Positions 1-64,000 of a stretch of DNA of 64,000 nt are shown one piece after another. The stretch is taken from assembly GCA_944381625.1 (NCBI GenBank), contig CALWLW010000019.1, positions 1 through 64,000 of the forward strand. Reading direction: 5' to 3'. Below the pieces are notes generated by a model that saw only the letters and a program-made list of their open reading frames with translations, made no database searches and was not told the origin of the DNA. A program made the position numbers and the translations under genes. The DNA comes from an uncultured Lachnoclostridium sp. GTDB lineage: Bacteria; Bacillota; Clostridia; Lachnospirales; Lachnospiraceae. Each line of letters opens with the position of its first letter. The stretch's first letter is position 1.

Positions 1-72
1 GAGCCCTGTGCAATACAGGATTCAATCCTCATCAGTTGCGTAGCCACAATTTTGTCTAACTTTTTGGGGTCA
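1..72 (+). mobile_element. Right end of an IS3-family (IS150-type) insertion sequence, cut by window edge
   Basis: The first 43 bases encode the tail of an OrfB transposase, and bases 53-72 (TGTCTAACTTTTTGGGGTCA) look like the terminal inverted repeat of Firmicutes IS3/IS150-group elements, which often read TGACCCC...AAAGTTAGACA on the other strand. The rest of the element lies left of the window, so its completeness cannot be judged. It ends about 135 bp downstream of a tRNA-Gly gene. The assignment is from memory of the family's ends and was not searched. Confidence 0.65.
2..43 (+). CDS. IS3-family transposase OrfB, C-terminal tail only (partial at left edge)
   Basis: The frame reads SPVQYRIQSSSVA and then stops at TAG 41-43. 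SPVQYR is the typical last conserved motif of IS150-type DDE transposases, just after the catalytic core. Nothing else of the protein is in the window. It is too short for an ORF caller but fits the adjoining inverted repeat. Confidence 0.6.
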   Translation, partial: SPVQYRIQSSSVA

Positions 73-158
73 GATCAAATGCCAGACTGCCGGAAACTGG
101 CGAAAAGCTGATAAACTGTGCAACACTGGGTACAACCGGGTACAAATCTGCCAGGCAT

Positions 159-198
159 AAAAATAAGGAAAAAGCTTGATTTTAAAAGCTTTTTCCTT
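159..198 (-). terminator. Rho-independent terminator of the tRNA-Gly operon
   Basis: A perfect 13-bp stem (165-177 pairs with 186-198, AAGGAAAAAGCTT) has an 8-nt loop and is followed on the minus strand by ATTTTTATG. It lies just downstream of the last tRNA. Confidence 0.85.
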
Positions 199-208
199 TA
201 TCTTAAAG

Positions 209-280
209 AGCACGAGACGGGATTCGAACCCGCGACCCTCGCCTTGGCAAGGCGATACTCCACCACTGAGCCACTCGTGC
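209..280 (-). tRNA. tRNA-Gly (anticodon GCC)
   Basis: The minus strand folds into a cloverleaf. The 7-bp acceptor GCACGAG/CTCGTGC encloses a D arm, an anticodon stem TCGCC/GGCGA with loop TTGCCAA, and a T arm with GGTTCGAATCC. CCA is not encoded. It is the second gene of a two-tRNA transcript. Confidence 0.96.
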
Positions 281-401
281 ATATATGTAAAACCCTTTCG
301 GGTGTAAGCGGGTGATGGGAATCGAACCCACGTATCTAGCTTGGAAGGCTAGTGTTCTACCATTGAACTACACCCGCATATATGTAAAAACCCTTTCGGG
401 T
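281..401 (-). repeat. Duplicated spacer before each tRNA (281-303 and 378-401)
   Basis: The same about 23-bp block, atatatgtaaaa(a)ccctttcgggt, precedes each tRNA gene. On the minus strand it forms a small hairpin, AACCC-GAAA-GGGTT, with a GNRA-type loop and a short T run. Copies probably arose with tandem duplication of the tRNA unit and may mark a processing site. The stem is too short to be a convincing terminator. Confidence 0.6.
307..377 (-). tRNA. tRNA-Gly (anticodon TCC)
   Basis: The cloverleaf has acceptor GCGGGTG/CACCCGC, anticodon stem CTAGC/GCTAG with loop CTTCCAA (anticodon TCC), and a T arm with GGTTCGATTCC. CCA is not encoded. It is the first gene of the tRNA-Gly pair, so the two genes together read GGA/GGG-type and GGC/GGT codons. 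Confidence 0.96.
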
Positions 402-448
402 TGTTTACGAACCTGTGTTGGAAACGGTTCCGTTTCACAACAATGTGT

Positions 449-477
449 ATTCTACTATGGCCTTTCATAATTGTCAA
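449..477 (-). promoter_or_regulatory. Sigma-A promoter of the tRNA-Gly pair
   Basis: The minus strand shows TTGACA (472-477), a 17-bp spacer and TAGAAT (449-454), near consensus as expected for stable RNA. The leader contains a palindrome at 421-436 (GAAACGG-TT-CCGTTTC). Confidence 0.9.
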
Positions 478-599
478 GTACTTTTTTATTTTTTTCGTGG
501 GACTTAGAACAGCTTAGAATATACGGAACACCGCCAATACTGGCAAACTCCGAAGAAGGAGCGCCGGCGCATTCCGCCGACGCTCTGCACAGGGCAGGA

Positions 600-1622
600 T
601 CATTCAGACAAAAGCTCGCCTTCCAAATCCTGCAGCATCACATCCAGGGCAGTCACTCCGCCCTCTGCCGTATACCATACGGCAGGATGCTCCAGATACA
701 CAATATTACCGTTCTGATAAGCGTCTGTTTCCATCACCAGTTCATTCTCCACAATTTCCCGGGCAAGCTGCGCCCCTTCCGTGGCAATGGCGGCATCCCG
801 GTCCATGACAAAGATATATTCCGGATTCTTTTCCACTACAAATTCAAAAGAAGCCTCGTTTCCATGGGTGGAAGTCTCAATATCTGCATCTACCCCAACA
901 TTTTCAAAACCAATCTCTCTTCCAATAATAGAGCAGCGGCCATCGTTCCCCAATACATTGAATCCTCCGCTGGTACACAGTCCCACAATAGCGGTCTTCC
1001 CCTCCGCAAAAGCCGCCAGCGCCTCCACGCGGCCCGCAAAGTCCGACATCAGATCGTCCACTTGTTCCTCCAGCCCAAACATGGAAGCAATGATACCCGC
1101 ATTTTTTTCTACGCTCGCCACAACCCCAGTCTCTGTATCAGTGGTCAGATAAACAACAGGGGCGATTTCACTGAGCGCATCATAAGAAGACGCAAGACGT
1201 CCCCCGATAAAAATCACATCCGGTTCGCATGCCATAACCGCTTCCAGGTCTGCTTCTTTAATCGTCCCTAAATTCGCTATATTTTCATCATTGACATAAT
1301 CCTGCAGATAGTCCAGGCTGGTGGATGCGGTTCCGACTACCCGGTCCCCCACTCCCAGCGCATCCAGAATGTCCAGGCTCGCCATATCCAGGATCGCGAT
1401 CCGCTCCGGATTATACGGGACTTCCAGCTCCGTCTCTTCCTGATTTCCATTCAGACTCTCAATGAACAGAGTTTCCTCCGTCTGATCCGGCTCCGTTTCA
1501 TCTTCCGCCGGCGTTTCGTCCGCTGCTTCCTGTACAGCTTCTTCCTGAGCGTTTTGTCCGCCGCACGCGGTCAGCCCCAGAGCCATCATCGCTGCAAACA
1601 TCATGATCATCCACTTTTTCAT
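600..1622 (-). CDS. Iron-siderophore ABC transporter substrate-binding lipoprotein (YclQ/FatB-like)
   Basis: This is the extracellular binding protein of an iron-siderophore importer. The 340-residue product starts with a signal peptide and a lipobox (LTAC, Cys at about 20), followed by an acidic linker and a TroA/FhuD-type helical-backbone fold. The stretch DLEAVMACEPDVIFIGGR is typical of YclQ/FatB petrobactin-type binding proteins. It is the last gene of a four-gene unit in the order permease, permease, ATPase, binding protein, matching Bacillus yclNOPQ. The ligand (petrobactin or another catecholate) is inferred from family and order. A GC-rich hairpin at about 558-585 follows without a clear T run. 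Confidence 0.87.
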   Translation of the reverse strand: MKKWMIMMFAAMMALGLTACGGQNAQEEAVQEAADETPAEDETEPDQTEETLFIESLNGNQEETELEVPYNPERIAILDMASLDILDALGVGDRVVGTASTSLDYLQDYVNDENIANLGTIKEADLEAVMACEPDVIFIGGRLASSYDALSEIAPVVYLTTDTETGVVASVEKNAGIIASMFGLEEQVDDLMSDFAGRVEALAAFAEGKTAIVGLCTSGGFNVLGNDGRCSIIGREIGFENVGVDADIETSTHGNEASFEFVVEKNPEYIFVMDRDAAIATEGAQLAREIVENELVMETDAYQNGNIVYLEHPAVWYTAEGGVTALDVMLQDLEGELLSE

Positions 1623-1645
1623 ATTTTTTCTCCTTTATGACAAAT

Positions 1646-2398
1646 TTAATAGTAAATAGATAACGGTTTCCCGGAAATCTCCAGAATTTCAAAATCTACT
1701 TTGTAAATTGCTGACAGCGTCTCCTTGGTCATCACCTCCTTCACAGTCCCAAATTTTGCAATTTTTCCATCCACAAAAGCACAGATATAGTCCGAATAAA
1801 ACGCCGCATAATTGATTTCATGCAATACGAGAATCACTGTTTTCCCCAGCTCATCACAGAGCCTGCGCACGATCTTCATCATATTCGTAGCATGATAGAT
1901 ATCCAGATTGTTCGTTGGTTCATCCAGCAGAATATATTCCGTATCCTGGGCGATCACCATGGCGATGTACGCCCGCTGCCGCTGACCGCCGGAAAGCTCG
2001 TCGATGAATTGATCCTGAATATCCTGCAGCTCCATATACGCAACCGCCTTATCGATGATTTCCTCATCTTCCTTCGTCCGACGGCTCCCCGAATAAGGGA
2101 ACCGTCCGAATGAGACCAGCTCCCTCACGGTCAACTTCATCTGTACGTGATTGCTTTGAGTAAGAATCGCCAGCCTCCTGGATAAATCCCTGCTCTTCCA
2201 CTTTTTAATATCTGTCCCCGCAAACGATACCTGGCCGCTGTCTCTTGCAATCAGCCGGGATATAATACCCATAACCGTCGATTTGCCGGCACCGTTCGGG
2301 CCGATCAGAGACAGTACCTTTCCTTTGGGGATTTCAAAGGTAACACCATCTACCACCGTTTTCCCGTCGTATTTTTTTGTAAGCTCTTTAATTCGCAT
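1646..2398 (-). CDS. Iron-siderophore ABC transporter ATP-binding protein (YclP-like)
   Basis: Cytoplasmic ATPase powering the importer; 250 residues, usual for FepC/YclP proteins. Visible motifs are Walker A GPNGAGKST (about 34-42), the signature LSGGQRQR, Walker B with DEPTNNLD, and the switch His in LVLHEINYA. It starts 1 nt after the stop of the second permease and is followed 23 nt later by the lipoprotein gene, so the four genes are probably cotranscribed. Confidence 0.92.
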   Translation of the reverse strand: MRIKELTKKYDGKTVVDGVTFEIPKGKVLSLIGPNGAGKSTVMGIISRLIARDSGQVSFAGTDIKKWKSRDLSRRLAILTQSNHVQMKLTVRELVSFGRFPYSGSRRTKEDEEIIDKAVAYMELQDIQDQFIDELSGGQRQRAYIAMVIAQDTEYILLDEPTNNLDIYHATNMMKIVRRLCDELGKTVILVLHEINYAAFYSDYICAFVDGKIAKFGTVKEVMTKETLSAIYKVDFEILEISGKPLSIYY

Positions 2399-2399
2399 A

Positions 2400-3377
2400 T
2401 TATATCCCCTTATTTGACAGAAGCAGATAGAGAAAATAGATTCCGCCTCCCACAGTAATGAATACGCTCACCGGAACTGCATAAACAAATACATGCTCTA
2501 CAATCAGCTGGCCGCCCACCAATACTATCATACCGAAAAAGGCAGACCCCAGAATCAGCAGATGATGGCGGTATGTTTTCAGAAGCTGCCGGGACAGATT
2601 CGCGATAATCAGCCCCAGAAAAGAAATGGGGCCAACCATGGCGGTTGCCACGGCAATGCACAGCGTCACTCCCAGCAGGAGCCGGCGAATACTGCGGTCA
2701 TAATCCACACCCAGATTTGTGGCCTGATCCTTCCCCAGCGTCAGCACATCCAGCAGTGCCAGGTCTTTGCGCAATATAAAGATAACTGCGGCCAGGACGG
2801 CAAGCGAAAGAACAATAATCTCTGTATTAATATTGCTGAAGCTGGCCACAAGGCTGTTCAGAAGGCTGTCATATTCGTTTGGATCCATAACACGGGTCAA
2901 CGTCGTCTGTATGCTGGAAAAAAACGAGGTCAGCACGGTTCCAACCAAAAGCACATACAGCACACTGTGATTCGTTTTCCGAAACAGATAGCTGTATATT
3001 ACCGTCGCCGCAGCTCCCATCAAAACTAAATCTATAGCGAAGGACAAATTGGCGTTGGATGCGGCCATGCTTCCTGCTCCCAGGAAAAACACCACTGCTG
3101 TATGGATCAGTGTATACAGGGAATTCATCCCCAGCAGACAGGGCGTCACAATACGATTATTGATAACAGACTGAAAAACGATCGACGCGCCTCCTATGGC
3201 AAACGCAGTGATCAGCATAACAATCAGCTTTGGCGTACGTATCTTCATGGCATAACGAAACAGCTTTTCATTCCCGAAATCCACTTCCGCAAACATATAT
3301 GCGGCGGCAGCCAACAATACCAGTATCAGCATGATTCCCAATTTTCGGATATTCGCCTGATATGCTTTTACATTCAT
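2400..3377 (-). CDS. Iron-siderophore ABC transporter permease (YclO-like, FecCD family)
   Basis: One of two paralogous membrane subunits; 325 residues with about nine hydrophobic segments. The region around GPISFLGLIIANLSRQL near residues 247-264 is the conserved FecCD/BtuC coupling segment that contacts the ATPase. Its ATG overlaps the end of the upstream permease, suggesting translational coupling. Order and pairing match YclN/YclO. Confidence 0.9.
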   Translation of the reverse strand: MNVKAYQANIRKLGIMLILVLLAAAAYMFAEVDFGNEKLFRYAMKIRTPKLIVMLITAFAIGGASIVFQSVINNRIVTPCLLGMNSLYTLIHTAVVFFLGAGSMAASNANLSFAIDLVLMGAAATVIYSYLFRKTNHSVLYVLLVGTVLTSFFSSIQTTLTRVMDPNEYDSLLNSLVASFSNINTEIIVLSLAVLAAVIFILRKDLALLDVLTLGKDQATNLGVDYDRSIRRLLLGVTLCIAVATAMVGPISFLGLIIANLSRQLLKTYRHHLLILGSAFFGMIVLVGGQLIVEHVFVYAVPVSVFITVGGGIYFLYLLLSNKGI

Positions 3378-4417
3378 GATGACTCACCTCCATCCACAGA
3401 TCCTGCGGATGCGCGGCAGCCGCCGTCCCACAGATTTTTCAGACGGACTGCTTTTCTCCCATGTTTTAACCGATAGAACAGCAGACCGATAAAAAGCAGG
3501 CTTCCCACAATCCCCACAATCAGCTCGATGGGCAGTTCATAGGGCGCAATCATTATCCTTCCTGTCATATCGCACACCAGCACGAAAATCGCTCCAAACA
3601 ATGCGGTATCTATCAGCGCGCCCCGGATTCTGTCGCCCTTAAACATCGACACGATATTGGGTACGATCAACCCGATGTAAGAAATGGAGCCGACTACAAC
3701 TACAACCGACGCCGTAATCATAGCGGCAATAGTCAGTCCCAGGAAAAGAACCAGGAGATAAGGTACTCCCAGATTCCTTGAAAAATCTTTTCCCATCCCT
3801 ACAATATTAAAATGATTTGCAAAAACAAAAGCGAGGATCACCAGCGGCACTACCAGATAGACAATCTCATACCTGCCTCTCAATACAAGGGAAAAGTGTC
3901 CCACCAGCCAGGAAGACAACGCCTGTGTCATCTCATATTTGTATGCCAGATAGTTGGTCACACCACCGATCACATTGCCGAACATGATCCCCACCAGCGG
4001 TACCATTACCACATCTTTGAACTGTACGCGCTGAATAAACCAGACAAAGATCCAGGTGCCCAGAATAGCCGCGGCGAAAGCAAATACCGCTCTCCCCCAA
4101 AGCGTCGATTCCGGCATAAACAGAAGTGCCAGCAATATCCCCAGCTGTGCGGAAGATATGGTGGCTCCGGTGGTCGGTGAGACAAATTTATTCATGCAAA
4201 GCTGCTGCATGATCAGACCCGCCACGCTCATTCCCACGCCAGTGCATAAGATGGCAAGCAGCCTTGGCAGGCGGGAAACAAGAAAGACGCCCCACTGTTC
4301 CATATCTCCGGCCAGCAAAGATGCCGGATCTAAATTTATGACGCCCACAAATAAGGAAAGAAACGCCAGAATCAGCAGAATGACTGCCAGAATTGCGGTC
4401 ATAGACCGTTCTTTCAT
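3374..4417 (-). CDS. Iron-siderophore ABC transporter permease (YclN-like, FecCD family)
   Basis: First gene of the iron-uptake operon; 347 residues, FecCD family, with the conserved coupling segment VGSISYIGLIVPNIV and many hydrophobic helices. A longer GTG-started frame from 4432 is unlikely because the strong SD GGAGG (4426-4430) would lie inside it. ATG 4417 is 8 nt downstream of that SD. The promoter and a palindromic operator candidate lie just upstream. The C-terminus ends with a short Gly/Ser tail. Confidence 0.9.
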   Translation of the reverse strand: MKERSMTAILAVILLILAFLSLFVGVINLDPASLLAGDMEQWGVFLVSRLPRLLAILCTGVGMSVAGLIMQQLCMNKFVSPTTGATISSAQLGILLALLFMPESTLWGRAVFAFAAAILGTWIFVWFIQRVQFKDVVMVPLVGIMFGNVIGGVTNYLAYKYEMTQALSSWLVGHFSLVLRGRYEIVYLVVPLVILAFVFANHFNIVGMGKDFSRNLGVPYLLVLFLGLTIAAMITASVVVVVGSISYIGLIVPNIVSMFKGDRIRGALIDTALFGAIFVLVCDMTGRIMIAPYELPIELIVGIVGSLLFIGLLFYRLKHGRKAVRLKNLWDGGCRASAGSVDGGESS

Positions 4418-4436
4418 ATAGGAAACCTCCACAAAA

Positions 4437-4454
4437 AGTTAGATAGCGCTAACT
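4437..4454 (-). promoter_or_regulatory. Palindromic operator candidate of the iron-uptake operon
   Basis: The minus strand reads AGTTAGCGCTATCTAACT, with 6-bp inverted arms AGTTAG/CTAACT around CGCTAT. It lies about 10 bp downstream of the -10 box, so a bound protein would block initiation. The GTTAG/CTAAC half-sites recall DtxR/IdeR boxes more than Fur boxes, but the spacing is not canonical. Confidence 0.55.
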
Positions 4455-4463
4455 ATGACATGG

Positions 4464-4493
4464 AGTATATCATGAAAGGGAGAAAAATTGCAA
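4464..4493 (-). promoter_or_regulatory. Sigma-A promoter of the iron-uptake operon
   Basis: The minus strand shows TTGCAA (4488-4493), an 18-bp spacer and TATACT (4464-4469), reading into the first permease. The -35 box lies in the loop of the neighbouring terminator hairpin. Confidence 0.7.
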
Positions 4494-4507
4494 CACATTT
4501 TTCTCCC
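4478..4507 (-). terminator. Terminator of the hydroxyacid dehydrogenase gene
   Basis: A perfect 10-bp stem GGGAGAAAAA/TTTTTCTCCC with a 10-nt loop lies just after the dehydrogenase stop codon. The T run is part of the 3' arm. The loop also carries the -35 of the next operon. Confidence 0.7.
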
Positions 4508-4525
4508 TCCTATTTAGAAATTTTC

Positions 4526-5509
4526 TCACTCCGCCGCGTAACCCTTCTCCAGATTCACCCGGTTCACCAGCTCCCGTCCAGCCAGATAGCGCTCCAGATT
4601 CTGGGCGCAGAGCTGTACTACCCGGTTGGCCGTATCCCTGGAATAGCCGAAGCTCTGGCCCGCGATGTGGGGTGTCAGGATTACGTTCTTCATCTTCCAG
4701 AGAGGATGATCCGCAGGCAGCGGCTCCGGTGTCACCACGTCCAGTGCCACGCCGCCCAGATGCCCGGCCTCCAGCACCTCCACCAGCTCGTCCGTGGGGA
4801 TCAGGCTCCCCCGGCCCACATTGATCAGGAAGGCGTCCGGCCCCATCATACAGAGCCTGCGGATATCCAGCAGCCCCCTGGTTTCCTGTGTATCAGGCAG
4901 GCAGCCGATCACAATATCCGCCAGCGGCAGTTCCCGATCCAGCGCCTCCGGCGTCACCATAGCGTCATAACAATCAGGATAATTTCGGTCCGTCCTGCGC
5001 ATCCCCGTCACATGGACGCCGAATGCTTTCAGCCGTTTTGCGATCCCGGTACCGATGTCTCCCGCGCCCAGGATCAGGGCCCGTTTTCCGTAAAGCAGGG
5101 TCTCTTCACCCAGAGGATGCCAATACCCTTCCCTCTGCTGTCCCGCATATACATTCAGGCGGCGGCAGAGACTGAGCAGAACAGCCATGACGTACTCCCC
5201 AATCACCACCTGGAAGCATCCGCTGGCATTCGTCAGCAGGATCTCCCTGGGGAATCCTTCCCTGGAGGTATAGATGTCCGTTCCCGCCCAGCTCATCTGT
5301 ATCCATTTCAGACGGGGACACTGGCGAATCTCCCTTAAAGACGGCTGTCCCATGACCACCTCCGCCTCCCTCAGCAGGTCCAGGCGCTCTTCCTGTCCCA
5401 TCCCATCGTCAATATAATGCCATTCACAGCGTTCCGCCCCCGCGTCCTTCAGCAGTTCTCTCTGCATCCGGTCCAGCGGCAGCATAACCGCCACATTGAC
5501 TTTTTCCAT
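4526..5509 (-). CDS. D-isomer-specific 2-hydroxyacid dehydrogenase
   Basis: NAD(P)-dependent reduction of a 2-keto acid or oxidation of a D-2-hydroxy acid. From the chosen ATG the protein has 327 residues, normal for the family. Rossmann motif GAGDIG is at about 148-153. The catalytic set is Arg in VGRG (about 233), Glu in TPEPLP (about 262) and His in LTPHIAG (about 281). ATG 5509 follows GGAG at a 10-nt spacing; the longer frame to 5617 begins with low-quality sequence. It stands alone downstream of a terminated kinase gene. Substrate unknown. Confidence 0.88.
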   Translation of the reverse strand: MEKVNVAVMLPLDRMQRELLKDAGAERCEWHYIDDGMGQEERLDLLREAEVVMGQPSLREIRQCPRLKWIQMSWAGTDIYTSREGFPREILLTNASGCFQVVIGEYVMAVLLSLCRRLNVYAGQQREGYWHPLGEETLLYGKRALILGAGDIGTGIAKRLKAFGVHVTGMRRTDRNYPDCYDAMVTPEALDRELPLADIVIGCLPDTQETRGLLDIRRLCMMGPDAFLINVGRGSLIPTDELVEVLEAGHLGGVALDVVTPEPLPADHPLWKMKNVILTPHIAGQSFGYSRDTANRVVQLCAQNLERYLAGRELVNRVNLEKGYAAE

Positions 5510-5617
5510 ACGTTCCCGTCTCCTTTCCACGCATCCGCCGGGGCGCCCGGCACCGGCCTTCACAAAACAAAGCTGTTCCATTCCTGCTTCTTCGCAGCAG
5601 AGCCGCCCCGCACTCAT

Positions 5618-5668
5618 AAAAACGGAGCTGCCGCCCGTTTTCTTTCAAAAACACTCTGCGACAGCTCC
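5618..5668 (-). terminator. Terminator after the FGGY kinase
   Basis: An 11-bp stem (5624-5634 with 5658-5668, one G-U pair) encloses a loop that can itself pair, followed by TTTTT on the minus strand. Confidence 0.75.
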
Positions 5669-5684
5669 ACATCATTCGTAATTA

Positions 5685-7280
5685 TTATTTCAGCGAATCC
5701 ACAGCCGCTCTCTCGATGGGGAATCCGGCTTTGTAACGCTTGATAAACTCGTCGAAGCCTTTTACGTCTTCCGGATCTGCGTCCATCTTCTCGCCCTCGT
5801 CTCCGCCGAAGACCTTGTTCTGCAGATAATCCGCCAGATCCTCGCCTGCTTCCTTCTGAATCATATAGGAAGCCAGAAGCGCGATGCCCCATGCGCCGCC
5901 TTCGCCTGCCGTCTTCATGACGGATACGGTGGCGTCCATGGCTCCTGCCAGGATCTTCTGGCCTACGCCTTTGGTCTTGAACAGGCCGCCGTGTCCGGTG
6001 ATCCGGTCCACAGCCACGCCCTCTTCTTTCAGAAGAATATCCAGGCCCACCTTCAGCGCGCCCAGAGAAGTGTACAGATTCGCGCGCATGAAGTTGGCAA
6101 GATTGAACTTGCTGTCCGGAGTTCTCACAAACATCGGGCGTCCCTCTTCAAATCCGGTGATATGCTCGCCGGAGAAGTAGTTGTATGCCAGCAGACCGCC
6201 GCAGTCTTTGTCGCCTTCCAGTGCTTTATTATATAATGTACCGAAAAGCTTGTTCATATCCACGTCGATGCCGAAGCTCTCTGCAAATTCTTTAAAAATG
6301 TTCACCCACGCGTTCAGATCGGAGGTACAGTTGTTGCAGTGTACCATGGCCACTGCGTCGCCGCTGGGCGTGGTCACCATATCGATCTCTTCATGCACTT
6401 CTTTCAGCGCCTTCTCCAGCACGATCATGGCAAATACAGAAGTACCCGCGGATACATTTCCGGTGCGCTGCTTCACGCTGTTGGTGGCCGCCATACCGGT
6501 GCCTGCGTCGCCTTCCGGCGGGCAGAGCGGGCATCCCGGCTGCAGTGTGCCGGTGGGATCCAGCTTCTTCGCGCCTTCCGCCGTCAAAAGGCCGGCGTTG
6601 TCGCCTGCCAGCAGCACCTTGGGAAGCAGGTTCTCCACTTTCCAGGGCATTCCCTTTGCAGCAGCCAGCTCGTCGAATTTGGCAATCATGGATGTATAGT
6701 AATCTTTTGTATCGGAATCAATGGGGAACATACCGGATGCGCTACCTACACCCAGCACCTTTTCGCCAGTCAGCTGCCAGTGGATATATCCGTCCAGTGT
6801 GGTAAAGAAGTCCACGTCCTTCACGTGCTCCTCCCCGTTCAGGATCGCCTGGTACAGATGCGCAATGCTCCATCTCTGCGGGATATGGAACTGGAACGCC
6901 TCCGTCAGCGCTTCGGACGCCTCCTGGGTAATGGTATTCCTCCAGGTACGGAACGGAACCAGAAGCTCTCCGTCCTTGTTGAATGCCAGATATCCGTGCA
7001 TCATGGCGCTGAAGCCGATGGCTCCCAGCTTCTCCACCTTTACGCCATACTGCGCCTGCACATCCTCCGTCATCTTCTTGTAGCAGTCCTGAAGTCCCGT
7101 CCAGATATCCTCCAGAGAATAGGTCCAGATCCCGTTCTCCAGACGGTTCTCCCAGTCATGGGCGCCGGAAGCAATCGGCGTATTGTCCTCGCCGATCAGT
7201 ACTGCCTTGATCCTGGTGGAGCCAAACTCGATACCCAGAACCGCTTTGCCATTTACAATGGTATTTTTCACATCGCTCAT
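5685..7280 (-). CDS. FGGY-family carbohydrate kinase
   Basis: ATP-dependent sugar kinase of 531 residues. The N-terminal phosphate-1 motif [11 protein letters not shown], an adenosine-site [10 protein letters not shown] and the C-terminal [12 protein letters not shown] mark the FGGY/actin-like fold. The motif set is nearest the xylulokinase/ribulokinase branch, but the sugar cannot be fixed from sequence. ATG 7280 follows a strong GGAGGGG (7287-7293); the frame continues to 7331 without need. It appears monocistronic, with its own promoter inside a palindromic repeat about 160 bp upstream and a terminator downstream. Confidence 0.85.
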
Positions 7281-7320
7281 AAGTTTCCCCTCCTGATATA
7301 AGCCTGTCTTAGATTCGTGC

Positions 7321-7450
7321 TCTGTACTCATTATACCATATCTGCTCCGCAGATATGCTGCCTCCGGCGGATGCGCCCGGATTTCTGCGGCGAGCGCAGA
7401 AATCGGTATGCGCAGGGTATAATGAGTACTCTGTACTCATTATACCCTGC
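7321..7450. repeat. Palindrome-rich element with an 18-bp perfect inverted repeat and a direct copy
   Basis: Bases 7412-7429 (GCAGGGTATAATGAGTAC) and 7433-7450 form a perfect 18-bp inverted repeat around a 3-bp centre. A 17-bp piece of one arm (7430-7446) is repeated directly at 7321-7337. Between them are two more hairpins, ATATCTGC/GCAGATAT and ATTTCTGCG/CGCAGAAAT. It could be a REP/MITE-like element or a composite operator. Copy number in the genome is unknown. Confidence 0.75.
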
Positions 7451-7467
7451 CTGCCTCTATATTTCAA
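7439..7467 (-). promoter_or_regulatory. Promoter of the FGGY kinase, inside the palindrome
   Basis: The minus strand has TTGAAA (7462-7467), a 17-bp spacer and a perfect TATAAT (7439-7444). The -10 box lies in one arm of the 18-bp inverted repeat, whose centre falls near the expected start site. Confidence 0.75.
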
Positions 7468-7510
7468 AGAGAATTTGGGCAAAATCCACGAAACTTTTAA
7501 TTTTTTTCTC

Positions 7511-7550
7511 AAAAAAGAATACATCCTCGCCATAAAAAGCGAAGATGTAT
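7511..7550 (-). terminator. Terminator of azlCD
   Basis: A 12-bp stem (7519-7530 with 7539-7550, one G-U pair) with an 8-nt loop is followed by TCTTTTTT on the minus strand. It begins directly after the azlD stop. Confidence 0.9.
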
Positions 7551-7554
7551 CTAT

Positions 7555-7860
7555 TTATAAACATATCAGAATCTGCTCTGCCAGAAAGACCGCCGCGCAG
7601 GCCCCTGCCGCCACGGTCAGAAGCCCCTTGCCCCGGAATGCCAGGGCCACCGCCGCGGCTGCTCCGGCCGCCGCGCTGATGGGACTGCGGGTGGCATAAA
7701 AGATCCCCGGAACCGTCATGGCGGTCAGGCAGGCATAGGGTACATAATATAAAAACGACTGAACAAACCGGTTCTCTATCTTTTTTCGGAATACGGTCAG
7801 AGGAACCGCCCGGATCAGGTAGGTCACCCCCGCCATCACCGCTATGTACACATAGATCAT
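7555..7860 (-). CDS. azlD: AzlD-family branched-chain amino acid transport subunit
   Basis: Small membrane protein of 101 residues with about four hydrophobic helices. The start MIYVYIAVMAGVTYLIRAVP is typical of AzlD, the partner of AzlC in a branched-chain amino acid (azaleucine) exporter. Its ATG overlaps the azlC stop by 4 bp, indicating translational coupling. A terminator follows at once. Confidence 0.88.
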   Translation of the reverse strand: MIYVYIAVMAGVTYLIRAVPLTVFRKKIENRFVQSFLYYVPYACLTAMTVPGIFYATRSPISAAAGAAAAVALAFRGKGLLTVAAGACAAVFLAEQILICL

Positions 7861-8573
7861 GCTTCGCCGCCTCCTTCCTCTTTGATCGGGAACAGGACGG
7901 CCGCGGCGGCGGAAGCCGCCACGGTGGCCAGAATGATCGCCGTGCCTGACGAGACGCTTTTCAACGCCGGCACATAGTAGAACAGGCAGCTGAGCGCCGC
8001 CGCCAGCGCCGCCGCGAACAGCACCGGCCTGGATCTGCGAGCCGCGGGCGTCACCACTGCGATGAACATCCCATACAAAGCCACATTCAGCGCGCTGCCA
8101 AGAACCGGCGGCATCAGCCCGGATGCCGCGGCGCCCAGCATGGTGCCGCTGGTCCAGCCCAGGATGGGCAGGAGCTGCAGTCCGATCATATAGGAGAAGG
8201 TCAGGCTCTTCCCGCGGCTCATGGCCGCCGCGAAGATCTCGTCCGTATTGGCAAAGGCGATGACCAGCCGCTGGCGGAAGGTCACACCCTCCGACAGTTT
8301 CTGAGAGAGCGACAGGCTCATAAGCGCGTATCTCAGGTTGATAATCAGCTGAGTCAGAGCCATCTCCAGGAGCGTCCCTCCGGCGATGATAACCTGCAGA
8401 CCGGCAAACTGGCCGGCGCTGGTCATGTTGGTAAGGCTCATGAGCGCCCCCTGGAAAATACTTAAACCGCCGTTTAACACCATAATACCGAAGCTGAAGC
8501 TGACGGACAGATACCCTGCCGCGATAGGCACGCCGTCCCCCAGCCCCTTTCGGAATTCCTGTATATTCATCAT
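7857..8573 (-). CDS. azlC: AzlC-family branched-chain amino acid transport protein
   Basis: Large membrane subunit of the AzlCD exporter; 238 residues, normal length. The early segment GVPIAAGYLSVSFSFGIM and the central TNMTSAGQFAG and TDEIFAA motifs are characteristic of the AzlC family. Tandem ATG codons occur at 8573 and 8570; GGGGAT upstream is a modest SD. It is first in the two-gene unit. Confidence 0.88.
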   Translation of the reverse strand: MMNIQEFRKGLGDGVPIAAGYLSVSFSFGIMVLNGGLSIFQGALMSLTNMTSAGQFAGLQVIIAGGTLLEMALTQLIINLRYALMSLSLSQKLSEGVTFRQRLVIAFANTDEIFAAAMSRGKSLTFSYMIGLQLLPILGWTSGTMLGAAASGLMPPVLGSALNVALYGMFIAVVTPAARRSRPVLFAAALAAALSCLFYYVPALKSVSSGTAIILATVAASAAAAVLFPIKEEGGGEA

Positions 8574-8613
8574 ATTTCTATCCCCGTGTATTTACATTTC
8601 CCGTATATTTACA

Positions 8614-8643
8614 TTTAAACAGGGAGCCCTGCCCAGGGCTCCC
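8614..8643 (-). terminator. Probable terminator of the GH13 gene
   Basis: A stem GGGAGCCC/GGGCTCCC (8622-8629 with 8636-8643) is followed on the minus strand by TGTTTAAATG. The T run is weak. Confidence 0.55.
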
Positions 8644-8670
8644 CGAGAATCCTGCAAAACAGAATCCTTT

Positions 8671-10779
8671 TTACTTATCCTTAATCGTGCGCAGGATCAT
8701 GGAACAGACCGGCGGAACCTTCAGGTAGAGGATGCCTTTCTTGACCTCATAGACTTCCCCGCCCGTGCTGAACCCATTTTCCAGAGTCAGAAGCAGACGC
8801 TCCATCACCGCCTCTCTGGGGACGGATGCCAGCCATACCGGTATGTTGATCTCTTTTTCTTCTTTTCCGTTGTTGATGACCACCACAATCTGATCCTCTT
8901 CACTGAACCGCCCGTAGCTGAGGAACTGGTACTCCGCCGCCAGGAAGCGGGTGGAGCCGTGGGTCAGCACCGGATTCTTCTTGCGGATATGGATCGCCTC
9001 TTTATGGAAAGAGAGCAGTTCCTGATCTTCCTTGCCCCAGGGATAAGTCCTCCGGTTATCCGGATCTGTAAAGCCGCATACGCCGGCCTCGTCCCCGTAG
9101 TAGATCGTGGGCGCTCCCACCCAGGTCATCTGGATCACCACCGCTTCCCTGAACACACCTTTGTTCACATTCTGGCTGGCGGCGTCCGCCCCCAGCGTAT
9201 GGATACGCCCCACCTTCTGGTTGGTCCGGGTCAGGAAGCGGGAGTGGTCGTGATTGGACAGCTCGTTCATGGCCGTCTGCAGGGAGGGGCCGTAGAAATT
9301 CGGCATCTGATAGGTCATGGCCTTCACAAACGCCTCCGCGTTGCCGTACATATCCTCCCGGTAGCTGTCGCTGTGCTTTTCCATCCCGGTCAGGAACCAG
9401 GTTACCGGCTCCATGAACGCATCGTAATTCATCAGCGTATCCCACTGGTCTCCCAGCAGCCATCTTTTGGAATTGCCGTAATGCTCCGCCAGGATCAGGG
9501 CGTTCGGGTTGGTCTCCTTCACTGCCCTGCGGAACCGTCTCCAGAACTCATGGTTATACTCCTCAGAGAATCCCAGGTCCGCCGCCACATCCAGCCGCCA
9601 GCCGTCCACGCTGTACGGAGGAAGCAGCCATTTTCTGGCCACGCCCAGGATGTATTCCACCAACTCCTCAGAAGCTTCATAATTCAGCTTGGGGAGAGTA
9701 TTGTGTCCCCACCAGCCCTCATAGAACTCATTGTACGGCCAGTCATGCTCATTGTTAAAACGGAAGAACGAGCGGTACGGGCTGTCCGCCGAAATGTACG
9801 CGCCTTTCTCATACCCTTCCGCATGCTCATACAGCAATTCCCGGTCCAGCCATTTGTTGAAGGAGCCGCAGTGGTTGAACACGCCGTCCAGTATGATCTT
9901 CATCCCCCTGCGGTGTACTTCCTCCACAAACCTGGCGAAAAATTCGTTGCTCGCCTCCAGGTTCTTTTTGTTCACCACCCGCTGGATATACTTGCTGGCA
10001 TGACTGTTGTTGTCGTCTCCTTCCGGCAGACACTCCCCTCCGTCCTCCACAATCACACCCAGGTGCGGATCGATATAATCATAATCCTGGCTGTCGTATT
10101 TATGGTTGGACGGGGACACAAAGATCGGGTTCAGGTACAGCACATCCACGCCCAGATCCTGCAGGTAGTCCAGCTTATCCCAGACACCCTGAAGATCTCC
10201 CCCATAGAAGGAACGCACATCCATATAATCAGGAACCTTTTCCCAATCCGTTACCCGGTGCACGCCTTCCTTAATATAAATATACTCCCGGTCCAGCACA
10301 TCGTTGGAGGGGTCCCCGTTGCAGAAACGGTCGGTGAAGATCTGGTACATGACCGCCCCCTTCGCCCAGCCCGGCGTTTTGAATCCCGGAACAATCCCGA
10401 AGGAGTAGACCTCCTGCAAGTCCTTGGATACACCCAGCTCGTTATAAAAACATCTCTGCCTGCCCGTATGAACCTCAAAATAATAATGCAGAGTCTCCTC
10501 TCCCAGCGGATCAGTAACATACGTGTAATAATCGAACGCCCCGCTGGTGCAGGCTTTCTGCATCAGAACCTTGCGGCTTCCGCAGATGATAAATACATAG
10601 TCCACATTATCTCTGGCCGTCCTGAACTTGATCGTCACCCGGTCGCCCACCTCAGGCTCAAACGGGATCCGGTAATTGGCCGTCTCATCGCTGAACAGCG
10701 CTTCCTTATTCAGAACCGGTCTCATATTCAATGCATACTGCTGCACACGCCTCGCTTTCGCAATCTCTTTCTCGTCCAT
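8671..10779 (-). CDS. GH13-family alpha-glycosidase (neopullulanase / cyclomaltodextrinase-like)
   Basis: Predicted intracellular hydrolysis of alpha-glucans such as maltodextrins; no signal peptide is visible. The 702-residue protein has an N-terminal beta domain, then the catalytic barrel. The classical GH13 regions are visible: DGVFNH, GWRLDVAAD (nucleophile Asp), AEHYG (acid/base Glu) and LSNHDHSR (transition-state Asp). ATG 10779 is 6 nt after AGGA; the frame opens six codons earlier. It has its own promoter and terminators on both sides. Neopullulanase is the nearest guess; pullulanase-type activity cannot be excluded. Confidence 0.87.
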   Translation of the reverse strand: MDEKEIAKARRVQQYALNMRPVLNKEALFSDETANYRIPFEPEVGDRVTIKFRTARDNVDYVFIICGSRKVLMQKACTSGAFDYYTYVTDPLGEETLHYYFEVHTGRQRCFYNELGVSKDLQEVYSFGIVPGFKTPGWAKGAVMYQIFTDRFCNGDPSNDVLDREYIYIKEGVHRVTDWEKVPDYMDVRSFYGGDLQGVWDKLDYLQDLGVDVLYLNPIFVSPSNHKYDSQDYDYIDPHLGVIVEDGGECLPEGDDNNSHASKYIQRVVNKKNLEASNEFFARFVEEVHRRGMKIILDGVFNHCGSFNKWLDRELLYEHAEGYEKGAYISADSPYRSFFRFNNEHDWPYNEFYEGWWGHNTLPKLNYEASEELVEYILGVARKWLLPPYSVDGWRLDVAADLGFSEEYNHEFWRRFRRAVKETNPNALILAEHYGNSKRWLLGDQWDTLMNYDAFMEPVTWFLTGMEKHSDSYREDMYGNAEAFVKAMTYQMPNFYGPSLQTAMNELSNHDHSRFLTRTNQKVGRIHTLGADAASQNVNKGVFREAVVIQMTWVGAPTIYYGDEAGVCGFTDPDNRRTYPWGKEDQELLSFHKEAIHIRKKNPVLTHGSTRFLAAEYQFLSYGRFSEEDQIVVVINNGKEEKEINIPVWLASVPREAVMERLLLTLENGFSTGGEVYEVKKGILYLKVPPVCSMILRTIKDK

Positions 10780-10810
10780 GTGACATCCTTTCTGCATTTA
10801 CTGCATACCC

Positions 10811-10840
10811 ATCATACACTGGATTCCCCCTAAAACACAA
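10811..10840 (-). promoter_or_regulatory. Candidate promoter of the GH13 gene
   Basis: The minus strand shows TTGTGT (10835-10840), an 18-bp spacer and TATGAT (10811-10816), about 30 bp from the start codon. Confidence 0.5.
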
Positions 10841-10864
10841 GCCTTTTCCCTAAAAAAGCATAGT

Positions 10865-10898
10865 AAAAAAGACAGCGGGGGTTGTTGCTGTCTTTTTT
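10865..10898. terminator. Bidirectional terminator hairpin
   Basis: AAAAAAGACAGC (10865-10876) pairs with GCTGTCTTTTTT (10887-10898) over a 10-nt loop. It insulates the GH13 gene from ftsH read-through on the minus strand. The stretch 10899-11013 holds AT-rich sequence with -10-like TATAAT boxes on both strands but no gene that I can support. Confidence 0.85.
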
Positions 10899-11013
10899 AG
10901 GAGAAGGTATTTCTTATTTCTTATGGGGTGTAGCAAAAACTATATAATGTATTGGGGGTTTTTACGTTAATTATAATAGCATAGTTACCCCTTGAAGTGT
11001 GCACAAACTTTAC

Positions 11014-11033
11014 AAAAAAGCCATATGCTTTTT
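11014..11033 (-). terminator. Terminator overlapping the ftsH stop codon
   Basis: The minus strand reads AAAAAGC-ATATG-GCTTTTTT. The 7-bp stem starts inside the TAA stop codon, and the T run forms part of the 3' arm. Confidence 0.65.
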
Positions 11034-12846
11034 AGCAGTTTTGTACAAACAGTGCCTCAAACTCATCCCGGGTGATTTTCTCTTTCTCAAGCAGAAGCTC
11101 TGCGCAGGCGTCCAGCACAGTTCTCTTGGACGTAATGATCTCTCTCGCCTTCTGGTAGCACTCGTCCACGATGCGCTTTACTTCCCCGTCGATCTGGCCC
11201 GCCACCTGCTCGCCGTAACTCCTGGTGTGCGCCAGATCCCTGCCGATGAAGACCTCCTCGTCGTCGCTGCCGTAATTGATCAGGCCGATCTTCTCCGACA
11301 TGCCATACTTGGTGACCATGGCCCTGGCTGTGGCGGTCGCCTGTTTGATGTCCTGGGACGCTCCCGTGGTAATGTCGTCGAAGACCAGCTCCTCCGCCAC
11401 GCGTCCGCCCAGGGACACAATAATATTCTGCAGCATCTTCCCTTTGGTGTTGAACATGTCGTCCCGCTCCGGAAGCGGCATGGTATATCCGGCCGCCCCC
11501 ACGCCCGTGGGAATGATGGACACTGTATACACAGGTCCCACATCCGGCAGCACATGGAACAGGATCGCATGACCCGCCTCATGGTATGCCGTGATCCGCT
11601 TTTCCTTATCCGAGATCACGCGGCTCTTCTTCTCCGCGCCAATCCCCACTTTAATAAACGCCTTGCGGATATCCTCCTGCACCATATAAGCGCGGGCGTC
11701 CTTGGCCGCATAGATCGCCGCCTCGTTCAGAAGGTTCTCCAGATCCGCCCCGGTAAAGCCCGCCGTCGTCTGCGCGATCTGACGCAGATCCACATCGTCC
11801 CCCAGAGGCTTGTTCTTGGCATGCACCTTCAGGATCTCTTCCCGGCCCTTCACATCCGGCCTGCTCACTGCGATCTTTCGGTCGAACCTTCCGGGACGCA
11901 TGATCGCCGGGTCCAGGATATCCACACGGTTCGTGGCCGCCATGACGATGATCCCTTCGTTCACACCGAAACCGTCCATCTCCACCAGAAGCTGGTTCAG
12001 TGTCTGCTCCCGCTCGTCGTGGCCGCCGCCCATGCCGGTGCCTCTCCGGCGAGCCACCGCGTCGATCTCATCGATAAATACGATGCAGGGGCAGTTCTTC
12101 TTGGCGCTGGCGAACAGGTCCCTCACCCGGGAAGCGCCCACGCCCACGAACATTTCCACGAAATCAGATCCGGAAATGCTGAAAAACGGCACGCCCGCTT
12201 CGCCCGCCACCGCCTTGGCGATCAGGGTCTTGCCTGTTCCGGGCGGGCCCACCAGCAGTACGCCCTTGGGAATACGCGCCCCTACCTTTGTATATTTTCC
12301 CGGATTGCGGAGGAAATCCACAATCTCTTCCAGTTCTCCTTTTTCTTCGTCCAGGCCCGCCACGTCCTTAAAACCGGTCTTCGTGTCCCCGGTCACAGAC
12401 ATCTGCGCCCGGCTCTTCCCGAAATCCAGCATCTTTCCGTTGCTGCCGCCGCTGCTCCGTCCAAACGCCATAACGATGAAAAACAGCATGACCCCGCACA
12501 TGAGAAGCGTCGGCCCGAATGTGATAAGGAATCCCGGTTCCTCCACATCCAGCACATCCACTATCACGCCCGCCTCTTCCAGCTCCGTCATGGCGTCCTC
12601 CGTATTCAGTACGTGGACGATCCGGGCCGAGCCGTCCGCCAGCGTATAGCTCACCGTACCGGTGGGCGTCTCCTCATTGGGCTGAATCTCAGCATATACA
12701 ATCTGGTCCTCATCCAGCCTCTGCATAAACATCTGGTAGGAGTCCGTAGAATTCAATATGCTCCTGTTTTCAAAAAACACCAGCAGTACGCACAGCAGCG
12801 CAAATACCGCCAGGTAGCTGCCGATGTTCTTCCATTGTCCGTTCAA
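11032..12846 (-). CDS. ftsH: ATP-dependent zinc metalloprotease FtsH
   Basis: Membrane-bound AAA+ protease that degrades misfolded membrane and regulatory proteins. The 604-residue sequence has two N-terminal transmembrane segments (about 10-25 and 108-128), an AAA module with Walker A GPPGTGKT (about 200-207), Walker B FIDEID, the second region of homology MRPGRFDR, and a metallopeptidase domain with HEAGH (about 422-426) and a third ligand near SQDI. The only start fitting the SD AGGAGG is TTG at 12846, 10 nt downstream. Its place after hpt and tilS matches Bacillus. Confidence 0.96.
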
Positions 12847-12863
12847 TCTTTCTTATCCTCCTG

Positions 12864-13391
12864 TCAGTCAAATTCCACCACGCCAATATACGGCAGGTTC
12901 CGGTACTGTTGGTCATAGTCCAGGCCGTACCCCACCACAAATTTATCTTCTATCTGAAATCCGATATATTCCACATCCACGTCTGAAACCCTCCGGTCAG
13001 GCTTATCCAGAAGCGTGCAGATCTTCAGGCTGGCCGGCTGCCGCTGTCCCAGCAGTTCTTTCAGATGCGCCAGCGTGCGCCCGGAGTCGATGATATCTTC
13101 CACAATAATCACTTCCCGTCCTGTGATCGGCTCATCCAGGTCTTTGACAATGCGCACAATCCCGCTGGACTTCGTGGCCGCCCCATAACTGGAGCACTGC
13201 ATAAAGTCCATGGTAACCGGCACCGTTATTCTTTTTGCCAATTCGCAGGTAAAATATACGCTTCCTTTCAAAATACAGATCAGATGCACGGTTTTTCCCG
13301 CATAATCCCGGCTGATCTGCTCTCCCAGCTCTCTGATCCTTTTGTTGACTGTCTCCTCATCCAGCATAATTTCAATATGATGTTTCTCCAT
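12864..13391 (-). CDS. hpt: Hypoxanthine phosphoribosyltransferase
   Basis: Purine salvage: hypoxanthine or guanine plus PRPP gives IMP or GMP. The 175-residue protein has the PRPP-binding loop EDIIDSGRTL (about 98-107) and the conserved LKGSVYF segment. ATG 13391 is 8 nt after GGAGG and overlaps the end of tilS by 20 bp. Gene order tilS-hpt-ftsH is conserved in Firmicutes. Confidence 0.95.
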   Translation of the reverse strand: MEKHHIEIMLDEETVNKRIRELGEQISRDYAGKTVHLICILKGSVYFTCELAKRITVPVTMDFMQCSSYGAATKSSGIVRIVKDLDEPITGREVIIVEDIIDSGRTLAHLKELLGQRQPASLKICTLLDKPDRRVSDVDVEYIGFQIEDKFVVGYGLDYDQQYRNLPYIGVVEFD

Positions 13392-14769
13392 CCTTCGTCC
13401 CTCCGTCGCTTATCCTTCGCACTTTTAATACCCGTTTCGTCTGATCCGTCACCTTGTATCTCTCGCTGATACGCATGCCCACCGTCCAGATGATGTGGCT
13501 GCCGTCCGCCAGAAGCGTCAGGCTGTCCCGCTCTTCCCTGGGTACCTTGCAGTCGATCAGGTAATCTTTCAGTTTTTTATGCGCCCCGTCCGCCACTTCC
13601 ATATAATCGCCCGGCCTGCGGGTCCGCAGGACAACGCCTTGTTTGATTTTATCATAATCAAACCACTTCGTATAGCAATTTACGGGAATTTTCTCCTTTT
13701 TCTCCCAGTCCTCCAGCGTAAAATAAAAAACACCGCCCCTATAATGATATTCCCCGCCGGGGATGCAATATACCTCCCGCTCCTCTTTTTCCTCCCCGTA
13801 GCCCCGTTTCAGGACGACGGCGTCGTAGCCCAGCACGGCGCACCAGCCGTCCGGCAGCATGATCCTGCTCCCCCGCCTTCCCTGGGGCAGCGCGCTGATC
13901 TGCTCCGCATGCACCGCCTGAAAATCCTTCCTGCTTCCATACGCCCGCTCCAGACAGTCCAGAACCGCCTGCTTCTTCACCGCAGGGTGCAGCGCTTCAA
14001 AAGGCTTCAGAAGAATCCTGGTCTCCCCGTCTATCTCCCGCACACATTTTTCCCGGGCAGCCTCCGCTTCCCGCTTCAGGAAATCTTCGATCTCCAGCAG
14101 CCGTTCCGCAGCCTCCGCCATATGGGCGGCGCTTCCGGGGCGCAGCGCCTCCATGGGCGCGATCACCTGATGCCTGAGCCAGTTCCTGGTATACTCCGTA
14201 TCCCGGTTGGTGCAGTCCTCCATCCACGGGATCTGCTTTTCTTTGAGAAAGGCCTCAATCTCCGTCCTCGCGGCGCCAAGAAGAGGCCGGATATAGGGGA
14301 GCCGCACCGGCTCCATTCCCCGCAGGCCGCTCAGTCCGCTGCCCCGCATCAGATGGAACAGCACCGTCTCCGCCTGATCGTTCTGATGATGGGCCAGCGC
14401 CACCCGGTCTGTCCATCCTTCTTCCACCAGACGGGTGAACAGGCGATAGCGCACCTCCCTGCCCGCTTCCTCCAGACCCGTCCCGGACGCGGCCGCCCAG
14501 GCGGGCACATCCTCCTCACAGACCTTCAGGGGGATTCCTCTCTCCTCACAGAAGGAGACACAGAAACCCTGGTCCCTCCGTGCCTGGTCCCCGCGGATCC
14601 CGTGGTTCACATGCAGCGCCTTTACCTGGATGCCCAGACGTTTCCGGCAATTCCACAAAAGCCACAGCAGGGCCGTGGAATCCGCCCCCCCGGAAAATCC
14701 CACGCAGACCGTAATCCCCGGCTCCGTCATCCTCCACCGTTCCATATATGCCAGCACTTTCTCTTCCAT
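13372..14769 (-). CDS. tilS: tRNA(Ile)-lysidine synthetase
   Basis: Converts the wobble cytidine of tRNA-Ile(CAU) to lysidine so that it reads AUA; essential in most bacteria. The 465-residue protein has the PP-loop SGGADSTA (about 25-32), the conserved HVNHGIRG and HHQNDQAET motifs, and the C-terminal TilS substrate-binding region with RTRRPGDYM. SD GGGGAG precedes ATG 14769. Confidence 0.95.
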   Translation of the reverse strand: MEEKVLAYMERWRMTEPGITVCVGFSGGADSTALLWLLWNCRKRLGIQVKALHVNHGIRGDQARRDQGFCVSFCEERGIPLKVCEEDVPAWAAASGTGLEEAGREVRYRLFTRLVEEGWTDRVALAHHQNDQAETVLFHLMRGSGLSGLRGMEPVRLPYIRPLLGAARTEIEAFLKEKQIPWMEDCTNRDTEYTRNWLRHQVIAPMEALRPGSAAHMAEAAERLLEIEDFLKREAEAAREKCVREIDGETRILLKPFEALHPAVKKQAVLDCLERAYGSRKDFQAVHAEQISALPQGRRGSRIMLPDGWCAVLGYDAVVLKRGYGEEKEEREVYCIPGGEYHYRGGVFYFTLEDWEKKEKIPVNCYTKWFDYDKIKQGVVLRTRRPGDYMEVADGAHKKLKDYLIDCKVPREERDSLTLLADGSHIIWTVGMRISERYKVTDQTKRVLKVRRISDGGTKDGETSY

Positions 14770-14832
14770 CCTGCATCTCCCCGCTTTCTGCCTATAACTA
14801 TATAGAATGCCGGAAAAAAATGCAAACGCTTT

Positions 14833-16239
14833 CTACCGCTTCCAGATCCCCGCCACCAGCACCGTCATATCGTCCTGGGCGCCGCCATAGGCCTGTACCT
14901 GCTCCAGCAGGCGTTCCGCCATCTCCGAGGGCGTCCCCGGCGCCAGGCCCTGGATCAGCGATTTTAAAATCTCCTCCTCCTGTCCTTCCGGCAGCGCGCT
15001 GAGCACGCCGTCGGTCACCAGAAACAGGAGGTTTCCATCGTACATGCGGACACGATAAGGTTCGATGGGCAGACTGCTGCTGGCTCCTGCAGGCAGGCCT
15101 GTCCCCCGGATGCATTCCACCTTGTTCTCTCTTCTCATGAAGCTGGCCGCCGCCCCGATCTTCAGGAATTCGCACACGCCCGTATAAAGATCCACGGAGA
15201 CAAGGTCCACCGTGGAAAATACCGGCGAATCCGGCTGAAGCACAATGGATGAATTGATCATCCTCACCGCCGTCTCCTTGCTGAAGCCGGCCTCCAGAAA
15301 CTGCTCCATCAGATCCAGCACCAGTTCACTCTGAGTGCAGGCCTGGAGCCCGGAACCCATGCCGTCGGAGACCCCGGCGTAGAAATACCCGTCAGGCAGC
15401 CAGAACACGGAGAAATTATCCCCTGACACCGCCTCGTCTTTTCTGGTAGCCTTTTTCACTCCATAGAGCGCATTGTACGCCATTCCCTCCACAAACAGTA
15501 CCGTCGTCCGGTCCTGGGTGACAAAGGAGCGGCTGTCCCTGGCCGGCATCATCTCGCATTCGGTCACCTCCGACAGCACCTGGGCGATCTTTTTCACCGG
15601 CACGCAGGCCTTTTTTCGGGTGCGCATGGTGATATAGAGCTGCCTTCGTTTTCCCTTCACCCCATATAAGAATACCCGCTGCACCAGAATACCCATCAGA
15701 CGCAGGCGGCTGCCGATCTCCTGTTCCAGCCCCGCGTCTTCCCTGGTACCATAGATGCGCTCCATGGCGCCTTCCAGGATATTTCCCATCTCCTGAAGCT
15801 GTCCGGCCGCCGCCATACGGCTCTCCGCCAGACGGCTCTGCCAGATCCGGTCCGCCCGGTCCAGGCCCTGGACCGGGGAAGGCACCATGCAAAAGCTTCT
15901 TGACAGCTGCGCAAAGCTCTCCTGATAATCCTGCATCCACTGGCGGACCGGATGAACCGCTTCTTTTTCGTCCAGGACCTGTCCTCTGGCAGCGAGCCAT
16001 TCCTTCCCGTAGCCCAGCAGCACCAGAAACGAAAAAAAAGCCATTCCCCTCAGTACGCTCACCGCCATCTCCCACAGTTCCCGGTTCCATATGTACTGCA
16101 CCACCAGGTCCATGGCCGCCAGGCCGATCCCGGCTCCCGCTCCCAAAAGCCATTTGTTCCTCTTATGCCCCTTCTTGCCGAACAAAAGCAGCAGGCCCCC
16201 TCCAAGCGTCAACGACATCACATATTTGGTCCATTCCAT
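14833..16239 (-). CDS. spoIIE: Stage II sporulation protein E (short form), PP2C-type phosphatase
   Basis: Dephosphorylates SpoIIAA to release sigma-F in the forespore and interacts with the division ring. The 468-residue protein has about three membrane segments in residues 8-80, a middle region, and a C-terminal PP2C domain with SDGMGSG (Asp about 292), LVTDGV and QDDMTVLV supplying the metal-binding Asp residues. Bacillus SpoIIE has about 827 residues and ten membrane segments, so the membrane and central parts are reduced here. ATG 16239 follows GGAGGAGGAG. Position between divIC and tilS and a Spo0A-type promoter support orthology. Confidence 0.9.
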   Translation of the reverse strand: MEWTKYVMSLTLGGGLLLLFGKKGHKRNKWLLGAGAGIGLAAMDLVVQYIWNRELWEMAVSVLRGMAFFSFLVLLGYGKEWLAARGQVLDEKEAVHPVRQWMQDYQESFAQLSRSFCMVPSPVQGLDRADRIWQSRLAESRMAAAGQLQEMGNILEGAMERIYGTREDAGLEQEIGSRLRLMGILVQRVFLYGVKGKRRQLYITMRTRKKACVPVKKIAQVLSEVTECEMMPARDSRSFVTQDRTTVLFVEGMAYNALYGVKKATRKDEAVSGDNFSVFWLPDGYFYAGVSDGMGSGLQACTQSELVLDLMEQFLEAGFSKETAVRMINSSIVLQPDSPVFSTVDLVSVDLYTGVCEFLKIGAAASFMRRENKVECIRGTGLPAGASSSLPIEPYRVRMYDGNLLFLVTDGVLSALPEGQEEEILKSLIQGLAPGTPSEMAERLLEQVQAYGGAQDDMTVLVAGIWKR

Positions 16240-16272
16240 CTTTCATCACTCCTCCTCCGATTTGGTAGGGCA

Positions 16273-16337
16273 ATTATAGGAAGAGCCGTCTGAAATCTTT
16301 GTCATTTAGAAGTGGCTCGAAAAAAATTCGTTCGACA
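16273..16337 (-). promoter_or_regulatory. spoIIE promoter with Spo0A box and 21-bp spacing
   Basis: The minus strand has ATGACA (16300-16305), a 21-bp spacer and a perfect TATAAT (16273-16278). A perfect 0A-box core TGTCGAA lies at 16331-16337, with a weaker TTTCGAG about 10 bp nearer the promoter. Unusually long spacing plus 0A boxes is the known design of Spo0A-activated sigma-A promoters such as Bacillus spoIIE and spoIIG. Confidence 0.8.
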
Positions 16338-16379
16338 AAAAAAGATCCGCCCGGAAAATCAGCTTTTCCGAACAGATCT
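16336..16379 (-). terminator. Terminator after divIC
   Basis: A 16-bp stem with three G-U pairs (16343-16358 with 16364-16379) and a 5-nt loop is followed by TTTTTTTG. The T run overlaps the Spo0A box of spoIIE. Confidence 0.88.
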
Positions 16380-16385
16380 CATGTC

Positions 16386-16697
16386 TCAGTCATCTGCCTT
16401 AAAAATAATCTCATCCTCGTAGACAAGCCCCAGCTTGTCTTTCGCCACATCCTCCACGTATTTCTTCGTCTTCGTGTAGGCTTCCAGCTCCTCGATCTCC
16501 GATGCCCGTTCCTCTTCCGCACCGATCTCGTCCTCGAGCGCCTGCTCCCTGGCCTCATACGTGCGGTTGCGCTGCCTTAAACGGATGCCGCCGATGGTGC
16601 TCACGGCAAACACGGCCAACACAATAAACAGGATCGCCAGCGAACCCAGATGTTTTCTCTTTTCCCGTATCTTTCTGCTTCTCGTCTTGTCTGCCAT
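16386..16697 (-). CDS. divIC: Septum formation initiator DivIC/FtsL-type protein
   Basis: Bitopic division protein of 103 residues. A basic N-terminus precedes one membrane helix (about 22-42), an extracytoplasmic coiled coil (RNRTYEAREQALEDEI and following) and the conserved YVEDVAKDKLGLVYEDEIIF tail. The GTG at 16706 would lie too close to the SD; ATG 16697 is preferred. Position between yabQ and spoIIE matches Bacillus divIC. Confidence 0.9.
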   Translation of the reverse strand: MADKTRSRKIREKRKHLGSLAILFIVLAVFAVSTIGGIRLRQRNRTYEAREQALEDEIGAEEERASEIEELEAYTKTKKYVEDVAKDKLGLVYEDEIIFKADD

Positions 16698-16725
16698 ACG
16701 CCTCACACTCCCCTGTATGCCGGCA

Positions 16726-17169
16726 TCAAGAGAATAATATTATTATAAACTCTTTCAAACCTTTTTTCAATTTCTTTTTGTAGAATCTCACCGCCGTCCG
16801 CAGTACTTGTACCAGTTTCCTCCAGGCCATGCGGAATGGTTTCAGGATCACGCCCAGCACCTTGTTTAGGACCCATGAGATCCCCTCCACCAGCCGGTTC
16901 CCAAAGATCTGATGATACAGAAGCATGCCCGCGCCCACTGCCAGCAGCGCGTATCCCCGCAGGGCTCCATCATTCTCCCGGTACAAAAGCTGGAATATGA
17001 GAAGGGCCGTCCCCACCCAGTAGCACAGATCCTCCGCCGCCACTGTCCAGACTCCGTGGGGCGCCACCCTCCGGACAATGCGGATCACGTCATAAAGCGC
17101 CAGAATGAACATCCCCCGCAGAACTGCCAGCCCGAAAAAATGCAGTTCTTTTAAAATCCCCGGACTCAT
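16726..17169 (-). CDS. yabQ: Spore cortex biosynthesis protein YabQ
   Basis: Membrane protein required for spore cortex formation, expressed in the mother cell under sigma-E in Bacillus. The 147-residue sequence has about four hydrophobic segments and a basic tail (KPFRMAWRKLVQ and following). It starts 4 nt after the yabP stop, so the two genes are coupled. Confidence 0.88.
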   Translation of the reverse strand: MSPGILKELHFFGLAVLRGMFILALYDVIRIVRRVAPHGVWTVAAEDLCYWVGTALLIFQLLYRENDGALRGYALLAVGAGMLLYHQIFGNRLVEGISWVLNKVLGVILKPFRMAWRKLVQVLRTAVRFYKKKLKKGLKEFIIILFS

Positions 17170-17173
17170 GGGC

Positions 17174-17479
17174 TCACCGGAACAGCCGGTTCAGCAGAGA
17201 TTCCCCGCTCTTCTTCAGGTCAGAGACCTCCGAATACTGTACGCTGTCGATCCTTCCCTCCAGATCTATCTCCCCTTTTTCCAGAGACAGGCGGTTCACA
17301 TGCAGATCCGCGCCTTTGATCTGCAGCATCCCCAGTTCCGTCTCCAGCAGCACCACCGATATATCAAAGGAGATAACGTCCGACACGCCGCTGATACTCA
17401 CCGCCCGCCGGTTCATCAGGGAAATTTTATGAGCGCCCCTCCCCTGCGGGCGCTCTTCCACCGTTCCCGTTTTTATCAT
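17174..17479 (-). CDS. yabP: Sporulation protein YabP
   Basis: Small soluble sporulation protein of 101 residues in the YabP/YqfC family, with the typical NRRAVSISGVSDVISFD start and a beta-rich body. It forms a unit with yabQ. The SD GGAGG (17489-17493) is 9 nt before ATG 17479 and lies in the 3' arm of a hairpin, described under the regulatory entry. Confidence 0.9.
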   Translation of the reverse strand: MIKTGTVEERPQGRGAHKISLMNRRAVSISGVSDVISFDISVVLLETELGMLQIKGADLHVNRLSLEKGEIDLEGRIDSVQYSEVSDLKKSGESLLNRLFR

Positions 17480-17485
17480 AGCAAA

Positions 17486-17537
17486 AGACCTCCTCTATAT
17501 TCTACTCAAATATATTAGGAGGTCTCTTAAAATATTC
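17486..17537 (-). promoter_or_regulatory. SD-sequestering hairpin with an internal sigma-E-like promoter (yabP)
   Basis: AGACCTCCT and AGGAGGTCT (17517-17525 and 17486-17494) form a perfect 9-bp stem with a 22-nt loop, followed by TTTT. The 3' arm contains the yabP SD. A sigma-E-like promoter, GAATATT (17531-17537), 14-bp spacer and AATATATT (17509-17516), would start transcription in the loop and omit the 5' arm. Vegetative read-through from hup-rqcP would carry the whole hairpin. Confidence 0.65.
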
Positions 17538-17538
17538 C

Positions 17539-17778
17539 TTATAAATACCGGTAAAGCTCTTTCGCTTCCTCTTTTTTCACGGTCTCCTGCACGTTCAGAA
17601 CCTCTGCCTTCACAGCTTTGGCGCCAAACTGGATCTCGATCACATCCCCTTCTTTCACGTTCAGGGAGGCTTTCGCCACCTTGCCGTTCACCAGGACGCG
17701 GCCGGCGTCGCAGGCCTCATTGGCCACCGTGCGCCGCTTGATCAGCCGGGAAACCTTAAGAAATTTATCCAGTCTCAT
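17539..17778 (-). CDS. rqcP: S4-domain RNA-binding protein RqcP (YabO, Hsp15-like)
   Basis: Ribosome-associated quality control factor that supports C-terminal tailing of stalled chains on the 50S subunit. The 79-residue protein is essentially one S4 domain (MRLDKFLKVSRLIKRR start, ANEACDAGRVLVNG). It lies 9 nt after hup, with which it is probably cotranscribed. Confidence 0.9.
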   Translation of the reverse strand: MRLDKFLKVSRLIKRRTVANEACDAGRVLVNGKVAKASLNVKEGDVIEIQFGAKAVKAEVLNVQETVKKEEAKELYRYL

Positions 17779-17787
17779 GCGTACCTA

Positions 17788-18060
17788 TTAGTTCAGGGCA
17801 TCCTTTAAAGCTTTTCCTGCTTTGAACTTCGGAGCCTTGGAAGCTGCGATTGCCATCGGCTCGCCCGTATGCGGGTTTCTTCCTTCTCTGGCTGCTCTCT
17901 CTGCAACTTTAAATGTACCAAAGCCCACTACCTGAACTTCCTCACCTTTCTTCAGCTCTTCTGTAACTACATCAACGAATGCTTTCACTGCCTTCTCAGC
18001 ATCTTTTTTCGTCAGTTCTGATTTTTCTGCCACTGCTGCTACTAATTCAGCCTTATTCAT
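17788..18060 (-). CDS. hup: HU-family DNA-binding protein
   Basis: Nucleoid-associated dimer that bends DNA; 90 residues, standard length. The signature [20 protein letters not shown] lies in the DNA-binding arm. A consensus promoter lies directly upstream and the SD is AGGAGG. Confidence 0.97.
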
Positions 18061-18115
18061 TGTTTATTTCCTCCTGATTTTTCCTAAATAAATAGTGGTT
18101 TCACATGTATCAATA

Positions 18116-18144
18116 GTTATATCGTGTTTCCTTTGGTTTGTCAA
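18116..18144 (-). promoter_or_regulatory. Promoter of hup-rqcP
   Basis: The minus strand has TTGACA (18139-18144), a 17-bp spacer and TATAAC (18116-18121). The -35 box ends 1 bp before the mazG stop codon. Confidence 0.9.
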
Positions 18145-18145
18145 G

Positions 18146-18556
18146 CTATATTCCCCGGTTCTTCGCTTTTTTCCGCATTTCTTTCGCCTCTTTTTCTGCT
18201 TTTTTAATCTCTTCCCAGCGGAGCCGGTTCTGCTCCGGGGAACCGTACTCCTCATTGCCGAAGACGTGGGGATGGCGGCGGATCATCTTTTCCGCCAGCA
18301 TGTTTACCACGTCCTCCATGGTAAAAAGTCCCTCCTCTTTGGCAATCTGGGCATGGAGCAGCACCTGAAGCAGCACGTCCCCCAGCTCCTCGCACAGATT
18401 CTCTTCATCCTTTTTCTCTATGGCCTGAACCACTTCCTCACATTCGTCCCTCAGGCACGGGATCAGGCTCTCATGAGTCTGCGCCTTGTCCCAGGGGCAG
18501 CCATGGTCTCCTCTCAGTTCTGCAATAATTCCCACCAGTTCGTCATAACTGTACAT
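18146..18556 (-). CDS. mazG: MazG-family nucleoside triphosphate pyrophosphohydrolase
   Basis: Hydrolyses (d)NTPs to monophosphates and PPi, a house-cleaning role. The 136-residue protein has one MazG domain with the metal-binding EECEEV...EENLCEELGD pattern and a basic tail. E. coli MazG has two domains and about 263 residues, so this is a single-domain form. ATG 18556 is 6 nt after GGAGG; the frame to 18634 upstream is not needed. Position before hup is conserved. Confidence 0.9.
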   Translation of the reverse strand: MYSYDELVGIIAELRGDHGCPWDKAQTHESLIPCLRDECEEVVQAIEKKDEENLCEELGDVLLQVLLHAQIAKEEGLFTMEDVVNMLAEKMIRRHPHVFGNEEYGSPEQNRLRWEEIKKAEKEAKEMRKKAKNRGI

Positions 18557-18600
18557 ATATGTCCTCCGTCTTAATCTTCCGCGTATCCGCGGCCCATCAC

Positions 18601-18625
18601 GAAAGGGGCGCCCAAAAGCGCCCCC
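18601..18625 (-). terminator. Terminator after the phospho-sugar mutase gene
   Basis: Stem GGGGCGC/GCGCCCC (18605-18611 with 18618-18624) is followed by TTTC on the minus strand; the T run is short. Confidence 0.6.
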
Positions 18626-18678
18626 TTCTATCATCAGTTTCCCATATAATCCTGCCTGTCCGCTTCTGCGGCGGAATC

Positions 18679-20421
18679 TTAGATCATACTATTAATCATG
18701 GAGAGTACGGCGTCTCCCAGAGCGGCGCTCTTAGCGTCCGCGTCTTCCAGGGAGGTTCCCTTCACTCCATAGTAGATCTTAACCTTCGGCTCCGTACCGG
18801 ACGGTCTTACGCATACCCATGCGTTGTCCGGCAGATCGTAATAAAGCACGTTGGAAGCGGGAAGTCCGGTGGGCTTCACCTCTCCGGTGGCCATATCCTT
18901 CACCGTATCCAGCTTGTAGTCCCTTGCGGAAACCACCGGGTACTCGCCCAGCTTCTCCGGCGTATTGCTTCTCAGGGAATCCATGATCTTCTGGATCTTC
19001 TCCAGACCTTCGATGCCCTTCAGCTCGATGGACTTCACGGCGTCTTTGTAATAGCCGTATTTCTCATACATGGCGATCATGGCATCCCACAGGGTCATGC
19101 CTTTCATCTTATAGTAAGCGGCCGCTTCACACAGAGCCACCGTAGCGGAGATGGCATCTTTGTCGCGGGCATAAGTGCCGATCAGGCATCCGTAGGATTC
19201 TTCCAGGCCGAACAGATACGTTCCCTTGCCGGTCGCCTCGTTCTTCAGAATCTGCTGTCCGATGTATTTGAATCCGGTCAGCACTTCCACCAGCTCGCAT
19301 CCGTAATTCCGGGCGATGGCGTCCACCAGGTTCGTGGTCACGATGGATTTTACCACCTGGCCGTCCGCCGGAATCTTTCCTGCCTCCTGCTTCTGGCTGA
19401 GTACATAGTCACACAGCAGGGAACCGGACATATTGCCGGTCAGCGGAATGTATTCGCCGGATTTGGAATCTTTTACATACACGCCCAGACGGTCTGCGTC
19501 CGGGTCGGTGGCCAGCACCAGATCCGCGTCGATCTCCTTCGCCAGCTTCAGTCCCAGGGCAAACGCTTCCGCCGCCTCCGGATTGGGATAGCTTACCGTC
19601 GGGAAATCGCCGTCCGGAAGCTCCTGCTCCTTCACCACATAAACATTCTCGAAGCCCAGCTCCTTCAGCGCTCTTCTGGCCGGGATATTGCCCGTGCCGT
19701 GGAGGGGCGTGTAGACAATGCGGATATCCTTCTGCATCTTGTCAATGGCGTCCTGATTCACCACCTGCGCTTTTACATGGCCGATGAACTTGTCGTCGAT
19801 GGCCTGTCCGATGATTTCATATTTCCCTGCCGCAACGGCTTCGTCATGGGACATGGTCTTCACGGTGGACAGATCGGTGATCGCCAGTACTTCTGCCGTC
19901 ACGCCTTTATCATGGGGCGGGGTAAACTGTGCGCCGTCCTCCCAGTAAACTTTATAGCCGTTGTACTCCGGCGGATTATGGCTGGCCGTGATGTTGATGC
20001 CCGCCACACAGCCCAGCTCCCGAACTGCGAAAGACAGCTCCGGAGTGGGACGGAGAGATTCAAACTTATAAGCCTTGATGCCGTTGGCCGCCAGCGTCAG
20101 AGCCGCTTCCTCTGCAAATTCCGGGGACATACGCCGGGAGTCGAACGCGATGGCCACGCCCTTATCCTGGCCTCCCTGTTTGATAATGTAATTTGCAAGG
20201 CCCTGGGTCGCACGGCGTACCACATAAATATTCATACGGTTGATGCCAGCGCCGATCACGCCGCGCAGTCCGGCGGTTCCGAATTCCAGATCCTTATAAA
20301 ACCGTTCTTTTATCTCTTTGTCGTCATCTGCAATCGCTCTGAGCTCATCTTTGGTGGCTTCATCGAAATACGGATTGGCAAGCCACTCCTCATATATCTC
20401 TCTGTAGTCCATTTTGCACAA
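18679..20421 (-). CDS. Phospho-sugar mutase (phosphoglucomutase/phosphomannomutase)
   Basis: Interconverts hexose 1- and 6-phosphates. The 580-residue protein has four alpha-D-phosphohexomutase domains, with the active-site serine in TASHNPPEYNG, the metal-binding DPDADRLG loop, the sugar-binding GLEESYG and the phosphate-binding RPSGTEPK. A GTG at 20421 lies 5 nt after GGAGG and an ATG at 20412 lies 14 nt after it; the ATG start (MDYREIYEEW) matches relatives better. The SD is within the end of the CotS-like gene, suggesting coupling. Confidence 0.93.
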   Translation of the reverse strand: MCKMDYREIYEEWLANPYFDEATKDELRAIADDDKEIKERFYKDLEFGTAGLRGVIGAGINRMNIYVVRRATQGLANYIIKQGGQDKGVAIAFDSRRMSPEFAEEAALTLAANGIKAYKFESLRPTPELSFAVRELGCVAGINITASHNPPEYNGYKVYWEDGAQFTPPHDKGVTAEVLAITDLSTVKTMSHDEAVAAGKYEIIGQAIDDKFIGHVKAQVVNQDAIDKMQKDIRIVYTPLHGTGNIPARRALKELGFENVYVVKEQELPDGDFPTVSYPNPEAAEAFALGLKLAKEIDADLVLATDPDADRLGVYVKDSKSGEYIPLTGNMSGSLLCDYVLSQKQEAGKIPADGQVVKSIVTTNLVDAIARNYGCELVEVLTGFKYIGQQILKNEATGKGTYLFGLEESYGCLIGTYARDKDAISATVALCEAAAYYKMKGMTLWDAMIAMYEKYGYYKDAVKSIELKGIEGLEKIQKIMDSLRSNTPEKLGEYPVVSARDYKLDTVKDMATGEVKPTGLPASNVLYYDLPDNAWVCVRPSGTEPKVKIYYGVKGTSLEDADAKSAALGDAVLSMINSMI

Positions 20422-21444
20422 TTACCTCCCGTTTTTTGTATTGTAGTTAGAGTTATTATACAATACCTCCATGGAAAAGGAAACTCTTTTTTCCCGCTGT
20501 GCCAAAAATTTTTCCAGTTTTTCCACGTGTTTTCCGGGGATCCATGCTTTATTTGTGCGGTAATAATAATTCGCCAGTTTCCACAGCTTTTCCGGGTACC
20601 GCAGGCGGCAGCTTAAGTACTCTCTTTCCGCCCGGCTCAGAGGCTTTACGCGCTCATACGCCTCCAGCATCTTCCTGCCCAGGCGGCTGTCGTAATTCTG
20701 TTTTTCCAGAATTTTGCGCATAAAAAGATACAGGTCGCTGATCTGTACGTCCAGAGAAAATTTTTCAAAATTCACCACCGCCATCCTGCCGTCCTGCACC
20801 AGAATATTATGGTGCACATATTCGCCGTGGCACAGGTGCCCTTCCTCCATGGCCCGTTCCCGAAGCTCCCGGTAGCCGGAGCCTTCCACCAGCCGCTCCG
20901 TCTCCTGGGCCTCGTCGATCACTTCCGGAAAGCAGGACAGGCAGGCGGTCTCAAACATATTTTTCCGGTTCTTCCTGCGGATAAACGCGTAGATCTTCCG
21001 CAGTTCCCGGTTGCGCCGCTTCATCTCTTCCAGGATATCCGGCCCGCCCAGGCGCTGCCGGTCCTCCTCCGTCACGGGAAATACGCCCCGCATGGCCCCG
21101 TGAAGCCCCGCCAGCATGGAGATGGCTTTCAGGATCTCGCTCTCGCTCCTGGTGTCGCACTCCCGCCCGCCGATGTATTCTTTGACCACATAGCGAAAAT
21201 ACTCCCGGTAAACCGTGGCCAGCCGCCCCTCTTTGTCCGGCTCCATCCGGTCCACCAGGAAGCCCTGCTCCCGCAGATGGTCTAAAAGAAGCTGCTCCCT
21301 TTCTAACTTATATGTGCTTCCGGAAAATTCCTTTATCAGCCGTTTCCCCACGCTGGTTTCCAAAAGAAAAGCGCCCCGGACCCTGCTGCTTCCTTCCACA
21401 GTAAACGGATATTGTTCCAGTACCTGCAGTTCTCTTTCATTCAT
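20422..21444 (-). CDS. CotS-family spore coat protein (kinase-like fold)
   Basis: Likely a spore coat or spore-associated protein of the CotS/YsxE/YutH group, which has an aminoglycoside-phosphotransferase-like fold. The 340-residue protein keeps the HGEYVHHNIL motif corresponding to the catalytic HGDxxxxN loop, but the following metal-binding DFD-type motif reads NFE, so activity is doubtful. ATG 21444 follows GGGGGG at about 7 nt. It is directly upstream of the mutase gene. Confidence 0.78.
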   Translation of the reverse strand: MNERELQVLEQYPFTVEGSSRVRGAFLLETSVGKRLIKEFSGSTYKLEREQLLLDHLREQGFLVDRMEPDKEGRLATVYREYFRYVVKEYIGGRECDTRSESEILKAISMLAGLHGAMRGVFPVTEEDRQRLGGPDILEEMKRRNRELRKIYAFIRRKNRKNMFETACLSCFPEVIDEAQETERLVEGSGYRELRERAMEEGHLCHGEYVHHNILVQDGRMAVVNFEKFSLDVQISDLYLFMRKILEKQNYDSRLGRKMLEAYERVKPLSRAEREYLSCRLRYPEKLWKLANYYYRTNKAWIPGKHVEKLEKFLAQREKRVSFSMEVLYNNSNYNTKNGR

Positions 21445-21560
21445 AGAATTTCCCCCCAACACACGTCTTCTCGTACTTTCCATCTTATGTGTGCCGGGGG
21501 GAATTTATGCCTGGAGCCTGGGCGGTCGGCAACATGTCCGCGCGAACGGCCCAGGAACGG

Positions 21561-21599
21561 AGAAAGGGCCGCGCGCGGAACGATCCGTGCACAGCCCTA
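21561..21599 (-). terminator. Hairpin at the end of the CCA-adding enzyme gene
   Basis: A 14-bp stem (21566-21579 with 21584-21597) with two G-U pairs and one mismatch begins in the TAG stop codon. It is followed by TTTCTCC, a weak T run. Confidence 0.55.
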
Positions 21600-22943
21600 T
21601 TTATCCGTTTCTTCTTTCCAGCGCAGCGCTTCTTCCAGAAGCCACCTGCGTTCATTCCGTCCGGGGTCCTCGATCACCTGATCCAGCAGATGATTCAGGG
21701 TCTCTCCCAACAGCGGCCCCGCCGCGAAGCCGGCGTCCATCAGTTCTCTGCCGCTCACTGCCAGATCCTTCAGCGTCAGGCAGTTCTGTTCTTCCAGGAT
21801 CTGATGATATACCGCCTCCACCTGGTCCAGATTCTCCAGCTTCTCCTCCAGGAAGATCCGGCTCTGAGCCAGGATATCCGCCCGCCTCAGTTCCAGATAC
21901 ATGGGAAACAGATCGCCGCCGATCCTGCTCACTGCCCGGCGCACCGAAGCGGCTTCCGCGGACGGACGGCAGTCGTGCCAGTATACCAGGCGCCGCACCT
22001 GGCGGATGGTATCGTTGTCAAATTTCAGACGCCGGAGAATCCGGCCCGCCAGCTCTTCGCTGTACGCGGCGTGTCCCTGGAAGTGATCCACGCCCTGGCT
22101 GTCCGTCGTCCTCATATGAGGTTTCCCGAAATCATGGAGCAGCGCCGCCAGACGCAGCACCCGGTCCGTCCTCACGCCCTGTATCACGCGTATGGTATGC
22201 TCGCCCACCCCATACATATGGTGAGGCGTGTTCTGCCTGCACTCCATACACCGGTTGAACTCCGGGAGAAACACAGCGGTCAGCCCCGTCTCCCAGGCGT
22301 CCCGGAGCATCTCCGGGTGAGGGGAGAGCAAAAGCTTCATCAGCTCGGCCTGAACGCGTTCGGCGCTGACCTTCTCCAGATTCCCGGCCATCTGGCGGAC
22401 CGCCTCCCTGGTCTCCGGCTCCAGAGAAAATCCCAGCTGGGCCGCAAAACGCACCGCCCGCATCATGCGCAGCGCGTCCTCCGTGAACCGTTCACGGGCG
22501 TCGCCCACACAGCGGATCAGGCCGCGGCGCAGGTCTCCCACACCGTCAAATTCATCCACCAGTCCCGCCTCGTCATTATAAGCCATGGCGTTGATGGTAA
22601 AATCCCGGCGCTTCAGGTCTTCCAGCAGACTTTGGGTGAAGCGCACCTCCGTGGGATGGCGGCCGTCCTCATAAATGCCGTCGATCCGGTACGTGGTGAC
22701 TTCAAAACCTTCCCGTCCCAGCATCACCGTCACTGTCCCGTGGCGGATGCCGGTGTCTATGGTTCTGGGAAACAGGCGCTTAACCTCCTGGGGGGAAGCG
22801 GACGTGGTAATATCCCAGTCCGCCGGCTCCCTTCCCAGAACCGCGTCGCGCACACACCCGCCCACCGCATAGGCTTCATACCCCGCACAGGTCAGCGTAC
22901 CGATTATTTTGTTCACTTTCTCTGGAATCTGAATCTTCATCAT
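21597..22943 (-). CDS. cca: CCA tRNA nucleotidyltransferase
   Basis: Adds or repairs the 3' CCA of tRNAs, needed here because the tRNA genes in this window do not encode CCA. The class II enzyme has the nucleotidyltransferase signature GGCVRDAVLG, the DWDITTSA metal site, the RRDFTINAMAY motif and a C-terminal HD domain (HDFGKP). ATG 22943 or 22940 are both possible; the SD is weak (GAAGAAG). About 449 residues. Confidence 0.93.
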   Translation of the reverse strand: MMKIQIPEKVNKIIGTLTCAGYEAYAVGGCVRDAVLGREPADWDITTSASPQEVKRLFPRTIDTGIRHGTVTVMLGREGFEVTTYRIDGIYEDGRHPTEVRFTQSLLEDLKRRDFTINAMAYNDEAGLVDEFDGVGDLRRGLIRCVGDARERFTEDALRMMRAVRFAAQLGFSLEPETREAVRQMAGNLEKVSAERVQAELMKLLLSPHPEMLRDAWETGLTAVFLPEFNRCMECRQNTPHHMYGVGEHTIRVIQGVRTDRVLRLAALLHDFGKPHMRTTDSQGVDHFQGHAAYSEELAGRILRRLKFDNDTIRQVRRLVYWHDCRPSAEAASVRRAVSRIGGDLFPMYLELRRADILAQSRIFLEEKLENLDQVEAVYHQILEEQNCLTLKDLAVSGRELMDAGFAAGPLLGETLNHLLDQVIEDPGRNERRWLLEEALRWKEETDK

Positions 22944-23024
22944 AGCTTCTTCATATAAAAGGTTAAACTCAAACGCACCGGAGCATATGTTCCACATACG
23001 GCCGGGCGCCTGGCCTCACAGAGA

Positions 23025-24461
23025 TTAATATGCCTTGCCCCAGTACACCAGCTTCTTTGCCGGTCTGCCGCAGCAGACGCATTTGTCGGACAGCTTATGC
23101 TGTTCAAAGGGCATACAGCGGCTGGTGGCCGTGGTATCCTCTTTGATCTTGTCCTCGCAGGCCTGATCCCCGCACCACATGGCGCGGACAAATCCCGGCT
23201 TCGTGTTGACCGTCTCCACAAATTCTTCGTAGGTCAGCGCGTCATAGGTATGCGCGTCCCTGTGGCTGCGCGCTCTCTCCAGCATATCCTTCTGCATGGT
23301 CTCCAGGATCTCGGAAAGCTTCGCTTCCAGTTCATCCAGGGATACAACAGTCTTTTCCCTGGTATCCCGGCGCACGATCACCGCCTGGCCCGCTTCGATA
23401 TCCTTCGGTCCGATCTCAATACGGGTGGGGATGCCCCTGACCTCCTGCTCCGCGAATTTCCAGCCCGGGGACTTCTCCGAATCGTCCACCTTCACCTGGA
23501 ACTGTCCCTGCAGGCGGTCTCTCAGCTCATATGCTTTCTCCAGCACGCCTTCTTTATGCTGCGCAATGGGAACGATCATGGTCTGAACCGGCGCGATCCT
23601 GGGCGGCAGTACCAGTCCGGAATCGTCGCCGTGTACCATGATGATGGCGCCGATCATACGGGTGGTCATGCCCCAGGAGGTCTGATGTACATATTTTAAC
23701 TGGTTGTCTTTATCCGTATACTGGATATTGAACGCTTTCGCGAATCCATCCCCGAAATTATGGCTGGTGCCGGACTGCAGCGCCTTGCCGTCGTGCATCA
23801 GAGATTCTATGGTATAGGTGGATTCCGCACCCGCGAATTTCTCTTTGTCGGTCTTCTGTCCTTTGATCACGGGAATCGCCAGAACCTCCTCACAGAAGTC
23901 CGCGTAAACATTCAGCATCTGTACCGTCCGCTCCTCGGCTTCCTGAGCCGTGGCATGCGCCGTATGGCCCTCCTGCCACAGGAACTCTCTGGAACGCAGG
24001 AAGGGGCGGGTGGTCTTCTCCCAGCGCACCACCGAACACCACTGGTTGTATACTTTGGGCAGATCCCGGTAGGAATGGACCTCATTGGCATAAAAATCAC
24101 AGAACAGCGTCTCCGAAGTGGGGCGCACGCACAGGCGCTCCTGCAGCGGCTCCGTGCCGCCGTGGGTTACCCACGCCACCTCCGGCGCAAAACCTTCCAC
24201 ATGGTCCTTCTCCTTCTGCAGAAGACTCTCCGGGATAAACATAGGAAGATACACATTCTCCACGCCGGTCTCCTTGAAACGGCGGTCCAGTTCTTTCTGG
24301 ATATTCTCCCAGATCGCGTAGCCCGCCGGCTTGATGACCATACAGCCTTTTACACTGGTATAATCCATCAGTTCCGCTTTTTTCACCACATCCGTATACC
24401 ACTGGGCGAAATCCACATCCATGGAAGTAATATCTTCCACTAACTTCTTCTCTTTTGCCAT
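23025..24461 (-). CDS. proS: Prolyl-tRNA synthetase (ProS type 3)
   Basis: Charges tRNA-Pro. The 478-residue protein is the short archaeal/eukaryote-like form without the editing insertion: class II motif 2 ([18 protein letters not shown]), motif 3 ([14 protein letters not shown]), an anticodon-binding domain, and a C-terminal zinc-type domain with Cys residues in CGDQAC and CVCCGRPA. Although the frame opens to 24530, the promoter -10 lies at 24502-24507, so ATG 24461 is the start. Confidence 0.95.
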
Positions 24462-24501
24462 ATCTATGGGTTCTCCTTTACTGACTTTCACGTTGATTTT
24501 C

Positions 24502-24530
24502 ATTGTAAAAAGGAACGCCGGGTTTGTCAA
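24502..24530 (-). promoter_or_regulatory. Promoter of proS
   Basis: The minus strand has TTGACA (24525-24530), a 17-bp spacer and TACAAT (24502-24507). No T-box leader is present; the leader is only about 35 nt. Confidence 0.88.
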
Positions 24531-24607
24531 GTATCTTCGCTTTTACCAATACTTTACCGCCATACTGGAACCGTTTTTGCAGATACTGTAATCGGAGGTA
24601 GAGACCA

Positions 24608-25570
24608 ATGACACAGCAGAAAAAAATATATCTTCAAAAAACAGGCATCCTTCTGGCAGTCTACCTGTTCCTCAGGTTCCTGCTTCCGCTCGCCCTGCCC
24701 TTCTTCCTGGCCTGGCTCACCGTCCATTTCCTGGTCTTCCTGCAGAAATGGGTGCGCCTCCGCCTGCTGCCCCTGGGCGTGTGTTTTCTTGCCGTATGCA
24801 TCCTGCTGGCAGGCTGCGCCGTCCTGTGCGGATGCGCGCTGTTATATGAGCCCTGCAGGGAATTGATCCCGGTCTGTCAGGAATATTGGCATCGGTTTTC
24901 CGACTATCTCGGCTGGATTCCCGAGTCCATGTCCGGCTTCCTGATGAAACAGGGGCCGGCCCTGTTCTCCTGTCTGTTCGGCGTCTTCATCTATCTGATC
25001 TCCGTCCTGCTCCTGGCCAAAGACTGGGAACAGGCGGAACGCCTGCTGCAGAAACTGCCCTTTTTCACCCCCGTCTCCCGCGCTTCCCGCCGCATGACGC
25101 AGGCACTGCGAAGCTGGGTAAAGGCCCAGGGCAAGATCATGCTGGTGGTGTCGGCGGAGTGTGCCGCAGGCTATTTCTTCCTGAACGTGCCGTTCTTCTG
25201 GTTCTGGGCGGTCCTCACCGGTTTTGTGGACGCCCTGCCCGTCTTCGGCACCGGCGTGGTCTTCGTCCCCTGGATCGTGATCCAGCTTCTCCAGGGGCAT
25301 TATACCATGGCCCTGTGGCTGGCCGCCCTGCTGGCCGTCACCTGGCTGACCCGGGAATTCCTGGAGCCCCGGCTCCTGGGTGGAGGGCTGGGTCTTCTTC
25401 CCATCGGTTTTCTCATGTCGGTCATCATCGGCCTTCAGCTTTTCGGACCCTTCGGCCTGTTCTCCGGCCCCTTCGGCGTCCTGCTGGTCAAGGAGCTGTG
25501 GGCGGAACTGAAAACGACGGTTTCACCTGGAACGTCAGGGGAGCCTTCGTCCTTGGATGGACAAAGCTGA
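24608..25570 (+). CDS. AI-2E/YtvI-family membrane protein
   Basis: Integral membrane protein of 320 residues with about seven hydrophobic segments. FLNVPFFWFWAVLTGFVDALPVFGTG is the hallmark region of the AI-2E (UPF0118) family, and the later LLGGGLGLLPIGFLMSVIIG also fits. The family includes sporulation protein YtvI, exporters and sodium/proton antiporters, so function is open. SD CGGAGGT precedes ATG 24608. It is divergent from proS, and its 3' end overlaps the convergent pseudouridine synthase gene by 83 bp. Confidence 0.8.
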   Translation: MTQQKKIYLQKTGILLAVYLFLRFLLPLALPFFLAWLTVHFLVFLQKWVRLRLLPLGVCFLAVCILLAGCAVLCGCALLYEPCRELIPVCQEYWHRFSDYLGWIPESMSGFLMKQGPALFSCLFGVFIYLISVLLLAKDWEQAERLLQKLPFFTPVSRASRRMTQALRSWVKAQGKIMLVVSAECAAGYFFLNVPFFWFWAVLTGFVDALPVFGTGVVFVPWIVIQLLQGHYTMALWLAALLAVTWLTREFLEPRLLGGGLGLLPIGFLMSVIIGLQLFGPFGLFSGPFGVLLVKELWAELKTTVSPGTSGEPSSLDGQS

Positions 25571-26153
25571 TTTTACAGGAGCAGAGCGCAAGCTGCTGAA
25601 ACTGCTCTTCCTGCTTTCCATATTTGGTATCTCCCACAATAGGCGTCCCTGCGCTTGCCATCTGCACCCGTATCTGATGATGTCTCCCCGTCATCAGCTG
25701 GATGTCCAGAAGACTTTTATCTCCATAACTTTGTATCACCCTGTAATACAGTTCGCATCTTTTGGCATCCTTCGTTCCCTCCGGGACCGCAAGAGACAGA
25801 TTAGAGCATCCTGCCTTCTTCAGATAATGGACAAGGCGCCCCTCGGGTTCCTTTGGCCGTCCATAAACCAATGCCCGATATCGTTTCTCCACCCCTGATC
25901 TGGCACGGAACTGTCTGTTCAGCTCTTCCGCCGCGTAATGATTGCGCGCTATCAGAAAAATACCTTCAACCGGCTGATCCAGCCGGTTGATAAGATATAA
26001 TTCTGTATTTTTTTCATGATGGTTCGCCAAATCATTCCTGAGCATACTCATTACGTCAGGCACTGAAGGCCGTGCATTCTGTATGGCCAATCCAGATGGT
26101 TTATACAGAACAAATAAATCAGCGTCTTCGTATAGGATCTTATATTTTCGCAT
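25488..26153 (-). CDS. RluA-family pseudouridine synthase
   Basis: Isomerises uridine to pseudouridine in rRNA or tRNA; the target base is unknown. The 221-residue protein has the catalytic-Asp motif INRLDQPVEG (HRLD-type with Asn for His), the YRALVYGRP segment and the GRHHQIRVQMA motif of RluA enzymes. No S4 domain is present. ATG 26153 is 8 nt after AAGG. It has its own promoter and overlaps the convergent AI-2E gene. Confidence 0.88.
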   Translation of the reverse strand: MRKYKILYEDADLFVLYKPSGLAIQNARPSVPDVMSMLRNDLANHHEKNTELYLINRLDQPVEGIFLIARNHYAAEELNRQFRARSGVEKRYRALVYGRPKEPEGRLVHYLKKAGCSNLSLAVPEGTKDAKRCELYYRVIQSYGDKSLLDIQLMTGRHHQIRVQMASAGTPIVGDTKYGKQEEQFQQLALCSCKISFVHPRTKAPLTFQVKPSFSVPPTAP

Positions 26154-26184
26154 CCGTTCACCCTTCTTGCATTTTCTGGATATC

Positions 26185-26213
26185 AGTATACAAAATCCGG
26201 GCAGGCAATGCAA
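26185..26213 (-). promoter_or_regulatory. Promoter of the pseudouridine synthase gene
   Basis: The minus strand has TTGCAT (26208-26213), a 17-bp spacer and TATACT (26185-26190). It sits directly after the stop of the upstream permease, with no terminator between. Confidence 0.7.
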
Positions 26214-26215
26214 TT

Positions 26216-27214
26216 TTATTTTCCGTTTTTTCTCCTTTCCGAAACTACGTTAATAATCATTACCAGTATAAGTACCGCTCCCCATATGAGATTCTTGTAA
26301 TAATCCGATATATTCTGGAACAGAGCAAATCCGGAGGAAAGCATTTGCAGAATAATGACCGCCAGCACCATTCCGCTGACTTTTCCTTTTCCGCCGTTAG
26401 GATTTACCCCGGCAAGTACACAGATCAGTATGGAGGGCGTCAGATAGGATTTCCCAAAGTCTGATCTTGCCGAATTAAAATGCCCGCACATCAAGATTCC
26501 GGATACGGATGCCAGCATCCCGCTGATGATATACGTCATGGTCAGCACTTTCTTGTTATCCACCCCGGAGTACTTCGACGCGTCCTTATTCGAACCAATC
26601 ATATAAATCTTGAATCCGAACGCGGTCTTATTCAATATAAACGCAACCCCGCCGGCGCAGATGGCAAACAGCAGCGTGGGAACCGGCAAAATACCGAAAA
26701 TACGGTAATTGACAGCGAGATTCAGGATCTCCGGAAGTTCTTTTATCGAAGAACCTTTTGTAATTCCGACTGCCAGCCCAAGAATAATATCCGAAGCTCC
26801 CAGGGTGGCTACCATTGCCGGAATCCCAATTCTGGCAATTAAAGTTCCGGTAAATGCCCCGCATATTCCTCCCATAATCATGCCCGACAATAATATGACC
26901 AGAAGAACGCATAACTGAACCGGAAGGGAAGCATCCGCAGGCATCATCGCTTTCAGCAGAAGACAGCTCAGAATCCCTGTCAAATCCGCTACCGCCACTA
27001 CAGTCAGGTCAATTCCTCCGCTGATCATCGCCAACATCATCCCCAAAGACATGACGCCCATTTCCGGGAACAAATACGCCACCAGCTGCATCTGGTTCAC
27101 GCTCAGGAAAGAACCTCCCGTGGCGATCGCAAGACCGGCCAGAGTAATCAGCAGCATCAGTAAAAGCCTTGCATTATTGCTCTCTTTATTCAAATATTTT
27201 CCTATACTATTCAT
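26216..27214 (-). CDS. Sugar ABC transporter permease (RbsC family), second
   Basis: Inner membrane subunit of 332 residues with about nine hydrophobic segments and the RbsC/BPD_transp_2 features GGIDLTVVAVADLTG and a glycine-rich AGVNPNGGKG loop. It is last in the operon led by the DeoR gene at 35539 and overlaps the previous permease by 8 bp. Two different permeases imply a heterodimeric channel. Confidence 0.88.
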   Translation of the reverse strand: MNSIGKYLNKESNNARLLLMLLITLAGLAIATGGSFLSVNQMQLVAYLFPEMGVMSLGMMLAMISGGIDLTVVAVADLTGILSCLLLKAMMPADASLPVQLCVLLVILLSGMIMGGICGAFTGTLIARIGIPAMVATLGASDIILGLAVGITKGSSIKELPEILNLAVNYRIFGILPVPTLLFAICAGGVAFILNKTAFGFKIYMIGSNKDASKYSGVDNKKVLTMTYIISGMLASVSGILMCGHFNSARSDFGKSYLTPSILICVLAGVNPNGGKGKVSGMVLAVIILQMLSSGFALFQNISDYYKNLIWGAVLILVMIINVVSERRKNGK

Positions 27215-28247
27215 GAGCTGCCTCCTCTCCGTCCGCAGCTTTTAAGATATTGGACGTTACCTTTCTTTCAGCTGAAACCATCTTATATGCAGACACACAA
27301 ACTCCGAGAATGATCAAAACTCCCGTCATCAGTTTGCTCCATTCTGTGGGGATTCCCAAAAGAATCAGGTTGTTTGATATCAGCTTCATCAAAAGGACTC
27401 CGAGGAATGTTCCGAAAACGCTCCCGCTGCCGCCTGCGATATTAGCTCCGCCCAAAACTACCGCCGCTATGATCGTCATTTCATAGCCGTCAAAGAAATT
27501 GATCTGGCACATTCCAGATAAGGTAACCTGCGTCAATCCTGTCACACCGCCCACAAGACCACAGAAAGCGAAAACAAACACCGTAATTGCCTTCACATTA
27601 AACCCGACTCTCTCTGCTGCTACCGGATCGCCTCCTACTGCATATATGCCTCTTCCCAGCATCGTATACCGCATAATAAATCCCACGATCAGCAGTGTCG
27701 CTATTAAAAGGAATATACTTATATGCATGGAGCTTCCCAGATTTGTCGCCGCGCTTCTGACCGAAAACAGATTTGTGTTCGCCATATCTGCAAGGGGCGC
27801 CGGAAGGACAGAGATAACACTGCTTTTGAGGACTCCCTGTGTAAAGCCAAGGTAGATGGTGCAAGTGCCCAGAGTAATAATCAGCGTAGGAAGTTTTAAC
27901 CATGCCGCCAGAACTCCATTTACCGCCCCCAGCAAAGCCCCGATCACAGCAGCCAGTATAAATCCCAGAATTACAGGCCCTTGATAATCCATGATCTGAA
28001 ACAACTTTGTAATGGAGAACATGCAAAGCATAGCGGTATAAGGAAACGACACGTCTATATTCCCCGAAGCAATCACCATAAAAAGTCCTGACGCCATCAT
28101 CCCTGGAACAATCAAACTCCTGGCCAGATCCACCAGGTTGTTGGCCGTAAAAAACTGTCCGCTCTTCGCATGAATTAACAGTGATAAGACCACAATAATT
28201 AAAGCCACATAAAATTCATTTCTCTTCAACAGTCTTTTTACCTTCAT
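27207..28247 (-). CDS. Sugar ABC transporter permease (RbsC family), first
   Basis: Membrane subunit of 346 residues. The motif ASGNIDVSFPYTAML and the loop LGGANIAGGSGSVFGTFLG are typical of RbsC-type permeases. ATG 28247 overlaps the ATPase stop (ATGA), so translation is coupled. It pairs with the second permease downstream. Confidence 0.88.
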   Translation of the reverse strand: MKVKRLLKRNEFYVALIIVVLSLLIHAKSGQFFTANNLVDLARSLIVPGMMASGLFMVIASGNIDVSFPYTAMLCMFSITKLFQIMDYQGPVILGFILAAVIGALLGAVNGVLAAWLKLPTLIITLGTCTIYLGFTQGVLKSSVISVLPAPLADMANTNLFSVRSAATNLGSSMHISIFLLIATLLIVGFIMRYTMLGRGIYAVGGDPVAAERVGFNVKAITVFVFAFCGLVGGVTGLTQVTLSGMCQINFFDGYEMTIIAAVVLGGANIAGGSGSVFGTFLGVLLMKLISNNLILLGIPTEWSKLMTGVLIILGVCVSAYKMVSAERKVTSNILKAADGEEAAHE

Positions 28248-29758
28248 ACTGCCTCCGCCCCTTCTCCCTCTGTGATCAGAACCTGGAGTCTCGAGCTGTC
28301 CAGATCTGTATTCTTATATTCTCCCGTAATACGGCCGCTCTTGATAATCAGAATTCGGTTGCAGTTCATCAAAATCTCATTGATATCATCAGAAATCAAT
28401 AAAATAGCCATGGTTTTTTCTTCTGCAAGCTTCCTCAGATAATTGTGGATATCATATTTTGCCCCAATGTCCACTCCAACCGTAGGGCCGTTCAGGATCA
28501 ATACTTTTGGACTGGTCTCCAGCCATTTCCCCAGCACCACCTTCTGCTGATTGCCGCCCGAAAGCGTCTGGATTCCATCCTTCAGTTCATGCAGTTTAAT
28601 CCCAAGGCTTTTAACCCAATACTTTGAATCTTCGTTTCCTCTTTGGAAATCTACAGTTCCTTTTTTCTTCCTGAGCCTGTCAATATTGGATATAATCATA
28701 TTGTTTTCAATGGACTGCGTCAGGAAGAGACCTTCCGTCAATCGGTCTTCCGGCACATATGCCACCTTCAATTTGAGCGCGTCCATGGGCGATTTGATTT
28801 TTACTTCCTTTTCCTCAATAAATATCCTGCCTGAGTCCGCAGTGTACATTCCAAATAATGTTTTTGCCAGTTCCGTTCTTCCCGACCCTAAAAGTCCAGT
28901 GATCCCCAGGATTTCTCCAGGATGTATCTCAAAGCTGATATTTTCAAATCCATTTTTCAGGCAGAGATTCTCGACACGGAACAATGACGAGCTGACATCC
29001 GCATGATCCGCCGTAAAATATTCTTCTTCAATGTTTCTGCCCGTCATATAAAATACAAACTGCTCGTTGGTAATATTTTTCGCTTCTTTAGAAACAATCA
29101 GACGGCCGTTCCTGAAAACAGTAAACTGATCCGCAATCTCAAATACTTCATCCAGCTTATGGCTGACAAAAAGTATGGAGATCCCTTCTTTTTGGAGCTG
29201 ACGGATAACCTTAAACAGTTTATCAACTTCCCTCCTTGTAAGAGCTGACGTGGGTTCGTCCATGATAATCAGCCTTGAATTATACAAAATGGACCTGGCA
29301 ATCGCTATCAGCTGCTTGTCTGCAATGGATAAGCTGCCGACGGATTCATGTAATGGAATATCAATCCCTATATGGGCCAGCGCCTGCTTTGCAATTGTTT
29401 CTACATTTTTCCAGTTTACCAGCTTTCTTCTGTTATAGAGCTCATAGTTCATGGCTATATTCTCGGCCACAGTCAGGTTGGGAAAGATCGACATATCCTG
29501 ATAGATCACCTGAATGCCCAGCTGAATGGACTGTTTTATGTCCAACGAACTATATTCTTGTCCGTCAAAACAGATCGTTCCGCCATCCGGCTTATAGAAA
29601 CCGGAAATAATTTTAATTAAAGTCGATTTCCCGCACCCGTTTTCGCCAACCAGACAATGGATCTCTCCTTTCCTTATTGTCAGTCCGACTTTATCCAGCG
29701 CCGTCACTCCCCCAAAATGTTTTGAAACCTCTTTTATCTCCAATAATATATCGCTCAT
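28244..29758 (-). CDS. Sugar ABC transporter ATP-binding protein, double NBD (RbsA-like)
   Basis: Cytoplasmic ATPase of an RbsABC-type importer; 504 residues with two nucleotide-binding domains. The first has Walker A GENGCGKST and Walker B IMDEPTSA. The second has LLGSGRTE and signature LSGGNQQ, but its Walker B reads LILNGPTVGVD, lacking the usual DE pair, so ATP hydrolysis at that site is probably lost. ATG 29758 follows GAAGG; the frame opens further upstream to 29827 but overlaps a hairpin. Confidence 0.9.
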   Translation of the reverse strand: MSDILLEIKEVSKHFGGVTALDKVGLTIRKGEIHCLVGENGCGKSTLIKIISGFYKPDGGTICFDGQEYSSLDIKQSIQLGIQVIYQDMSIFPNLTVAENIAMNYELYNRRKLVNWKNVETIAKQALAHIGIDIPLHESVGSLSIADKQLIAIARSILYNSRLIIMDEPTSALTRREVDKLFKVIRQLQKEGISILFVSHKLDEVFEIADQFTVFRNGRLIVSKEAKNITNEQFVFYMTGRNIEEEYFTADHADVSSSLFRVENLCLKNGFENISFEIHPGEILGITGLLGSGRTELAKTLFGMYTADSGRIFIEEKEVKIKSPMDALKLKVAYVPEDRLTEGLFLTQSIENNMIISNIDRLRKKKGTVDFQRGNEDSKYWVKSLGIKLHELKDGIQTLSGGNQQKVVLGKWLETSPKVLILNGPTVGVDIGAKYDIHNYLRKLAEEKTMAILLISDDINEILMNCNRILIIKSGRITGEYKNTDLDSSRLQVLITEGEGAEAV

Positions 29759-29787
29759 CTTACCTTCGCCTTCATTATAAAGTAAAT

Positions 29788-29813
29788 CCGCGCATCCTAA
29801 AAAGGATGCGCGG
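29788..29813 (-). promoter_or_regulatory. Intercistronic hairpin between binding-protein and ATPase genes
   Basis: A perfect 11-bp stem CCGCGCATCCT/AGGATGCGCGG with a 4-nt loop. No T run follows, so it is probably an mRNA-stabilising or partial-attenuation element that keeps binding-protein mRNA in excess, as in many ABC operons. Confidence 0.7.
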
Positions 29814-29836
29814 GCATAAATGTTCAAACAACCTTT

Positions 29837-30892
29837 TTAAAATGCATAGTCCGCCATGTTTTCTTTGTCAATCACCAAAATTGCATTTCCGCTGATGTTT
29901 GTGCCGTCCACCGTCACACTATTGTAGCCTTCAATTCCCAGATCCAGTCCTGTCTGAATCTGATCTTCATTTCCTTCCAGGATCATAACCGCCAGCTGAC
30001 ACATGGCTTTTCCTGACAAGGCAGGATCCCAGCAGAGAACGCATGGATTCGACCCTGATTCCAGATACGGCTGTGATACCGAAGGAACACCTGTACCAAC
30101 CGCATGTATCTGTCCTGTCATTCCCAATTCGTCAATCGCTTTCGCTGCTCCTGGCGGGTCATAGCTGGAAGCCCCTAAGAAGCCTTTGATGTCCGGGTAT
30201 TTTTTAATAATTTCCTTTGCTTTATTGTATGCCATGTCCATGTTGTCTTCGCATTCGATTCTTTCCTCCGGGATCAACTCCATATTGGGATAAGCCTCTT
30301 TTTGATGAGCCACTGCCGCATCCATCCACTGGTTATGGGAAGTGGAAGACAGGAACGCAACCATTGTCACATACTTTCCTTCTTCTCCCATAGCTTCTGC
30401 AAGTTCATCCATCATGGCTTCCCCGTACTCCTGGTTGTTGAATGCTTCCAGATCGTAATCGCACTCCTCAAATCCTTCCGCTTCATGGGTGATAACAACA
30501 ATTCCCTTTTCTCTGGCTTTGGCGAGTACCGGCTTACATGCCTCAGGGTCGATCGGAACCACACACAGTGCGTCGATGTCCTGCTCTATCAGGTTTTCCA
30601 ATACCTGGATCTGTTCTGCCGAATCCGTTTTGGACGGGCCCTTCACATAACAGTTATACCCTGTCTCTTCTGCATATGCTTCAACCCCCTCCTGATGGCG
30701 CAGGCACCACGGATCAGACATATCTTTTACAACCGTCGCGATTGTATAAGATTCCCCTCCGTCTGCCGTATCAGTGCTCTCTGTTTCGCTTGTCGTCCCC
30801 GTACTGGCCGGCGTCTCCTGTCCGCCGCACCCGACAGTCATCGCCGCAATCAGCAGCACACATAACACCATTGACATCAGCTTCTTTTTCAT
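29837..30892 (-). CDS. Sugar ABC transporter substrate-binding lipoprotein (RbsB type)
   Basis: Extracellular binding protein of 351 residues. A signal peptide ends in a lipobox VGC (Cys about 22), followed by a Thr/Ser-rich linker and a periplasmic-binding-protein type 1 fold (IEQDIDALCVVPIDPEAC, GFLGASSYDPPGAAKA). It lies 26 nt after the kinase gene in the same operon. Ligand unknown; pentoses or related sugars fit the family. Confidence 0.88.
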   Translation of the reverse strand: MKKKLMSMVLCVLLIAAMTVGCGGQETPASTGTTSETESTDTADGGESYTIATVVKDMSDPWCLRHQEGVEAYAEETGYNCYVKGPSKTDSAEQIQVLENLIEQDIDALCVVPIDPEACKPVLAKAREKGIVVITHEAEGFEECDYDLEAFNNQEYGEAMMDELAEAMGEEGKYVTMVAFLSSTSHNQWMDAAVAHQKEAYPNMELIPEERIECEDNMDMAYNKAKEIIKKYPDIKGFLGASSYDPPGAAKAIDELGMTGQIHAVGTGVPSVSQPYLESGSNPCVLCWDPALSGKAMCQLAVMILEGNEDQIQTGLDLGIEGYNSVTVDGTNISGNAILVIDKENMADYAF

Positions 30893-30918
30893 ATGTTACC
30901 TCCTTTGATAATATAATT

Positions 30919-32598
30919 TTACTCATGATGCTTTGTCTCCGTCCGAAGTTCTTTTAAGCCTTTCATAAAAGTGTTTTTGGTTCCAAAGGCATCATGTAGC
31001 ATTTCATAATAAGCATAGATTTTATCGTACCGTCTTCCGTTTTCCATATCCGGACTGTAGACCACGGCGTCTTTAGGAACCAGCCTTTCTGACGCTTCAT
31101 GAAAATCTTTGCATCCCCATTTTTTATCTGTTTTTCCAAGAGCGACCGCCGCACAGACTGCCGCTCCCCTTGCGGGCACATTATCCAGCTGCGGTACAAT
31201 GACCTCTCTGTGGAAAACATCCGCGCACATCTGCATAATCCAGGGACTTTTTCGGGCAATGCCTCCCACCGCATAAAGATCGTTTATATGGACGCCGTTA
31301 TTCTCATAATTTTCAATGATTTTTCTGGAACCAAATATGTTTGCTTCCACAAGCGCCCGGTAAATCTCTTCCGGTCGGGTTTCCAGAGTCAGACCGACGA
31401 TCAATCCCGATAAATTATAATCTGACAAAACGCTTCTGTTCCCATTCAGCCAGTCCAGAGCCACCAGGCCGCTTTCTCCCGGCTTATAGCGCTCTGCCAG
31501 CTCGCCTAAGAACTGCAGCAGGCTTTTGCCCTCTTTTTGAGCTTTCTCCGCATAAGCCGAAGGCACGCAGTTCTGGGCAAACCATGTGAAAATATCTCCT
31601 GTGGCCGGCTGTCCTGATTCGTATCCGTAGAGATCCGGCACCATTCCTCCCGCCGCTATGGAACATACCCCATCGAATGGATGAACATCTTTATACATCA
31701 TCTGATGGCAGGTAGAGGTTCCCATAACCAGCATCATGCTTCCGCTTTTCGTCACTCCCGCGCCGCAGCCGGCTACCGCTCCGTCGCTATGGCCGGCAGC
31801 TACGACAGCCCTGGACGTTATTCCCAACAATTGCGCCATCTGATCTGTGACCGTCCCCACACAGTCACCGACTTTTACGATTTTCCCCGACAGTTTTTTA
31901 TCTGCCGCATCCTCCAGCAGAGGGTTCAATGCTTTCGCGAATGCCGGGTCCGGATATCCTCTGCCTTCTATCCAGAATGCATTTACCCCAAGTACCCCGC
32001 TGTTCCTGCTGTTCTTCCCCGTCAGTGCCATAACAATGTAGTCCACCGCTTCCATAAAAAGGTCGGCTTCCTTATACACTTCCGGATTTTCTTCCGCTAC
32101 CTGAAGCATTTTGGGATACACCCACTCCGACGATACGGAATTTCCAAAATACTCCTTCAGCCAGGCAGTGTTTTTCTTCGCATACGCCTCTATACGCTCT
32201 GCATAAGCCTGCGCGCCATGATGCTTCCAAAGTTTGGGCCATGCATTGGGAATATCTCTGAATCTGTCCAGTTTGCAAAGGGGCGTTCCATCCTTTTTGA
32301 CTGGCAGCAGCGTACAGCTGGTAAAGTCCGTACCAATTCCGGCCACCTCTTCCGGGCTGATATTCCCCTTTTTCAGCATCTCCCGGGATACATGGATCAT
32401 GCTCTCAATCCAGTCGTCCGGATCCTGAAGGAACCATTCGGATTCCAGTTTAATCGGCTTATGATGCATCATGCCCGAAATCACGCCATGTTCATAATCT
32501 CTTTCTGCAGTAGCTGCCATCTGTCCATTTTCCAAATCCAACGCGACACCCCTGCAGGACAAAGTTCCAAAGTCAAATCCCAACACATATCTGCTCAT
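30919..32598 (-). CDS. FGGY-family sugar kinase (ribulokinase-like)
   Basis: Phosphorylates a sugar or ketose; 559 residues. The start VLGFDFGTLSCRGVALD and the length match the AraB/ribulokinase branch, with C-terminal AVGGIARKSPWIMQM and PARGAAVCAAVALG motifs. It overlaps nagB-like by 4 bp and is in the operon with importer, SIS and BtpA-like genes, so it probably acts on the imported substrate. L-ribulose is one candidate, but no araA or araD is nearby. Confidence 0.85.
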   Translation of the reverse strand: MSRYVLGFDFGTLSCRGVALDLENGQMAATAERDYEHGVISGMMHHKPIKLESEWFLQDPDDWIESMIHVSREMLKKGNISPEEVAGIGTDFTSCTLLPVKKDGTPLCKLDRFRDIPNAWPKLWKHHGAQAYAERIEAYAKKNTAWLKEYFGNSVSSEWVYPKMLQVAEENPEVYKEADLFMEAVDYIVMALTGKNSRNSGVLGVNAFWIEGRGYPDPAFAKALNPLLEDAADKKLSGKIVKVGDCVGTVTDQMAQLLGITSRAVVAAGHSDGAVAGCGAGVTKSGSMMLVMGTSTCHQMMYKDVHPFDGVCSIAAGGMVPDLYGYESGQPATGDIFTWFAQNCVPSAYAEKAQKEGKSLLQFLGELAERYKPGESGLVALDWLNGNRSVLSDYNLSGLIVGLTLETRPEEIYRALVEANIFGSRKIIENYENNGVHINDLYAVGGIARKSPWIMQMCADVFHREVIVPQLDNVPARGAAVCAAVALGKTDKKWGCKDFHEASERLVPKDAVVYSPDMENGRRYDKIYAYYEMLHDAFGTKNTFMKGLKELRTETKHHE

Positions 32599-33329
32599 AA
32601 TTTCGTACGCCCGTATAAATCTCTGTCTACTACGACCACCGCATCTTTACATCCCTTTAAAATACTGCAGGGAAACATGGGATCTATCGTATCGTCCATA
32701 AACAGTCTTTCTATCGCTCCCGCTTTCGCTTCGCCCGTGGCAATCAAGACCACTTTTCTCGCTTTCAGGATTGCGGACATTCCCATCGTTATGGCACTGC
32801 GGGGAACATCTGATTCCTTTTCAAAGAAACGGGCGTTCGCTTTTATCGTCTCCGGTTCTAATTCTGTCAGGTGTGTCTGCGCATGAAAAACCGTATCTGG
32901 TTCATTGAACCCTATGTGTCCGTTATTCCCTATTCCCACCACAAGAATGTCTATCGTATTATCGTCAAGGAATCTATCATAACGGTCAATCTGCTCTGCG
33001 GCTGAACCGGTTCCGTCTATCAGCATAATATTTTCAGCGGGCACGTTCACTTTTGAAAACAGATGCTGATCCATAAAATAACCAAAACTCTGGACATGCT
33101 CCCTTTCCAGGCCTGTATATTCATCTAAATTAATCGTATGCACCTCAGAAAAATCCACTTTTCCTTCCTGATAATCCTGCACCAGATAATGATACATCCC
33201 CACAGGAGAGCTGCCTGTAGGCAGTCCCAGCACCGCATCTTTCTTTTCTGCAATAACCTGCTCAACCATATCCGCCAGAATGCGGCTGCTTTCTTCGTAA
33301 TTTTCCGTTACAACCAGTTTCATTTTCAT
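32595..33329 (-). CDS. Glucosamine-6-phosphate deaminase/isomerase (NagB family)
   Basis: NagB enzymes convert glucosamine-6-phosphate to fructose-6-phosphate and ammonia. The 244-residue protein keeps GLPTGSSPVG (phosphate site), INLDEYTGL (general base Asp) and GIGNNGHIGFNEP with the catalytic His and Glu. Position inside a kinase/SIS/BtpA operon rather than with nagA suggests a related but perhaps different aminosugar substrate. It overlaps both neighbours by 4 bp. Confidence 0.87.
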   Translation of the reverse strand: MKMKLVVTENYEESSRILADMVEQVIAEKKDAVLGLPTGSSPVGMYHYLVQDYQEGKVDFSEVHTINLDEYTGLEREHVQSFGYFMDQHLFSKVNVPAENIMLIDGTGSAAEQIDRYDRFLDDNTIDILVVGIGNNGHIGFNEPDTVFHAQTHLTELEPETIKANARFFEKESDVPRSAITMGMSAILKARKVVLIATGEAKAGAIERLFMDDTIDPMFPCSILKGCKDAVVVVDRDLYGRTKL

Positions 33330-33934
33330 CCTTCTTCCGCCAGCATGGCCCCGACGCCCCCCGCCGGATGAACTAATTTAAAATAATTTTTATCAATGCC
33401 GTTATAAAGCATGCAGCCTATGGAAACAGCATCGAACAGTGCGAATACCGCCGTTACAGAAGTTGTGGACAGGCACTGGTAAGGGCAGGCCTCCGGCCCT
33501 GTATGCAGAATGAGACTAAGATCGCTCTCCTTTACAATGGGCGAGTCGGGATTTTCCGTGACAGCGATGATCTTGCCTCCCCTCGCTTTTGCAACAGGAA
33601 TCAAATTGATCATCTCTGCGCTCTTGCCGCTTTTCGAAATGATGATGATAATATCGTCCGGGCGGATCATCCCATAATCGCCATGGGGCGCGTCTGCCGG
33701 GTTTAAAAACTGAGAAGCCCTGTCGACACAGTTAAATACCTGTGATACCTTTTTGGCGCAGGCGCCGGACGTTCCGCACCCGGTTGTGATAATTCTGCCT
33801 TTGCATTCCGCAATCATCCTCACTGCTTTCACATAACATTCCCTGTCCACCGTATTCGCCAGTTCAGCCACCGCATGGGCTTCATTTGCGAAGGTACTCA
33901 ACGCGCTCTCATATATCTTTTCGTCGGATATCAT
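33326..33934 (-). CDS. SIS-domain phosphosugar isomerase
   Basis: Single SIS domain of 202 residues. The phosphosugar-binding segments TTGCGTSGACAKK and IIIISKSGKSAEMINL are clear, as in KdsD, GmhA or 6-phospho-3-hexuloisomerases. No CBS domains are present, unlike KdsD. Likely an aldose-ketose isomerase or C-N bond cleaving enzyme acting with the NagB-like protein. It follows the BtpA-like gene with no gap. Confidence 0.85.
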   Translation of the reverse strand: MISDEKIYESALSTFANEAHAVAELANTVDRECYVKAVRMIAECKGRIITTGCGTSGACAKKVSQVFNCVDRASQFLNPADAPHGDYGMIRPDDIIIIISKSGKSAEMINLIPVAKARGGKIIAVTENPDSPIVKESDLSLILHTGPEACPYQCLSTTSVTAVFALFDAVSIGCMLYNGIDKNYFKLVHPAGGVGAMLAEEG

Positions 33935-34747
33935 CTAATTACCCCCTCTGAAATTCTTCACAACATCCATAAATTCTTTTACGCGCCTGCAGTCCACCTG
34001 GTTTTCAAATTTTCCATCATATTTGAAAGTGGTCGCCACGACTGCTCCATCCGCTATCTTTAACAAGTCCTCTATTGTTTCTTTTTTGCATCCGGTATTG
34101 GCCAGAACCACCGTCTCCGGAACGGTTTCTTTTACCTCTTTTAACAGAGACATGTCTGTGGGCGACCCTGCCGTCAATCCGGACACACACAAAGCGTCCG
34201 GCCTGCAGTTAAACACCGTCGATTTCGCCACCTCTTTAATCTCTCTGTCTGCCAGATACTTGGCTGCTTCCGGTACAATGTTGAACAAGAGCTTTACATC
34301 TTCAGCTCCAATCTCATGCTGGTGCCGCACCACTTCTCCGCAGTTTGTATTCCACAGGCCAAAATCACTGGCATATACGCCTGTAAAAATTTCCCTGATG
34401 AATTTCGCTCCTACCGCAACAGCCAGATCCAGAGAAGCTTTCGGATCCCATAGCACATTGACTCCATAGGGGACAGATATGTAAGGCTTCAGTTCTCCGA
34501 TCACTCTTGCCATGGCCGCCACCGTTTCGGTTCTGACTGAGGTAAGGTACGGAAGACTGTATTCATTGCTGAACATAATCGCATCCACGCCGCCTTCCTG
34601 GAGCGCTTCCAGATCCTCTTTCGCCTTTTCGACGATCCACTCCATCCCTTTCCCCTTCTCATATCCCGGGTCTCCCGGCATTGCCTGCATGTGGAGCATG
34701 GATATGATAGGTTTTTCCTTTCCAATTACTTCTTTTAACCAGCTCAT
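33935..34747 (-). CDS. BtpA/SgcQ-family TIM-barrel protein
   Basis: The 270-residue protein matches the BtpA family: start PIISMLHMQAMPGDPGY, then GGVDAIMFSNEYSLPYL, GAKFIREIFTGVYASDFGLW and ALCVSGLTAGSPTD. BtpA was named for photosystem I stability in cyanobacteria, while E. coli SgcQ is in a sugar-specific operon; the reaction is not established. In this context it is probably a phosphosugar-processing enzyme. It lies 12 nt after the DeoR gene. Confidence 0.83.
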   Translation of the reverse strand: MSWLKEVIGKEKPIISMLHMQAMPGDPGYEKGKGMEWIVEKAKEDLEALQEGGVDAIMFSNEYSLPYLTSVRTETVAAMARVIGELKPYISVPYGVNVLWDPKASLDLAVAVGAKFIREIFTGVYASDFGLWNTNCGEVVRHQHEIGAEDVKLLFNIVPEAAKYLADREIKEVAKSTVFNCRPDALCVSGLTAGSPTDMSLLKEVKETVPETVVLANTGCKKETIEDLLKIADGAVVATTFKYDGKFENQVDCRRVKEFMDVVKNFRGGN

Positions 34748-34759
34748 TTTGTCTCCTTT

Positions 34760-35539
34760 CTATGCTGTAATTAAATTTACTGATTTGTTCCGCAGAATTT
34801 CTTTTGTTTCCTCGTCAATCCCGTCATCCGTAATAACCGTTTCGAATTCCTCAATATCACATACTTTCGTCAGCGCCTTAGTCTGAAATTTGGTATGATC
34901 GCTCAGGAGTATCCTGTGTTTCCCACAAGCTATGGCGCTTCTCTTAATTCCTATTTCTACAAAGTTGCTGTTAAATACGCCATAATTGGGATTGATGGCA
35001 TCTGCCCCCAGAAACGCCATGTCAAGGCTGAGTCTGTTTACCAGCTCTTCCGCAATCTGCCCGATTAAAACGCTGTATCCGTCCCTCCGAATCCCCCCTG
35101 TCACAATTAACGTGGAAGATTTGTCCAGCTTTATGCTGTATGCAATATCCAGATTATGCGTGACGACGGTCAGATTCTGAAACCCCTGAAGCATTCGGGC
35201 CAGCAAAAGAGTCGTCGTTCCAGAATCCAGAAAGATGCTGCATCCATTTTTTATCAGCCCTGCAGCTTTTTGTGCTATCCTTGTCTTTTCAGGAATCATA
35301 ATCTTCATTTTTTCATCATGTTCCCTCTCAAATCCGGTTCCTCTTTCTAAAACCGCGCCCCCATAGGTACGTTCCAGAAAACCCATACCGGACAGTTCAT
35401 CCAAATCGCGTCTCGCCGTCGCCTCTGATACTTTACAAAGATCCGCCGCTTCCTTAATCGTTATGCTGCGTCTTATATTTAAATATTCCATTATATTTTG
35501 CTGACGTTTTGCCGGCATGGAATTTGCCATCTGACCCAT
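34760..35539 (-). CDS. DeoR-family transcriptional regulator (operon leader)
   Basis: The 259-residue repressor has an N-terminal HTH (RQQNIMEYLNIRRSITIKEA, then SEATARRDLDEL) and a C-terminal DeoRC phosphosugar-sensing domain with LDSGTTTLLLARML. It is the first gene of the operon reaching to 26216. Direct repeats of TTGCAA overlap its promoter, suggesting autoregulation. Strongly similar to the DeoR protein encoded at 35793-36572. Confidence 0.92.
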   Translation of the reverse strand: MGQMANSMPAKRQQNIMEYLNIRRSITIKEAADLCKVSEATARRDLDELSGMGFLERTYGGAVLERGTGFEREHDEKMKIMIPEKTRIAQKAAGLIKNGCSIFLDSGTTTLLLARMLQGFQNLTVVTHNLDIAYSIKLDKSSTLIVTGGIRRDGYSVLIGQIAEELVNRLSLDMAFLGADAINPNYGVFNSNFVEIGIKRSAIACGKHRILLSDHTKFQTKALTKVCDIEEFETVITDDGIDEETKEILRNKSVNLITA

Positions 35540-35562
35540 GACTCTCTCCTTCCTTTAAAAGG

Positions 35563-35613
35563 ATCATATCATATGTTGCAATATTTTGCAAGTTTTATTG
35601 TGATTTTTTGCAA
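35563..35613 (-). promoter_or_regulatory. Promoter and TTGCAA repeat array of the DeoR-led operon
   Basis: The minus strand has a -35 TTGCAA (35586-35591), a 17-bp spacer and -10 TATGAT (35563-35568). TTGCAA also occurs at 35576-35581 and 35608-35613, 10 and 22 bp away and so roughly on one helix face. These are good candidate DeoR operator half-sites. Confidence 0.68.
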
Positions 35614-35752
35614 TTTTTCTTTTAAATTATTTCATATAATTACATATTTTTACATATTTTTCCAGGTATAATTTTCCTTTCTCATTAAAACTGCTATTTT
35701 CATGGCAATAAACAGCAGACATTCCAGACGGCTTATCCACTCAATAATCCCA

Positions 35753-35781
35753 CAAAAAAAGCTGTGCCCTTCAGCACAGCT
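35753..35781 (-). terminator. Terminator of the second DeoR gene
   Basis: Stem AGCTGTGC/GCACAGCT with a 6-nt loop followed by TTTTTTT. It separates the two paralogous regulators. Confidence 0.92.
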
Positions 35782-35792
35782 AAACATTCTGT

Positions 35793-36572
35793 TTATACGC
35801 AAATCAGTTTTAATGGCCCTTCTTTCAAAAGACCGGCAGTTTCTTCATCCAGCCCCTGATCTGTGATCACCATATCAAATTCCTCAATATCACACACCTT
35901 TGTCAGCGCCCGCTGCTTGAATTTTGTATGGTCTGCCAGCAATATACGGCTTTCACCGCAATGAATAATGCTTCTCTTGATTCCAATCTCAAGAAAATTA
36001 CTGTTATACACCCCGCTTCCGGGAATGACTGCGTCTGCCCCCAGAAACGCAAGATCAACCCTCAGTTTATTAACCAGCTCCTCGGCAATGGAGCCAATCA
36101 GCACACCGTAATCGTCCCGTCTGATTCCTCCTGTTACAATCAGCGAGGACGATTTGTCCAATTTTATATGATAGGCAATATCAAGATTATGGGTAACCAC
36201 CGTAAGATTTTTAAATGGCGAAAGCAGGCCTGCCAGAAGCAAGGTTGTCGTTCCCGAATCCAGAAAAATACTGCATCCATTTTTAATCAGTTTTGCCGCC
36301 TCTTTCGCAATCCTGGTTTTCTCCGGAATCATTACCTTCATCTTCTCTGCATGAACCATTTCCAATGCGGTTCCTTTTTCAAGAACAGCTCCCCCATGTG
36401 TCCTTTCCAGCAAACCCTGAACGGATAAATCGTCCAGATCCCGCCGGGCCGTAGCTTCGGATACCTGGCACAGCGACGCCGCTTCTTTGATTGTTATACT
36501 GCGGTTTACAGATAAATACTCCATAATATTCTGCTGGCGTTTCGCCGGAATTGTATTGGTTATCTGCCCCAC
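35793..36572 (-). CDS. DeoR-family transcriptional regulator (paralogue, monocistronic)
   Basis: The 259-residue repressor is close to the DeoR protein at 34760-35539 over its whole length (shared KRQQNIMEYL, SITIKEAA, LDSGTTTLLLA, LIVTGGIRRD). The start is GTG 36572, 9 nt after GGAGG; this gives MGQITNTIPAKRQ, aligning with MGQMANSMPAKRQ of the paralogue, and the frame upstream to 36593 contains the SD. It is followed by its own terminator. Its targets may be the same operon or lie elsewhere. Confidence 0.9.
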   Translation of the reverse strand: MGQITNTIPAKRQQNIMEYLSVNRSITIKEAASLCQVSEATARRDLDDLSVQGLLERTHGGAVLEKGTALEMVHAEKMKVMIPEKTRIAKEAAKLIKNGCSIFLDSGTTTLLLAGLLSPFKNLTVVTHNLDIAYHIKLDKSSSLIVTGGIRRDDYGVLIGSIAEELVNKLRVDLAFLGADAVIPGSGVYNSNFLEIGIKRSIIHCGESRILLADHTKFKQRALTKVCDIEEFDMVITDQGLDEETAGLLKEGPLKLICV

Positions 36573-36635
36573 CTTCAGAGACCTCCCTCCCATAAGTTGC
36601 TCTTATGTACATATATTTTCTTGCTGTTGGATATG

Positions 36636-36667
36636 AAAAAGGGGCATCGCATCCCTGCGATGCCTCC
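36636..36667 (-). terminator. Terminator of pgi
   Basis: Stem GGCATCGCA/TGCGATGCC with a 4-nt loop, followed by CCTTTTTC on the minus strand. Confidence 0.9.
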
Positions 36668-36692
36668 TTATTATAGATGTCCGCAAATAATA

Positions 36693-38042
36693 TTACAGCC
36701 TCTTCAAAAGCTCCTCGCGTTCTTTCTCGTAGCCCGGTTTCCCAAGAAGCGCAAACATGTTTTTCTTGTAGCTCTCCACACCCGGCTGGTTGAACGGATT
36801 CACGCCCAGCATGTATCCGCTGACGCCGCACGCGAACTCGAAGAAATAGAACAGCTGACCCAGGGAGAATTCATCCTGCGCCGGGATCTTGATCATCAGG
36901 TTCGGCACATTCCCGTCCGTATGGGCCAGGATGGTTCCGTTCATCGCGCTCTTATTGATAAAATCCACATTCTTGCCTGCCAGATAATTGAGGCCGTCCA
37001 GATCCACCGGCTCTTCGCCCATGACGATCTCCTGCTCGCAGTTCTCCACCTCCAGCACGGTCTCGAACATGATGCGCGCACCGTCCTGAATGAACTGTCC
37101 CATGGAATGCAGATCTGTGGTCAGATCCACAGACGCCGGGAAGATTCCCTTCTGATCCTTGCCCTCGGACTCGCCGTAGAGCTGTTTCCACCACTCGGAG
37201 ATATAATGAAGGCTGGGCTCATAATTTGCCAGGATCTCCGTGGATTTTCCTTTTCTGTGGAGGATGTTGCGGATTGCCGCATACTGCACCGCGTCGTTCT
37301 CCTCATACGGAGCGTTCAGCGCCTGCTCGCGTCCGCTGGCCGCGCCTTCCATCAGTTTCACAATGTCCGCGCCGCTGACTGCGATGGGCAGAAGTCCCAC
37401 TGCGGTCAGTACAGAGAAACGGCCTCCCACGTCGTCCGGCACCACAAAGCTCTCATAGCCTTCCTCCGTAGCCAGGTTCTTAAGCGCTCCTCTGGCCTTG
37501 TCGGTGGTGGCGTAGATCCTGCCTGCCGCCGCTTCCTTGCCGTATTTCTTCTCCAGCATCTCTTTGAATACGCGGAACGCGATGGCCGGTTCCGTGGTCG
37601 TACCGGACTTGGAGATCATATTGATGGAGAAATCACGGTCTCCGATCACATCCACCAGATGGGAGATATAACGGGTAGAAATGCTGTTGCCCACAAAATA
37701 AATCTCCGGCGTGCCCCCGCGCTTCTCCTTCGGGATCATATTGTAAAAGCTGTGTCTTAAGAATTCAATGGCCGCGCGCGCTCCCAGATAAGAACCTCCG
37801 ATACCGATTACCAGCAGCACCTCGGAGTCCTGACGGATCTTATCCGCTGCTTTCTGAATCCTTGCAAACTCTTCCTTGTCATAGTCCACCGGAAGATCGA
37901 TCCAGCCCAGGAAATCGTTTCCCGCTCCGCTGCGGTCCACAAGCACCTTCTTTGCCGCTTTCACCTGGACTTTCATGTTTTCCACTTCTTCAGCGCTGAT
38001 AAAACGCCCTGCCTTGGAATAATCAAACGTGATTTTAGACAT
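36693..38042 (-). CDS. pgi: Glucose-6-phosphate isomerase
   Basis: Interconverts glucose-6-phosphate and fructose-6-phosphate in glycolysis. The 449-residue length is standard for the Firmicutes form. Motifs include [29 protein letters not shown] (phosphate loop), the catalytic Glu in [13 protein letters not shown] and the C-terminal [15 protein letters not shown] with the active-site Lys. SD GGAG and a promoter lie upstream. Confidence 0.96.
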
Positions 38043-38090
38043 GTTTTCTGCTCTCCTTTTTTATGGGAGTACCCCTTCATTGATATGTCC

Positions 38091-38120
38091 ATTCTAGCAT
38101 TGATGCATGACAAAAATCAA
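38091..38120 (-). promoter_or_regulatory. Promoter of pgi
   Basis: The minus strand has TTGATT (38115-38120), an 18-bp spacer and TAGAAT (38091-38096). The -35 overlaps the stop codon of the upstream unknown gene. Confidence 0.6.
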
Positions 38121-38941
38121 GTGGACGAGCCTAAAAAGTCGGACAAAACCTCCCGGAAAAGCTGTTCCTCCTCCTTTTCCAGCACAACCCCTTTTTCCCC
38201 GTCCTTCTGTACCCGGTTCCGCGCTCCTGGCGCGGTGCTCAGATCCGAGGCTGGCACAGCCTTTTGTCCTGCCATCCCCGGCGCGTCGCTCTCGCCCGCT
38301 TCTCCCGGCGCGGCGTTCCGCCCCGCTTTCACCGGCACAATTTTATGGCCAGATGCATCCGGTGCGGCGGCCTGGCCCGGCTCCTCGTTCCCTGCGGCGG
38401 CCTCGGCCTCAAAGCCTTCGTACTCATGGTGCTGCCTGGGATAGAGCGTATTGGCCACATAATCTCTCAGGCTGTTCTCCGCCCGCGCCCACAGGCTGTC
38501 CGACTCAAACACAAGAACGGCGGTCTGCACCGCCAAAGCGGCCAGCGCCGCCGTTAATACCCGGTCCAGGCAGAACAGAGGATCGTTGCCCAGAAAGTAA
38601 AGGATCAGCCCTTCCGCCGCGCCTGAGTACAGAGTCAGCCTGCCCCAGCGCTCCGGGAGCCTTGTCCATCTCCCCAGAAAGACTCCGAACCGTTTTTCCT
38701 GGTATAAATACTTCCTCACAAAAGCGGAAATATCGTGTATTTCCACATGTACCTCATAGCTTTTCTCAAATTTGAGCGTCATCTGCCGGAGCATCTTCCC
38801 CTTGCTCCCGCCACCCAGGGCCGCCTCTCTGCAGAGCTTCCCGAAAATGCACCTGCGCGTCAGAGCCAGCACAAATCCCCAGACGCCCAAAAACCAGAAC
38901 TCCGCGTAGTTTCTCCACATGTCGTACCATAATGCATACAT
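38117..38941 (-). CDS. Uncharacterised membrane protein with Ala/Pro-rich tail
   Basis: I do not recognise the family. The 274-residue protein has hydrophobic segments near residues 9-28 (AEFWFLGVWGFVLALTRRCI), 105-120 and 130-150, an amphipathic middle (KFEKSYEVHVEIHDISAFVR), and a cytosolic-looking low-complexity tail rich in Ala, Gly and Glu. ATG 38941 is 8 nt after GGGGAGG, preferred over 38977. It lies alone between mtnN and pgi. Confidence 0.7.
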   Translation of the reverse strand: MYALWYDMWRNYAEFWFLGVWGFVLALTRRCIFGKLCREAALGGGSKGKMLRQMTLKFEKSYEVHVEIHDISAFVRKYLYQEKRFGVFLGRWTRLPERWGRLTLYSGAAEGLILYFLGNDPLFCLDRVLTAALAALAVQTAVLVFESDSLWARAENSLRDYVANTLYPRQHHEYEGFEAEAAAGNEEPGQAAAPDASGHKIVPVKAGRNAAPGEAGESDAPGMAGQKAVPASDLSTAPGARNRVQKDGEKGVVLEKEEEQLFREVLSDFLGSST

Positions 38942-39019
38942 CCCAAACGCCTCCCCTTTTTTGGATGCCTGCATCATACCATGAACTTTTCCCCGTGGGA
39001 ACCGGAACTTGTCGACCTT

Positions 39020-39727
39020 TTACGCCAGCCGTCCGACAAAATTACGCACCAGGGCCACGCTGTGGGCGATGGCCTGACGCTCAAACGCTGGATAATCCAT
39101 CGTGGCGCTGTCGTCCGCTTTATCGGAAATGGCGCGAATAATCACGAAGGGAATTCTGTTCAGCCACGCGGCCTGGGCGATGGCCGCCCCTTCCATCTCC
39201 GTACACATGCCGCCGAATACCTTCGCAATCCGGTCTTTCGTCTCACGGTCAGATACGAACTGGTCTCCGCTCACGATCCTTCCTGTAAACACCTTTATTT
39301 CCGGCACTGCTTCCCTGCACGCAGCCACAGCCGCCTCCACCAGAGCCTTATCCGCCTCAAAGCAGCTGGTCTCCATTCTGGGAATCACGCCCAGGTCGTA
39401 TCCGAACCCGGTGGCGTCCATATCGTGCTGTACCGTATCTGTGGATACCACAATATCTCCAATATCGATCTGCGCCGCCAGGGAACCGGCGATCCCCGTA
39501 TTGATCACCGCGTCCACGTGAAAGACATCCGCCAGTATCTGGGTGCAGATCCCCGCGTTAACCTTTCCAATCCCGCTGCGCACGATCACCGCCTCACGCC
39601 CTTCCAGCACGCCGGAATAAAAATCCATGGACGCGCGCGTCATCTTCTCCGGGTGCTCCAGCTTCGCCCTGAGAGCTTCCACCTCTTCCTCCATTGCTCC
39701 AATAATCCCTATCTTTCTTATCATCAT
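39020..39727 (-). CDS. mtnN: 5'-methylthioadenosine/S-adenosylhomocysteine nucleosidase
   Basis: Cleaves MTA and SAH to adenine and a thioribose sugar in the activated methyl cycle. The 235-residue protein shows the start KIGIIGAMEEEVEAL, VNTGIAGSL, the substrate motif EMEGAAIAQ and the catalytic Asp in ISDKADDSA. Two ATG codons at 39727 and 39724 follow GGAGG at 6 and 9 nt. Confidence 0.95.
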   Translation of the reverse strand: MMIRKIGIIGAMEEEVEALRAKLEHPEKMTRASMDFYSGVLEGREAVIVRSGIGKVNAGICTQILADVFHVDAVINTGIAGSLAAQIDIGDIVVSTDTVQHDMDATGFGYDLGVIPRMETSCFEADKALVEAAVAACREAVPEIKVFTGRIVSGDQFVSDRETKDRIAKVFGGMCTEMEGAAIAQAAWLNRIPFVIIRAISDKADDSATMDYPAFERQAIAHSVALVRNFVGRLA

Positions 39728-39805
39728 CTGAAACCTCCGCTTAATACTGTTTTTAAGTATAACCGAATCCGTCCCGTTTGACTAGAAAAATCCGCCGTTT
39801 TCTGC

Positions 39806-39811
39806 TATACT
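39806..39811 (+). promoter_or_regulatory. Extended -10 promoter candidate before the TSCPD gene
   Basis: TGCTATACT is an extended -10 element (TGnTATACT). A TTGACT at 39778-39783 is 22 bp upstream, too far for a normal pair, so recognition may rely on the extended -10. Confidence 0.4.
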
Positions 39812-39917
39812 GATACCAATTCGTTGCTGTACACGGAACGTCCATGGACAGCGGCGCCGGTTCAGAAGGCTTCGTGCCCGATGAAAATTCAATCATTATT
39901 CATTAAGGAGGCATTTT

Positions 39918-40169
39918 ATGATCTTATATCGTACCAAAGGCACCTGTTCTCAGGCCATTGAAGTAGAAGCTGAAGGCGAAATCATCAAATCTGTCAAATT
40001 CATTGGAGGCTGCGCAGGAAATACCGCCGGCATTTCCAAACTGGTGAAAGGCATGAAGGTGGACGACGTGATCCAGAAGCTGGAAGGAACCACCTGCGGA
40101 CACCGCCCCACCTCATGTCCGGATCAGCTGGCCAAAGCGCTGAAGCAGTGGAAGGAAGAGCAGGGCTGA
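39918..40169 (+). CDS. TSCPD-domain protein (TIGR03905 type)
   Basis: Small protein of 83 residues consisting of one TSCPD domain with conserved Cys residues in KGTCSQAI, GGCAGN and TTCGHRPTSCPDQL, probably a metal or iron-sulfur site. The domain is also found at the C-terminus of some class II ribonucleotide reductases. Stand-alone forms are of unknown function. SD AAGGAGG lies 9 nt before the ATG. A bidirectional terminator follows. Confidence 0.88.
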   Translation: MILYRTKGTCSQAIEVEAEGEIIKSVKFIGGCAGNTAGISKLVKGMKVDDVIQKLEGTTCGHRPTSCPDQLAKALKQWKEEQG

Positions 40170-40193
40170 GAATACAGGAAAGTATACAGAAAG

Positions 40194-40243
40194 AAAAACG
40201 CCGCGGAACCGTCTTTTGCAGGAGAGGGTTCTGCGGTGTTTTT
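40194..40243. terminator. Bidirectional terminator between TSCPD and permease genes
   Basis: AAAAACGCCGC-GGAACC (from 40194) pairs with GGTTC-TGCGGTGTTTTT (to 40243) over a 15-nt loop. It serves the convergent genes on both sides. Confidence 0.85.
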
Positions 40244-40259
40244 ATACCTTTTTATCCCA

Positions 40260-41213
40260 TCAGCTATGCTGGGTTTTCAGCCGCACCGCGTCCAGCAGTA
40301 CCGCCACAAAAATGATCAGTCCGTTGATCATCTGCACATAATAACTGGATACGCCCAGGATCTGAAGTCCCACCTGGATCACCGTCAGAAGCAGGACGCC
40401 TCCCAGCACGCCAAGAACATTTCCCTGTCCTCCGCTGCAGGCCACGCCTCCGATGACGGCGGCCGCGATGTTATTCATATCGTAAGAATTTCCGAAAGTG
40501 GAGGTTACGGCCCCCATATACGCCGACAGCAGAAATCCGGAGATACCAGACAGCAGGCCGGAGATGGTAAACGCAATGATCTTGACACGATCCACCTTGA
40601 TTCCGGAAGTATGCGCCGCGTTTTCGTTTCCGCCCACCGCGTAAAGGCTCCGCCCATATGGCGTCTTATTCCAGAGCACATAGACGACCACAAATACGAT
40701 GGCCAGGGCAATAGGCAGCGTGGGCACCGGGCCGATGCTCCCCTGGCCGAACCACTTATAAGAATCCGGCATATTGGTAATGGCCCGTCCCTCCGTGATT
40801 ACCAGGAACGCTCCCAGCAGAGTCAGCTTCACAGCCAGTGTCTCCACCAGCGCCACTGCTTTCAATTTGGCGATCAGCAATCCGTTCATCGCGCCCAGAA
40901 GCGCGCCTGTGGCAAAGATCACTGGAATTGCTACCACAACCGGCGCTCCGCGCTCAATGAGAAGAAGTCCCATCGTGGCGGAAAAGGACATTACCCCCAG
41001 CAGGGAAAGATCGATCAACCCCAGCATGATGGCGAACGCCTGGGCAAAAGACAGGATGCCCAGAACCGTTGCCTGAGACAGCACATTGCCAAGAATCCTG
41101 GGCGTAAAGAAGGAAGGTTCCATACCCCCGATCAGGACAACAGCAATGAGAAGCAGAATCCAGACAATATTATTCAGCAGTTTTCTTCTTATCACAAACC
41201 ATCTGTCATTCAT
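40260..41213 (-). CDS. Sugar/polyol ABC transporter permease (RbsC family)
   Basis: Membrane subunit of 317 residues with about nine hydrophobic segments, the IMLGLIDLSLLGVMSFSA motif and the coupling loop VACSGGQGNVLGVLGGVL. It overlaps the ATPase gene by 4 bp and is last in the LacI-controlled operon. Unlike the transporter at 26216-30892, only one permease is encoded, so a homodimer is likely. Confidence 0.88.
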   Translation of the reverse strand: MNDRWFVIRRKLLNNIVWILLLIAVVLIGGMEPSFFTPRILGNVLSQATVLGILSFAQAFAIMLGLIDLSLLGVMSFSATMGLLLIERGAPVVVAIPVIFATGALLGAMNGLLIAKLKAVALVETLAVKLTLLGAFLVITEGRAITNMPDSYKWFGQGSIGPVPTLPIALAIVFVVVYVLWNKTPYGRSLYAVGGNENAAHTSGIKVDRVKIIAFTISGLLSGISGFLLSAYMGAVTSTFGNSYDMNNIAAAVIGGVACSGGQGNVLGVLGGVLLLTVIQVGLQILGVSSYYVQMINGLIIFVAVLLDAVRLKTQHS

Positions 41214-42748
41214 ATTCTTCCTACCTCCTCCGTTCTTTTACCGGCATCCGTCCCCACGGCGTCCCGGATCTGAATCACATCTTCATGGCTTAGATTTTGG
41301 TTCCTTACGTCCTGAAGCAGACGTCCGTCCCGGAAAAACAGAATCCGGTCCACAGTTCTCAGCAATTCGTCAAAATCATTTGTCAAATAAAGAACAGAGG
41401 TATTCTTTTCTTCCGTAATCTTGTTCACGTTTTCAATAATCTCTTCCCGGCTCTTTATATCGATTCCTATGGTTGGCTCGTCCAGGATCAGCAGCTCCGG
41501 CTCAATACTTACGGATTTGGCCACGACCACCTTCTGCTGGTTTCCTCCGGAAAGGCTGTCCAGGCGGTCTTCCGTGGAATTTGCCTTAATATGAAATTCT
41601 TCGAAATATCCGGAAGCCATCTGCTCCGATTTCGTCTTGTCGATCAGTCCCAGCCGGTTCTTCAGCTTCGTGTTAAACAGCGACATCCCGATATTTTCCC
41701 TTATGGACATCAGTCCCACGATGCCTTCCTTATGACGGTCATAAGACACATACGCGATCCCTCTGGCAATGGCGTCCGAAGGGTTCTGTACCCGTATTCT
41801 GGACCCGCCTTTTAATATTTCCCCGCCGGTCAGTTTTTCCATGCCAAAAAGCGTCCGGCAGAGTTCCCGCGCGCCGGAGCCCGGAAAGCCCACCAGGCCC
41901 ACGATCTCGCCTTTATAGAAGCTGATGTTCACATCTTTCAGGATGTCGCCGGTCAGGTTCCTGCATTCCAGCAGCAGTTCTCTCTCCTTATCATGCTCCT
42001 TCGGATCGCGGCACACCAGCTCCACGTCCTCTCCGGCGATAAGATTCGCCAGTTTTTCCTCGTTCAGAACCTCACCGTCGGCTCCCGGGAAGGATTTCCC
42101 GTCACGGATCACCGTCACGTCGTCGGATAGATCCACCACTTCCTGCAGATAATGGCTGATAAAAATGAACGCCGTACCTTTTTTCTTCAGCTCGTTCACG
42201 AAGACAAACAGCTCCTCCCTCTCCCTGGAGGACAGCGCCGTTGTGGGTTCGTCCAGAATGATCAGTTTTGCGCCTCCGTGCATGGCGCGTATGATATTTA
42301 CTTTTCTCTGGTCGACCCCATTTAAGGAGCCGACCTTCTTCTTAGGATCTACATGCAGTCCGTAGCGGTCCAGTTCTTCTTCCGCGTCTTTGTACAGACG
42401 CTTCCAGTCCACAAATACCCGCTTTTTAGGCCATACGCCCAGGAAGATATTCTCTCCCACCGTCAGATCCGGCACGATGCTGGCATGCTGGGGAACAATC
42501 TTGATCCCCATATTCTGCCGGTCAAACACAGAATATGAACTGATCTCCTTCCCCTCCAGCAGTACAGAGCCCGTATTCTGCCGGTATATGCCTGCAATGA
42601 TGTTGACCACGGTGGATTTCCCCGCGCCGTTTCTTCCCAGCAGCGAATGGATCGTGCCTTTTCGAATGGTAAAATTGACATTCTTCAGGGCCTGGGTCAT
42701 CCCAAAATTTTTACTGATGTTTTCCACCTGTAGAATAATGTCTTCCAT
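41210..42748 (-). CDS. Sugar/polyol ABC transporter ATP-binding protein, double NBD (RbsA-like)
   Basis: Cytoplasmic ATPase of 512 residues with two nucleotide-binding domains: Walker A GRNGAGKST, Walker B ILDEPTTAL, then GFPGSGARE, LSGGNQQ and ILDEPTIGID. Both Walker B motifs are intact, unlike the homologue at 28244. ATG 42748 is preferred over a TTG at 42769. It is followed by the permease in the same operon. Confidence 0.9.
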   Translation of the reverse strand: MEDIILQVENISKNFGMTQALKNVNFTIRKGTIHSLLGRNGAGKSTVVNIIAGIYRQNTGSVLLEGKEISSYSVFDRQNMGIKIVPQHASIVPDLTVGENIFLGVWPKKRVFVDWKRLYKDAEEELDRYGLHVDPKKKVGSLNGVDQRKVNIIRAMHGGAKLIILDEPTTALSSREREELFVFVNELKKKGTAFIFISHYLQEVVDLSDDVTVIRDGKSFPGADGEVLNEEKLANLIAGEDVELVCRDPKEHDKERELLLECRNLTGDILKDVNISFYKGEIVGLVGFPGSGARELCRTLFGMEKLTGGEILKGGSRIRVQNPSDAIARGIAYVSYDRHKEGIVGLMSIRENIGMSLFNTKLKNRLGLIDKTKSEQMASGYFEEFHIKANSTEDRLDSLSGGNQQKVVVAKSVSIEPELLILDEPTIGIDIKSREEIIENVNKITEEKNTSVLYLTNDFDELLRTVDRILFFRDGRLLQDVRNQNLSHEDVIQIRDAVGTDAGKRTEEVGRI

Positions 42749-42808
42749 ATGTATACCTGTCCCTTCCAATCCGGCTGTGCCGGCTTACCCCCTGGAAAAT
42801 CCGCAGAA

Positions 42809-43945
42809 CTACTCACTGGCTTCCAGCGCTGCCGCTCCCCAGTGTCCGCTCTCATTTACATTGGAAGCATCCATCGCATACGGAGGAATCTGAAGGATCG
42901 GGCCGGTCTCACCTTCCATGAATTCTGCCGTTTTCCAATAGTAATCTTCATTGGTATAGGTTCCGCTGGTGGGAACAGGCTCTCCCTGGAAGACATATTC
43001 CTTAAGAAGCTCCATGGCAATCGGGCCGTATGCGTATGCATCTTCCACAATAATGGCGTCATAGTATCCATCCTTCAGATACTGCACAGCGTCCGGTTCC
43101 CCATCGCCGGTCACCAGGATCACGTGATTTTCGTCTCCTACCGGGTACCACAGGCCGGCAATCTGGAGCGCCTCCGCACACCCAAGGCCCGGATCATCGG
43201 ACGGACAGTGCACGGCATCGATCTCCCCATTATACTGCGCGATCACATTCGTAAGCGCTTCCTGGGATTTCGCGCGGTCGCCTTCACCGGGAACCTCAAT
43301 ATACTCGATATCCGGATACTGGCTGATCACCTCGTCGAATCCTTCCTTACGGAGTCTCCAGCACTCAGAACTCATGGCGCCGTACACATTGACCAGTCTT
43401 CCCTGAGCCGCCCCGTATTTTTCCGTCAGCAGTTCCACAATCCTCTCGGCAGCCATTCTCCCGCATTCCACATTGTCAAATTTTACGGAGCCGCTCACAA
43501 CCGCCGTGGACGCCGGATTATCCACCATGATCACGGGAATCCCCGCTTCCATGGCCTCGTTGGTCACATCATTCAGCGCGTCGGAATCCACCGCATTGGC
43601 TATGATCGCCTTAGGGTTCTTGGATATAAAGTTGCGGAACTGGTCGTTCTGAAGAGTGGAATCATTGTTGCAGTTCGCCACTTCCACTTCATAGCCTGCT
43701 CCCAGGACCGCCTCTTCTACTTTTTCCTGAAGAGCCACATGGAAGTACTGGTTCATGGTTTTCTGCGTATAGACAATCAGGCCGCTCTCTCCTCCTGCAG
43801 ACGTGCTTTCTGTACCCTCTTCCGCCGGAGCGGCCGTCTCTGCCGCGTCTTCTTTCGAAGCACTTTCGTTCGTACTGCTTCCGCAGCCTGCCATCGAAAC
43901 AACCATAACCCCCACCAACAAAATGCTCCACAATCTCTTTTTCAT
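42809..43945 (-). CDS. Sugar/polyol ABC transporter substrate-binding lipoprotein (RbsB type)
   Basis: Extracellular binding protein of 378 residues with a signal peptide and lipobox MAGC (Cys about 20), an acidic Ser/Ala linker and a type 1 periplasmic-binding-protein fold (NPKAIIANAVDSDALNDV, HCPSDDPGLGCAEAL). ATG 43945 follows AAGGAG; the frame from 43966 includes the SD. Ligand unknown, but the surrounding enzymes favour a polyol. Confidence 0.87.
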   Translation of the reverse strand: MKKRLWSILLVGVMVVSMAGCGSSTNESASKEDAAETAAPAEEGTESTSAGGESGLIVYTQKTMNQYFHVALQEKVEEAVLGAGYEVEVANCNNDSTLQNDQFRNFISKNPKAIIANAVDSDALNDVTNEAMEAGIPVIMVDNPASTAVVSGSVKFDNVECGRMAAERIVELLTEKYGAAQGRLVNVYGAMSSECWRLRKEGFDEVISQYPDIEYIEVPGEGDRAKSQEALTNVIAQYNGEIDAVHCPSDDPGLGCAEALQIAGLWYPVGDENHVILVTGDGEPDAVQYLKDGYYDAIIVEDAYAYGPIAMELLKEYVFQGEPVPTSGTYTNEDYYWKTAEFMEGETGPILQIPPYAMDASNVNESGHWGAAALEASE

Positions 43946-43970
43946 ACTCTTCTCCTTCCTTATCATTGTG

Positions 43971-44747
43971 TTAGAAACATGTATAAGCGCCGTCGATGCG
44001 GAAATCTGCTCCGGTCGTATAAGAACTCATATCACCCGCCAGATATACCGCGATCGCCTCCAGCTCCTCCGGTTTCCCCATACGGTGTACCGGTATCAGC
44101 TCTTCCCATTTACCAATCAGGGGCTCCAGATTGGGATCACTCAGCGTCATCTCCGTGGCCATGTAGCCGGGACTTATGGTGTTCACCCGCACATTCCGGT
44201 CGGCCCACTCTACCGCCATATTCCTGGACATGGCGATCACCCCCGCTTTTGACGCCGCATAAGAACATTCCTTCTGCGGGACATTGGTAATATGCGCCGA
44301 CATGGATGCGGTATTGATGATAGATCCGCCGCCCTGTTTCAGCATCACCCTTCCCGCCGCCTGCGCTGTTAAGAAGGTGCCGTTCAGATTTACATTGATC
44401 ACTCTGGACCAATCCTCCAGGGTATCATTTTCGATCTCCACATTGTGTCCGATTCCCGCGTTGCAGAACGCTGCGTCCAATCTTCCGAATTCCTTCAGGA
44501 TCGTGCCGATCATCTGATCCACCTCCTGAGGGCTTGTAATATCCGCTTTGATTGCGATCATCTTATTGTGGTTCGCCTGCTGAATCTCATCCGCAGTCTT
44601 CTGGGCTTCCTCCAGGTTCACATCCACAATCGCCACATCTGCCCCCGCTTCCGCAAGCGCCGTCGCAATCCTCTTCCCGATCCCCCTGGCTCCTCCGGTC
44701 ACAAACGCTTTCTTGCCATCCAGCCTCATTTTTTCAATAATCCCCAT
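43971..44747 (-). CDS. Short-chain dehydrogenase/reductase
   Basis: NAD(P)-dependent oxidoreductase of 258 residues. Cofactor motif TGGARGIG (about 17-24), CNAGIG, the catalytic Ser in NTASMSAH and YAASK (Tyr/Lys) are all present. An Asp-type residue after beta-2 (IVDVNLEE) suggests NAD preference. In this operon it probably oxidises an imported polyol to a ketose. It lies between the yjbQ-like gene and the binding-protein gene. Confidence 0.9.
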   Translation of the reverse strand: MGIIEKMRLDGKKAFVTGGARGIGKRIATALAEAGADVAIVDVNLEEAQKTADEIQQANHNKMIAIKADITSPQEVDQMIGTILKEFGRLDAAFCNAGIGHNVEIENDTLEDWSRVINVNLNGTFLTAQAAGRVMLKQGGGSIINTASMSAHITNVPQKECSYAASKAGVIAMSRNMAVEWADRNVRVNTISPGYMATEMTLSDPNLEPLIGKWEELIPVHRMGKPEELEAIAVYLAGDMSSYTTGADFRIDGAYTCF

Positions 44748-44768
44748 AGCATCCTTACCTCCTGATTT

Positions 44769-45266
44769 TTATTCTCCCACAATCTGTACACGTACTGTAC
44801 GCTCCCGCGCTCTGGTCTGATCCATATCTGAAAAATAGATCCGTCCAAACTCTCCCAGGGTCATCTCCCCGTCCAGCAGAGGAATCGTCTCCGATCTGCC
44901 CAGCAAAACCGAGCGGAGATGTCCGTCCGTATTCAGCAGCCATTCGCTCTTCTCATCTCTGAGCCTTTTCGCGTTTTCCGTATGGATCGGGCCGGGATGA
45001 AGATACTGCCCCTCATATTCACAGGAAGGAATGATCCTGCCCAGCACATTCACCATATCCTGCAGTAAAAGCGGAATATGATTATAGGTCAGATCTTCCG
45101 AGTCTTCCTGCAGAAACACGCAGCAGCTGGTGTGCTGTGAGAACACATTCACCAGTCCGTTGCTCACGCCGGACCGTTTTACGATCTCCTGTACCTTTTC
45201 CGTCACATCTTCGAAGCTGACCTTCTGCCCGGACGCGACTTGAAATGTTTCATGATATACTGCCAT
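44769..45266 (-). CDS. YjbQ family protein (UPF0047)
   Basis: The 165-residue protein has the YjbQ fold, with conserved GLVNVFSQHTSCCVFLQED and HLRSVLLG segments. E. coli YjbQ has weak thiamin phosphate synthase activity but its role is unclear. Members occur in polyol catabolic clusters next to TPI-like isomerases. ATG 45266 follows GGAGGAG. Confidence 0.85.
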   Translation of the reverse strand: MAVYHETFQVASGQKVSFEDVTEKVQEIVKRSGVSNGLVNVFSQHTSCCVFLQEDSEDLTYNHIPLLLQDMVNVLGRIIPSCEYEGQYLHPGPIHTENAKRLRDEKSEWLLNTDGHLRSVLLGRSETIPLLDGEMTLGEFGRIYFSDMDQTRARERTVRVQIVGE

Positions 45267-45294
45267 ATTACTCCTCCTGTTCATCTTTTTCATT

Positions 45295-46005
45295 TCATGA
45301 CCCGACGCGCTCGCTCCAAGCTTTTGCCACGGCCGCGATCATTTTTTCCATCATTTCCACGGGATCGTCCGCTTTCAGAATTCCGCTGGTGGAACCTGTG
45401 GCGTCCGCCCCGGCCCGGATGATCTCATAGACGTCCTTTTCGTCGTGAATCCCGGCGCCATGAAGAATCGGCATTCCCGGCGAGATTCGATGCACTGCCT
45501 GGTTAATCCTGCTGATTTCTTCCATATCCTGAGGCCCGCGCACCCCTTTCCCTATCAGGGCCGGTGATTCCGCCAGGACAATATCCGGTTCCAGACACGC
45601 TGCGGCTGCTGCTTCTGCCGCGTCTCCGGCGCAGACCAGCGTCATAAGCCCCACTTCTTTCGCCCTTCGGATGCATTGATGCAGATCTGCCAGGGAGAGC
45701 GGGCGTTCCGCATGGTTCAAGAGAACACCTTCGGCCCCGGCTTCCCGGATGGCTTCCGGAAGCACCGCCCCCACCCCTCTGCCGGGATATATGGGATCCA
45801 TATGCTGGGCAAACAGATGGATGTGCTCCGTCTCCCCTGCGATGGGCGCCAGGTCCGTATATTGGGCGGAGAATATAATGTCCACCCCATATCGGCTGCT
45901 CAACCGGTCCGCCTCCCTGGCGAGGCGAAGCGCTTCCGCTCCATACAGGTACGCCTTAGGCCCAATCTCAAAGAATGGTTTTTTTATCTCTCGTCTTTTC
46001 TCCAT
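45295..46005 (-). CDS. Triosephosphate-isomerase-family protein (tetrulose-phosphate isomerase-like)
   Basis: TIM barrel of 236 residues close to the archaeal-type TPI subfamily: FAQHMDPIYPGRGVGAVLPE, LLNHAERPLSLADL, GLMTLVCAGD. Catalytic residues are present: Lys17 (GPKAY), His98 and Glu146. A paralogue in a catabolic operon with a kinase, SDR and epimerase-like protein resembles EryH/DerI-type enzymes of erythritol or threitol degradation rather than glycolytic TpiA. The start overlaps the end of the upstream gene region; the SD is weak. Confidence 0.8.
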   Translation of the reverse strand: MEKRREIKKPFFEIGPKAYLYGAEALRLAREADRLSSRYGVDIIFSAQYTDLAPIAGETEHIHLFAQHMDPIYPGRGVGAVLPEAIREAGAEGVLLNHAERPLSLADLHQCIRRAKEVGLMTLVCAGDAAEAAAAACLEPDIVLAESPALIGKGVRGPQDMEEISRINQAVHRISPGMPILHGAGIHDEKDVYEIIRAGADATGSTSGILKADDPVEMMEKMIAAVAKAWSERVGS

Positions 46006-46011
46006 CTCAGT

Positions 46012-46815
46012 CTATACCATCAGATTCCGTAAATAATTGACAGTTTCTGGAAGAGTTTTTTCCGGATCGCCGCAGGTACTGCACTCCAGGCTTAAAAAGC
46101 CGTCATAACCAATTTCCCGAAGGGTATCCAGGCCCTTTTTCCAGTTAACAGATCCTCTCCCGGGAAGCAGCCGGTTGTTTTCCCCCAGATGCACGTGGCA
46201 TATGGACGTCCCTCCATAGCGAAGACTTTCCGACACATCTGCTTCCTCTATGGACATATGGAAAAAGTCCGCCAGCAGTCCGGCATTGGCATCTCCCAGT
46301 TTGTCCACAAGATCTTTACAGTCCTTCAGGCTGTTCAGATACGGGCTTTCATACCGGTTAATTCCCTCCAGCAGCATCCTGCCCCTGGTCCCTCTGAGCG
46401 GCCCGGCCAGCTCCCGGTACATTTCCAGGAAAGCCTCTTCCTGTGCACTGCTCATTTTGGCATAAGGATGAAACAGCGGAAGGGGCGTCTGGGGGCCGTA
46501 TGCATACTCCAGCTCTGTCACGGCCCCAATCTCACCGCTGACCAGAGCCGCCAGCTTATACATTTCCCTGGACTTTCTCCGCACTTCCATGTCCTCATCC
46601 ATCAGATGTCCGTAAAGACGGTCTCCAAATGCGAACTCGCATGGCACAATCCCTGTCCGTTCCTCCAGCTTCAGGATCTCCTGGTGCAGTTCCTCATTCC
46701 AGTCTTCATATTCCACAAATACGCCGATCCCGTCGTACCCCCAGTTCTTCAGCTTTTCCGCCTTCTCTGTCAGACTGTTTCCCGGAATCATTGTACTTGT
46801 ACAGGAAATTTTCAT
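46012..46815 (-). CDS. Sugar phosphate isomerase/epimerase (AP-endonuclease-2-type TIM barrel)
   Basis: The 267-residue xylose-isomerase-like barrel has likely metal ligands in MLLEGINRYE, LLADFFHMSIEE, ICHVHLGENNR and FLSLECS. EryC of the erythritol pathway and many hydroxypyruvate isomerase-like proteins belong here. ATG 46815 is 7 nt after GAGG; the frame to 46833 runs towards operator O1. It is first in the operon 46815-40260. Confidence 0.85.
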   Translation of the reverse strand: MKISCTSTMIPGNSLTEKAEKLKNWGYDGIGVFVEYEDWNEELHQEILKLEERTGIVPCEFAFGDRLYGHLMDEDMEVRRKSREMYKLAALVSGEIGAVTELEYAYGPQTPLPLFHPYAKMSSAQEEAFLEMYRELAGPLRGTRGRMLLEGINRYESPYLNSLKDCKDLVDKLGDANAGLLADFFHMSIEEADVSESLRYGGTSICHVHLGENNRLLPGRGSVNWKKGLDTLREIGYDGFLSLECSTCGDPEKTLPETVNYLRNLMV

Positions 46816-46836
46816 AATTTCACCTCTTTCCAAGTT

Positions 46837-46943
46837 ATTACAACGTTGTAATTTTGTTTTAAAAAAATTTACCCTAAAACCATATGCAATTTTGTGACTT
46901 CAAACGTTGTAATTATCATACCTTGACCATAGGCTTTTGTCAA
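46837..46943 (-). promoter_or_regulatory. Promoter and two LacI operators of the catabolic operon
   Basis: The minus strand has TTGACA (46938-46943), a 17-bp spacer and TATGAT (46915-46920). O2 (46898-46913, right half perfect) sits just after the -10. O1 (46837-46852) is a perfect palindrome, ATTACAACGTTGTAAT, in the leader. The central CG and symmetry are typical of LacI-family sites. Confidence 0.85.
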
Positions 46944-47079
46944 TATTGATTATTCGCACAAAATACAGCCATATTTTTTATGCAATTTGTTGAACGAGCG
47001 CGAAAGCATGGCTTTGCGAATGGCGCAGATGGACTGTCACATCTTATTATTTACAACTATTTTTACAAACATTTCTTTA

Positions 47080-47108
47080 TTGACAACGTTGTAATCTTAG
47101 AGTACCAT
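47080..47108 (+). promoter_or_regulatory. Promoter and operator O3 of the lacI-type gene
   Basis: TTGACA (47080-47085), a 17-bp spacer and TACCAT (47103-47108). The operator TTGACAACGTTGTAAT (47080-47095) overlaps the -35 box, which predicts autorepression. The 46944-47079 stretch between the divergent promoters contains one GC-rich hairpin-prone patch near 46998-47025 and no gene. Confidence 0.82.
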
Positions 47109-47141
47109 AAGAGTGGAAGTTAAACGAAGAGAGGTCTGATC

Positions 47142-48179
47142 ATGAGCAGCGGTAATAGGCCCGTCACCATCAAATCCATCGCACAGGAACTGGGAATCTC
47201 CTTTTCCACCGTTTCCAAGGCATTGAATGGAAACCCGGCGATAAAAGAGGATACCCGGCGGATGGTTGTCAAAAAAGCCGAAGAGCTGGGATATACTCCC
47301 AATTCTCTGGCAAAGGGACTGCGCGGCAATTCCACGAAAACCATCGCCGTAATCTTCAATGATATAGAAAATCCGGCGCTGACATTCATTTTCCGCAGTA
47401 TCGCCATTGATATGGCCAACTTCGGCTACACAACCATGATTTTTGATTCCCAGTTCAGCAAGGCCAGGGAGCGTGCGAACATTCTCACCGTGCTTTCCCG
47501 CCAGCCGGACTTTATCATATTGGAGCCCAATAATACCAACACGGAGAATCTCCAGCTGCTGAAAGGAATGGAGCATAAGCTGATCCTTCAGGGAGCCCGC
47601 TATGAATCCATGGCCTGCCACCATATCCATGTGGATTATTTCCAGGGAGGCTATCTGTCAGCCTGTGAACTGCTGTCCAAAGGCCACCGGGAATGCCTGG
47701 TCTTTACCCAGCCTCTGACGTTCCCCATCAGCAGATTGTATGTACTGGGAATAAAAAAAGCTTTCGAAGATTATCATATTCCATTTGACGACGACCGGAT
47801 TTTTGTAATGCCCTCAACCATTGCCGCTGGCTTCAAACGTATGCAGGAATTATGGGACGCAGGGCAAAAACGGTACCGGATCCCTTTCACAGGGATCATG
47901 ACCTTTGACGACAATCTGGCATATGGCGTATATAAATCTGCGGCTCAAAACGGACAGAAAATACCTGAGGATATCAGTGTCATCGGTTTTGACGATACTC
48001 CCATCACTGAATTCTCCGCGCCGCCGCTGACCACAGTCCATCTGCCCAGGGAAAAAATGGCGGAAAGCTACGTTCAGATCCTGAACTCTGCCCTGATCGA
48101 CCATCAGACGGAGATCCGGACTTTTACGCTGGAACCCTACCTGGTCTCCCGTGATTCCGTAAGAAATCTTTTAAAATAG
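47142..48179 (+). CDS. LacI-family transcriptional regulator
   Basis: The 345-residue repressor has an N-terminal HTH (TIKSIAQELGISFSTVSKAL) and hinge helix followed by a periplasmic-binding-like effector domain (VIGFDDTPITEF near the C-terminus). SD GAGG is 7 nt before ATG. Three matching palindromes around the divergent promoters are its likely targets. It is cotranscribed with the FGGY kinase 24 nt downstream. Confidence 0.93.
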   Translation: MSSGNRPVTIKSIAQELGISFSTVSKALNGNPAIKEDTRRMVVKKAEELGYTPNSLAKGLRGNSTKTIAVIFNDIENPALTFIFRSIAIDMANFGYTTMIFDSQFSKARERANILTVLSRQPDFIILEPNNTNTENLQLLKGMEHKLILQGARYESMACHHIHVDYFQGGYLSACELLSKGHRECLVFTQPLTFPISRLYVLGIKKAFEDYHIPFDDDRIFVMPSTIAAGFKRMQELWDAGQKRYRIPFTGIMTFDDNLAYGVYKSAAQNGQKIPEDISVIGFDDTPITEFSAPPLTTVHLPREKMAESYVQILNSALIDHQTEIRTFTLEPYLVSRDSVRNLLK

Positions 48180-48203
48180 GTTTTTTAAGGAAAGGGAATT
48201 ATT

Positions 48204-49676
48204 ATGAATATTGTATCTGTAGACTTGGGGACGACCAACATCAAAGCGGCCGTCTTTGACTGCCGCCTGCAGACCATCCAGGTTTTTTCCAAAGCTGTCT
48301 CCTACGACCGCAGGGGAGATATGGTAGAATTTGACGGAGAATCTTATTTCAGGGACATTCTGTCACTGATCCGGGATGCCGCGTCTGCGGGAAAGAAAGC
48401 CAACGGGAAAGACACCGTGCAGATCGTTTTCACAGGGCAGGCGGAGAGCCTGGTCCTTCTGGGCGACGACGGCCTGCCTGCGGCTCCGGTCATTTCCTGG
48501 CTGGACATGCGCTCCTCTGAAGAGTGCCAGGAGTTAAAACATGCATTCCCCCACGCGCTCTCTTATCAGATAACCGGCCAGCCGGACCTGATCCCCACCT
48601 GGCCCATCACAAAAATATTATGGATCCGCCGCCACAGCCCGGAACTTTTTCAGCGCACGGCTAAATTTCTGCTGCTGAAAGATTACATGATATACCGGCT
48701 CTGCGGAAACCTTGCCGGCGATTACGCCATCTACAGTTTTTCCCATTATTTTGACATATCCAATAAGTGTTACTGGAAGGAAATCCTTGCATACTGCGGC
48801 GTTTCCCCCAGACAGCTTCCTCCACTGGCCCCATCCGGCACTGCTGCCGGTACTCTGCTGGCCTGCCACTGCTGCCCTGGATCCGGCCTGACACCGGATA
48901 CCAAAGTCAACATCGGCACGCTGGATCATTTTGCCGGCATGATCGGCACCGGAAGCATCCGGGAAGGGCAGGTCAGCGAATCTGCCGGTACTGTATTATC
49001 CATCGCCGCACTCACATCCGCGCCGGTGCTGGATCGGGGGAACCTGCCCAACTACTGCGGCCCCTTCCCCGGCTCCTATGTTCTTCTGCCGGTCTGTGAA
49101 AGCGGCGGTTTCAGTATGGAATGGTACAAAACCCAGTTTCTGGAACAGACCTCTTATCAGGAGCTGAACCAGATCCTGTCCGCGCGCATGGAAAAAAACC
49201 TTCCGGTTTTCCTGCCTTATCTGACAGGCACCAATGCGCCCGATTATAATACCCATGCTTCGGGAGTCTTTTTTGGAATCCGTGCGGAACACGATAAATA
49301 TGATCTGGCCCTCTCAGTAATGACGGGAGTGGCATGTCTGCTGAAAAAGAATCTGGATTATATGGAACAGGCCGGTATTCCCATCCAAAAGATTATATCC
49401 ACCGGAGGAGGGGCAAGATCTCCGGTCTGGACACAGATGAAGGCCAATATTACCGGACATACCATCGAGGTGCCGGACAACGAAGAAGCTCCCTGCCTGG
49501 GCGCCGCAGTCATGGCCGCGGTGCAGGAGGGATACTATCCCGATTACGATGCGGCAATCGCATCCTGCGTCACTATCGGGCAGCGGTACCTCCCGGCGGA
49601 ACATCCGGTATACCAGCGCACCTGGAATTTGTTCAACCGCGTCTATGACGGACTGGCCGGGAGTTTTCAGTTCTAA
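48204..49676 (+). CDS. FGGY-family sugar/polyol kinase
   Basis: The 490-residue kinase has the phosphate motif SVDLGTTNIKAAVFD, a TGQAESLVLL segment, the STGGGARSPVWTQMKANITG adenosine site and APCLGAAVMAA. It lies in the gluconokinase/xylulokinase/erythritol kinase group. It is divergent from, but shares regulator and operators with, the importer/SDR/isomerase operon, so it probably phosphorylates the imported polyol or the ketose made by the SDR. A terminator follows. Confidence 0.87.
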   Translation: MNIVSVDLGTTNIKAAVFDCRLQTIQVFSKAVSYDRRGDMVEFDGESYFRDILSLIRDAASAGKKANGKDTVQIVFTGQAESLVLLGDDGLPAAPVISWLDMRSSEECQELKHAFPHALSYQITGQPDLIPTWPITKILWIRRHSPELFQRTAKFLLLKDYMIYRLCGNLAGDYAIYSFSHYFDISNKCYWKEILAYCGVSPRQLPPLAPSGTAAGTLLACHCCPGSGLTPDTKVNIGTLDHFAGMIGTGSIREGQVSESAGTVLSIAALTSAPVLDRGNLPNYCGPFPGSYVLLPVCESGGFSMEWYKTQFLEQTSYQELNQILSARMEKNLPVFLPYLTGTNAPDYNTHASGVFFGIRAEHDKYDLALSVMTGVACLLKKNLDYMEQAGIPIQKIISTGGGARSPVWTQMKANITGHTIEVPDNEEAPCLGAAVMAAVQEGYYPDYDAAIASCVTIGQRYLPAEHPVYQRTWNLFNRVYDGLAGSFQF

Positions 49677-49695
49677 TCGTTATTTTATTTAAAAG

Positions 49696-49735
49696 GCAGA
49701 AGGGCGCTCCCTGTTTTTGGAAGCGCCCTCCTGCT
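49696..49735 (+). terminator. Terminator after the FGGY kinase
   Basis: GCAG-AAGGGCGCT-CC pairs with GG-A-AGCGCCCT-CCTGC around a T-rich loop, followed by TTCTTAC. The stem is strong; the T run is modest. Confidence 0.65.
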
Positions 49736-49738
49736 TCT

Positions 49739-49800
49739 TACATCAAACTGCGGATTGTCTCCACGCTCTCCTCCAGTTCTTCCGCGATTACTTCCAGAGT
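49739..49800 (-). pseudogene. Possible 3' coding remnant at the edge of the GHKL module
   Basis: Directly after the GHKL stop, a second frame on the minus strand reads TLEVIAEELEESVETIRSLM and stops at TAA. It has coding-like composition but no start. It could be the tail of a gene replaced when the adjoining AT-rich module was inserted, possibly an Rpn-type nuclease, whose C-termini look similar. This is tentative. Confidence 0.3.
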
Positions 49801-50960
49801 TATCCTATTCGAATAAAAAGCATTGTCTTCTTATTATCACTTTGGGTTTTTACCGCCCCTCCATACTTGTGAACCGCCTTTTGCATAATGTTCAAACTAA
49901 TTATCTGCTGTGCGGTCATACTTTGCCTAGACCAATAGACTCCGGCACAAGGGCCTTCACATAATATGCTGTATGAACTTTCTCCCTTACATTCGACTGC
50001 TATCACCTTATCAGCACTTCTGCTTTTCCCGCATCCCTCCACCATATACTCTATCATGCTGTCGATCAACCGTACCACATCCAGAGAATCTATCCGGTTC
50101 AGGCAACAAAAGTCTCCGATAACTTTTATTTGAATCCCCATATCCTGGATTTTCTGTCTTTTCTCCATCAGAATCAGATCAAACATGGCATTTCCTGTTT
50201 CTCTGCCCAGCCCGCTGATTCCAACACCAGCTGCAGATGATGTAAAGTTCAGAATATAGTTTTGGTACAGTCTCTGCATGTTAGTTAAATACTGTTCCTG
50301 GATTTCAGTTTGGCAGTCCACATCATTTTCTTTCACATGAGATCTTTTAGTAAACAGCAGAAACAACGTACTAAGCGGTAACAGCATGCGGCACAATATT
50401 TCCATAATACTGATTTCCGTGGTCCTGGGCTCCAGAATCTCACCTTCCAGCATCAAAAGATACGCCAGCAGTAAAAACATAAAAATCAATACTAATGTGT
50501 TATCAACAGAATCTCTCTTCTCCGAAAAGGCTCCAAGAATTTTTCTAAATATCACAGCAAAACCCAGTTCCATAAGCCCTGTTAATATCATAGTGCAGCT
50601 GTATCCTGCTATGCTGTCCTGCAAATCCCAAAAATTCTGCCCGGACACAGCCATCACCATATATTGAGCCAATATCAATGCCATAAAAGCTGTTGATGAA
50701 AACATAAAACCATACAGCGCCGCGTTCTCTTCACCTCTTTTCATAATATTTCGGATCAGGAATACAATTAATACAACCATGCCGAAATGGATGACCTTCA
50801 TATCAACAGGCAATATTATTGACAGTATCACATAGATGAAATATATAATAATGATCCATGATCTTTCTCTTCTGGATGTTTTATCATCTTTTAGATAGAA
50901 CACCAGGGATGCTCCCTGTAAAATATGAAAAAGAAGCTCGGCCGCCGCCATTATTATCAT
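49800..50960 (-). CDS. Six-TM membrane protein with degenerate GHKL (AgrC-like) domain
   Basis: The 386-residue protein resembles AgrC-type sensor kinases: about six membrane helices in residues 1-210, then a cytoplasmic GHKL-like region. The usual phosphoacceptor His is missing (region LYQNYILNFTSSAAG). The N box reads LDVVRLIDSMIEYMVEG without the key Asn, and the G-box area (SLNIMQKAVHKYGG) lacks the GxGL glycines. It is therefore probably not an active kinase. ATG 50960 follows AAGGAGAG. It is paired with the gene at 51033-51545; no response regulator or AgrB/AgrD is nearby. Confidence 0.72.
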   Translation of the reverse strand: MIIMAAAELLFHILQGASLVFYLKDDKTSRRERSWIIIIYFIYVILSIILPVDMKVIHFGMVVLIVFLIRNIMKRGEENAALYGFMFSSTAFMALILAQYMVMAVSGQNFWDLQDSIAGYSCTMILTGLMELGFAVIFRKILGAFSEKRDSVDNTLVLIFMFLLLAYLLMLEGEILEPRTTEISIMEILCRMLLPLSTLFLLFTKRSHVKENDVDCQTEIQEQYLTNMQRLYQNYILNFTSSAAGVGISGLGRETGNAMFDLILMEKRQKIQDMGIQIKVIGDFCCLNRIDSLDVVRLIDSMIEYMVEGCGKSRSADKVIAVECKGESSYSILCEGPCAGVYWSRQSMTAQQIISLNIMQKAVHKYGGAVKTQSDNKKTMLFIRIG

Positions 50961-51032
50961 TATGCTCTCCTTCCGTCTCTTATCGGCTGTTAAATTTCCA
51001 GGTATCGCAGGAACAGGCACAGGACATTTAAG

Positions 51033-51545
51033 TCAATCTATTCGCTCCGCAATCCCCGTATTGGGAAGATAAACAATTTTAATTACATCTCCCTCTTCCA
51101 GCCCCAGATCATACAAACGCACTCGCAGAACTTCTCCAGTTCCCAGCACTTCTATGTCGATATCTCTCACTTCCTCAGAAGATGGGTTATCATTGTCTGG
51201 AGATATAATTTTGCCGACAAGAGTTTCACATTCCTGTTTTCCGTACATACTCAGATCTTCCACCAATGAGATTGTTGAACCCACGCAGGCCCACAATATG
51301 ATGGCACATATACATATATACGCGAGTATATCCATTATAAATTTATGTCTGGCATAAAAGTTCCTGACCCTTTCACTGGATATTTCTGCAGTTACATCTC
51401 CTTTTACTTTTCCAACGAAAATGGTGATAATATCAATGACTGTTTTAACAACATTCCTTTTAGTAAAGAAATTGATCACAAACAAAAGGACTGTCATATA
51501 GCAAAAAAACAGTTGAATAAATAATTCACCCACAAGCTGATTCAT
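51033..51545 (-). CDS. Uncharacterised two-TM protein, partner of the GHKL-like gene
   Basis: I do not recognise the family. The 170-residue protein has a hydrophobic N-terminus (about 5-28), a second membrane segment (about 72-92), and a C-terminal soluble beta-rich domain (IDIEVLGTGEVLRVRLYD, GDVIKIVYLPNTG) that may face outward. SD AGAAGGA precedes ATG 51545. It lies 72 bp upstream of the degenerate kinase gene, so they probably work together. Confidence 0.65.
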   Translation of the reverse strand: MNQLVGELFIQLFFCYMTVLLFVINFFTKRNVVKTVIDIITIFVGKVKGDVTAEISSERVRNFYARHKFIMDILAYICICAIILWACVGSTISLVEDLSMYGKQECETLVGKIISPDNDNPSSEEVRDIDIEVLGTGEVLRVRLYDLGLEEGDVIKIVYLPNTGIAERID

Positions 51546-51906
51546 ATTATTTTGATCCTTCTCTATCTGTCTGCAAAACCGCTAATATGCTGTTTCAGAA
51601 ACTGCATAAAATCCGCTTCCGGCATGGAACGGCATGGCAGAAACCCTGGAGCCAGTCGGCACCGCGGCTGATCAGCGTCCGGTCCTGCCTCTTGGTTTTA
51701 ACTCTTTTTGTACTTTGTCTCTGAAATTATTTGCTATATAAAGCTTACAGCAGAATAGCGGAAAAAACAATGATTATGCATTTCTCCTTGCATACTTTCC
51801 CCAATATTTGAAATACTCTTCTCTATGATTAAATATTTTAGCGGAATTATCGCTAAAATCAAGGAGGCCGTCATATTTTAGGATATCTTTTACTTGAGGT
51901 ATAGAT
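51546..51906 (-). other. 361-bp intergenic stretch with a short coding-like fragment
   Basis: About 51,560-51,700 is GC-rich amid AT-rich sequence. One minus-strand frame reads ...SMPEADFMQFLKQHISGFADR and stops at a TAG about 15 nt before the SD of the 51545 gene. It lacks a good start and SD, so I do not call a gene; it may be a truncated gene end or a very short peptide. The remainder (51,700-51,830) shows nothing clear apart from AT-rich promoter-like sequence. Confidence 0.4.
51837..51857 (+). promoter_or_regulatory. Palindrome upstream of the XRE gene (operator candidate)
   Basis: TTTAGCG-GAATTAT-CGCTAAA is a perfect 7-bp inverted repeat with a 7-bp centre, 49 bp before the XRE start codon. 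It fits an autoregulatory operator. Confidence 0.55.
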
Positions 51907-52137
51907 ATGGTATATAAAAGAATCCGAGATCTGAGAGAAGATAAAGATATGTCCCAAAAAGAAGTGGCCGATCTGTTGAAATGCAGTCAGAGAGTCTACA
52001 GCGACTACGAACGGGGTGAAGTCCGCATTCCTCCGGATATCCTGATTGAACTCTCCAGATTCCACCAGACCAGTGTGGACTACCTGTTGGATCTGACGGA
52101 TGAGAAAAAGCCGTATCCCAGACGGGAAAATTCCTGA
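51907..52137 (+). CDS. XRE-family helix-turn-helix regulator
   Basis: The 76-residue protein is a single HTH domain (RIRDLREDKDMSQKEVADLL, SQRVYSDYERGEV, PDILIELSRFHQTSVDYLLD). It has no effector domain. GAGG lies 7 nt upstream of ATG. It precedes the DUF4474 and phosphoesterase genes on the same strand and may regulate them. Confidence 0.88.
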   Translation: MVYKRIRDLREDKDMSQKEVADLLKCSQRVYSDYERGEVRIPPDILIELSRFHQTSVDYLLDLTDEKKPYPRRENS

Positions 52138-52195
52138 TGTCGCAATCGCCAAATTTCTACATAGTATAAACCAAACCCTAGAAAGGCTTGGAACT

Positions 52196-53107
52196 ATGTA
52201 CCTTTTATTTGGAATCTTCCTTCTGCTCTGTCTTCTGTTTGTTCTTCTGAATTTCTGGAAGCGCCGGCGGATCATCCGCAAGATCTGCGCTATGGACCCC
52301 TGTGATAAAGCTTGTCTGTTAAGCGAACTTTTAGAGCCCTTCGGCTTTTGTTATGTACCGGATCAGGACGCCGTGACTTCCTGCGTGGACGCATGGCAGA
52401 GGGAATTTGGATATTGCTCGCTCTTCGATAAGACTGCCGTCCATTTTCAGATGGTATTTGACTGCGAACCGGTCTATTTCTGTCATGACGGCAGAACCTG
52501 GATGATCGAATTCTGGAAAGGGCAGTACGGCATCAATGTGGGCGCGGAGATCGGCGTCTACCGGGCGGACGGCATACTTTCCCCCGGCCAGTATGATCAT
52601 ACGCTCTTCCAGAGCGTGCCGGACAGCGAACTGCTGCCCATGTCCATGGAGCTGTTCTACAAAGGAAGCAGCCTGTTCACCATCCGCGGCTGCCACTGGT
52701 GGCTCACCGGATTCCGGCCCGGAACCTGGGCCAACCCCGAAGATCTGGTTCTGAACGTCTCCATCACCTTCCCGGATCAGGCCATGCTCAACAGCTTCAC
52801 CGACAGCCTGATGCAGAACGGCTACCGGGGCTGCGACCTGTGTGTCTGCGGTCTGACCGTTTCCTTCATGTTCGCTTCCCCGCACACCAGACAGCCCCGT
52901 CTGAGTTATCGGTTCAGCCTCTGGTTCTCCCAGTGGAAGAACCGCATGTTCTGCGCTCTGTACCGGTGGGCCACCCGCCCCTTCGTCTGCACCTCCGACC
53001 GGGTACTGTACCTGTATTTCTTCCTGCCCTACGCATTCCGCCACATGCTCACATTCCGCAGGAACAAAAAGCAGAAATTCCGCCGCAGACGCAGAAAGCA
53101 CAGATGA
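52196..53107 (+). CDS. DUF4474 domain-containing membrane-anchored protein
   Basis: The 303-residue protein begins with a membrane helix (MYLLFGIFLLLCLLFVLLNF) followed by a soluble DUF4474 domain (CVDAWQREFGYCSLFDKTAV, FWKGQYGINVGAEIGVYRA, FRPGTWANPEDLVLNVSITF) and a strongly basic C-terminus. ATG 52196 is 9 nt after AAAGG, preferred over 52100, which overlaps the XRE gene. Function is unknown. The stop overlaps the start of the metallophosphoesterase gene. Confidence 0.8.
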   Translation: MYLLFGIFLLLCLLFVLLNFWKRRRIIRKICAMDPCDKACLLSELLEPFGFCYVPDQDAVTSCVDAWQREFGYCSLFDKTAVHFQMVFDCEPVYFCHDGRTWMIEFWKGQYGINVGAEIGVYRADGILSPGQYDHTLFQSVPDSELLPMSMELFYKGSSLFTIRGCHWWLTGFRPGTWANPEDLVLNVSITFPDQAMLNSFTDSLMQNGYRGCDLCVCGLTVSFMFASPHTRQPRLSYRFSLWFSQWKNRMFCALYRWATRPFVCTSDRVLYLYFFLPYAFRHMLTFRRNKKQKFRRRRRKHR

Positions 53108-53973
53108 GTTTCACCGGGCGTATGGAGCGTACCTTTCAGGATGCACGCTGCCTTCCCCTGAACCGCTGTACCCGGTATATCGTCTTCAGCGACTGCCACC
53201 GGGGCATAGGGAACGCCAATGATAATTTTCTGAAAAACGAGTTCCTGTATCTGGCCGCCATGGGCCATTACAACAGGGAATGTTTCACCTGCCTGGAACT
53301 GGGCGACGGGGATGAATTATGGGAAAACCGTTCGCTGGACCGGATCAAAGAAGCGCACCAGGAGAGCTTCGAGATGCTGGCCCGGTTCTACGAAGCCGGC
53401 CGCCTGTACCTGGTATACGGCAACCACGATATGGTAAAAAAAGACCCGGCGTTTCTGGAAAAGAATTTCCAGACCTGTTTCTGCGACCAGGATCTGTGCG
53501 AACGGCCCCTGTGTCCCGGCGTCCGGTTCTATCCCGGCATCATTCTTCGGGACAGTGAAAACAAACAGGATATCTACCTGACTCACGGGCACCAGGCCGA
53601 TCTGCTGAACAGCACCTTCTGGCGGCTCTCCCGCTTCCTGGTCCGTTATGTCTGGCGGCCGCTGGAAGCTCTGGGCATCCCTGATCCCACCAGCGCCGCC
53701 AAAAACAACACCCGGAAAAAACAGTCCGAAAAGCGGCTGTCCCAGTGGGCAGCCTTACGCGGACTGTACCTGGTCACCGGCCATACGCACCACCCCATGA
53801 TCAAAGATTCCGGCTATTTCAACACCGGAAGCTGCATCCATCCTTCCGGGATCACCGGCATCGAGATCCGGGGGCGGTGCCTGACACTGGTCAAGTGGAG
53901 CGTCGCCTCCCGGCCGGATCTGTCCCTTTACGCCAGGCGGGAAGTGCTGGGCGAACCCGTATGGCTGCCGTGA
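53104..53973 (+). CDS. Calcineurin-like metallophosphoesterase
   Basis: The 289-residue hydrolase has all metal motifs in order: FSDCHRGIGN (D-x-H), LGDGDELWE (GD), YGNHD, LTHGHQ and GHTHHP. The pattern is nearest the UDP-2,3-diacylglucosamine hydrolase-like group, but that lipid is absent from Gram-positives, so the substrate is unknown. The ATG overlaps the DUF4474 stop (ATGA). The much longer frame beginning at 52699 is a reading-frame extension over DUF4474. Confidence 0.87.
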   Translation: MSFTGRMERTFQDARCLPLNRCTRYIVFSDCHRGIGNANDNFLKNEFLYLAAMGHYNRECFTCLELGDGDELWENRSLDRIKEAHQESFEMLARFYEAGRLYLVYGNHDMVKKDPAFLEKNFQTCFCDQDLCERPLCPGVRFYPGIILRDSENKQDIYLTHGHQADLLNSTFWRLSRFLVRYVWRPLEALGIPDPTSAAKNNTRKKQSEKRLSQWAALRGLYLVTGHTHHPMIKDSGYFNTGSCIHPSGITGIEIRGRCLTLVKWSVASRPDLSLYARREVLGEPVWLP

Positions 53974-54025
53974 CGACGCGCCATGAAAGGCGTTACACTG
54001 CGGCAGCTCCGCTTCGCGCGTGCCC

Positions 54026-54652
54026 CTATACGGCTGCCCCGGCGCGCCTTTTCCGGCACATGAGCTTACAGAACAGGACGCCCACTGCCGTACTCACGCA
54101 GGTGGCCGCTATGGCCGGCCCTACGATCGCCGTGGAGTCCACGCTCCCGTACTGGCTCCGATAAGCGATAATATTCACCGGTATCAACTGAAGTGACGAG
54201 ATATTTACCACTAAAAAGGTACACATCTCGTCGCTTGCCGTCCCTGGGGGCGCGGCCCGCCCGGAGAACCTGCCTTTTCTTCTGTCTTCCTCCAGGGACT
54301 TCAGCTCCTCCATGGCCTTCAGTCCCGCCGGTGTAGCGGCCCAGCCCAGCCCCAGTATATTGGCGATGCAGTTTACCGCAATCTGCTCCATGGCCGGGTG
54401 ATCCTTTGGTATGCCGGGAAAAAGCTTCCGAAGGACAGGGCGGATTCCTCTGGTCATCCTCCCAATCAGCCCGGAAGCAGAACCGATCTGCATCATCCCC
54501 ATCCAGAAAGACAGCATCCCCAGCATGGTAAGGCACAGCGTAACCGCCTCCCTGGACGAATCCAGCGCCGCCTGCGTCACTTCCGGCACACTCCCGTGCA
54601 GCGCGCCGTAAATAATTGCCAGCAGCATCATTGCCGCCCACAGATAATTCAT
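54026..54652 (-). CDS. spmA: Spore maturation protein A
   Basis: Membrane protein needed for spore core dehydration, with the nucleoside-recognition (Gate) domain. The 208-residue protein has SFWMGMMQIGSASGLI, NCIANILGLGWAATPAGLKA and VVNISSLQLIPVNIIAYR. In most spore formers spmB follows directly; here the gene is convergent with the phosphoesterase and no spmB is visible. The SD GGGAG (from 54660) is 7 nt upstream and sits in a hairpin. Confidence 0.9.
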   Translation of the reverse strand: MNYLWAAMMLLAIIYGALHGSVPEVTQAALDSSREAVTLCLTMLGMLSFWMGMMQIGSASGLIGRMTRGIRPVLRKLFPGIPKDHPAMEQIAVNCIANILGLGWAATPAGLKAMEELKSLEEDRRKGRFSGRAAPPGTASDEMCTFLVVNISSLQLIPVNIIAYRSQYGSVDSTAIVGPAIAATCVSTAVGVLFCKLMCRKRRAGAAV

Positions 54653-54657
54653 AAAAA

Positions 54658-54710
54658 ATCTCCCGTACTCTGTATCACTACATTATACGGGAGATCCATT
54701 TTTTCTATTC
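54658..54710 (-). promoter_or_regulatory. SD-sequestering terminator-like hairpin with an internal sigma-E-like promoter (spmA)
   Basis: ATCTCCCGTA (minus 54695-54686) pairs with TACGGGAGAT (54667-54658), a perfect 10-bp stem with an 18-nt loop followed by TTTTTT. The 3' arm holds the spmA SD. A sigma-E-like promoter, GAATAGA (54704-54710), 14-bp spacer and CGTATAAT (54682-54689), would start inside the loop. MATE read-through would end or have its SD masked; the internal start would not. Confidence 0.65.
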
Positions 54711-54719
54711 TCAAGTCAA

Positions 54720-54780
54720 AGACCCCGATGCAAACATACGGGGCATCAAGCCAGAAGCGATGCAAGCATCGGGGTATCAG
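54720..54780. repeat. REP-like palindromic block downstream of the MATE gene
   Basis: CCCCGATGC at about 54723 and GCATCGGGG at about 54766 form a 9-bp inverted repeat, with an internal partial copy (ACGGGGCATC) and a direct repeat CGATGCA. It looks like an intergenic palindromic repeat unit; genome copy number is unknown. Confidence 0.45.
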
Positions 54781-54799
54781 ACCCTCGCGGCAGTCGCCG

Positions 54800-56185
54800 T
54801 CATCCGGCACCAGCCTGCGCCGGGCTCCCATCCTCTCTCAGTTTCCTCCTCCAGATCACCGCAATCATGGTGAAAAAGCAGGCGCATCCGCCCAGTACAT
54901 TGGAGATGGGCTCCGCCAGAAATACGCCGTACATCCCCACGGCGGGAATCAGCGGCAGCAGAAACGTCAGCGGCACCACAATCACAACTTTTCTCAGCAG
55001 GGAAAAGAACACCGCGTATTTTGCCTGCCCCAGCCCCACAAATACCGCCTGTCCGGAAAACTGCAGGGCCATAAAACAAAATCCGAAGAAATAAATATGC
55101 ATGGCTCCCACTCCGGCCTGAATCAGCTCCGCTTCCTCATTGAAAATGCGGATGAAGAATCCGGGGAACAGAAGGGTCAGCGCCCATGCCAGGCAAGTGT
55201 AGAGGATACAGATTATGGTGGTGAAACGAATACCCTGCTTGACCCGCCCGTTTTTGTGCGCGCCATAGTTGAAGCTGAGCACGGGCTGGGCGCCGTTGGT
55301 CAGGCCGGTCACCGGCATGACCAGAACCTCCCGGATGGAATTCAGGATGGTCATAACTCCCACGTACAGGTCTCCCCCATAGATCTGGAGCTGGCGGTTG
55401 CAGGCGATCTGTACCACGCTGTTGGTAAAATTCATCACAAAGCTGGACGTCCCCAGGGACACGATCTGCCGGCACAGGGTGAAATCCAGCTTCGGCCTTT
55501 TCAGGTGCAGGTGAAGAATCGCTTTTTTCCCGGTCAGGAACTTCATCACCCAGACCGAAGAACAGAACTGGGAAAAGATCGTAGCCAGGGCCGCTCCCTG
55601 CACGCCCATATGCAGTACAAAGATAAATACCGGGTCCAGGATCAGATTGATCACCGCGCCCAGCGCCACCGTAATCATGCCCGTCGTCCCAAATCCCTGG
55701 GCGTTGATGAACGGATTCATGCCCAGCCCGATCATCACAAAAAGGCTCCCCAGAAGATAGATGGTCAGGTAGGACGTGGCATAACCGATGGTTTCGCCGC
55801 TGGCCCCGAAAGCATACAGAAGCGGACGCTGCAGCGCCAGAAAGAACAAGGTCAGAATAACGCCTGTCCCTGCCAGCATCCAGAACGCATTTTCCATGAT
55901 GGCTTCCGCCCGGTCAAGCTTCCCCTCCCCTCTGGCGATAGAGCACAGCGGCGCGCCGCCCATGCCGTACAGGTTGGAAAACGCCGTCACCATACTGATA
56001 ATAGGGAATGTCAGACCCACGCCGGTGAGCGCCAGGGACGATTCCCCGGGAATATGCCCAATGTACATCCTGTCCACAATGTTGTACAGCACATTCAGGA
56101 TCTGCGCCACCGTCATGGGCACCGCCATGGCCATAATATTGCGCGCCACACTCCCCTGGCCGAAATCATTTTTCTGCTCCGTCAT
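54800..56185 (-). CDS. MATE-family efflux transporter
   Basis: Predicted cation-coupled exporter of drugs or metabolites. The 461-residue protein has about twelve hydrophobic helices in two halves, with VARNIMAMAVPMTVAQILNV, DRMYIGHIPG, GMGGAPLCSIARGEGK and the second-half AQPVLSFNYGA typical of MATE proteins. It is preceded by a methyltransferase gene 57 bp away and followed by the palindromic block and the spmA hairpin. Confidence 0.92.
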   Translation of the reverse strand: MTEQKNDFGQGSVARNIMAMAVPMTVAQILNVLYNIVDRMYIGHIPGESSLALTGVGLTFPIISMVTAFSNLYGMGGAPLCSIARGEGKLDRAEAIMENAFWMLAGTGVILTLFFLALQRPLLYAFGASGETIGYATSYLTIYLLGSLFVMIGLGMNPFINAQGFGTTGMITVALGAVINLILDPVFIFVLHMGVQGAALATIFSQFCSSVWVMKFLTGKKAILHLHLKRPKLDFTLCRQIVSLGTSSFVMNFTNSVVQIACNRQLQIYGGDLYVGVMTILNSIREVLVMPVTGLTNGAQPVLSFNYGAHKNGRVKQGIRFTTIICILYTCLAWALTLLFPGFFIRIFNEEAELIQAGVGAMHIYFFGFCFMALQFSGQAVFVGLGQAKYAVFFSLLRKVVIVVPLTFLLPLIPAVGMYGVFLAEPISNVLGGCACFFTMIAVIWRRKLREDGSPAQAGAG

Positions 56186-56241
56186 ATGCCCGCCCCTTTC
56201 TCGTCAATATCCAAACCAGTCCCAACCACAGCGCCGTCCTC

Positions 56242-56979
56242 TCAATATCCGAACGTGTCCCGTATCTCCTCCGTATACTTCCCCGGCTCCTGAAATATGA
56301 TCAGCGGTCTTTCCACCGTGATCCTGGGTTTTCCGCCCTTCAAAGCCTCCAACAGCACCATATTGGGCTCCCGGTCCACAAAAGGATGAACCAGACGCAT
56401 GCGCTTGGGCTCCAGGCCATGGGCGCACAGTCCCGTCATAATCTCCGCCAGCCGGAAAGGACGGTGCACCATATAGAACCGTCCTCCCGGCGTCAGCAGT
56501 TTCGCCGCCTGGCTGATCACGTCTTCCAGCGTGCACAGCACTTCATGCCGGGCGATGGCCAGATGCTCCCTGGGATTTCTCAGCCCATGATCCGCCGTCA
56601 TGTAAGGCGGATTGCAAGTAACCACATGATAAGAAGCAGCCCCGAAGATCCGGGCCGCTTCCTTGATATCTCCTGTCACAATATGGACTCTGTCCTCCAG
56701 GCCATTCATCCGCACGCTGCGCCGGGCCATGTCCGCGCTCTCCTCCTGGATCTCCAGACCCGTAAAAGACTCTCCCTGAGTCTTCGCCTCCAGAAGTATG
56801 GGGATAATGCCGGTTCCCGTGCCCAGATCCAGCGCCCGCTCCTTCGGCTTTACCTTTGCAAATCCGGAGAGCAGCACCGCGTCCATGCCAAAACAGAAAC
56901 GGCCCGGATCCTGGATGATCCGATAGCCGTTGCGCTGCAGCTCGTCCACCCGCTCGCCGGGCTTTAATTCCATATCCAT
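56242..56979 (-). CDS. tRNA1(Val) (adenine37-N6)-methyltransferase-like protein (TrmN6/YabB)
   Basis: SAM-dependent methyltransferase of 245 residues. It has the motif I sequence DLGTGTGIIPILL, the acidic loop LEIQEESADMARR and the N6-methyladenine catalytic NPPY (VVTCNPPYMT). The start RVDELQRNGYRIIQDPGRFCFGMDAVL is typical of the YabB/TrmN6 branch. ATG 56979 is 5 nt after GAGG and overlaps the end of the upstream gene. Confidence 0.88.
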   Translation of the reverse strand: MDMELKPGERVDELQRNGYRIIQDPGRFCFGMDAVLLSGFAKVKPKERALDLGTGTGIIPILLEAKTQGESFTGLEIQEESADMARRSVRMNGLEDRVHIVTGDIKEAARIFGAASYHVVTCNPPYMTADHGLRNPREHLAIARHEVLCTLEDVISQAAKLLTPGGRFYMVHRPFRLAEIMTGLCAHGLEPKRMRLVHPFVDREPNMVLLEALKGGKPRITVERPLIIFQEPGKYTEEIRDTFGY

Positions 56980-56986
56980 AAATACC

Positions 56987-57775
56987 TCATAAAATATGAT
57001 GTTCTCTGATGTATTCCAGCGACTGTCTCTGCGCCTGCTCCCCCGCCACTTCCAGCAGTACAGAAGCCCGCACCTCATATCTGCGCATCAGGCTGACGAA
57101 CTGTTCCCAGTCGATCGTTCCCTGCCCCAGCGGCAGATGAAGATCTTCCTTCAGATTGTTGTCATTGATATGCATATGCCTGATGTAAGGAGCCGCCCCC
57201 TGGAACCACCGTTCAATCTGTTTTGCATCGCCGAATGCCATCGCGTGGGCATAATCCAGGCAGATTCCAAATCTGTCCTGGGATTCCAGGGCTTTTCCCA
57301 GTTCCGCCAGACTCTGTTCGTCTTCATCGAACATATTCTCTATATATATCTCCCGGTGGGGAAAATCCTCCAGCACACGCGTCCAGAATTCCACATTCTT
57401 CTCCACCCATCTCTTCCGGTAATACGGCGCGTAAAAATTACCCACCAGCCCGCTGTGGAATACCACGCCCCGCACGTCCAGCTCCTGGGCGATCTCCATG
57501 GATTGATAGATCCTCTTTCTGGATATCTCCCGGATCATGGCGTCCTGGCTGTGTATCGCAAGATCCAGAAAAGCTCCGTGGAGCGTATCCTGGCTTCGGT
57601 CCCGGCCAAGTCCCCGGTAAAATTCTATCTTCCTTCTGCATTCCTCTGTCTGATCCAGCTGCCGGGGCAGCATGAAATCATTATATTCAAATACAACTCC
57701 ATATTCTTCCGTCAGCTTCATCGTACGTTCTATATCGCAGATATCTGGAATGATCCCGATGACGCTTTTTTCCAT
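56987..57775 (-). CDS. Sugar phosphate isomerase/epimerase-like TIM barrel protein
   Basis: The 262-residue AP-endonuclease-2/xylose-isomerase-like barrel has candidate metal ligands in VVFHSGLV, IYIENMFDED, GICLDYAHAMAFGD and IRHMHINDNN, and a C-terminal Glu in LLEVAGEQ. Substrate unknown. It lies between the cyclic-nucleotide-binding gene (17 nt) and the methyltransferase gene, so it may be in the same transcript. Confidence 0.82.
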   Translation of the reverse strand: MEKSVIGIIPDICDIERTMKLTEEYGVVFEYNDFMLPRQLDQTEECRRKIEFYRGLGRDRSQDTLHGAFLDLAIHSQDAMIREISRKRIYQSMEIAQELDVRGVVFHSGLVGNFYAPYYRKRWVEKNVEFWTRVLEDFPHREIYIENMFDEDEQSLAELGKALESQDRFGICLDYAHAMAFGDAKQIERWFQGAAPYIRHMHINDNNLKEDLHLPLGQGTIDWEQFVSLMRRYEVRASVLLEVAGEQAQRQSLEYIREHHIL

Positions 57776-57792
57776 ATGATAAACCTCTATCT

Positions 57793-58272
57793 CTAATCCA
57801 TATTCTCAATTTCATCCACCAGTGCCTGATATACTTTCAGGAGGTTCTCATTCTCCTGGCGCAGATTCCGGCAGAGATTCGTGGCGATGAACATCAAAAG
57901 CCTGCACCCCACAGCCGGGAACTCCTGGCAGTAACGTTGAAAGTCCTCCGCAGATATGGAAAAAGTCCTGCAGTCAGTCTTGGCTCTGACCGTCGCTGAT
58001 CTGCGGTCATGATCGATCAGGGCAATCTCCCCAAACACACAGGAATACTCATCCTTCAGAGTAGCGCATACATATTCCTCCCCGTACAGCGTGGTCTTCA
58101 GTACCTCCACAGTGCCGTCCACCAGAAGATACATGGTGTCGCCTATATCCCCTTCTTCTATAATACGGCTCCCTGCCGGGAAATTTTCCTGTTTCATCAG
58201 TTCAGAAAGGTTTTCCAGGTCTTTGCTGTTCATTTCTGCCAGCATAGGAAACGATCTCAAATCATTTACCAT
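57793..58272 (-). CDS. Stand-alone cyclic nucleotide-binding domain protein
   Basis: The 159-residue protein is one CAP_ED domain plus a short C-terminal helix, without a DNA-binding domain. The phosphate-binding cassette is intact: FGEIALIDHDRRSATV with Glu82 and Arg91 in the ribose/phosphate-contacting places, so it should bind a cyclic nucleotide. ATG 58272 follows GGGAG; the frame to 58347 overlaps the channel gene. Position next to a 2TM channel and in a run with a nucleotide cyclase suggests it is the receptor that gates or regulates the channel. Confidence 0.88.
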   Translation of the reverse strand: MVNDLRSFPMLAEMNSKDLENLSELMKQENFPAGSRIIEEGDIGDTMYLLVDGTVEVLKTTLYGEEYVCATLKDEYSCVFGEIALIDHDRRSATVRAKTDCRTFSISAEDFQRYCQEFPAVGCRLLMFIATNLCRNLRQENENLLKVYQALVDEIENMD

Positions 58273-58291
58273 AATTATCCACTCCCTTTGT

Positions 58292-59467
58292 TTATAATTC
58301 CTCCGCCAGGACAATGACGCCGGAATTTCTGCCCACCACATAATCATCCGGTGGGTTTAAAACAGGCGCATTTCTCTCTACCGTACGTACCTCTTTAATC
58401 TTATGTACGATCTCTCCGTAGTTCGTGGATTTCTGTGCCTCTGCCAGCAGGGAACGTTTCAGTGTCCTCTCCGCTCCCATATTTTCCAGTATACCGATGG
58501 TCATCACATTCTGCTCTTTGTAATACTGGAAAAGCTCTCCAAAGGTCTTATTATGCCATTCTTCTCCAAGTTCAAAAATCTGCACGCTTACTCCGTCTCC
58601 ATTGTCAAACAGAGATGACAAAACCTTTGCCATTCCGTCGTAACTGGTCGCTGTAGAGAGGATATAGCGGGTATATTCTTCTGAATAAATCACCTCGTCA
58701 CACTTCTGTGCTTCCAGATAGTTTTTATATTTTTTTGTCTTGACCTCCGCGCATATGTGAATCCTGGGATTGATACCGCGGATCATAAGGACTGCGGCAA
58801 ACACTCTGGAATCCGAAAGCTCCGGCTCCAGGCCTTCCTGATTCTCCCCCATAACAAGGGCGCGGGACGCCGCCTTGACGTTTGCCCTCTGAAGGATCTG
58901 TTCTTCCGAGTAGTCTCCTCTGACATAGCGGATGCCTTTCAGCTCCCCGTCATCCAGCAGCAGCTGCATCCTGGACTCGTCCACATCGTTGATCAGTACA
59001 ATATCCCCAAAACGGATGGAACGGTTTTTCCTGACAATATCCAGGATCAATGCCCTCAGATCATCCTTCCACCCACATATAATAACATGATTTCTCAAAC
59101 TCTGCAATTTTTTCATACCTCTCATGGAATTCATATTGCGCTCAATCAGAGCCGATGAAATATATCCGGTGATCGCTGATACTCCGAACATGCCGATCAG
59201 CAGCAGCACCAGGCCCAAAAGCCGGCCTGCCACACTGACAGGATAATGGTCGGCAAAATCCTGTCCGAACAGAGTCGCCGTGTTCCACAGGATTACATCC
59301 AGAAACCCGGCGCTCATCGCCCCGTCAAATTCCACATACCAGTAAAGAAGACAGCAGAGTATATAAAAAGTGATAATTCCTATCGTCGCGGCCAGATGTC
59401 CTCTATGCCGGATCCGGGACAGACACCGTCTTATCCTGCCCCGGACAGCATTCCGTTTTCTTTTCAT
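58292..59467 (-). CDS. 2TM ion channel-like protein with RCK/TrkA-N domains and non-canonical pore
   Basis: The 391-residue protein has TM1 (about 26-46), a re-entrant pore region, TM2 (about 81-108), then a TrkA-N/RCK-like regulatory region (NHVIICGWKDDLRALILDIV, ICAEVKTKKYKNYLEAQKCD) and a second RCK-like part. This is the layout of MthK-type K+ channels or CASTOR/POLLUX-type ion channels. The selectivity filter reads TLFGQDFAD rather than TVGYGD, so ion selectivity is uncertain. The Rossmann glycines are also incomplete. The start is 5 nt after the FecR gene. Confidence 0.82.
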   Translation of the reverse strand: MKRKRNAVRGRIRRCLSRIRHRGHLAATIGIITFYILCCLLYWYVEFDGAMSAGFLDVILWNTATLFGQDFADHYPVSVAGRLLGLVLLLIGMFGVSAITGYISSALIERNMNSMRGMKKLQSLRNHVIICGWKDDLRALILDIVRKNRSIRFGDIVLINDVDESRMQLLLDDGELKGIRYVRGDYSEEQILQRANVKAASRALVMGENQEGLEPELSDSRVFAAVLMIRGINPRIHICAEVKTKKYKNYLEAQKCDEVIYSEEYTRYILSTATSYDGMAKVLSSLFDNGDGVSVQIFELGEEWHNKTFGELFQYYKEQNVMTIGILENMGAERTLKRSLLAEAQKSTNYGEIVHKIKEVRTVERNAPVLNPPDDYVVGRNSGVIVLAEEL

Positions 59468-59472
59468 CTATT

Positions 59473-60663
59473 CTATTCCTCTACCCAGGTCACTGTAGTA
59501 TCCTGAGTGACCGCCGTCCCGAAGTCATAATTCCAATGTCCCTGGCTCGTTGGCTGGAGAGTCGGTTCCGCCGCGCTGGCTCCCTCCTCCACCGTCACCG
59601 TATAAAACACATTTCCCTGATAGGTAAAGGTCACCGTATAAGATTCGGCTGTTTCTGAAGAGTCATCCGAAGAACTGCTCCCCGAACTGCCGGACCCGGA
59701 GGAACTTCCGGAACTGGAAGAGCCTCCGGAGCTGGAGGAACCCCCTGAAGAACCGGAACCGCCTCCCGCATTTCCGCCGGTACTGCTCCCGCCGCCCTGT
59801 TCAGGCACGTCTGCCGGTACTGCGGTCTCCGGTTCTATCAGTTCGGGAACCGGCTCCTCCTTTTCCTTCTTTTCTATTTCCTCTGTCTCCTCCTGCACCG
59901 GCTTCTTCCCATAGAGAAGTTCGATCCAGGCGTCGATCTCTTCCTCGGTAATGCAGAGTTCTGCTCCGTTTTTAATGCACAGTTTCAGGAATTGCAGAGC
60001 CTCCAGCGAGTATCTCTCGAACTGTATCTCCATCATATCATATGGATAATATTCCGAGATCTGTTCGTCTCCGCGGATATTTACCTGCATGCCCGACGGC
60101 GCCTGCCGCTCTTCTTCCAGTGTTTCCACCGTTCCGTCCGGGAAGATCAGACGGGAACCCGCAGCGCCCTCCAGCACGGATACACAGGTATAGCTGTCCT
60201 GCTTCTCATCATACCGTACTTCCACCCGGAATACCGTTCCCCGGACAGCCATGGTGGAGTTGGGCACCGTAACCTCATAGACCGACTCCTCCGTAAGCTT
60301 CTGGGTCAGATGGTTAACCACCGCTCCTTCCTTCAGATGGATCGTCGTCCGACTGTTCTCTCTTGTCCCTTCCGCCACCAGTTCCAGTTCTGTGCCGGAT
60401 TCCAACAGCACGTATTTATCATCATCCAGATTCAGGATCATATAACTGTCCTCCGGCACAGTCACATAGTCTCCGGATTCCAGCCTCATATTTTCATAAG
60501 CTTCCAGTTCTCCCACGGTCTCCCGGTCTATCACGGCGCTCCCTTCCAGCTCCATGATCTCGATCAGCCGGTAGGATTCCTCTTTATTTCCGCGGCCCAC
60601 AGCTACGGCCAGGCATACTGCCGCGGCCACAGCCACTGCTCCGGGTATCATCCATTTTTTCAT
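59473..60663 (-). CDS. FecR-domain secreted or membrane-anchored protein
   Basis: The 396-residue protein has an N-terminal membrane anchor or signal (about 5-23) and a FecR domain (about 30-170; GTELELVAEGTRENSRTTIH, VPNSTMAVRGTVFRVEV). Then come an acidic KE-rich stretch, a long Gly/Ser linker and a C-terminal beta-grasp-like repeat (SYTVTFTYQGNVFYTVTVEE) like those of the neighbouring InlB-repeat protein. It is not next to a sigma factor, so it is not a classical FecIR regulator. FecR domains next to CHASE2-type cyclases are known in other bacteria. Confidence 0.85.
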   Translation of the reverse strand: MKKWMIPGAVAVAAAVCLAVAVGRGNKEESYRLIEIMELEGSAVIDRETVGELEAYENMRLESGDYVTVPEDSYMILNLDDDKYVLLESGTELELVAEGTRENSRTTIHLKEGAVVNHLTQKLTEESVYEVTVPNSTMAVRGTVFRVEVRYDEKQDSYTCVSVLEGAAGSRLIFPDGTVETLEEERQAPSGMQVNIRGDEQISEYYPYDMMEIQFERYSLEALQFLKLCIKNGAELCITEEEIDAWIELLYGKKPVQEETEEIEKKEKEEPVPELIEPETAVPADVPEQGGGSSTGGNAGGGSGSSGGSSSSGGSSSSGSSSGSGSSGSSSSDDSSETAESYTVTFTYQGNVFYTVTVEEGASAAEPTLQPTSQGHWNYDFGTAVTQDTTVTWVEE

Positions 60664-60678
60664 TCTTTCTCTCCCACT

Positions 60679-63177
60679 TTATTCCGTAAACGTATAATAT
60701 CCGCTGGTCCGCACGTAGAACGTGATCCCGCTCTCATACTGTCCAGCGTCACCCTGGACCTTTGCCCTGAAATCCAGTCCGTACTGCTGTCCGCTGATCA
60801 GATAATAGGTACCGGGACCGCCAATCCTGCTGTAAGCTATCTTCCACATGGCCCTCAGTGTCTCATCCATATCCGGCATGATAAAAGTGGCGCCTGCTCC
60901 AATCACCTTACCCGTGGAGATCTGCTCCCACCCCGTGAACACATAGCCGTCGCGCACAGGACCCGCCCCGGCCGTTACGGTGGCATTATAATCTGCCTCC
61001 TGAGAACCGGGCACGCCCGATACCGCGCCTCCGCCGTCATAATTTACCTGATGGCGGTTCCGCGTCCATGAGGCCGTCAGCACCAGAGTGGCCGTCAGAT
61101 TCTCGTTGTAGTCTGCCGCCGGAATCTCAAAGGTACTGCCCGCCGGATAAAGGACTCCGCCATACTCCCAGCCCGCAAAAGTATAACCGACCCTGGAGGG
61201 ACTGAGCGCAGGAAGTTCTATCCGTCCGCCATAATACAGATTTTCCACGGGTGAAGACGGAACGCCCATACCGGCGCCATTCCCGTCATACACAATCTTA
61301 TATTTGACCGGCGTCCATCCGGCAGTGATGACCGCGTCCCTTGCCGGCATACGGGCTCCTTCAGGGAGCGGATCGTTCTGGGAATAGTACCCGAGCGGAC
61401 AGCCTTCGATACCCTGGCCGCCGTTCTCCGCATCCCAGCCCAGGAACACATAGCCCGGCTTCACCGGATCTTCAGGAAGTCCCACCTTATCGCCGTAGGA
61501 AACCTTTTCTGTGCCGTATGTCTGTACCGTATAATTTCCTTCTATGGAAGGGCTATAAGCATCCGCCTCCCTGTCCTTCCAGACCAGGCTGTACTCCTGC
61601 TCCGTCCAGACGCCGTACAGCGCCGCATTCCCTTCCACGGTATAAGTATCTGTATAATCCGGGACTTCGGCTTCTTCGGAGGCCGCCCATCCCAGGAAAC
61701 GGTATTTTCCGCTGCTGTCCGTCAGTTTCTTTAATCGGAGAGAATTCCCTGTATTTTCCGTCTCCTTACCGGGTGACTGGATCGCTGCATCTGCCTCCGG
61801 ATAATTTGCGTCAAAGGTTATCTCTCCTCCCCAGACCGGCGTGCAGATGATCTTAGCGCAGCCGGAGGGCAGTTTATCCGTCCCGTTTAATGAAGCGCCG
61901 TTCCCGGTCTGGTACTTCCAGCCTCTGAAGGTGTAGCCGGGCCGGGAGGCTGTGACGGATGAGGCTGTCTTCAGGTCTTCTATAGATGTTGTATTATCCA
62001 CAACAGCAATACTGCTTTGTCCATTTACCAGTTCTATGCTGTTATTATTTGATAAAAAAGCTCCTTCAAACGTTACGTTACTGTCAGAAGACTGGTAGAG
62101 CAGTTCTACACAGCGCTGAAGGTCGCCCGCCTTTATTTTAACCGTGTAGCATGATACATTTATTCCGTCATATATAACATCTTCTGGCTTCGCATTATCC
62201 AGATTTAAATTACCCATCTGTATCTTGTATGTATGGTCTGTGCTGTACTGTTCATCTAATGTTGTATAGATGCCGACCGGATCTCGTGTTGTACTTCCTG
62301 CGGATATTTCAGTATTGCCAATTGTCAAATCTATTCCGGTACTGTTTTCTATTTTAATCAGATAACCGCTGGAGGGATCTGGTTTCCAGTAGGAGACAAA
62401 ATTGGCCTTGGGATTACTATAAGTAATGCCATATTCATTAGTATTATCAAGATCTTTAATATAATTCTTCACCGAAAATCCTGGCGTAATTGACTCCTTT
62501 TCAAAGTTTTCTTCATTCAAAGTCCACTTTACTAAATCGTATCCTTCCTGTTCTTTTTCAGGTTTAGAAATTGAATCTCCTGCTTTATACTGTTTTTCTG
62601 TAAGAAGAACCCCATCCACCGTCACTTTAATTTCCTGACACCAGCCTGCAGTTAAGGTGATGACCATATCTTTATTGTCATCTTCCTTACCAAGTTTCTT
62701 TAATTCATCTATACCAATCTCTGTACCTTCAGAATATGATGTGTCTTCACCAGCATACCACTTATCAAACACATACCCCTCTGCCGGCTGGCGTGTGCTT
62801 CCCGTACCAATCGTAAACGTTCCTGTATCACCCAGTTCGATTTTACCCGACGTTCCCCCTGTCCCATCCGGATAATTATAATTATACACAACATAATAAG
62901 TTGTTCCTGCATCAAGCGCCTGCCCCTGGGGACCGCCTTCTTCCGGTCCGCCTTCTTGGAACCCGCCTTCAAGTCCATTTGGGTTAGTCTCTCCATCCCC
63001 ATTCTGAGGCTGTAAACCGGATTCTCCTCCCGTTTGTCCGCCTTCGTTCTGAGGCGGCGCCCCGTCCAGTACATTTACTCCATTGTTCTCCGCCGCATAT
63101 CCGGTCATTCCCAGGCCGACGAACGCCATGCAGATGACTAACAGAACAGCCCCCAGTTCTTTCATTCCTTTTCTCAT
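60679..63177 (-). CDS. InlB B-repeat surface protein
   Basis: Secreted protein of about 832 residues. A signal peptide (MRKGMKELGAVLLVICMAFV) is followed by a Gly/Gln/Glu low-complexity region and at least seven modules with a GYxFxGW core (for example GYTFRGW, GYVFLGW, GYTFAGW, GYVFTGW), as in InlB B-repeat/Listeria-Bacteroides repeats. No LPxTG sorting signal is present; the end is YYTFTE. ATG 63177 was chosen because the signal peptide begins there; the SD is weak. FecR follows 15 nt downstream. Confidence 0.85.
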   Translation of the reverse strand: MRKGMKELGAVLLVICMAFVGLGMTGYAAENNGVNVLDGAPPQNEGGQTGGESGLQPQNGDGETNPNGLEGGFQEGGPEEGGPQGQALDAGTTYYVVYNYNYPDGTGGTSGKIELGDTGTFTIGTGSTRQPAEGYVFDKWYAGEDTSYSEGTEIGIDELKKLGKEDDNKDMVITLTAGWCQEIKVTVDGVLLTEKQYKAGDSISKPEKEQEGYDLVKWTLNEENFEKESITPGFSVKNYIKDLDNTNEYGITYSNPKANFVSYWKPDPSSGYLIKIENSTGIDLTIGNTEISAGSTTRDPVGIYTTLDEQYSTDHTYKIQMGNLNLDNAKPEDVIYDGINVSCYTVKIKAGDLQRCVELLYQSSDSNVTFEGAFLSNNNSIELVNGQSSIAVVDNTTSIEDLKTASSVTASRPGYTFRGWKYQTGNGASLNGTDKLPSGCAKIICTPVWGGEITFDANYPEADAAIQSPGKETENTGNSLRLKKLTDSSGKYRFLGWAASEEAEVPDYTDTYTVEGNAALYGVWTEQEYSLVWKDREADAYSPSIEGNYTVQTYGTEKVSYGDKVGLPEDPVKPGYVFLGWDAENGGQGIEGCPLGYYSQNDPLPEGARMPARDAVITAGWTPVKYKIVYDGNGAGMGVPSSPVENLYYGGRIELPALSPSRVGYTFAGWEYGGVLYPAGSTFEIPAADYNENLTATLVLTASWTRNRHQVNYDGGGAVSGVPGSQEADYNATVTAGAGPVRDGYVFTGWEQISTGKVIGAGATFIMPDMDETLRAMWKIAYSRIGGPGTYYLISGQQYGLDFRAKVQGDAGQYESGITFYVRTSGYYTFTE

Positions 63178-63220
63178 TTTGTAACACCATCCCATATAAA
63201 AAATGCACAAATACAATCTC

Positions 63221-63249
63221 ATAATAATGGATAAATCTGAATAATACAA
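63221..63249 (-). promoter_or_regulatory. Candidate promoter of the InlB-repeat gene run
   Basis: The minus strand has TTGTAT (63244-63249), a 17-bp spacer and TATTAT (63221-63226), about 44 bp before the chosen start. If real, the surface protein/FecR/channel/cNMP-binding genes can be expressed separately from the cyclase. Confidence 0.5.
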
Positions 63250-63396
63250 GTCATTTTATTCCAACTTTTCTGCAGAGATATGGTAATATTTTCCATAAGT
63301 CCAATACTCCTCGTAAATGTCCATACACCGCCCCCACGGCAGCCTTCAGACGAACGTACCGGTATACTCCTGTCCTGTTATCCGCATAACTATACA

Positions 63397-63421
63397 ACAG
63401 GCAGGGAAACTCCCTGCCTGT
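63397..63421 (-). terminator. Strong hairpin after the cyclase gene
   Basis: ACAGGCAGGGA and TCCCTGCCTGT form a perfect 11-bp stem with a 3-nt loop, 17 bp after the cyclase stop. No T run follows (TGTATAG), so it may be a weak terminator or mRNA 3'-end stabiliser. The 63250-63396 remainder has short out-of-frame fragments only. Confidence 0.5.
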
Positions 63422-63438
63422 ACGTCTGTTTTTTATAT

Positions 63439-64000
63439 TCAGATGTCTGCCGTCTCAGGTTTCTGTCCTGTCACCTTTTTCAGATCATAGGCGAGGACGC
63501 CATGACTTTTTCCCTTCAGCAGAATAGCCCCAATCTGATCAGCTTCCACCCGGTCTTTCACCGCTTCATACACATCCTCGCTGATCAGGATCTGTCCGCT
63601 TTTGGCCGCTCCCTCCAGACGGGAAGCCGTATTCACCGTATCCCCGATGGCCGTATAATCCATCCGGAAATCACATCCGATATTTCCCACGACTGCGGGG
63701 CCGCAGTGCACGCCGACGCCAAAACTGATCTTCTTTCCAAAACGCCTCAGCAGTTTCCGTTCCAGTTCATCCGCCCCCTCAACAATATCCATGGCCGCGC
63801 AGACAGCCCGATATACATAATCCTCCAGATCAAACGGCGCGTTGAACACCGCCATAGCCGCGTCCCCGATAAATTTATCCAGCGTTCCCCCATTTTTCAA
63901 TATGGCCTGGGTCGCGAGCGTAAGATATTCATTCAGGATTTCCACCACCCTCTCCGGGCGGATAAACTCCGACATGGACGTAAATCCGCGGATATCCACA
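63439..64000 (-). CDS. Class III adenylate/guanylate cyclase catalytic domain (partial at right edge)
   Basis: Makes a cyclic nucleotide from NTP. The visible 187 residues are the C-terminal cyclase domain: metal-binding Asp residues in DIRGFT and FIGDAAMAVF, a substrate-specifying Lys in TLDKFIGD, and AIGDTVNTASRLEG with the transition-state Asn and Arg. The residue paired with the Lys is Thr (YTAIG), as in class IIIb adenylyl cyclases. The frame runs off the window, so the N-terminus (often CHASE2 in proteins of this kind) is unseen. The M near the edge is internal. Confidence 0.92.
   Translation of the reverse strand, partial: VDIRGFTSMSEFIRPERVVEILNEYLTLATQAILKNGGTLDKFIGDAAMAVFNAPFDLEDYVYRAVCAAMDIVEGADELERKLLRRFGKKISFGVGVHCGPAVVGNIGCDFRMDYTAIGDTVNTASRLEGAAKSGQILISEDVYEAVKDRVEADQIGAILLKGKSHGVLAYDLKKVTGQKPETADI

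What the first reader, a model, noticed from the sequence alone, without database searches (positions are those of the whole stretch)
57793..64000. Candidate complete cyclic-nucleotide signalling pathway: cyclase, FecR protein, InlB-repeat protein, 2TM/RCK channel and stand-alone cNMP receptor
Class III cyclases and CAP_ED receptors are uncommon in Lachnospiraceae, yet here the maker and the reader of the messenger lie within 6 kb on one strand with an ion channel between them. Seen in sequence: an intact cyclase active site, an intact phosphate-binding cassette (Glu82, Arg91) in a receptor with no output domain, and a channel with no cNMP domain of its own. Inference: the receptor gates the channel in trans, a split cyclic-nucleotide-gated channel, while the FecR and InlB-repeat proteins sense or build something at the cell surface. 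FecR next to CHASE2-cyclases is known elsewhere; this five-part set is not one I know.
Basis: partly seen in the sequence, partly recalled or inferred. Interest (0 to 1): 0.85.

Follow-up and report, generated by a model that had tools for sequence, protein, structure and literature searches.

The report
Split cyclic-nucleotide-gated channel signalling cassette
A gut bacterium carries a compact gene set that appears to make cyclic AMP, read it with a small receptor encoded as a separate partner of an ion channel, and destroy it with an enzyme of a kind not yet known for that job.

Summary
The five genes are there; the cyclase is completed beyond the window edge (614 aa, CHASE2 plus class III domain). 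In 15 same-genus genomes with rsmI found, the block starts next to rsmI in 6; in 9 rsmI and trmN are neighbours.

The split-channel idea holds up as a genetic unit. Of 79 named channel loci, 74 have a stand-alone cNMP-binding gene directly downstream, across several phyla. Phosphate-binding Gly/Glu/Arg are kept in 75 of 75 receptors. All 75 partnered channels carry a ~40-residue RCK insert; four channels without a receptor lack it. This Bacillota/Mycoplasmatota clade has lost the TVGYGD filter.

The TIM protein is the boldest part. In 299 Lachnospiraceae genomes, 32 have it strongly and all 32 have a class III cyclase; 18 other cyclase genomes carry a metallo-beta-lactamase-fold protein resembling phosphodiesterases, 4 neither, none both. 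Nine endonuclease-IV-type metal ligands are conserved. I read it as a cNMP phosphodiesterase of a new fold class.

I know of no biochemistry on any part. Interest 0.78.

The parts
63439..64000 (-). CHASE2 class III nucleotide cyclase (Lys/Thr pattern), C-terminal part; the whole gene runs to 65283 on contig C19 (614 aa)
60679..63249 (-). InlB-type repeat protein with N-terminal hydrophobic segment (856 aa from TTG; an ATG lies at 63177; the piece scanned began at codon 23)
59473..60663 (-). FecR-domain protein with one N-terminal hydrophobic segment
58292..59467 (-). 2TM channel with RCK domain; filter region TATLFGQDFADHYPVS; ~40-residue insert around residues 330-369
57793..58272 (-). stand-alone cyclic-nucleotide-binding receptor, 159 aa, intact phosphate-binding cassette (G81, E82, R91), conserved C-terminal helix
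56987..57775 (-). AP_endonuc_2 TIM-barrel protein, candidate cNMP phosphodiesterase; nine endonuclease-IV-type metal ligands conserved
56242..56979 (-). trmN-like methyltransferase gene: left border, not part of the cassette (rsmI, the right border, is outside the window)

Best explanation
A six-gene block, present or absent as a whole at one chromosomal site, encodes a cAMP circuit. The CHASE2 cyclase, with FecR and InlB-repeat proteins at the cell surface, makes cAMP in response to an outside cue (inferred). The 159-residue receptor binds it, docks on the RCK ring of the adjacent 2TM channel, probably at the extra helical hairpin in the RCK C-lobe, and gates the pore in trans: a cyclic-nucleotide-gated channel split into two polypeptides (pairing shown by genomics; binding, docking and gating inferred). 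The TIM-barrel protein ends the signal as a phosphodiesterase (inferred from distribution and metal ligands). In this clade the pore has lost the K+ signature, so it may pass other or mixed cations (inferred).
For: Block between rsmI and trmN: rsmI is next to the cyclase in 6 and next to trmN in 9 of the 15 same-genus genomes where rsmI was found, of 17 searched. Receptor gene directly downstream of the channel in 74 of 79 loci; none within 1.5 kb in 28 other Lachnospiraceae channel loci. Two-way linkage in 299 family genomes. Receptor G, E, R in 75 of 75; insert 40-43 residues in 75 of 75 partnered channels, 4-5 in the four unpartnered. Class III cyclase in 43 of 50 pair genomes searched, 25 of 31 for the Bacillota/Mycoplasmatota ones; in the genus 6 of 6 with the receptor ortholog and 2 of 11 without. 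TIM: 32 of 32 genomes with a strong hit also have a cyclase, 28 within 10 kb; no overlap with the MBL-fold protein among 54 cyclase genomes or 31 further genomes.
Against: No ligand binding, contact or current has been measured here. In the DNA held, only one pair locus outside the close relatives has a cyclase match, on the other strand 7.7 kb away (L055). 7 of 50 pair genomes show no class III cyclase; all seven are MAGs by title. The tethered AlphaFold model has pTM 0.48, so it says nothing on docking. The window channel's pore score is under the Pfam cut-off. The association counts ignore shared ancestry. TIM's fold is as close to sugar epimerases as to endonuclease IV; 25 of 31 Bacillota/Mycoplasmatota pair genomes lack a strong TIM; outside these phyla 5 genomes have weak hits to both TIM and MBL profiles.
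Confidence: 0.62

Rival explanations
1. Receptor and channel are a real complex, but the RCK domain's own ligand (Ca2+, a nucleotide, other) does the gating; the receptor is an assembly or tuning subunit, or senses something other than a cNMP.
For: RCK of the MthK/Slo type; most relatives have no linked cyclase in the DNA held.
Against: Phosphate-binding G/E/R kept in 75 of 75 receptors; class III cyclases in 43 of 50 pair genomes.
Confidence: 0.2
2. The receptor is merely co-transcribed with the channel and acts on something else.
For: Stand-alone cNMP-binding proteins also lie beside cyclases with no channel of this family found in the locus (L155, L156).
Against: 74 of 79 linkage while other neighbours change from one phylum to another; the insert tracks receptor presence.
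Confidence: 0.08
3. The TIM-barrel protein is a sugar epimerase/isomerase or a cobamide-type hydrolase linked to cyclases for another reason; cAMP is removed by another enzyme or exported.
Against: Nine endonuclease-IV-type ligands invariant in 15 of 15; below the CbiR cut-off, 48.8 of 105 bits; co-occurrence with cyclases and exclusion with an MBL-fold protein; found beside a PAS-type as well as CHASE2-type cyclases.
Confidence: 0.35
4. The module is an anti-phage device: a cyclic nucleotide made on infection, an effector channel that disrupts the membrane, in the manner of Pycsar or CBASS (recalled).
For: Cyclase plus cNMP-receptor membrane effector; the block is present or absent as a whole at one site.
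Against: CHASE2 and FecR/InlB surface parts point to an outside cue; in other phyla the pair has stable non-defence-like neighbours. No PADLOC scan was run.
Confidence: 0.04

Closest known systems
Bacterial cyclic-nucleotide-gated K+ channels (MloK1, SthK; recalled)
   Same: cNMP-binding domain coupled to a cation-channel pore
   Different: here the binding domain is a separate polypeptide, the cytoplasmic domain is RCK, and the window's filter is not TVGYGD
MthK / Slo RCK channels
   Same: pore plus RCK domain; best fold matches of the tethered L051 model (6oly, E 8.9e-16) and best profile hits
   Different: an extra ~40-residue stretch in the RCK C-lobe that unpartnered relatives lack, and a cNMP-receptor gene beside it
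CASTOR/DMI1 channels
   Same: RCK sequence similarity (E 1.7e-6 and 7.2e-6); Gly-Asn in the altered filter of relatives recalls their filter (recalled)
   Different: no Castor/Pollux Pfam match listed up to E 0.01
Campylobacterota CHASE2-cyclase/PDE/FecR/TPR cluster (PMC9239204, passages)
   Same: CHASE2 cyclase with FecR protein and a phosphodiesterase
   Different: no channel-receptor pair and no TIM-barrel enzyme is mentioned in the passages seen
CbiR cobamide phosphodiesterase (PMC7733943, passages) and endonuclease IV
   Same: AP_endonuc_2 TIM barrel, metal ligands, phosphodiester chemistry in the known members
   Different: below both NCBIfam cut-offs and linked to cyclases rather than cobamide or repair genes

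Membership tests
Class III nucleotide cyclase with CHASE2 sensor | Guanylate_cyc and CHASE2 domains over Pfam cut-offs | tested here: met
   89.7/21.9 and 139.3/26.3 bits
Class III nucleotide cyclase with CHASE2 sensor | two metal Asp, purine-binding Lys/Thr, transition-state Asn/Arg | tested here: met
   D430, D474, K470, T544, N551, R555 present; roles recalled; nearest PDB chains are adenylate cyclases
cNMP-binding (CAP_ED) domain | PF00027 over cut-off with phosphate-binding Gly-Glu...Arg | tested here: met
   75.1/27.5; G81, E82, R91, kept in 75 of 75
cNMP-binding (CAP_ED) domain | actual binding of a cyclic nucleotide | not testable with these tools
   needs protein
Classical CNG channel (one chain) | pore and cNMP-binding domain in one polypeptide | tested here: not met
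   separate genes in the window and in 74 of 79 relatives
K+ channel | TVGYGD-type selectivity filter | tested here: not met
   window has TATLFGQDFAD; TVGYGD in 38 of 77 rows, none in the Bacillota/Mycoplasmatota clade
RCK-gated 2TM channel (MthK/Slo type) | two hydrophobic segments then an RCK/TrkA_N domain | tested here: met
   segments 23-47 and 75-108; PF22614 52.9/24
RCK-gated 2TM channel (MthK/Slo type) | pore domain over the Pfam Ion_trans_2 cut-off | tested here: not met
   16.4 of 22.5 bits; a six-row profile does reach solved K+ channel pores, whole-sequence E 1.5e-4 and weaker
FecR domain protein | PF04773 over cut-off | tested here: met
   38.6/24
Endonuclease IV | NCBIfam score (TIGR00587) | tested here: not met
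   39.9 of 129.65 bits
Endonuclease IV | nine ligands of the three-metal site | tested here: met
   H66 H107 E146 D174 H177 H202 D211 H213 E242 invariant in 15 of 15; matched by eye to the printed alignment with Mtb endonuclease IV 5zhz; ligand list recalled
CbiR | NF041277 equivalog score | tested here: not met
   48.8 of 105 bits
cNMP phosphodiesterase | hydrolysis of 3',5'-cNMP | not testable with these tools
   inferred from distribution and ligands only
CHASE2-cyclase/PDE/FecR/TPR cluster | TPR protein in the cluster | not tested
   no TPR search was made
Anti-phage system (Pycsar/CBASS type) | match to defence-system models | not tested
   the PADLOC library was not searched

The most novel reading that the evidence does not exclude
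The cassette holds two unreported kinds at once: a cyclic-nucleotide-gated channel whose sensor is a separate subunit docking on an RCK insert, found in at least six bacterial phyla, with one clade that traded the K+ filter for others; and a new fold class of cyclic-nucleotide phosphodiesterase, an endonuclease-IV-like TIM barrel that replaces a metallo-beta-lactamase-fold enzyme as the eraser paired with class III cyclases in Lachnospiraceae.
Probability: 0.45. Interest if true: 0.9.

Novelty: new variant of a known kind. Interest (0 to 1): 0.78.

Why it matters
If true, it gives a whole cAMP circuit with writer, reader, output and eraser in a few kilobases of a gut Clostridium, where I know of few cAMP targets (my own knowledge). 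A channel whose ligand sensor is a separate subunit would let gating be dissected by mixing two proteins. The natural series from TVGYGD to GNDY, RGYT and FG-x-DFA filters would allow a test of how a K+ filter changes. A TIM-barrel phosphodiesterase would add a fold to a textbook enzyme group, and the swap with an MBL-fold protein makes that directly testable.

Tried and rejected
Rejected: an ordinary K+ channel beside an unrelated gene. Rejected: a five-gene unit; the rsmI-trmN comparison puts the TIM gene inside. Rejected: TIM as CbiR or endonuclease IV proper. Uninformative: the tethered channel-receptor AlphaFold model (pTM 0.48). The first tethered alignment with distant rows (A3) was misaligned and replaced by A4. 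No covariation analysis between channel and receptor was run.

Literature: searches returned no paper. One search listed 1, one search listed 3, one search listed 12 of 172; no listing I saw describes a channel with a separate cNMP-binding subunit, and the other 160 of one search were not seen. Searches (2; 12 of 97; 1) were also seen as listings. The library is open-access PMC only. Passages were seen in PMC9239204 and PMC7733943; no paper was read whole.

Rows and choices to tell: the 79 loci come from the best 80 of 159 relatives. The receptor profile was built on those same loci. Of the 74 pairs, 50 overlap as called, 43 of them by 1-4 bases; the other 7 depend on the start chosen and include L059, whose receptor frame was called with a far-upstream start. 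L087's channel is in two frames in its MAG and L089's is cut by the contig end; both are counted. L109 ends inside the channel and cannot be judged. Two of the 28 control loci (L016, L025) are cut short. One search covered 50 of the 74 pair loci's genomes: of the 24 left out, 6 are those duplicates and 18 were not searched. The 40 cyclase loci were picked by hand from score-ranked lists, 20 from pair genomes and 20 from the 54 family genomes; in them the MBL protein was looked for only within four genes of the cyclase. TIM hits with E 2.6e-54 to 6.8e-33 (13 genomes, none with a cyclase, none with MBL) were treated as another subfamily. Two MBL genomes lack a cyclase hit (G063, G168); four cyclase genomes have neither (G002, G011, G238, G248). 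In the 31 pair genomes, 21 MBL hits are at E 2.2e-80 or better, G331 is weak (7e-36), G319, G323, G324 have neither. Foldseek on the TIM model was not run; the VIA second look was. All P values ignore shared ancestry.
Full report
What is there. The window is bases 1-64000 of contig C19 of a 3.43 Mb genome. Reading past the right edge completes the cyclase: 614 aa, an N-terminal hydrophobic segment, a CHASE2 domain (26-318), further hydrophobic segments, then a class III catalytic domain (422-597). Its catalytic set is D430/D474, K470/T544, N551/R555, the Lys/Thr pattern of class IIIb adenylate cyclases (recalled); the nearest solved chains are adenylate cyclases, CyaB among them. Downstream on the same strand come an InlB-repeat protein, a FecR protein, a 2TM-RCK channel, a 159-aa cNMP receptor and an AP_endonuc_2 TIM-barrel protein; from FecR on the gaps are 5, 19 and 17 bases.

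Borders. I searched rsmI, the gene right of the cyclase, in 17 same-genus genomes; 15 gave a locus. In 6 the next gene is the cyclase; in 9 it is trmN, the gene left of the TIM protein. So the block runs from the cyclase to the TIM gene and is present or absent as a whole. The full order was read in four relatives (L046, L047, L048, L049) and part of it in L050. L046 and L047 have an extra 443-aa protein with several hydrophobic segments between cyclase and InlB-repeat gene. L051, another close relative, shows InlB-FecR-channel-receptor-TIM on a short contig.

The channel-receptor pair. A channel profile found 159 relatives in genome contigs; the best gave 79 loci. In 74 the next gene downstream on the same strand encodes a receptor relative: 50 overlap the channel gene as called (43 by 1-4 bases), 19 lie within 30 bases, 5 further. 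Of the five others, L109 is cut by its contig end and L121, L122, L127, L128 are longer channels. By record title and tree label the hosts include Bacillota, Mycoplasmatota (Anaeroplasma bactoclasticum ATCC 27112), Spirochaetota, Fidelibacterota/Neomarinimicrobiota, Thermodesulfobacteriota, Myxococcota, Cloacimonadota and Kryptoniota. In 68 pair loci outside the close relatives the outer neighbours differ: one gene family, by eye a valyl-tRNA synthetase, follows the receptor in 24 (25 loci in all); another, a Mbeg1-like hydrolase fused to a D-Ala-D-Ala-ligase-like part in the one member scanned, in 18 (20 in all). As a control, 28 other channel loci from Lachnospiraceae show no receptor match up to E 10 within 1.5 kb. 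In 299 family genomes, close orthologs of channel and receptor occur in the window's genome and in G116, and nowhere else.

Anatomy that fits docking. Between two anchors in the RCK C-lobe, 75 of 75 partnered channels (window included) have 40-43 residues; the four unpartnered have 4-5. AlphaFold draws this stretch in L051 as two helices, block pLDDT 71-76. The receptors keep Gly, Glu and Arg of the phosphate-binding cassette in 75 of 75, and a C-terminal helix is conserved in the seven first aligned. Docking itself is inference: the tethered model has pTM 0.48.

The pore. In a 77-row tree (L087, L089, L109 left out) 38 rows have TVGYGD, and two unpartnered ones have other filters. The 37 rows of the Bacillota/Mycoplasmatota clade (support 100/100) have none: 22 GNDY, 9 RGYT-like, 6 FG-x-DFA including the window. 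The row next to that clade is the TVGYGD channel of Thalassospirochaeta (100/99), though its branch is long, its place is flagged unsure, and the root is a midpoint. A single loss of the K+ signature is the simplest reading. What the altered pores conduct is unknown.

Link to cyclases. Of 50 pair genomes searched, 43 have a class III cyclase; the 7 without are all MAGs by title. For the 31 Bacillota/Mycoplasmatota ones it is 25 of 31, against 52 of 297 other family genomes (the two samples differ in make-up and shared ancestry is ignored). Within the genus it is 6 of 6 with the receptor ortholog and 2 of 11 without. Of 40 cyclase loci read, 28 have a FecR protein. So the writer side is a FecR/CHASE2-cyclase module, known in Campylobacterota together with a phosphodiesterase (PMC9239204, passages), and the cassette joins it to the channel pair.

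Verdict. The split-channel reading is well supported as a genetic unit and untested as a mechanism. The TIM-barrel phosphodiesterase is the most novel and most easily tested claim.

Noticed in passing
window 56987-57775; genomes: TIM-barrel and MBL-fold proteins never occur together among 54 Lachnospiraceae cyclase genomes (32 TIM, 18 MBL, 4 neither) nor among 31 further pair genomes.
   Followed up: yes
L157:9776-12073: TIM domain fused to GAF and HD_5 domains directly after the cyclase; GAF-HD_5 relatives occur in 21 of 40 cyclase loci, this fusion included.
   Followed up: partly
L170:6096-7274, L167:3289-4488: cNMP-binding domain fused to a SpoIIE-type phosphatase near a cyclase: another candidate output of the same messenger.
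   Followed up: no
L155:6602-9775, L156:8286-10955: Receptor-TIM-cyclase gene runs without a channel of this family; L155's cyclase has a PAS sensor and its receptor two cNMP-binding domains.
   Followed up: partly
L004:7465-8562 and 9829-10509: The window's genome has a second class III cyclase with a response-regulator domain and, close by, a CRP/FNR-type regulator.
   Followed up: no
L045:11615-14095; related genes in 20 loci: After the receptor in GNDY-filter pairs comes a Mbeg1-like hydrolase fused to a D-Ala-D-Ala-ligase-like part.
   Followed up: no
L046:10861-12192, L047:12699-14030: 443-aa protein with several hydrophobic segments between cyclase and InlB-repeat gene; relatives lie in cyclase loci L164, L166, L168, L170.
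   Followed up: partly
L127:9659-11080 and about 4 kb upstream: Longer relative of the channel without a receptor gene, with a cyclase-like ORF upstream on the same strand.
   Followed up: no
G125:C51:21597-26954: Two open frames of 393 and 403 aa with cNMP-binding matches on the same contig as a cyclase and a TIM gene.
   Followed up: no
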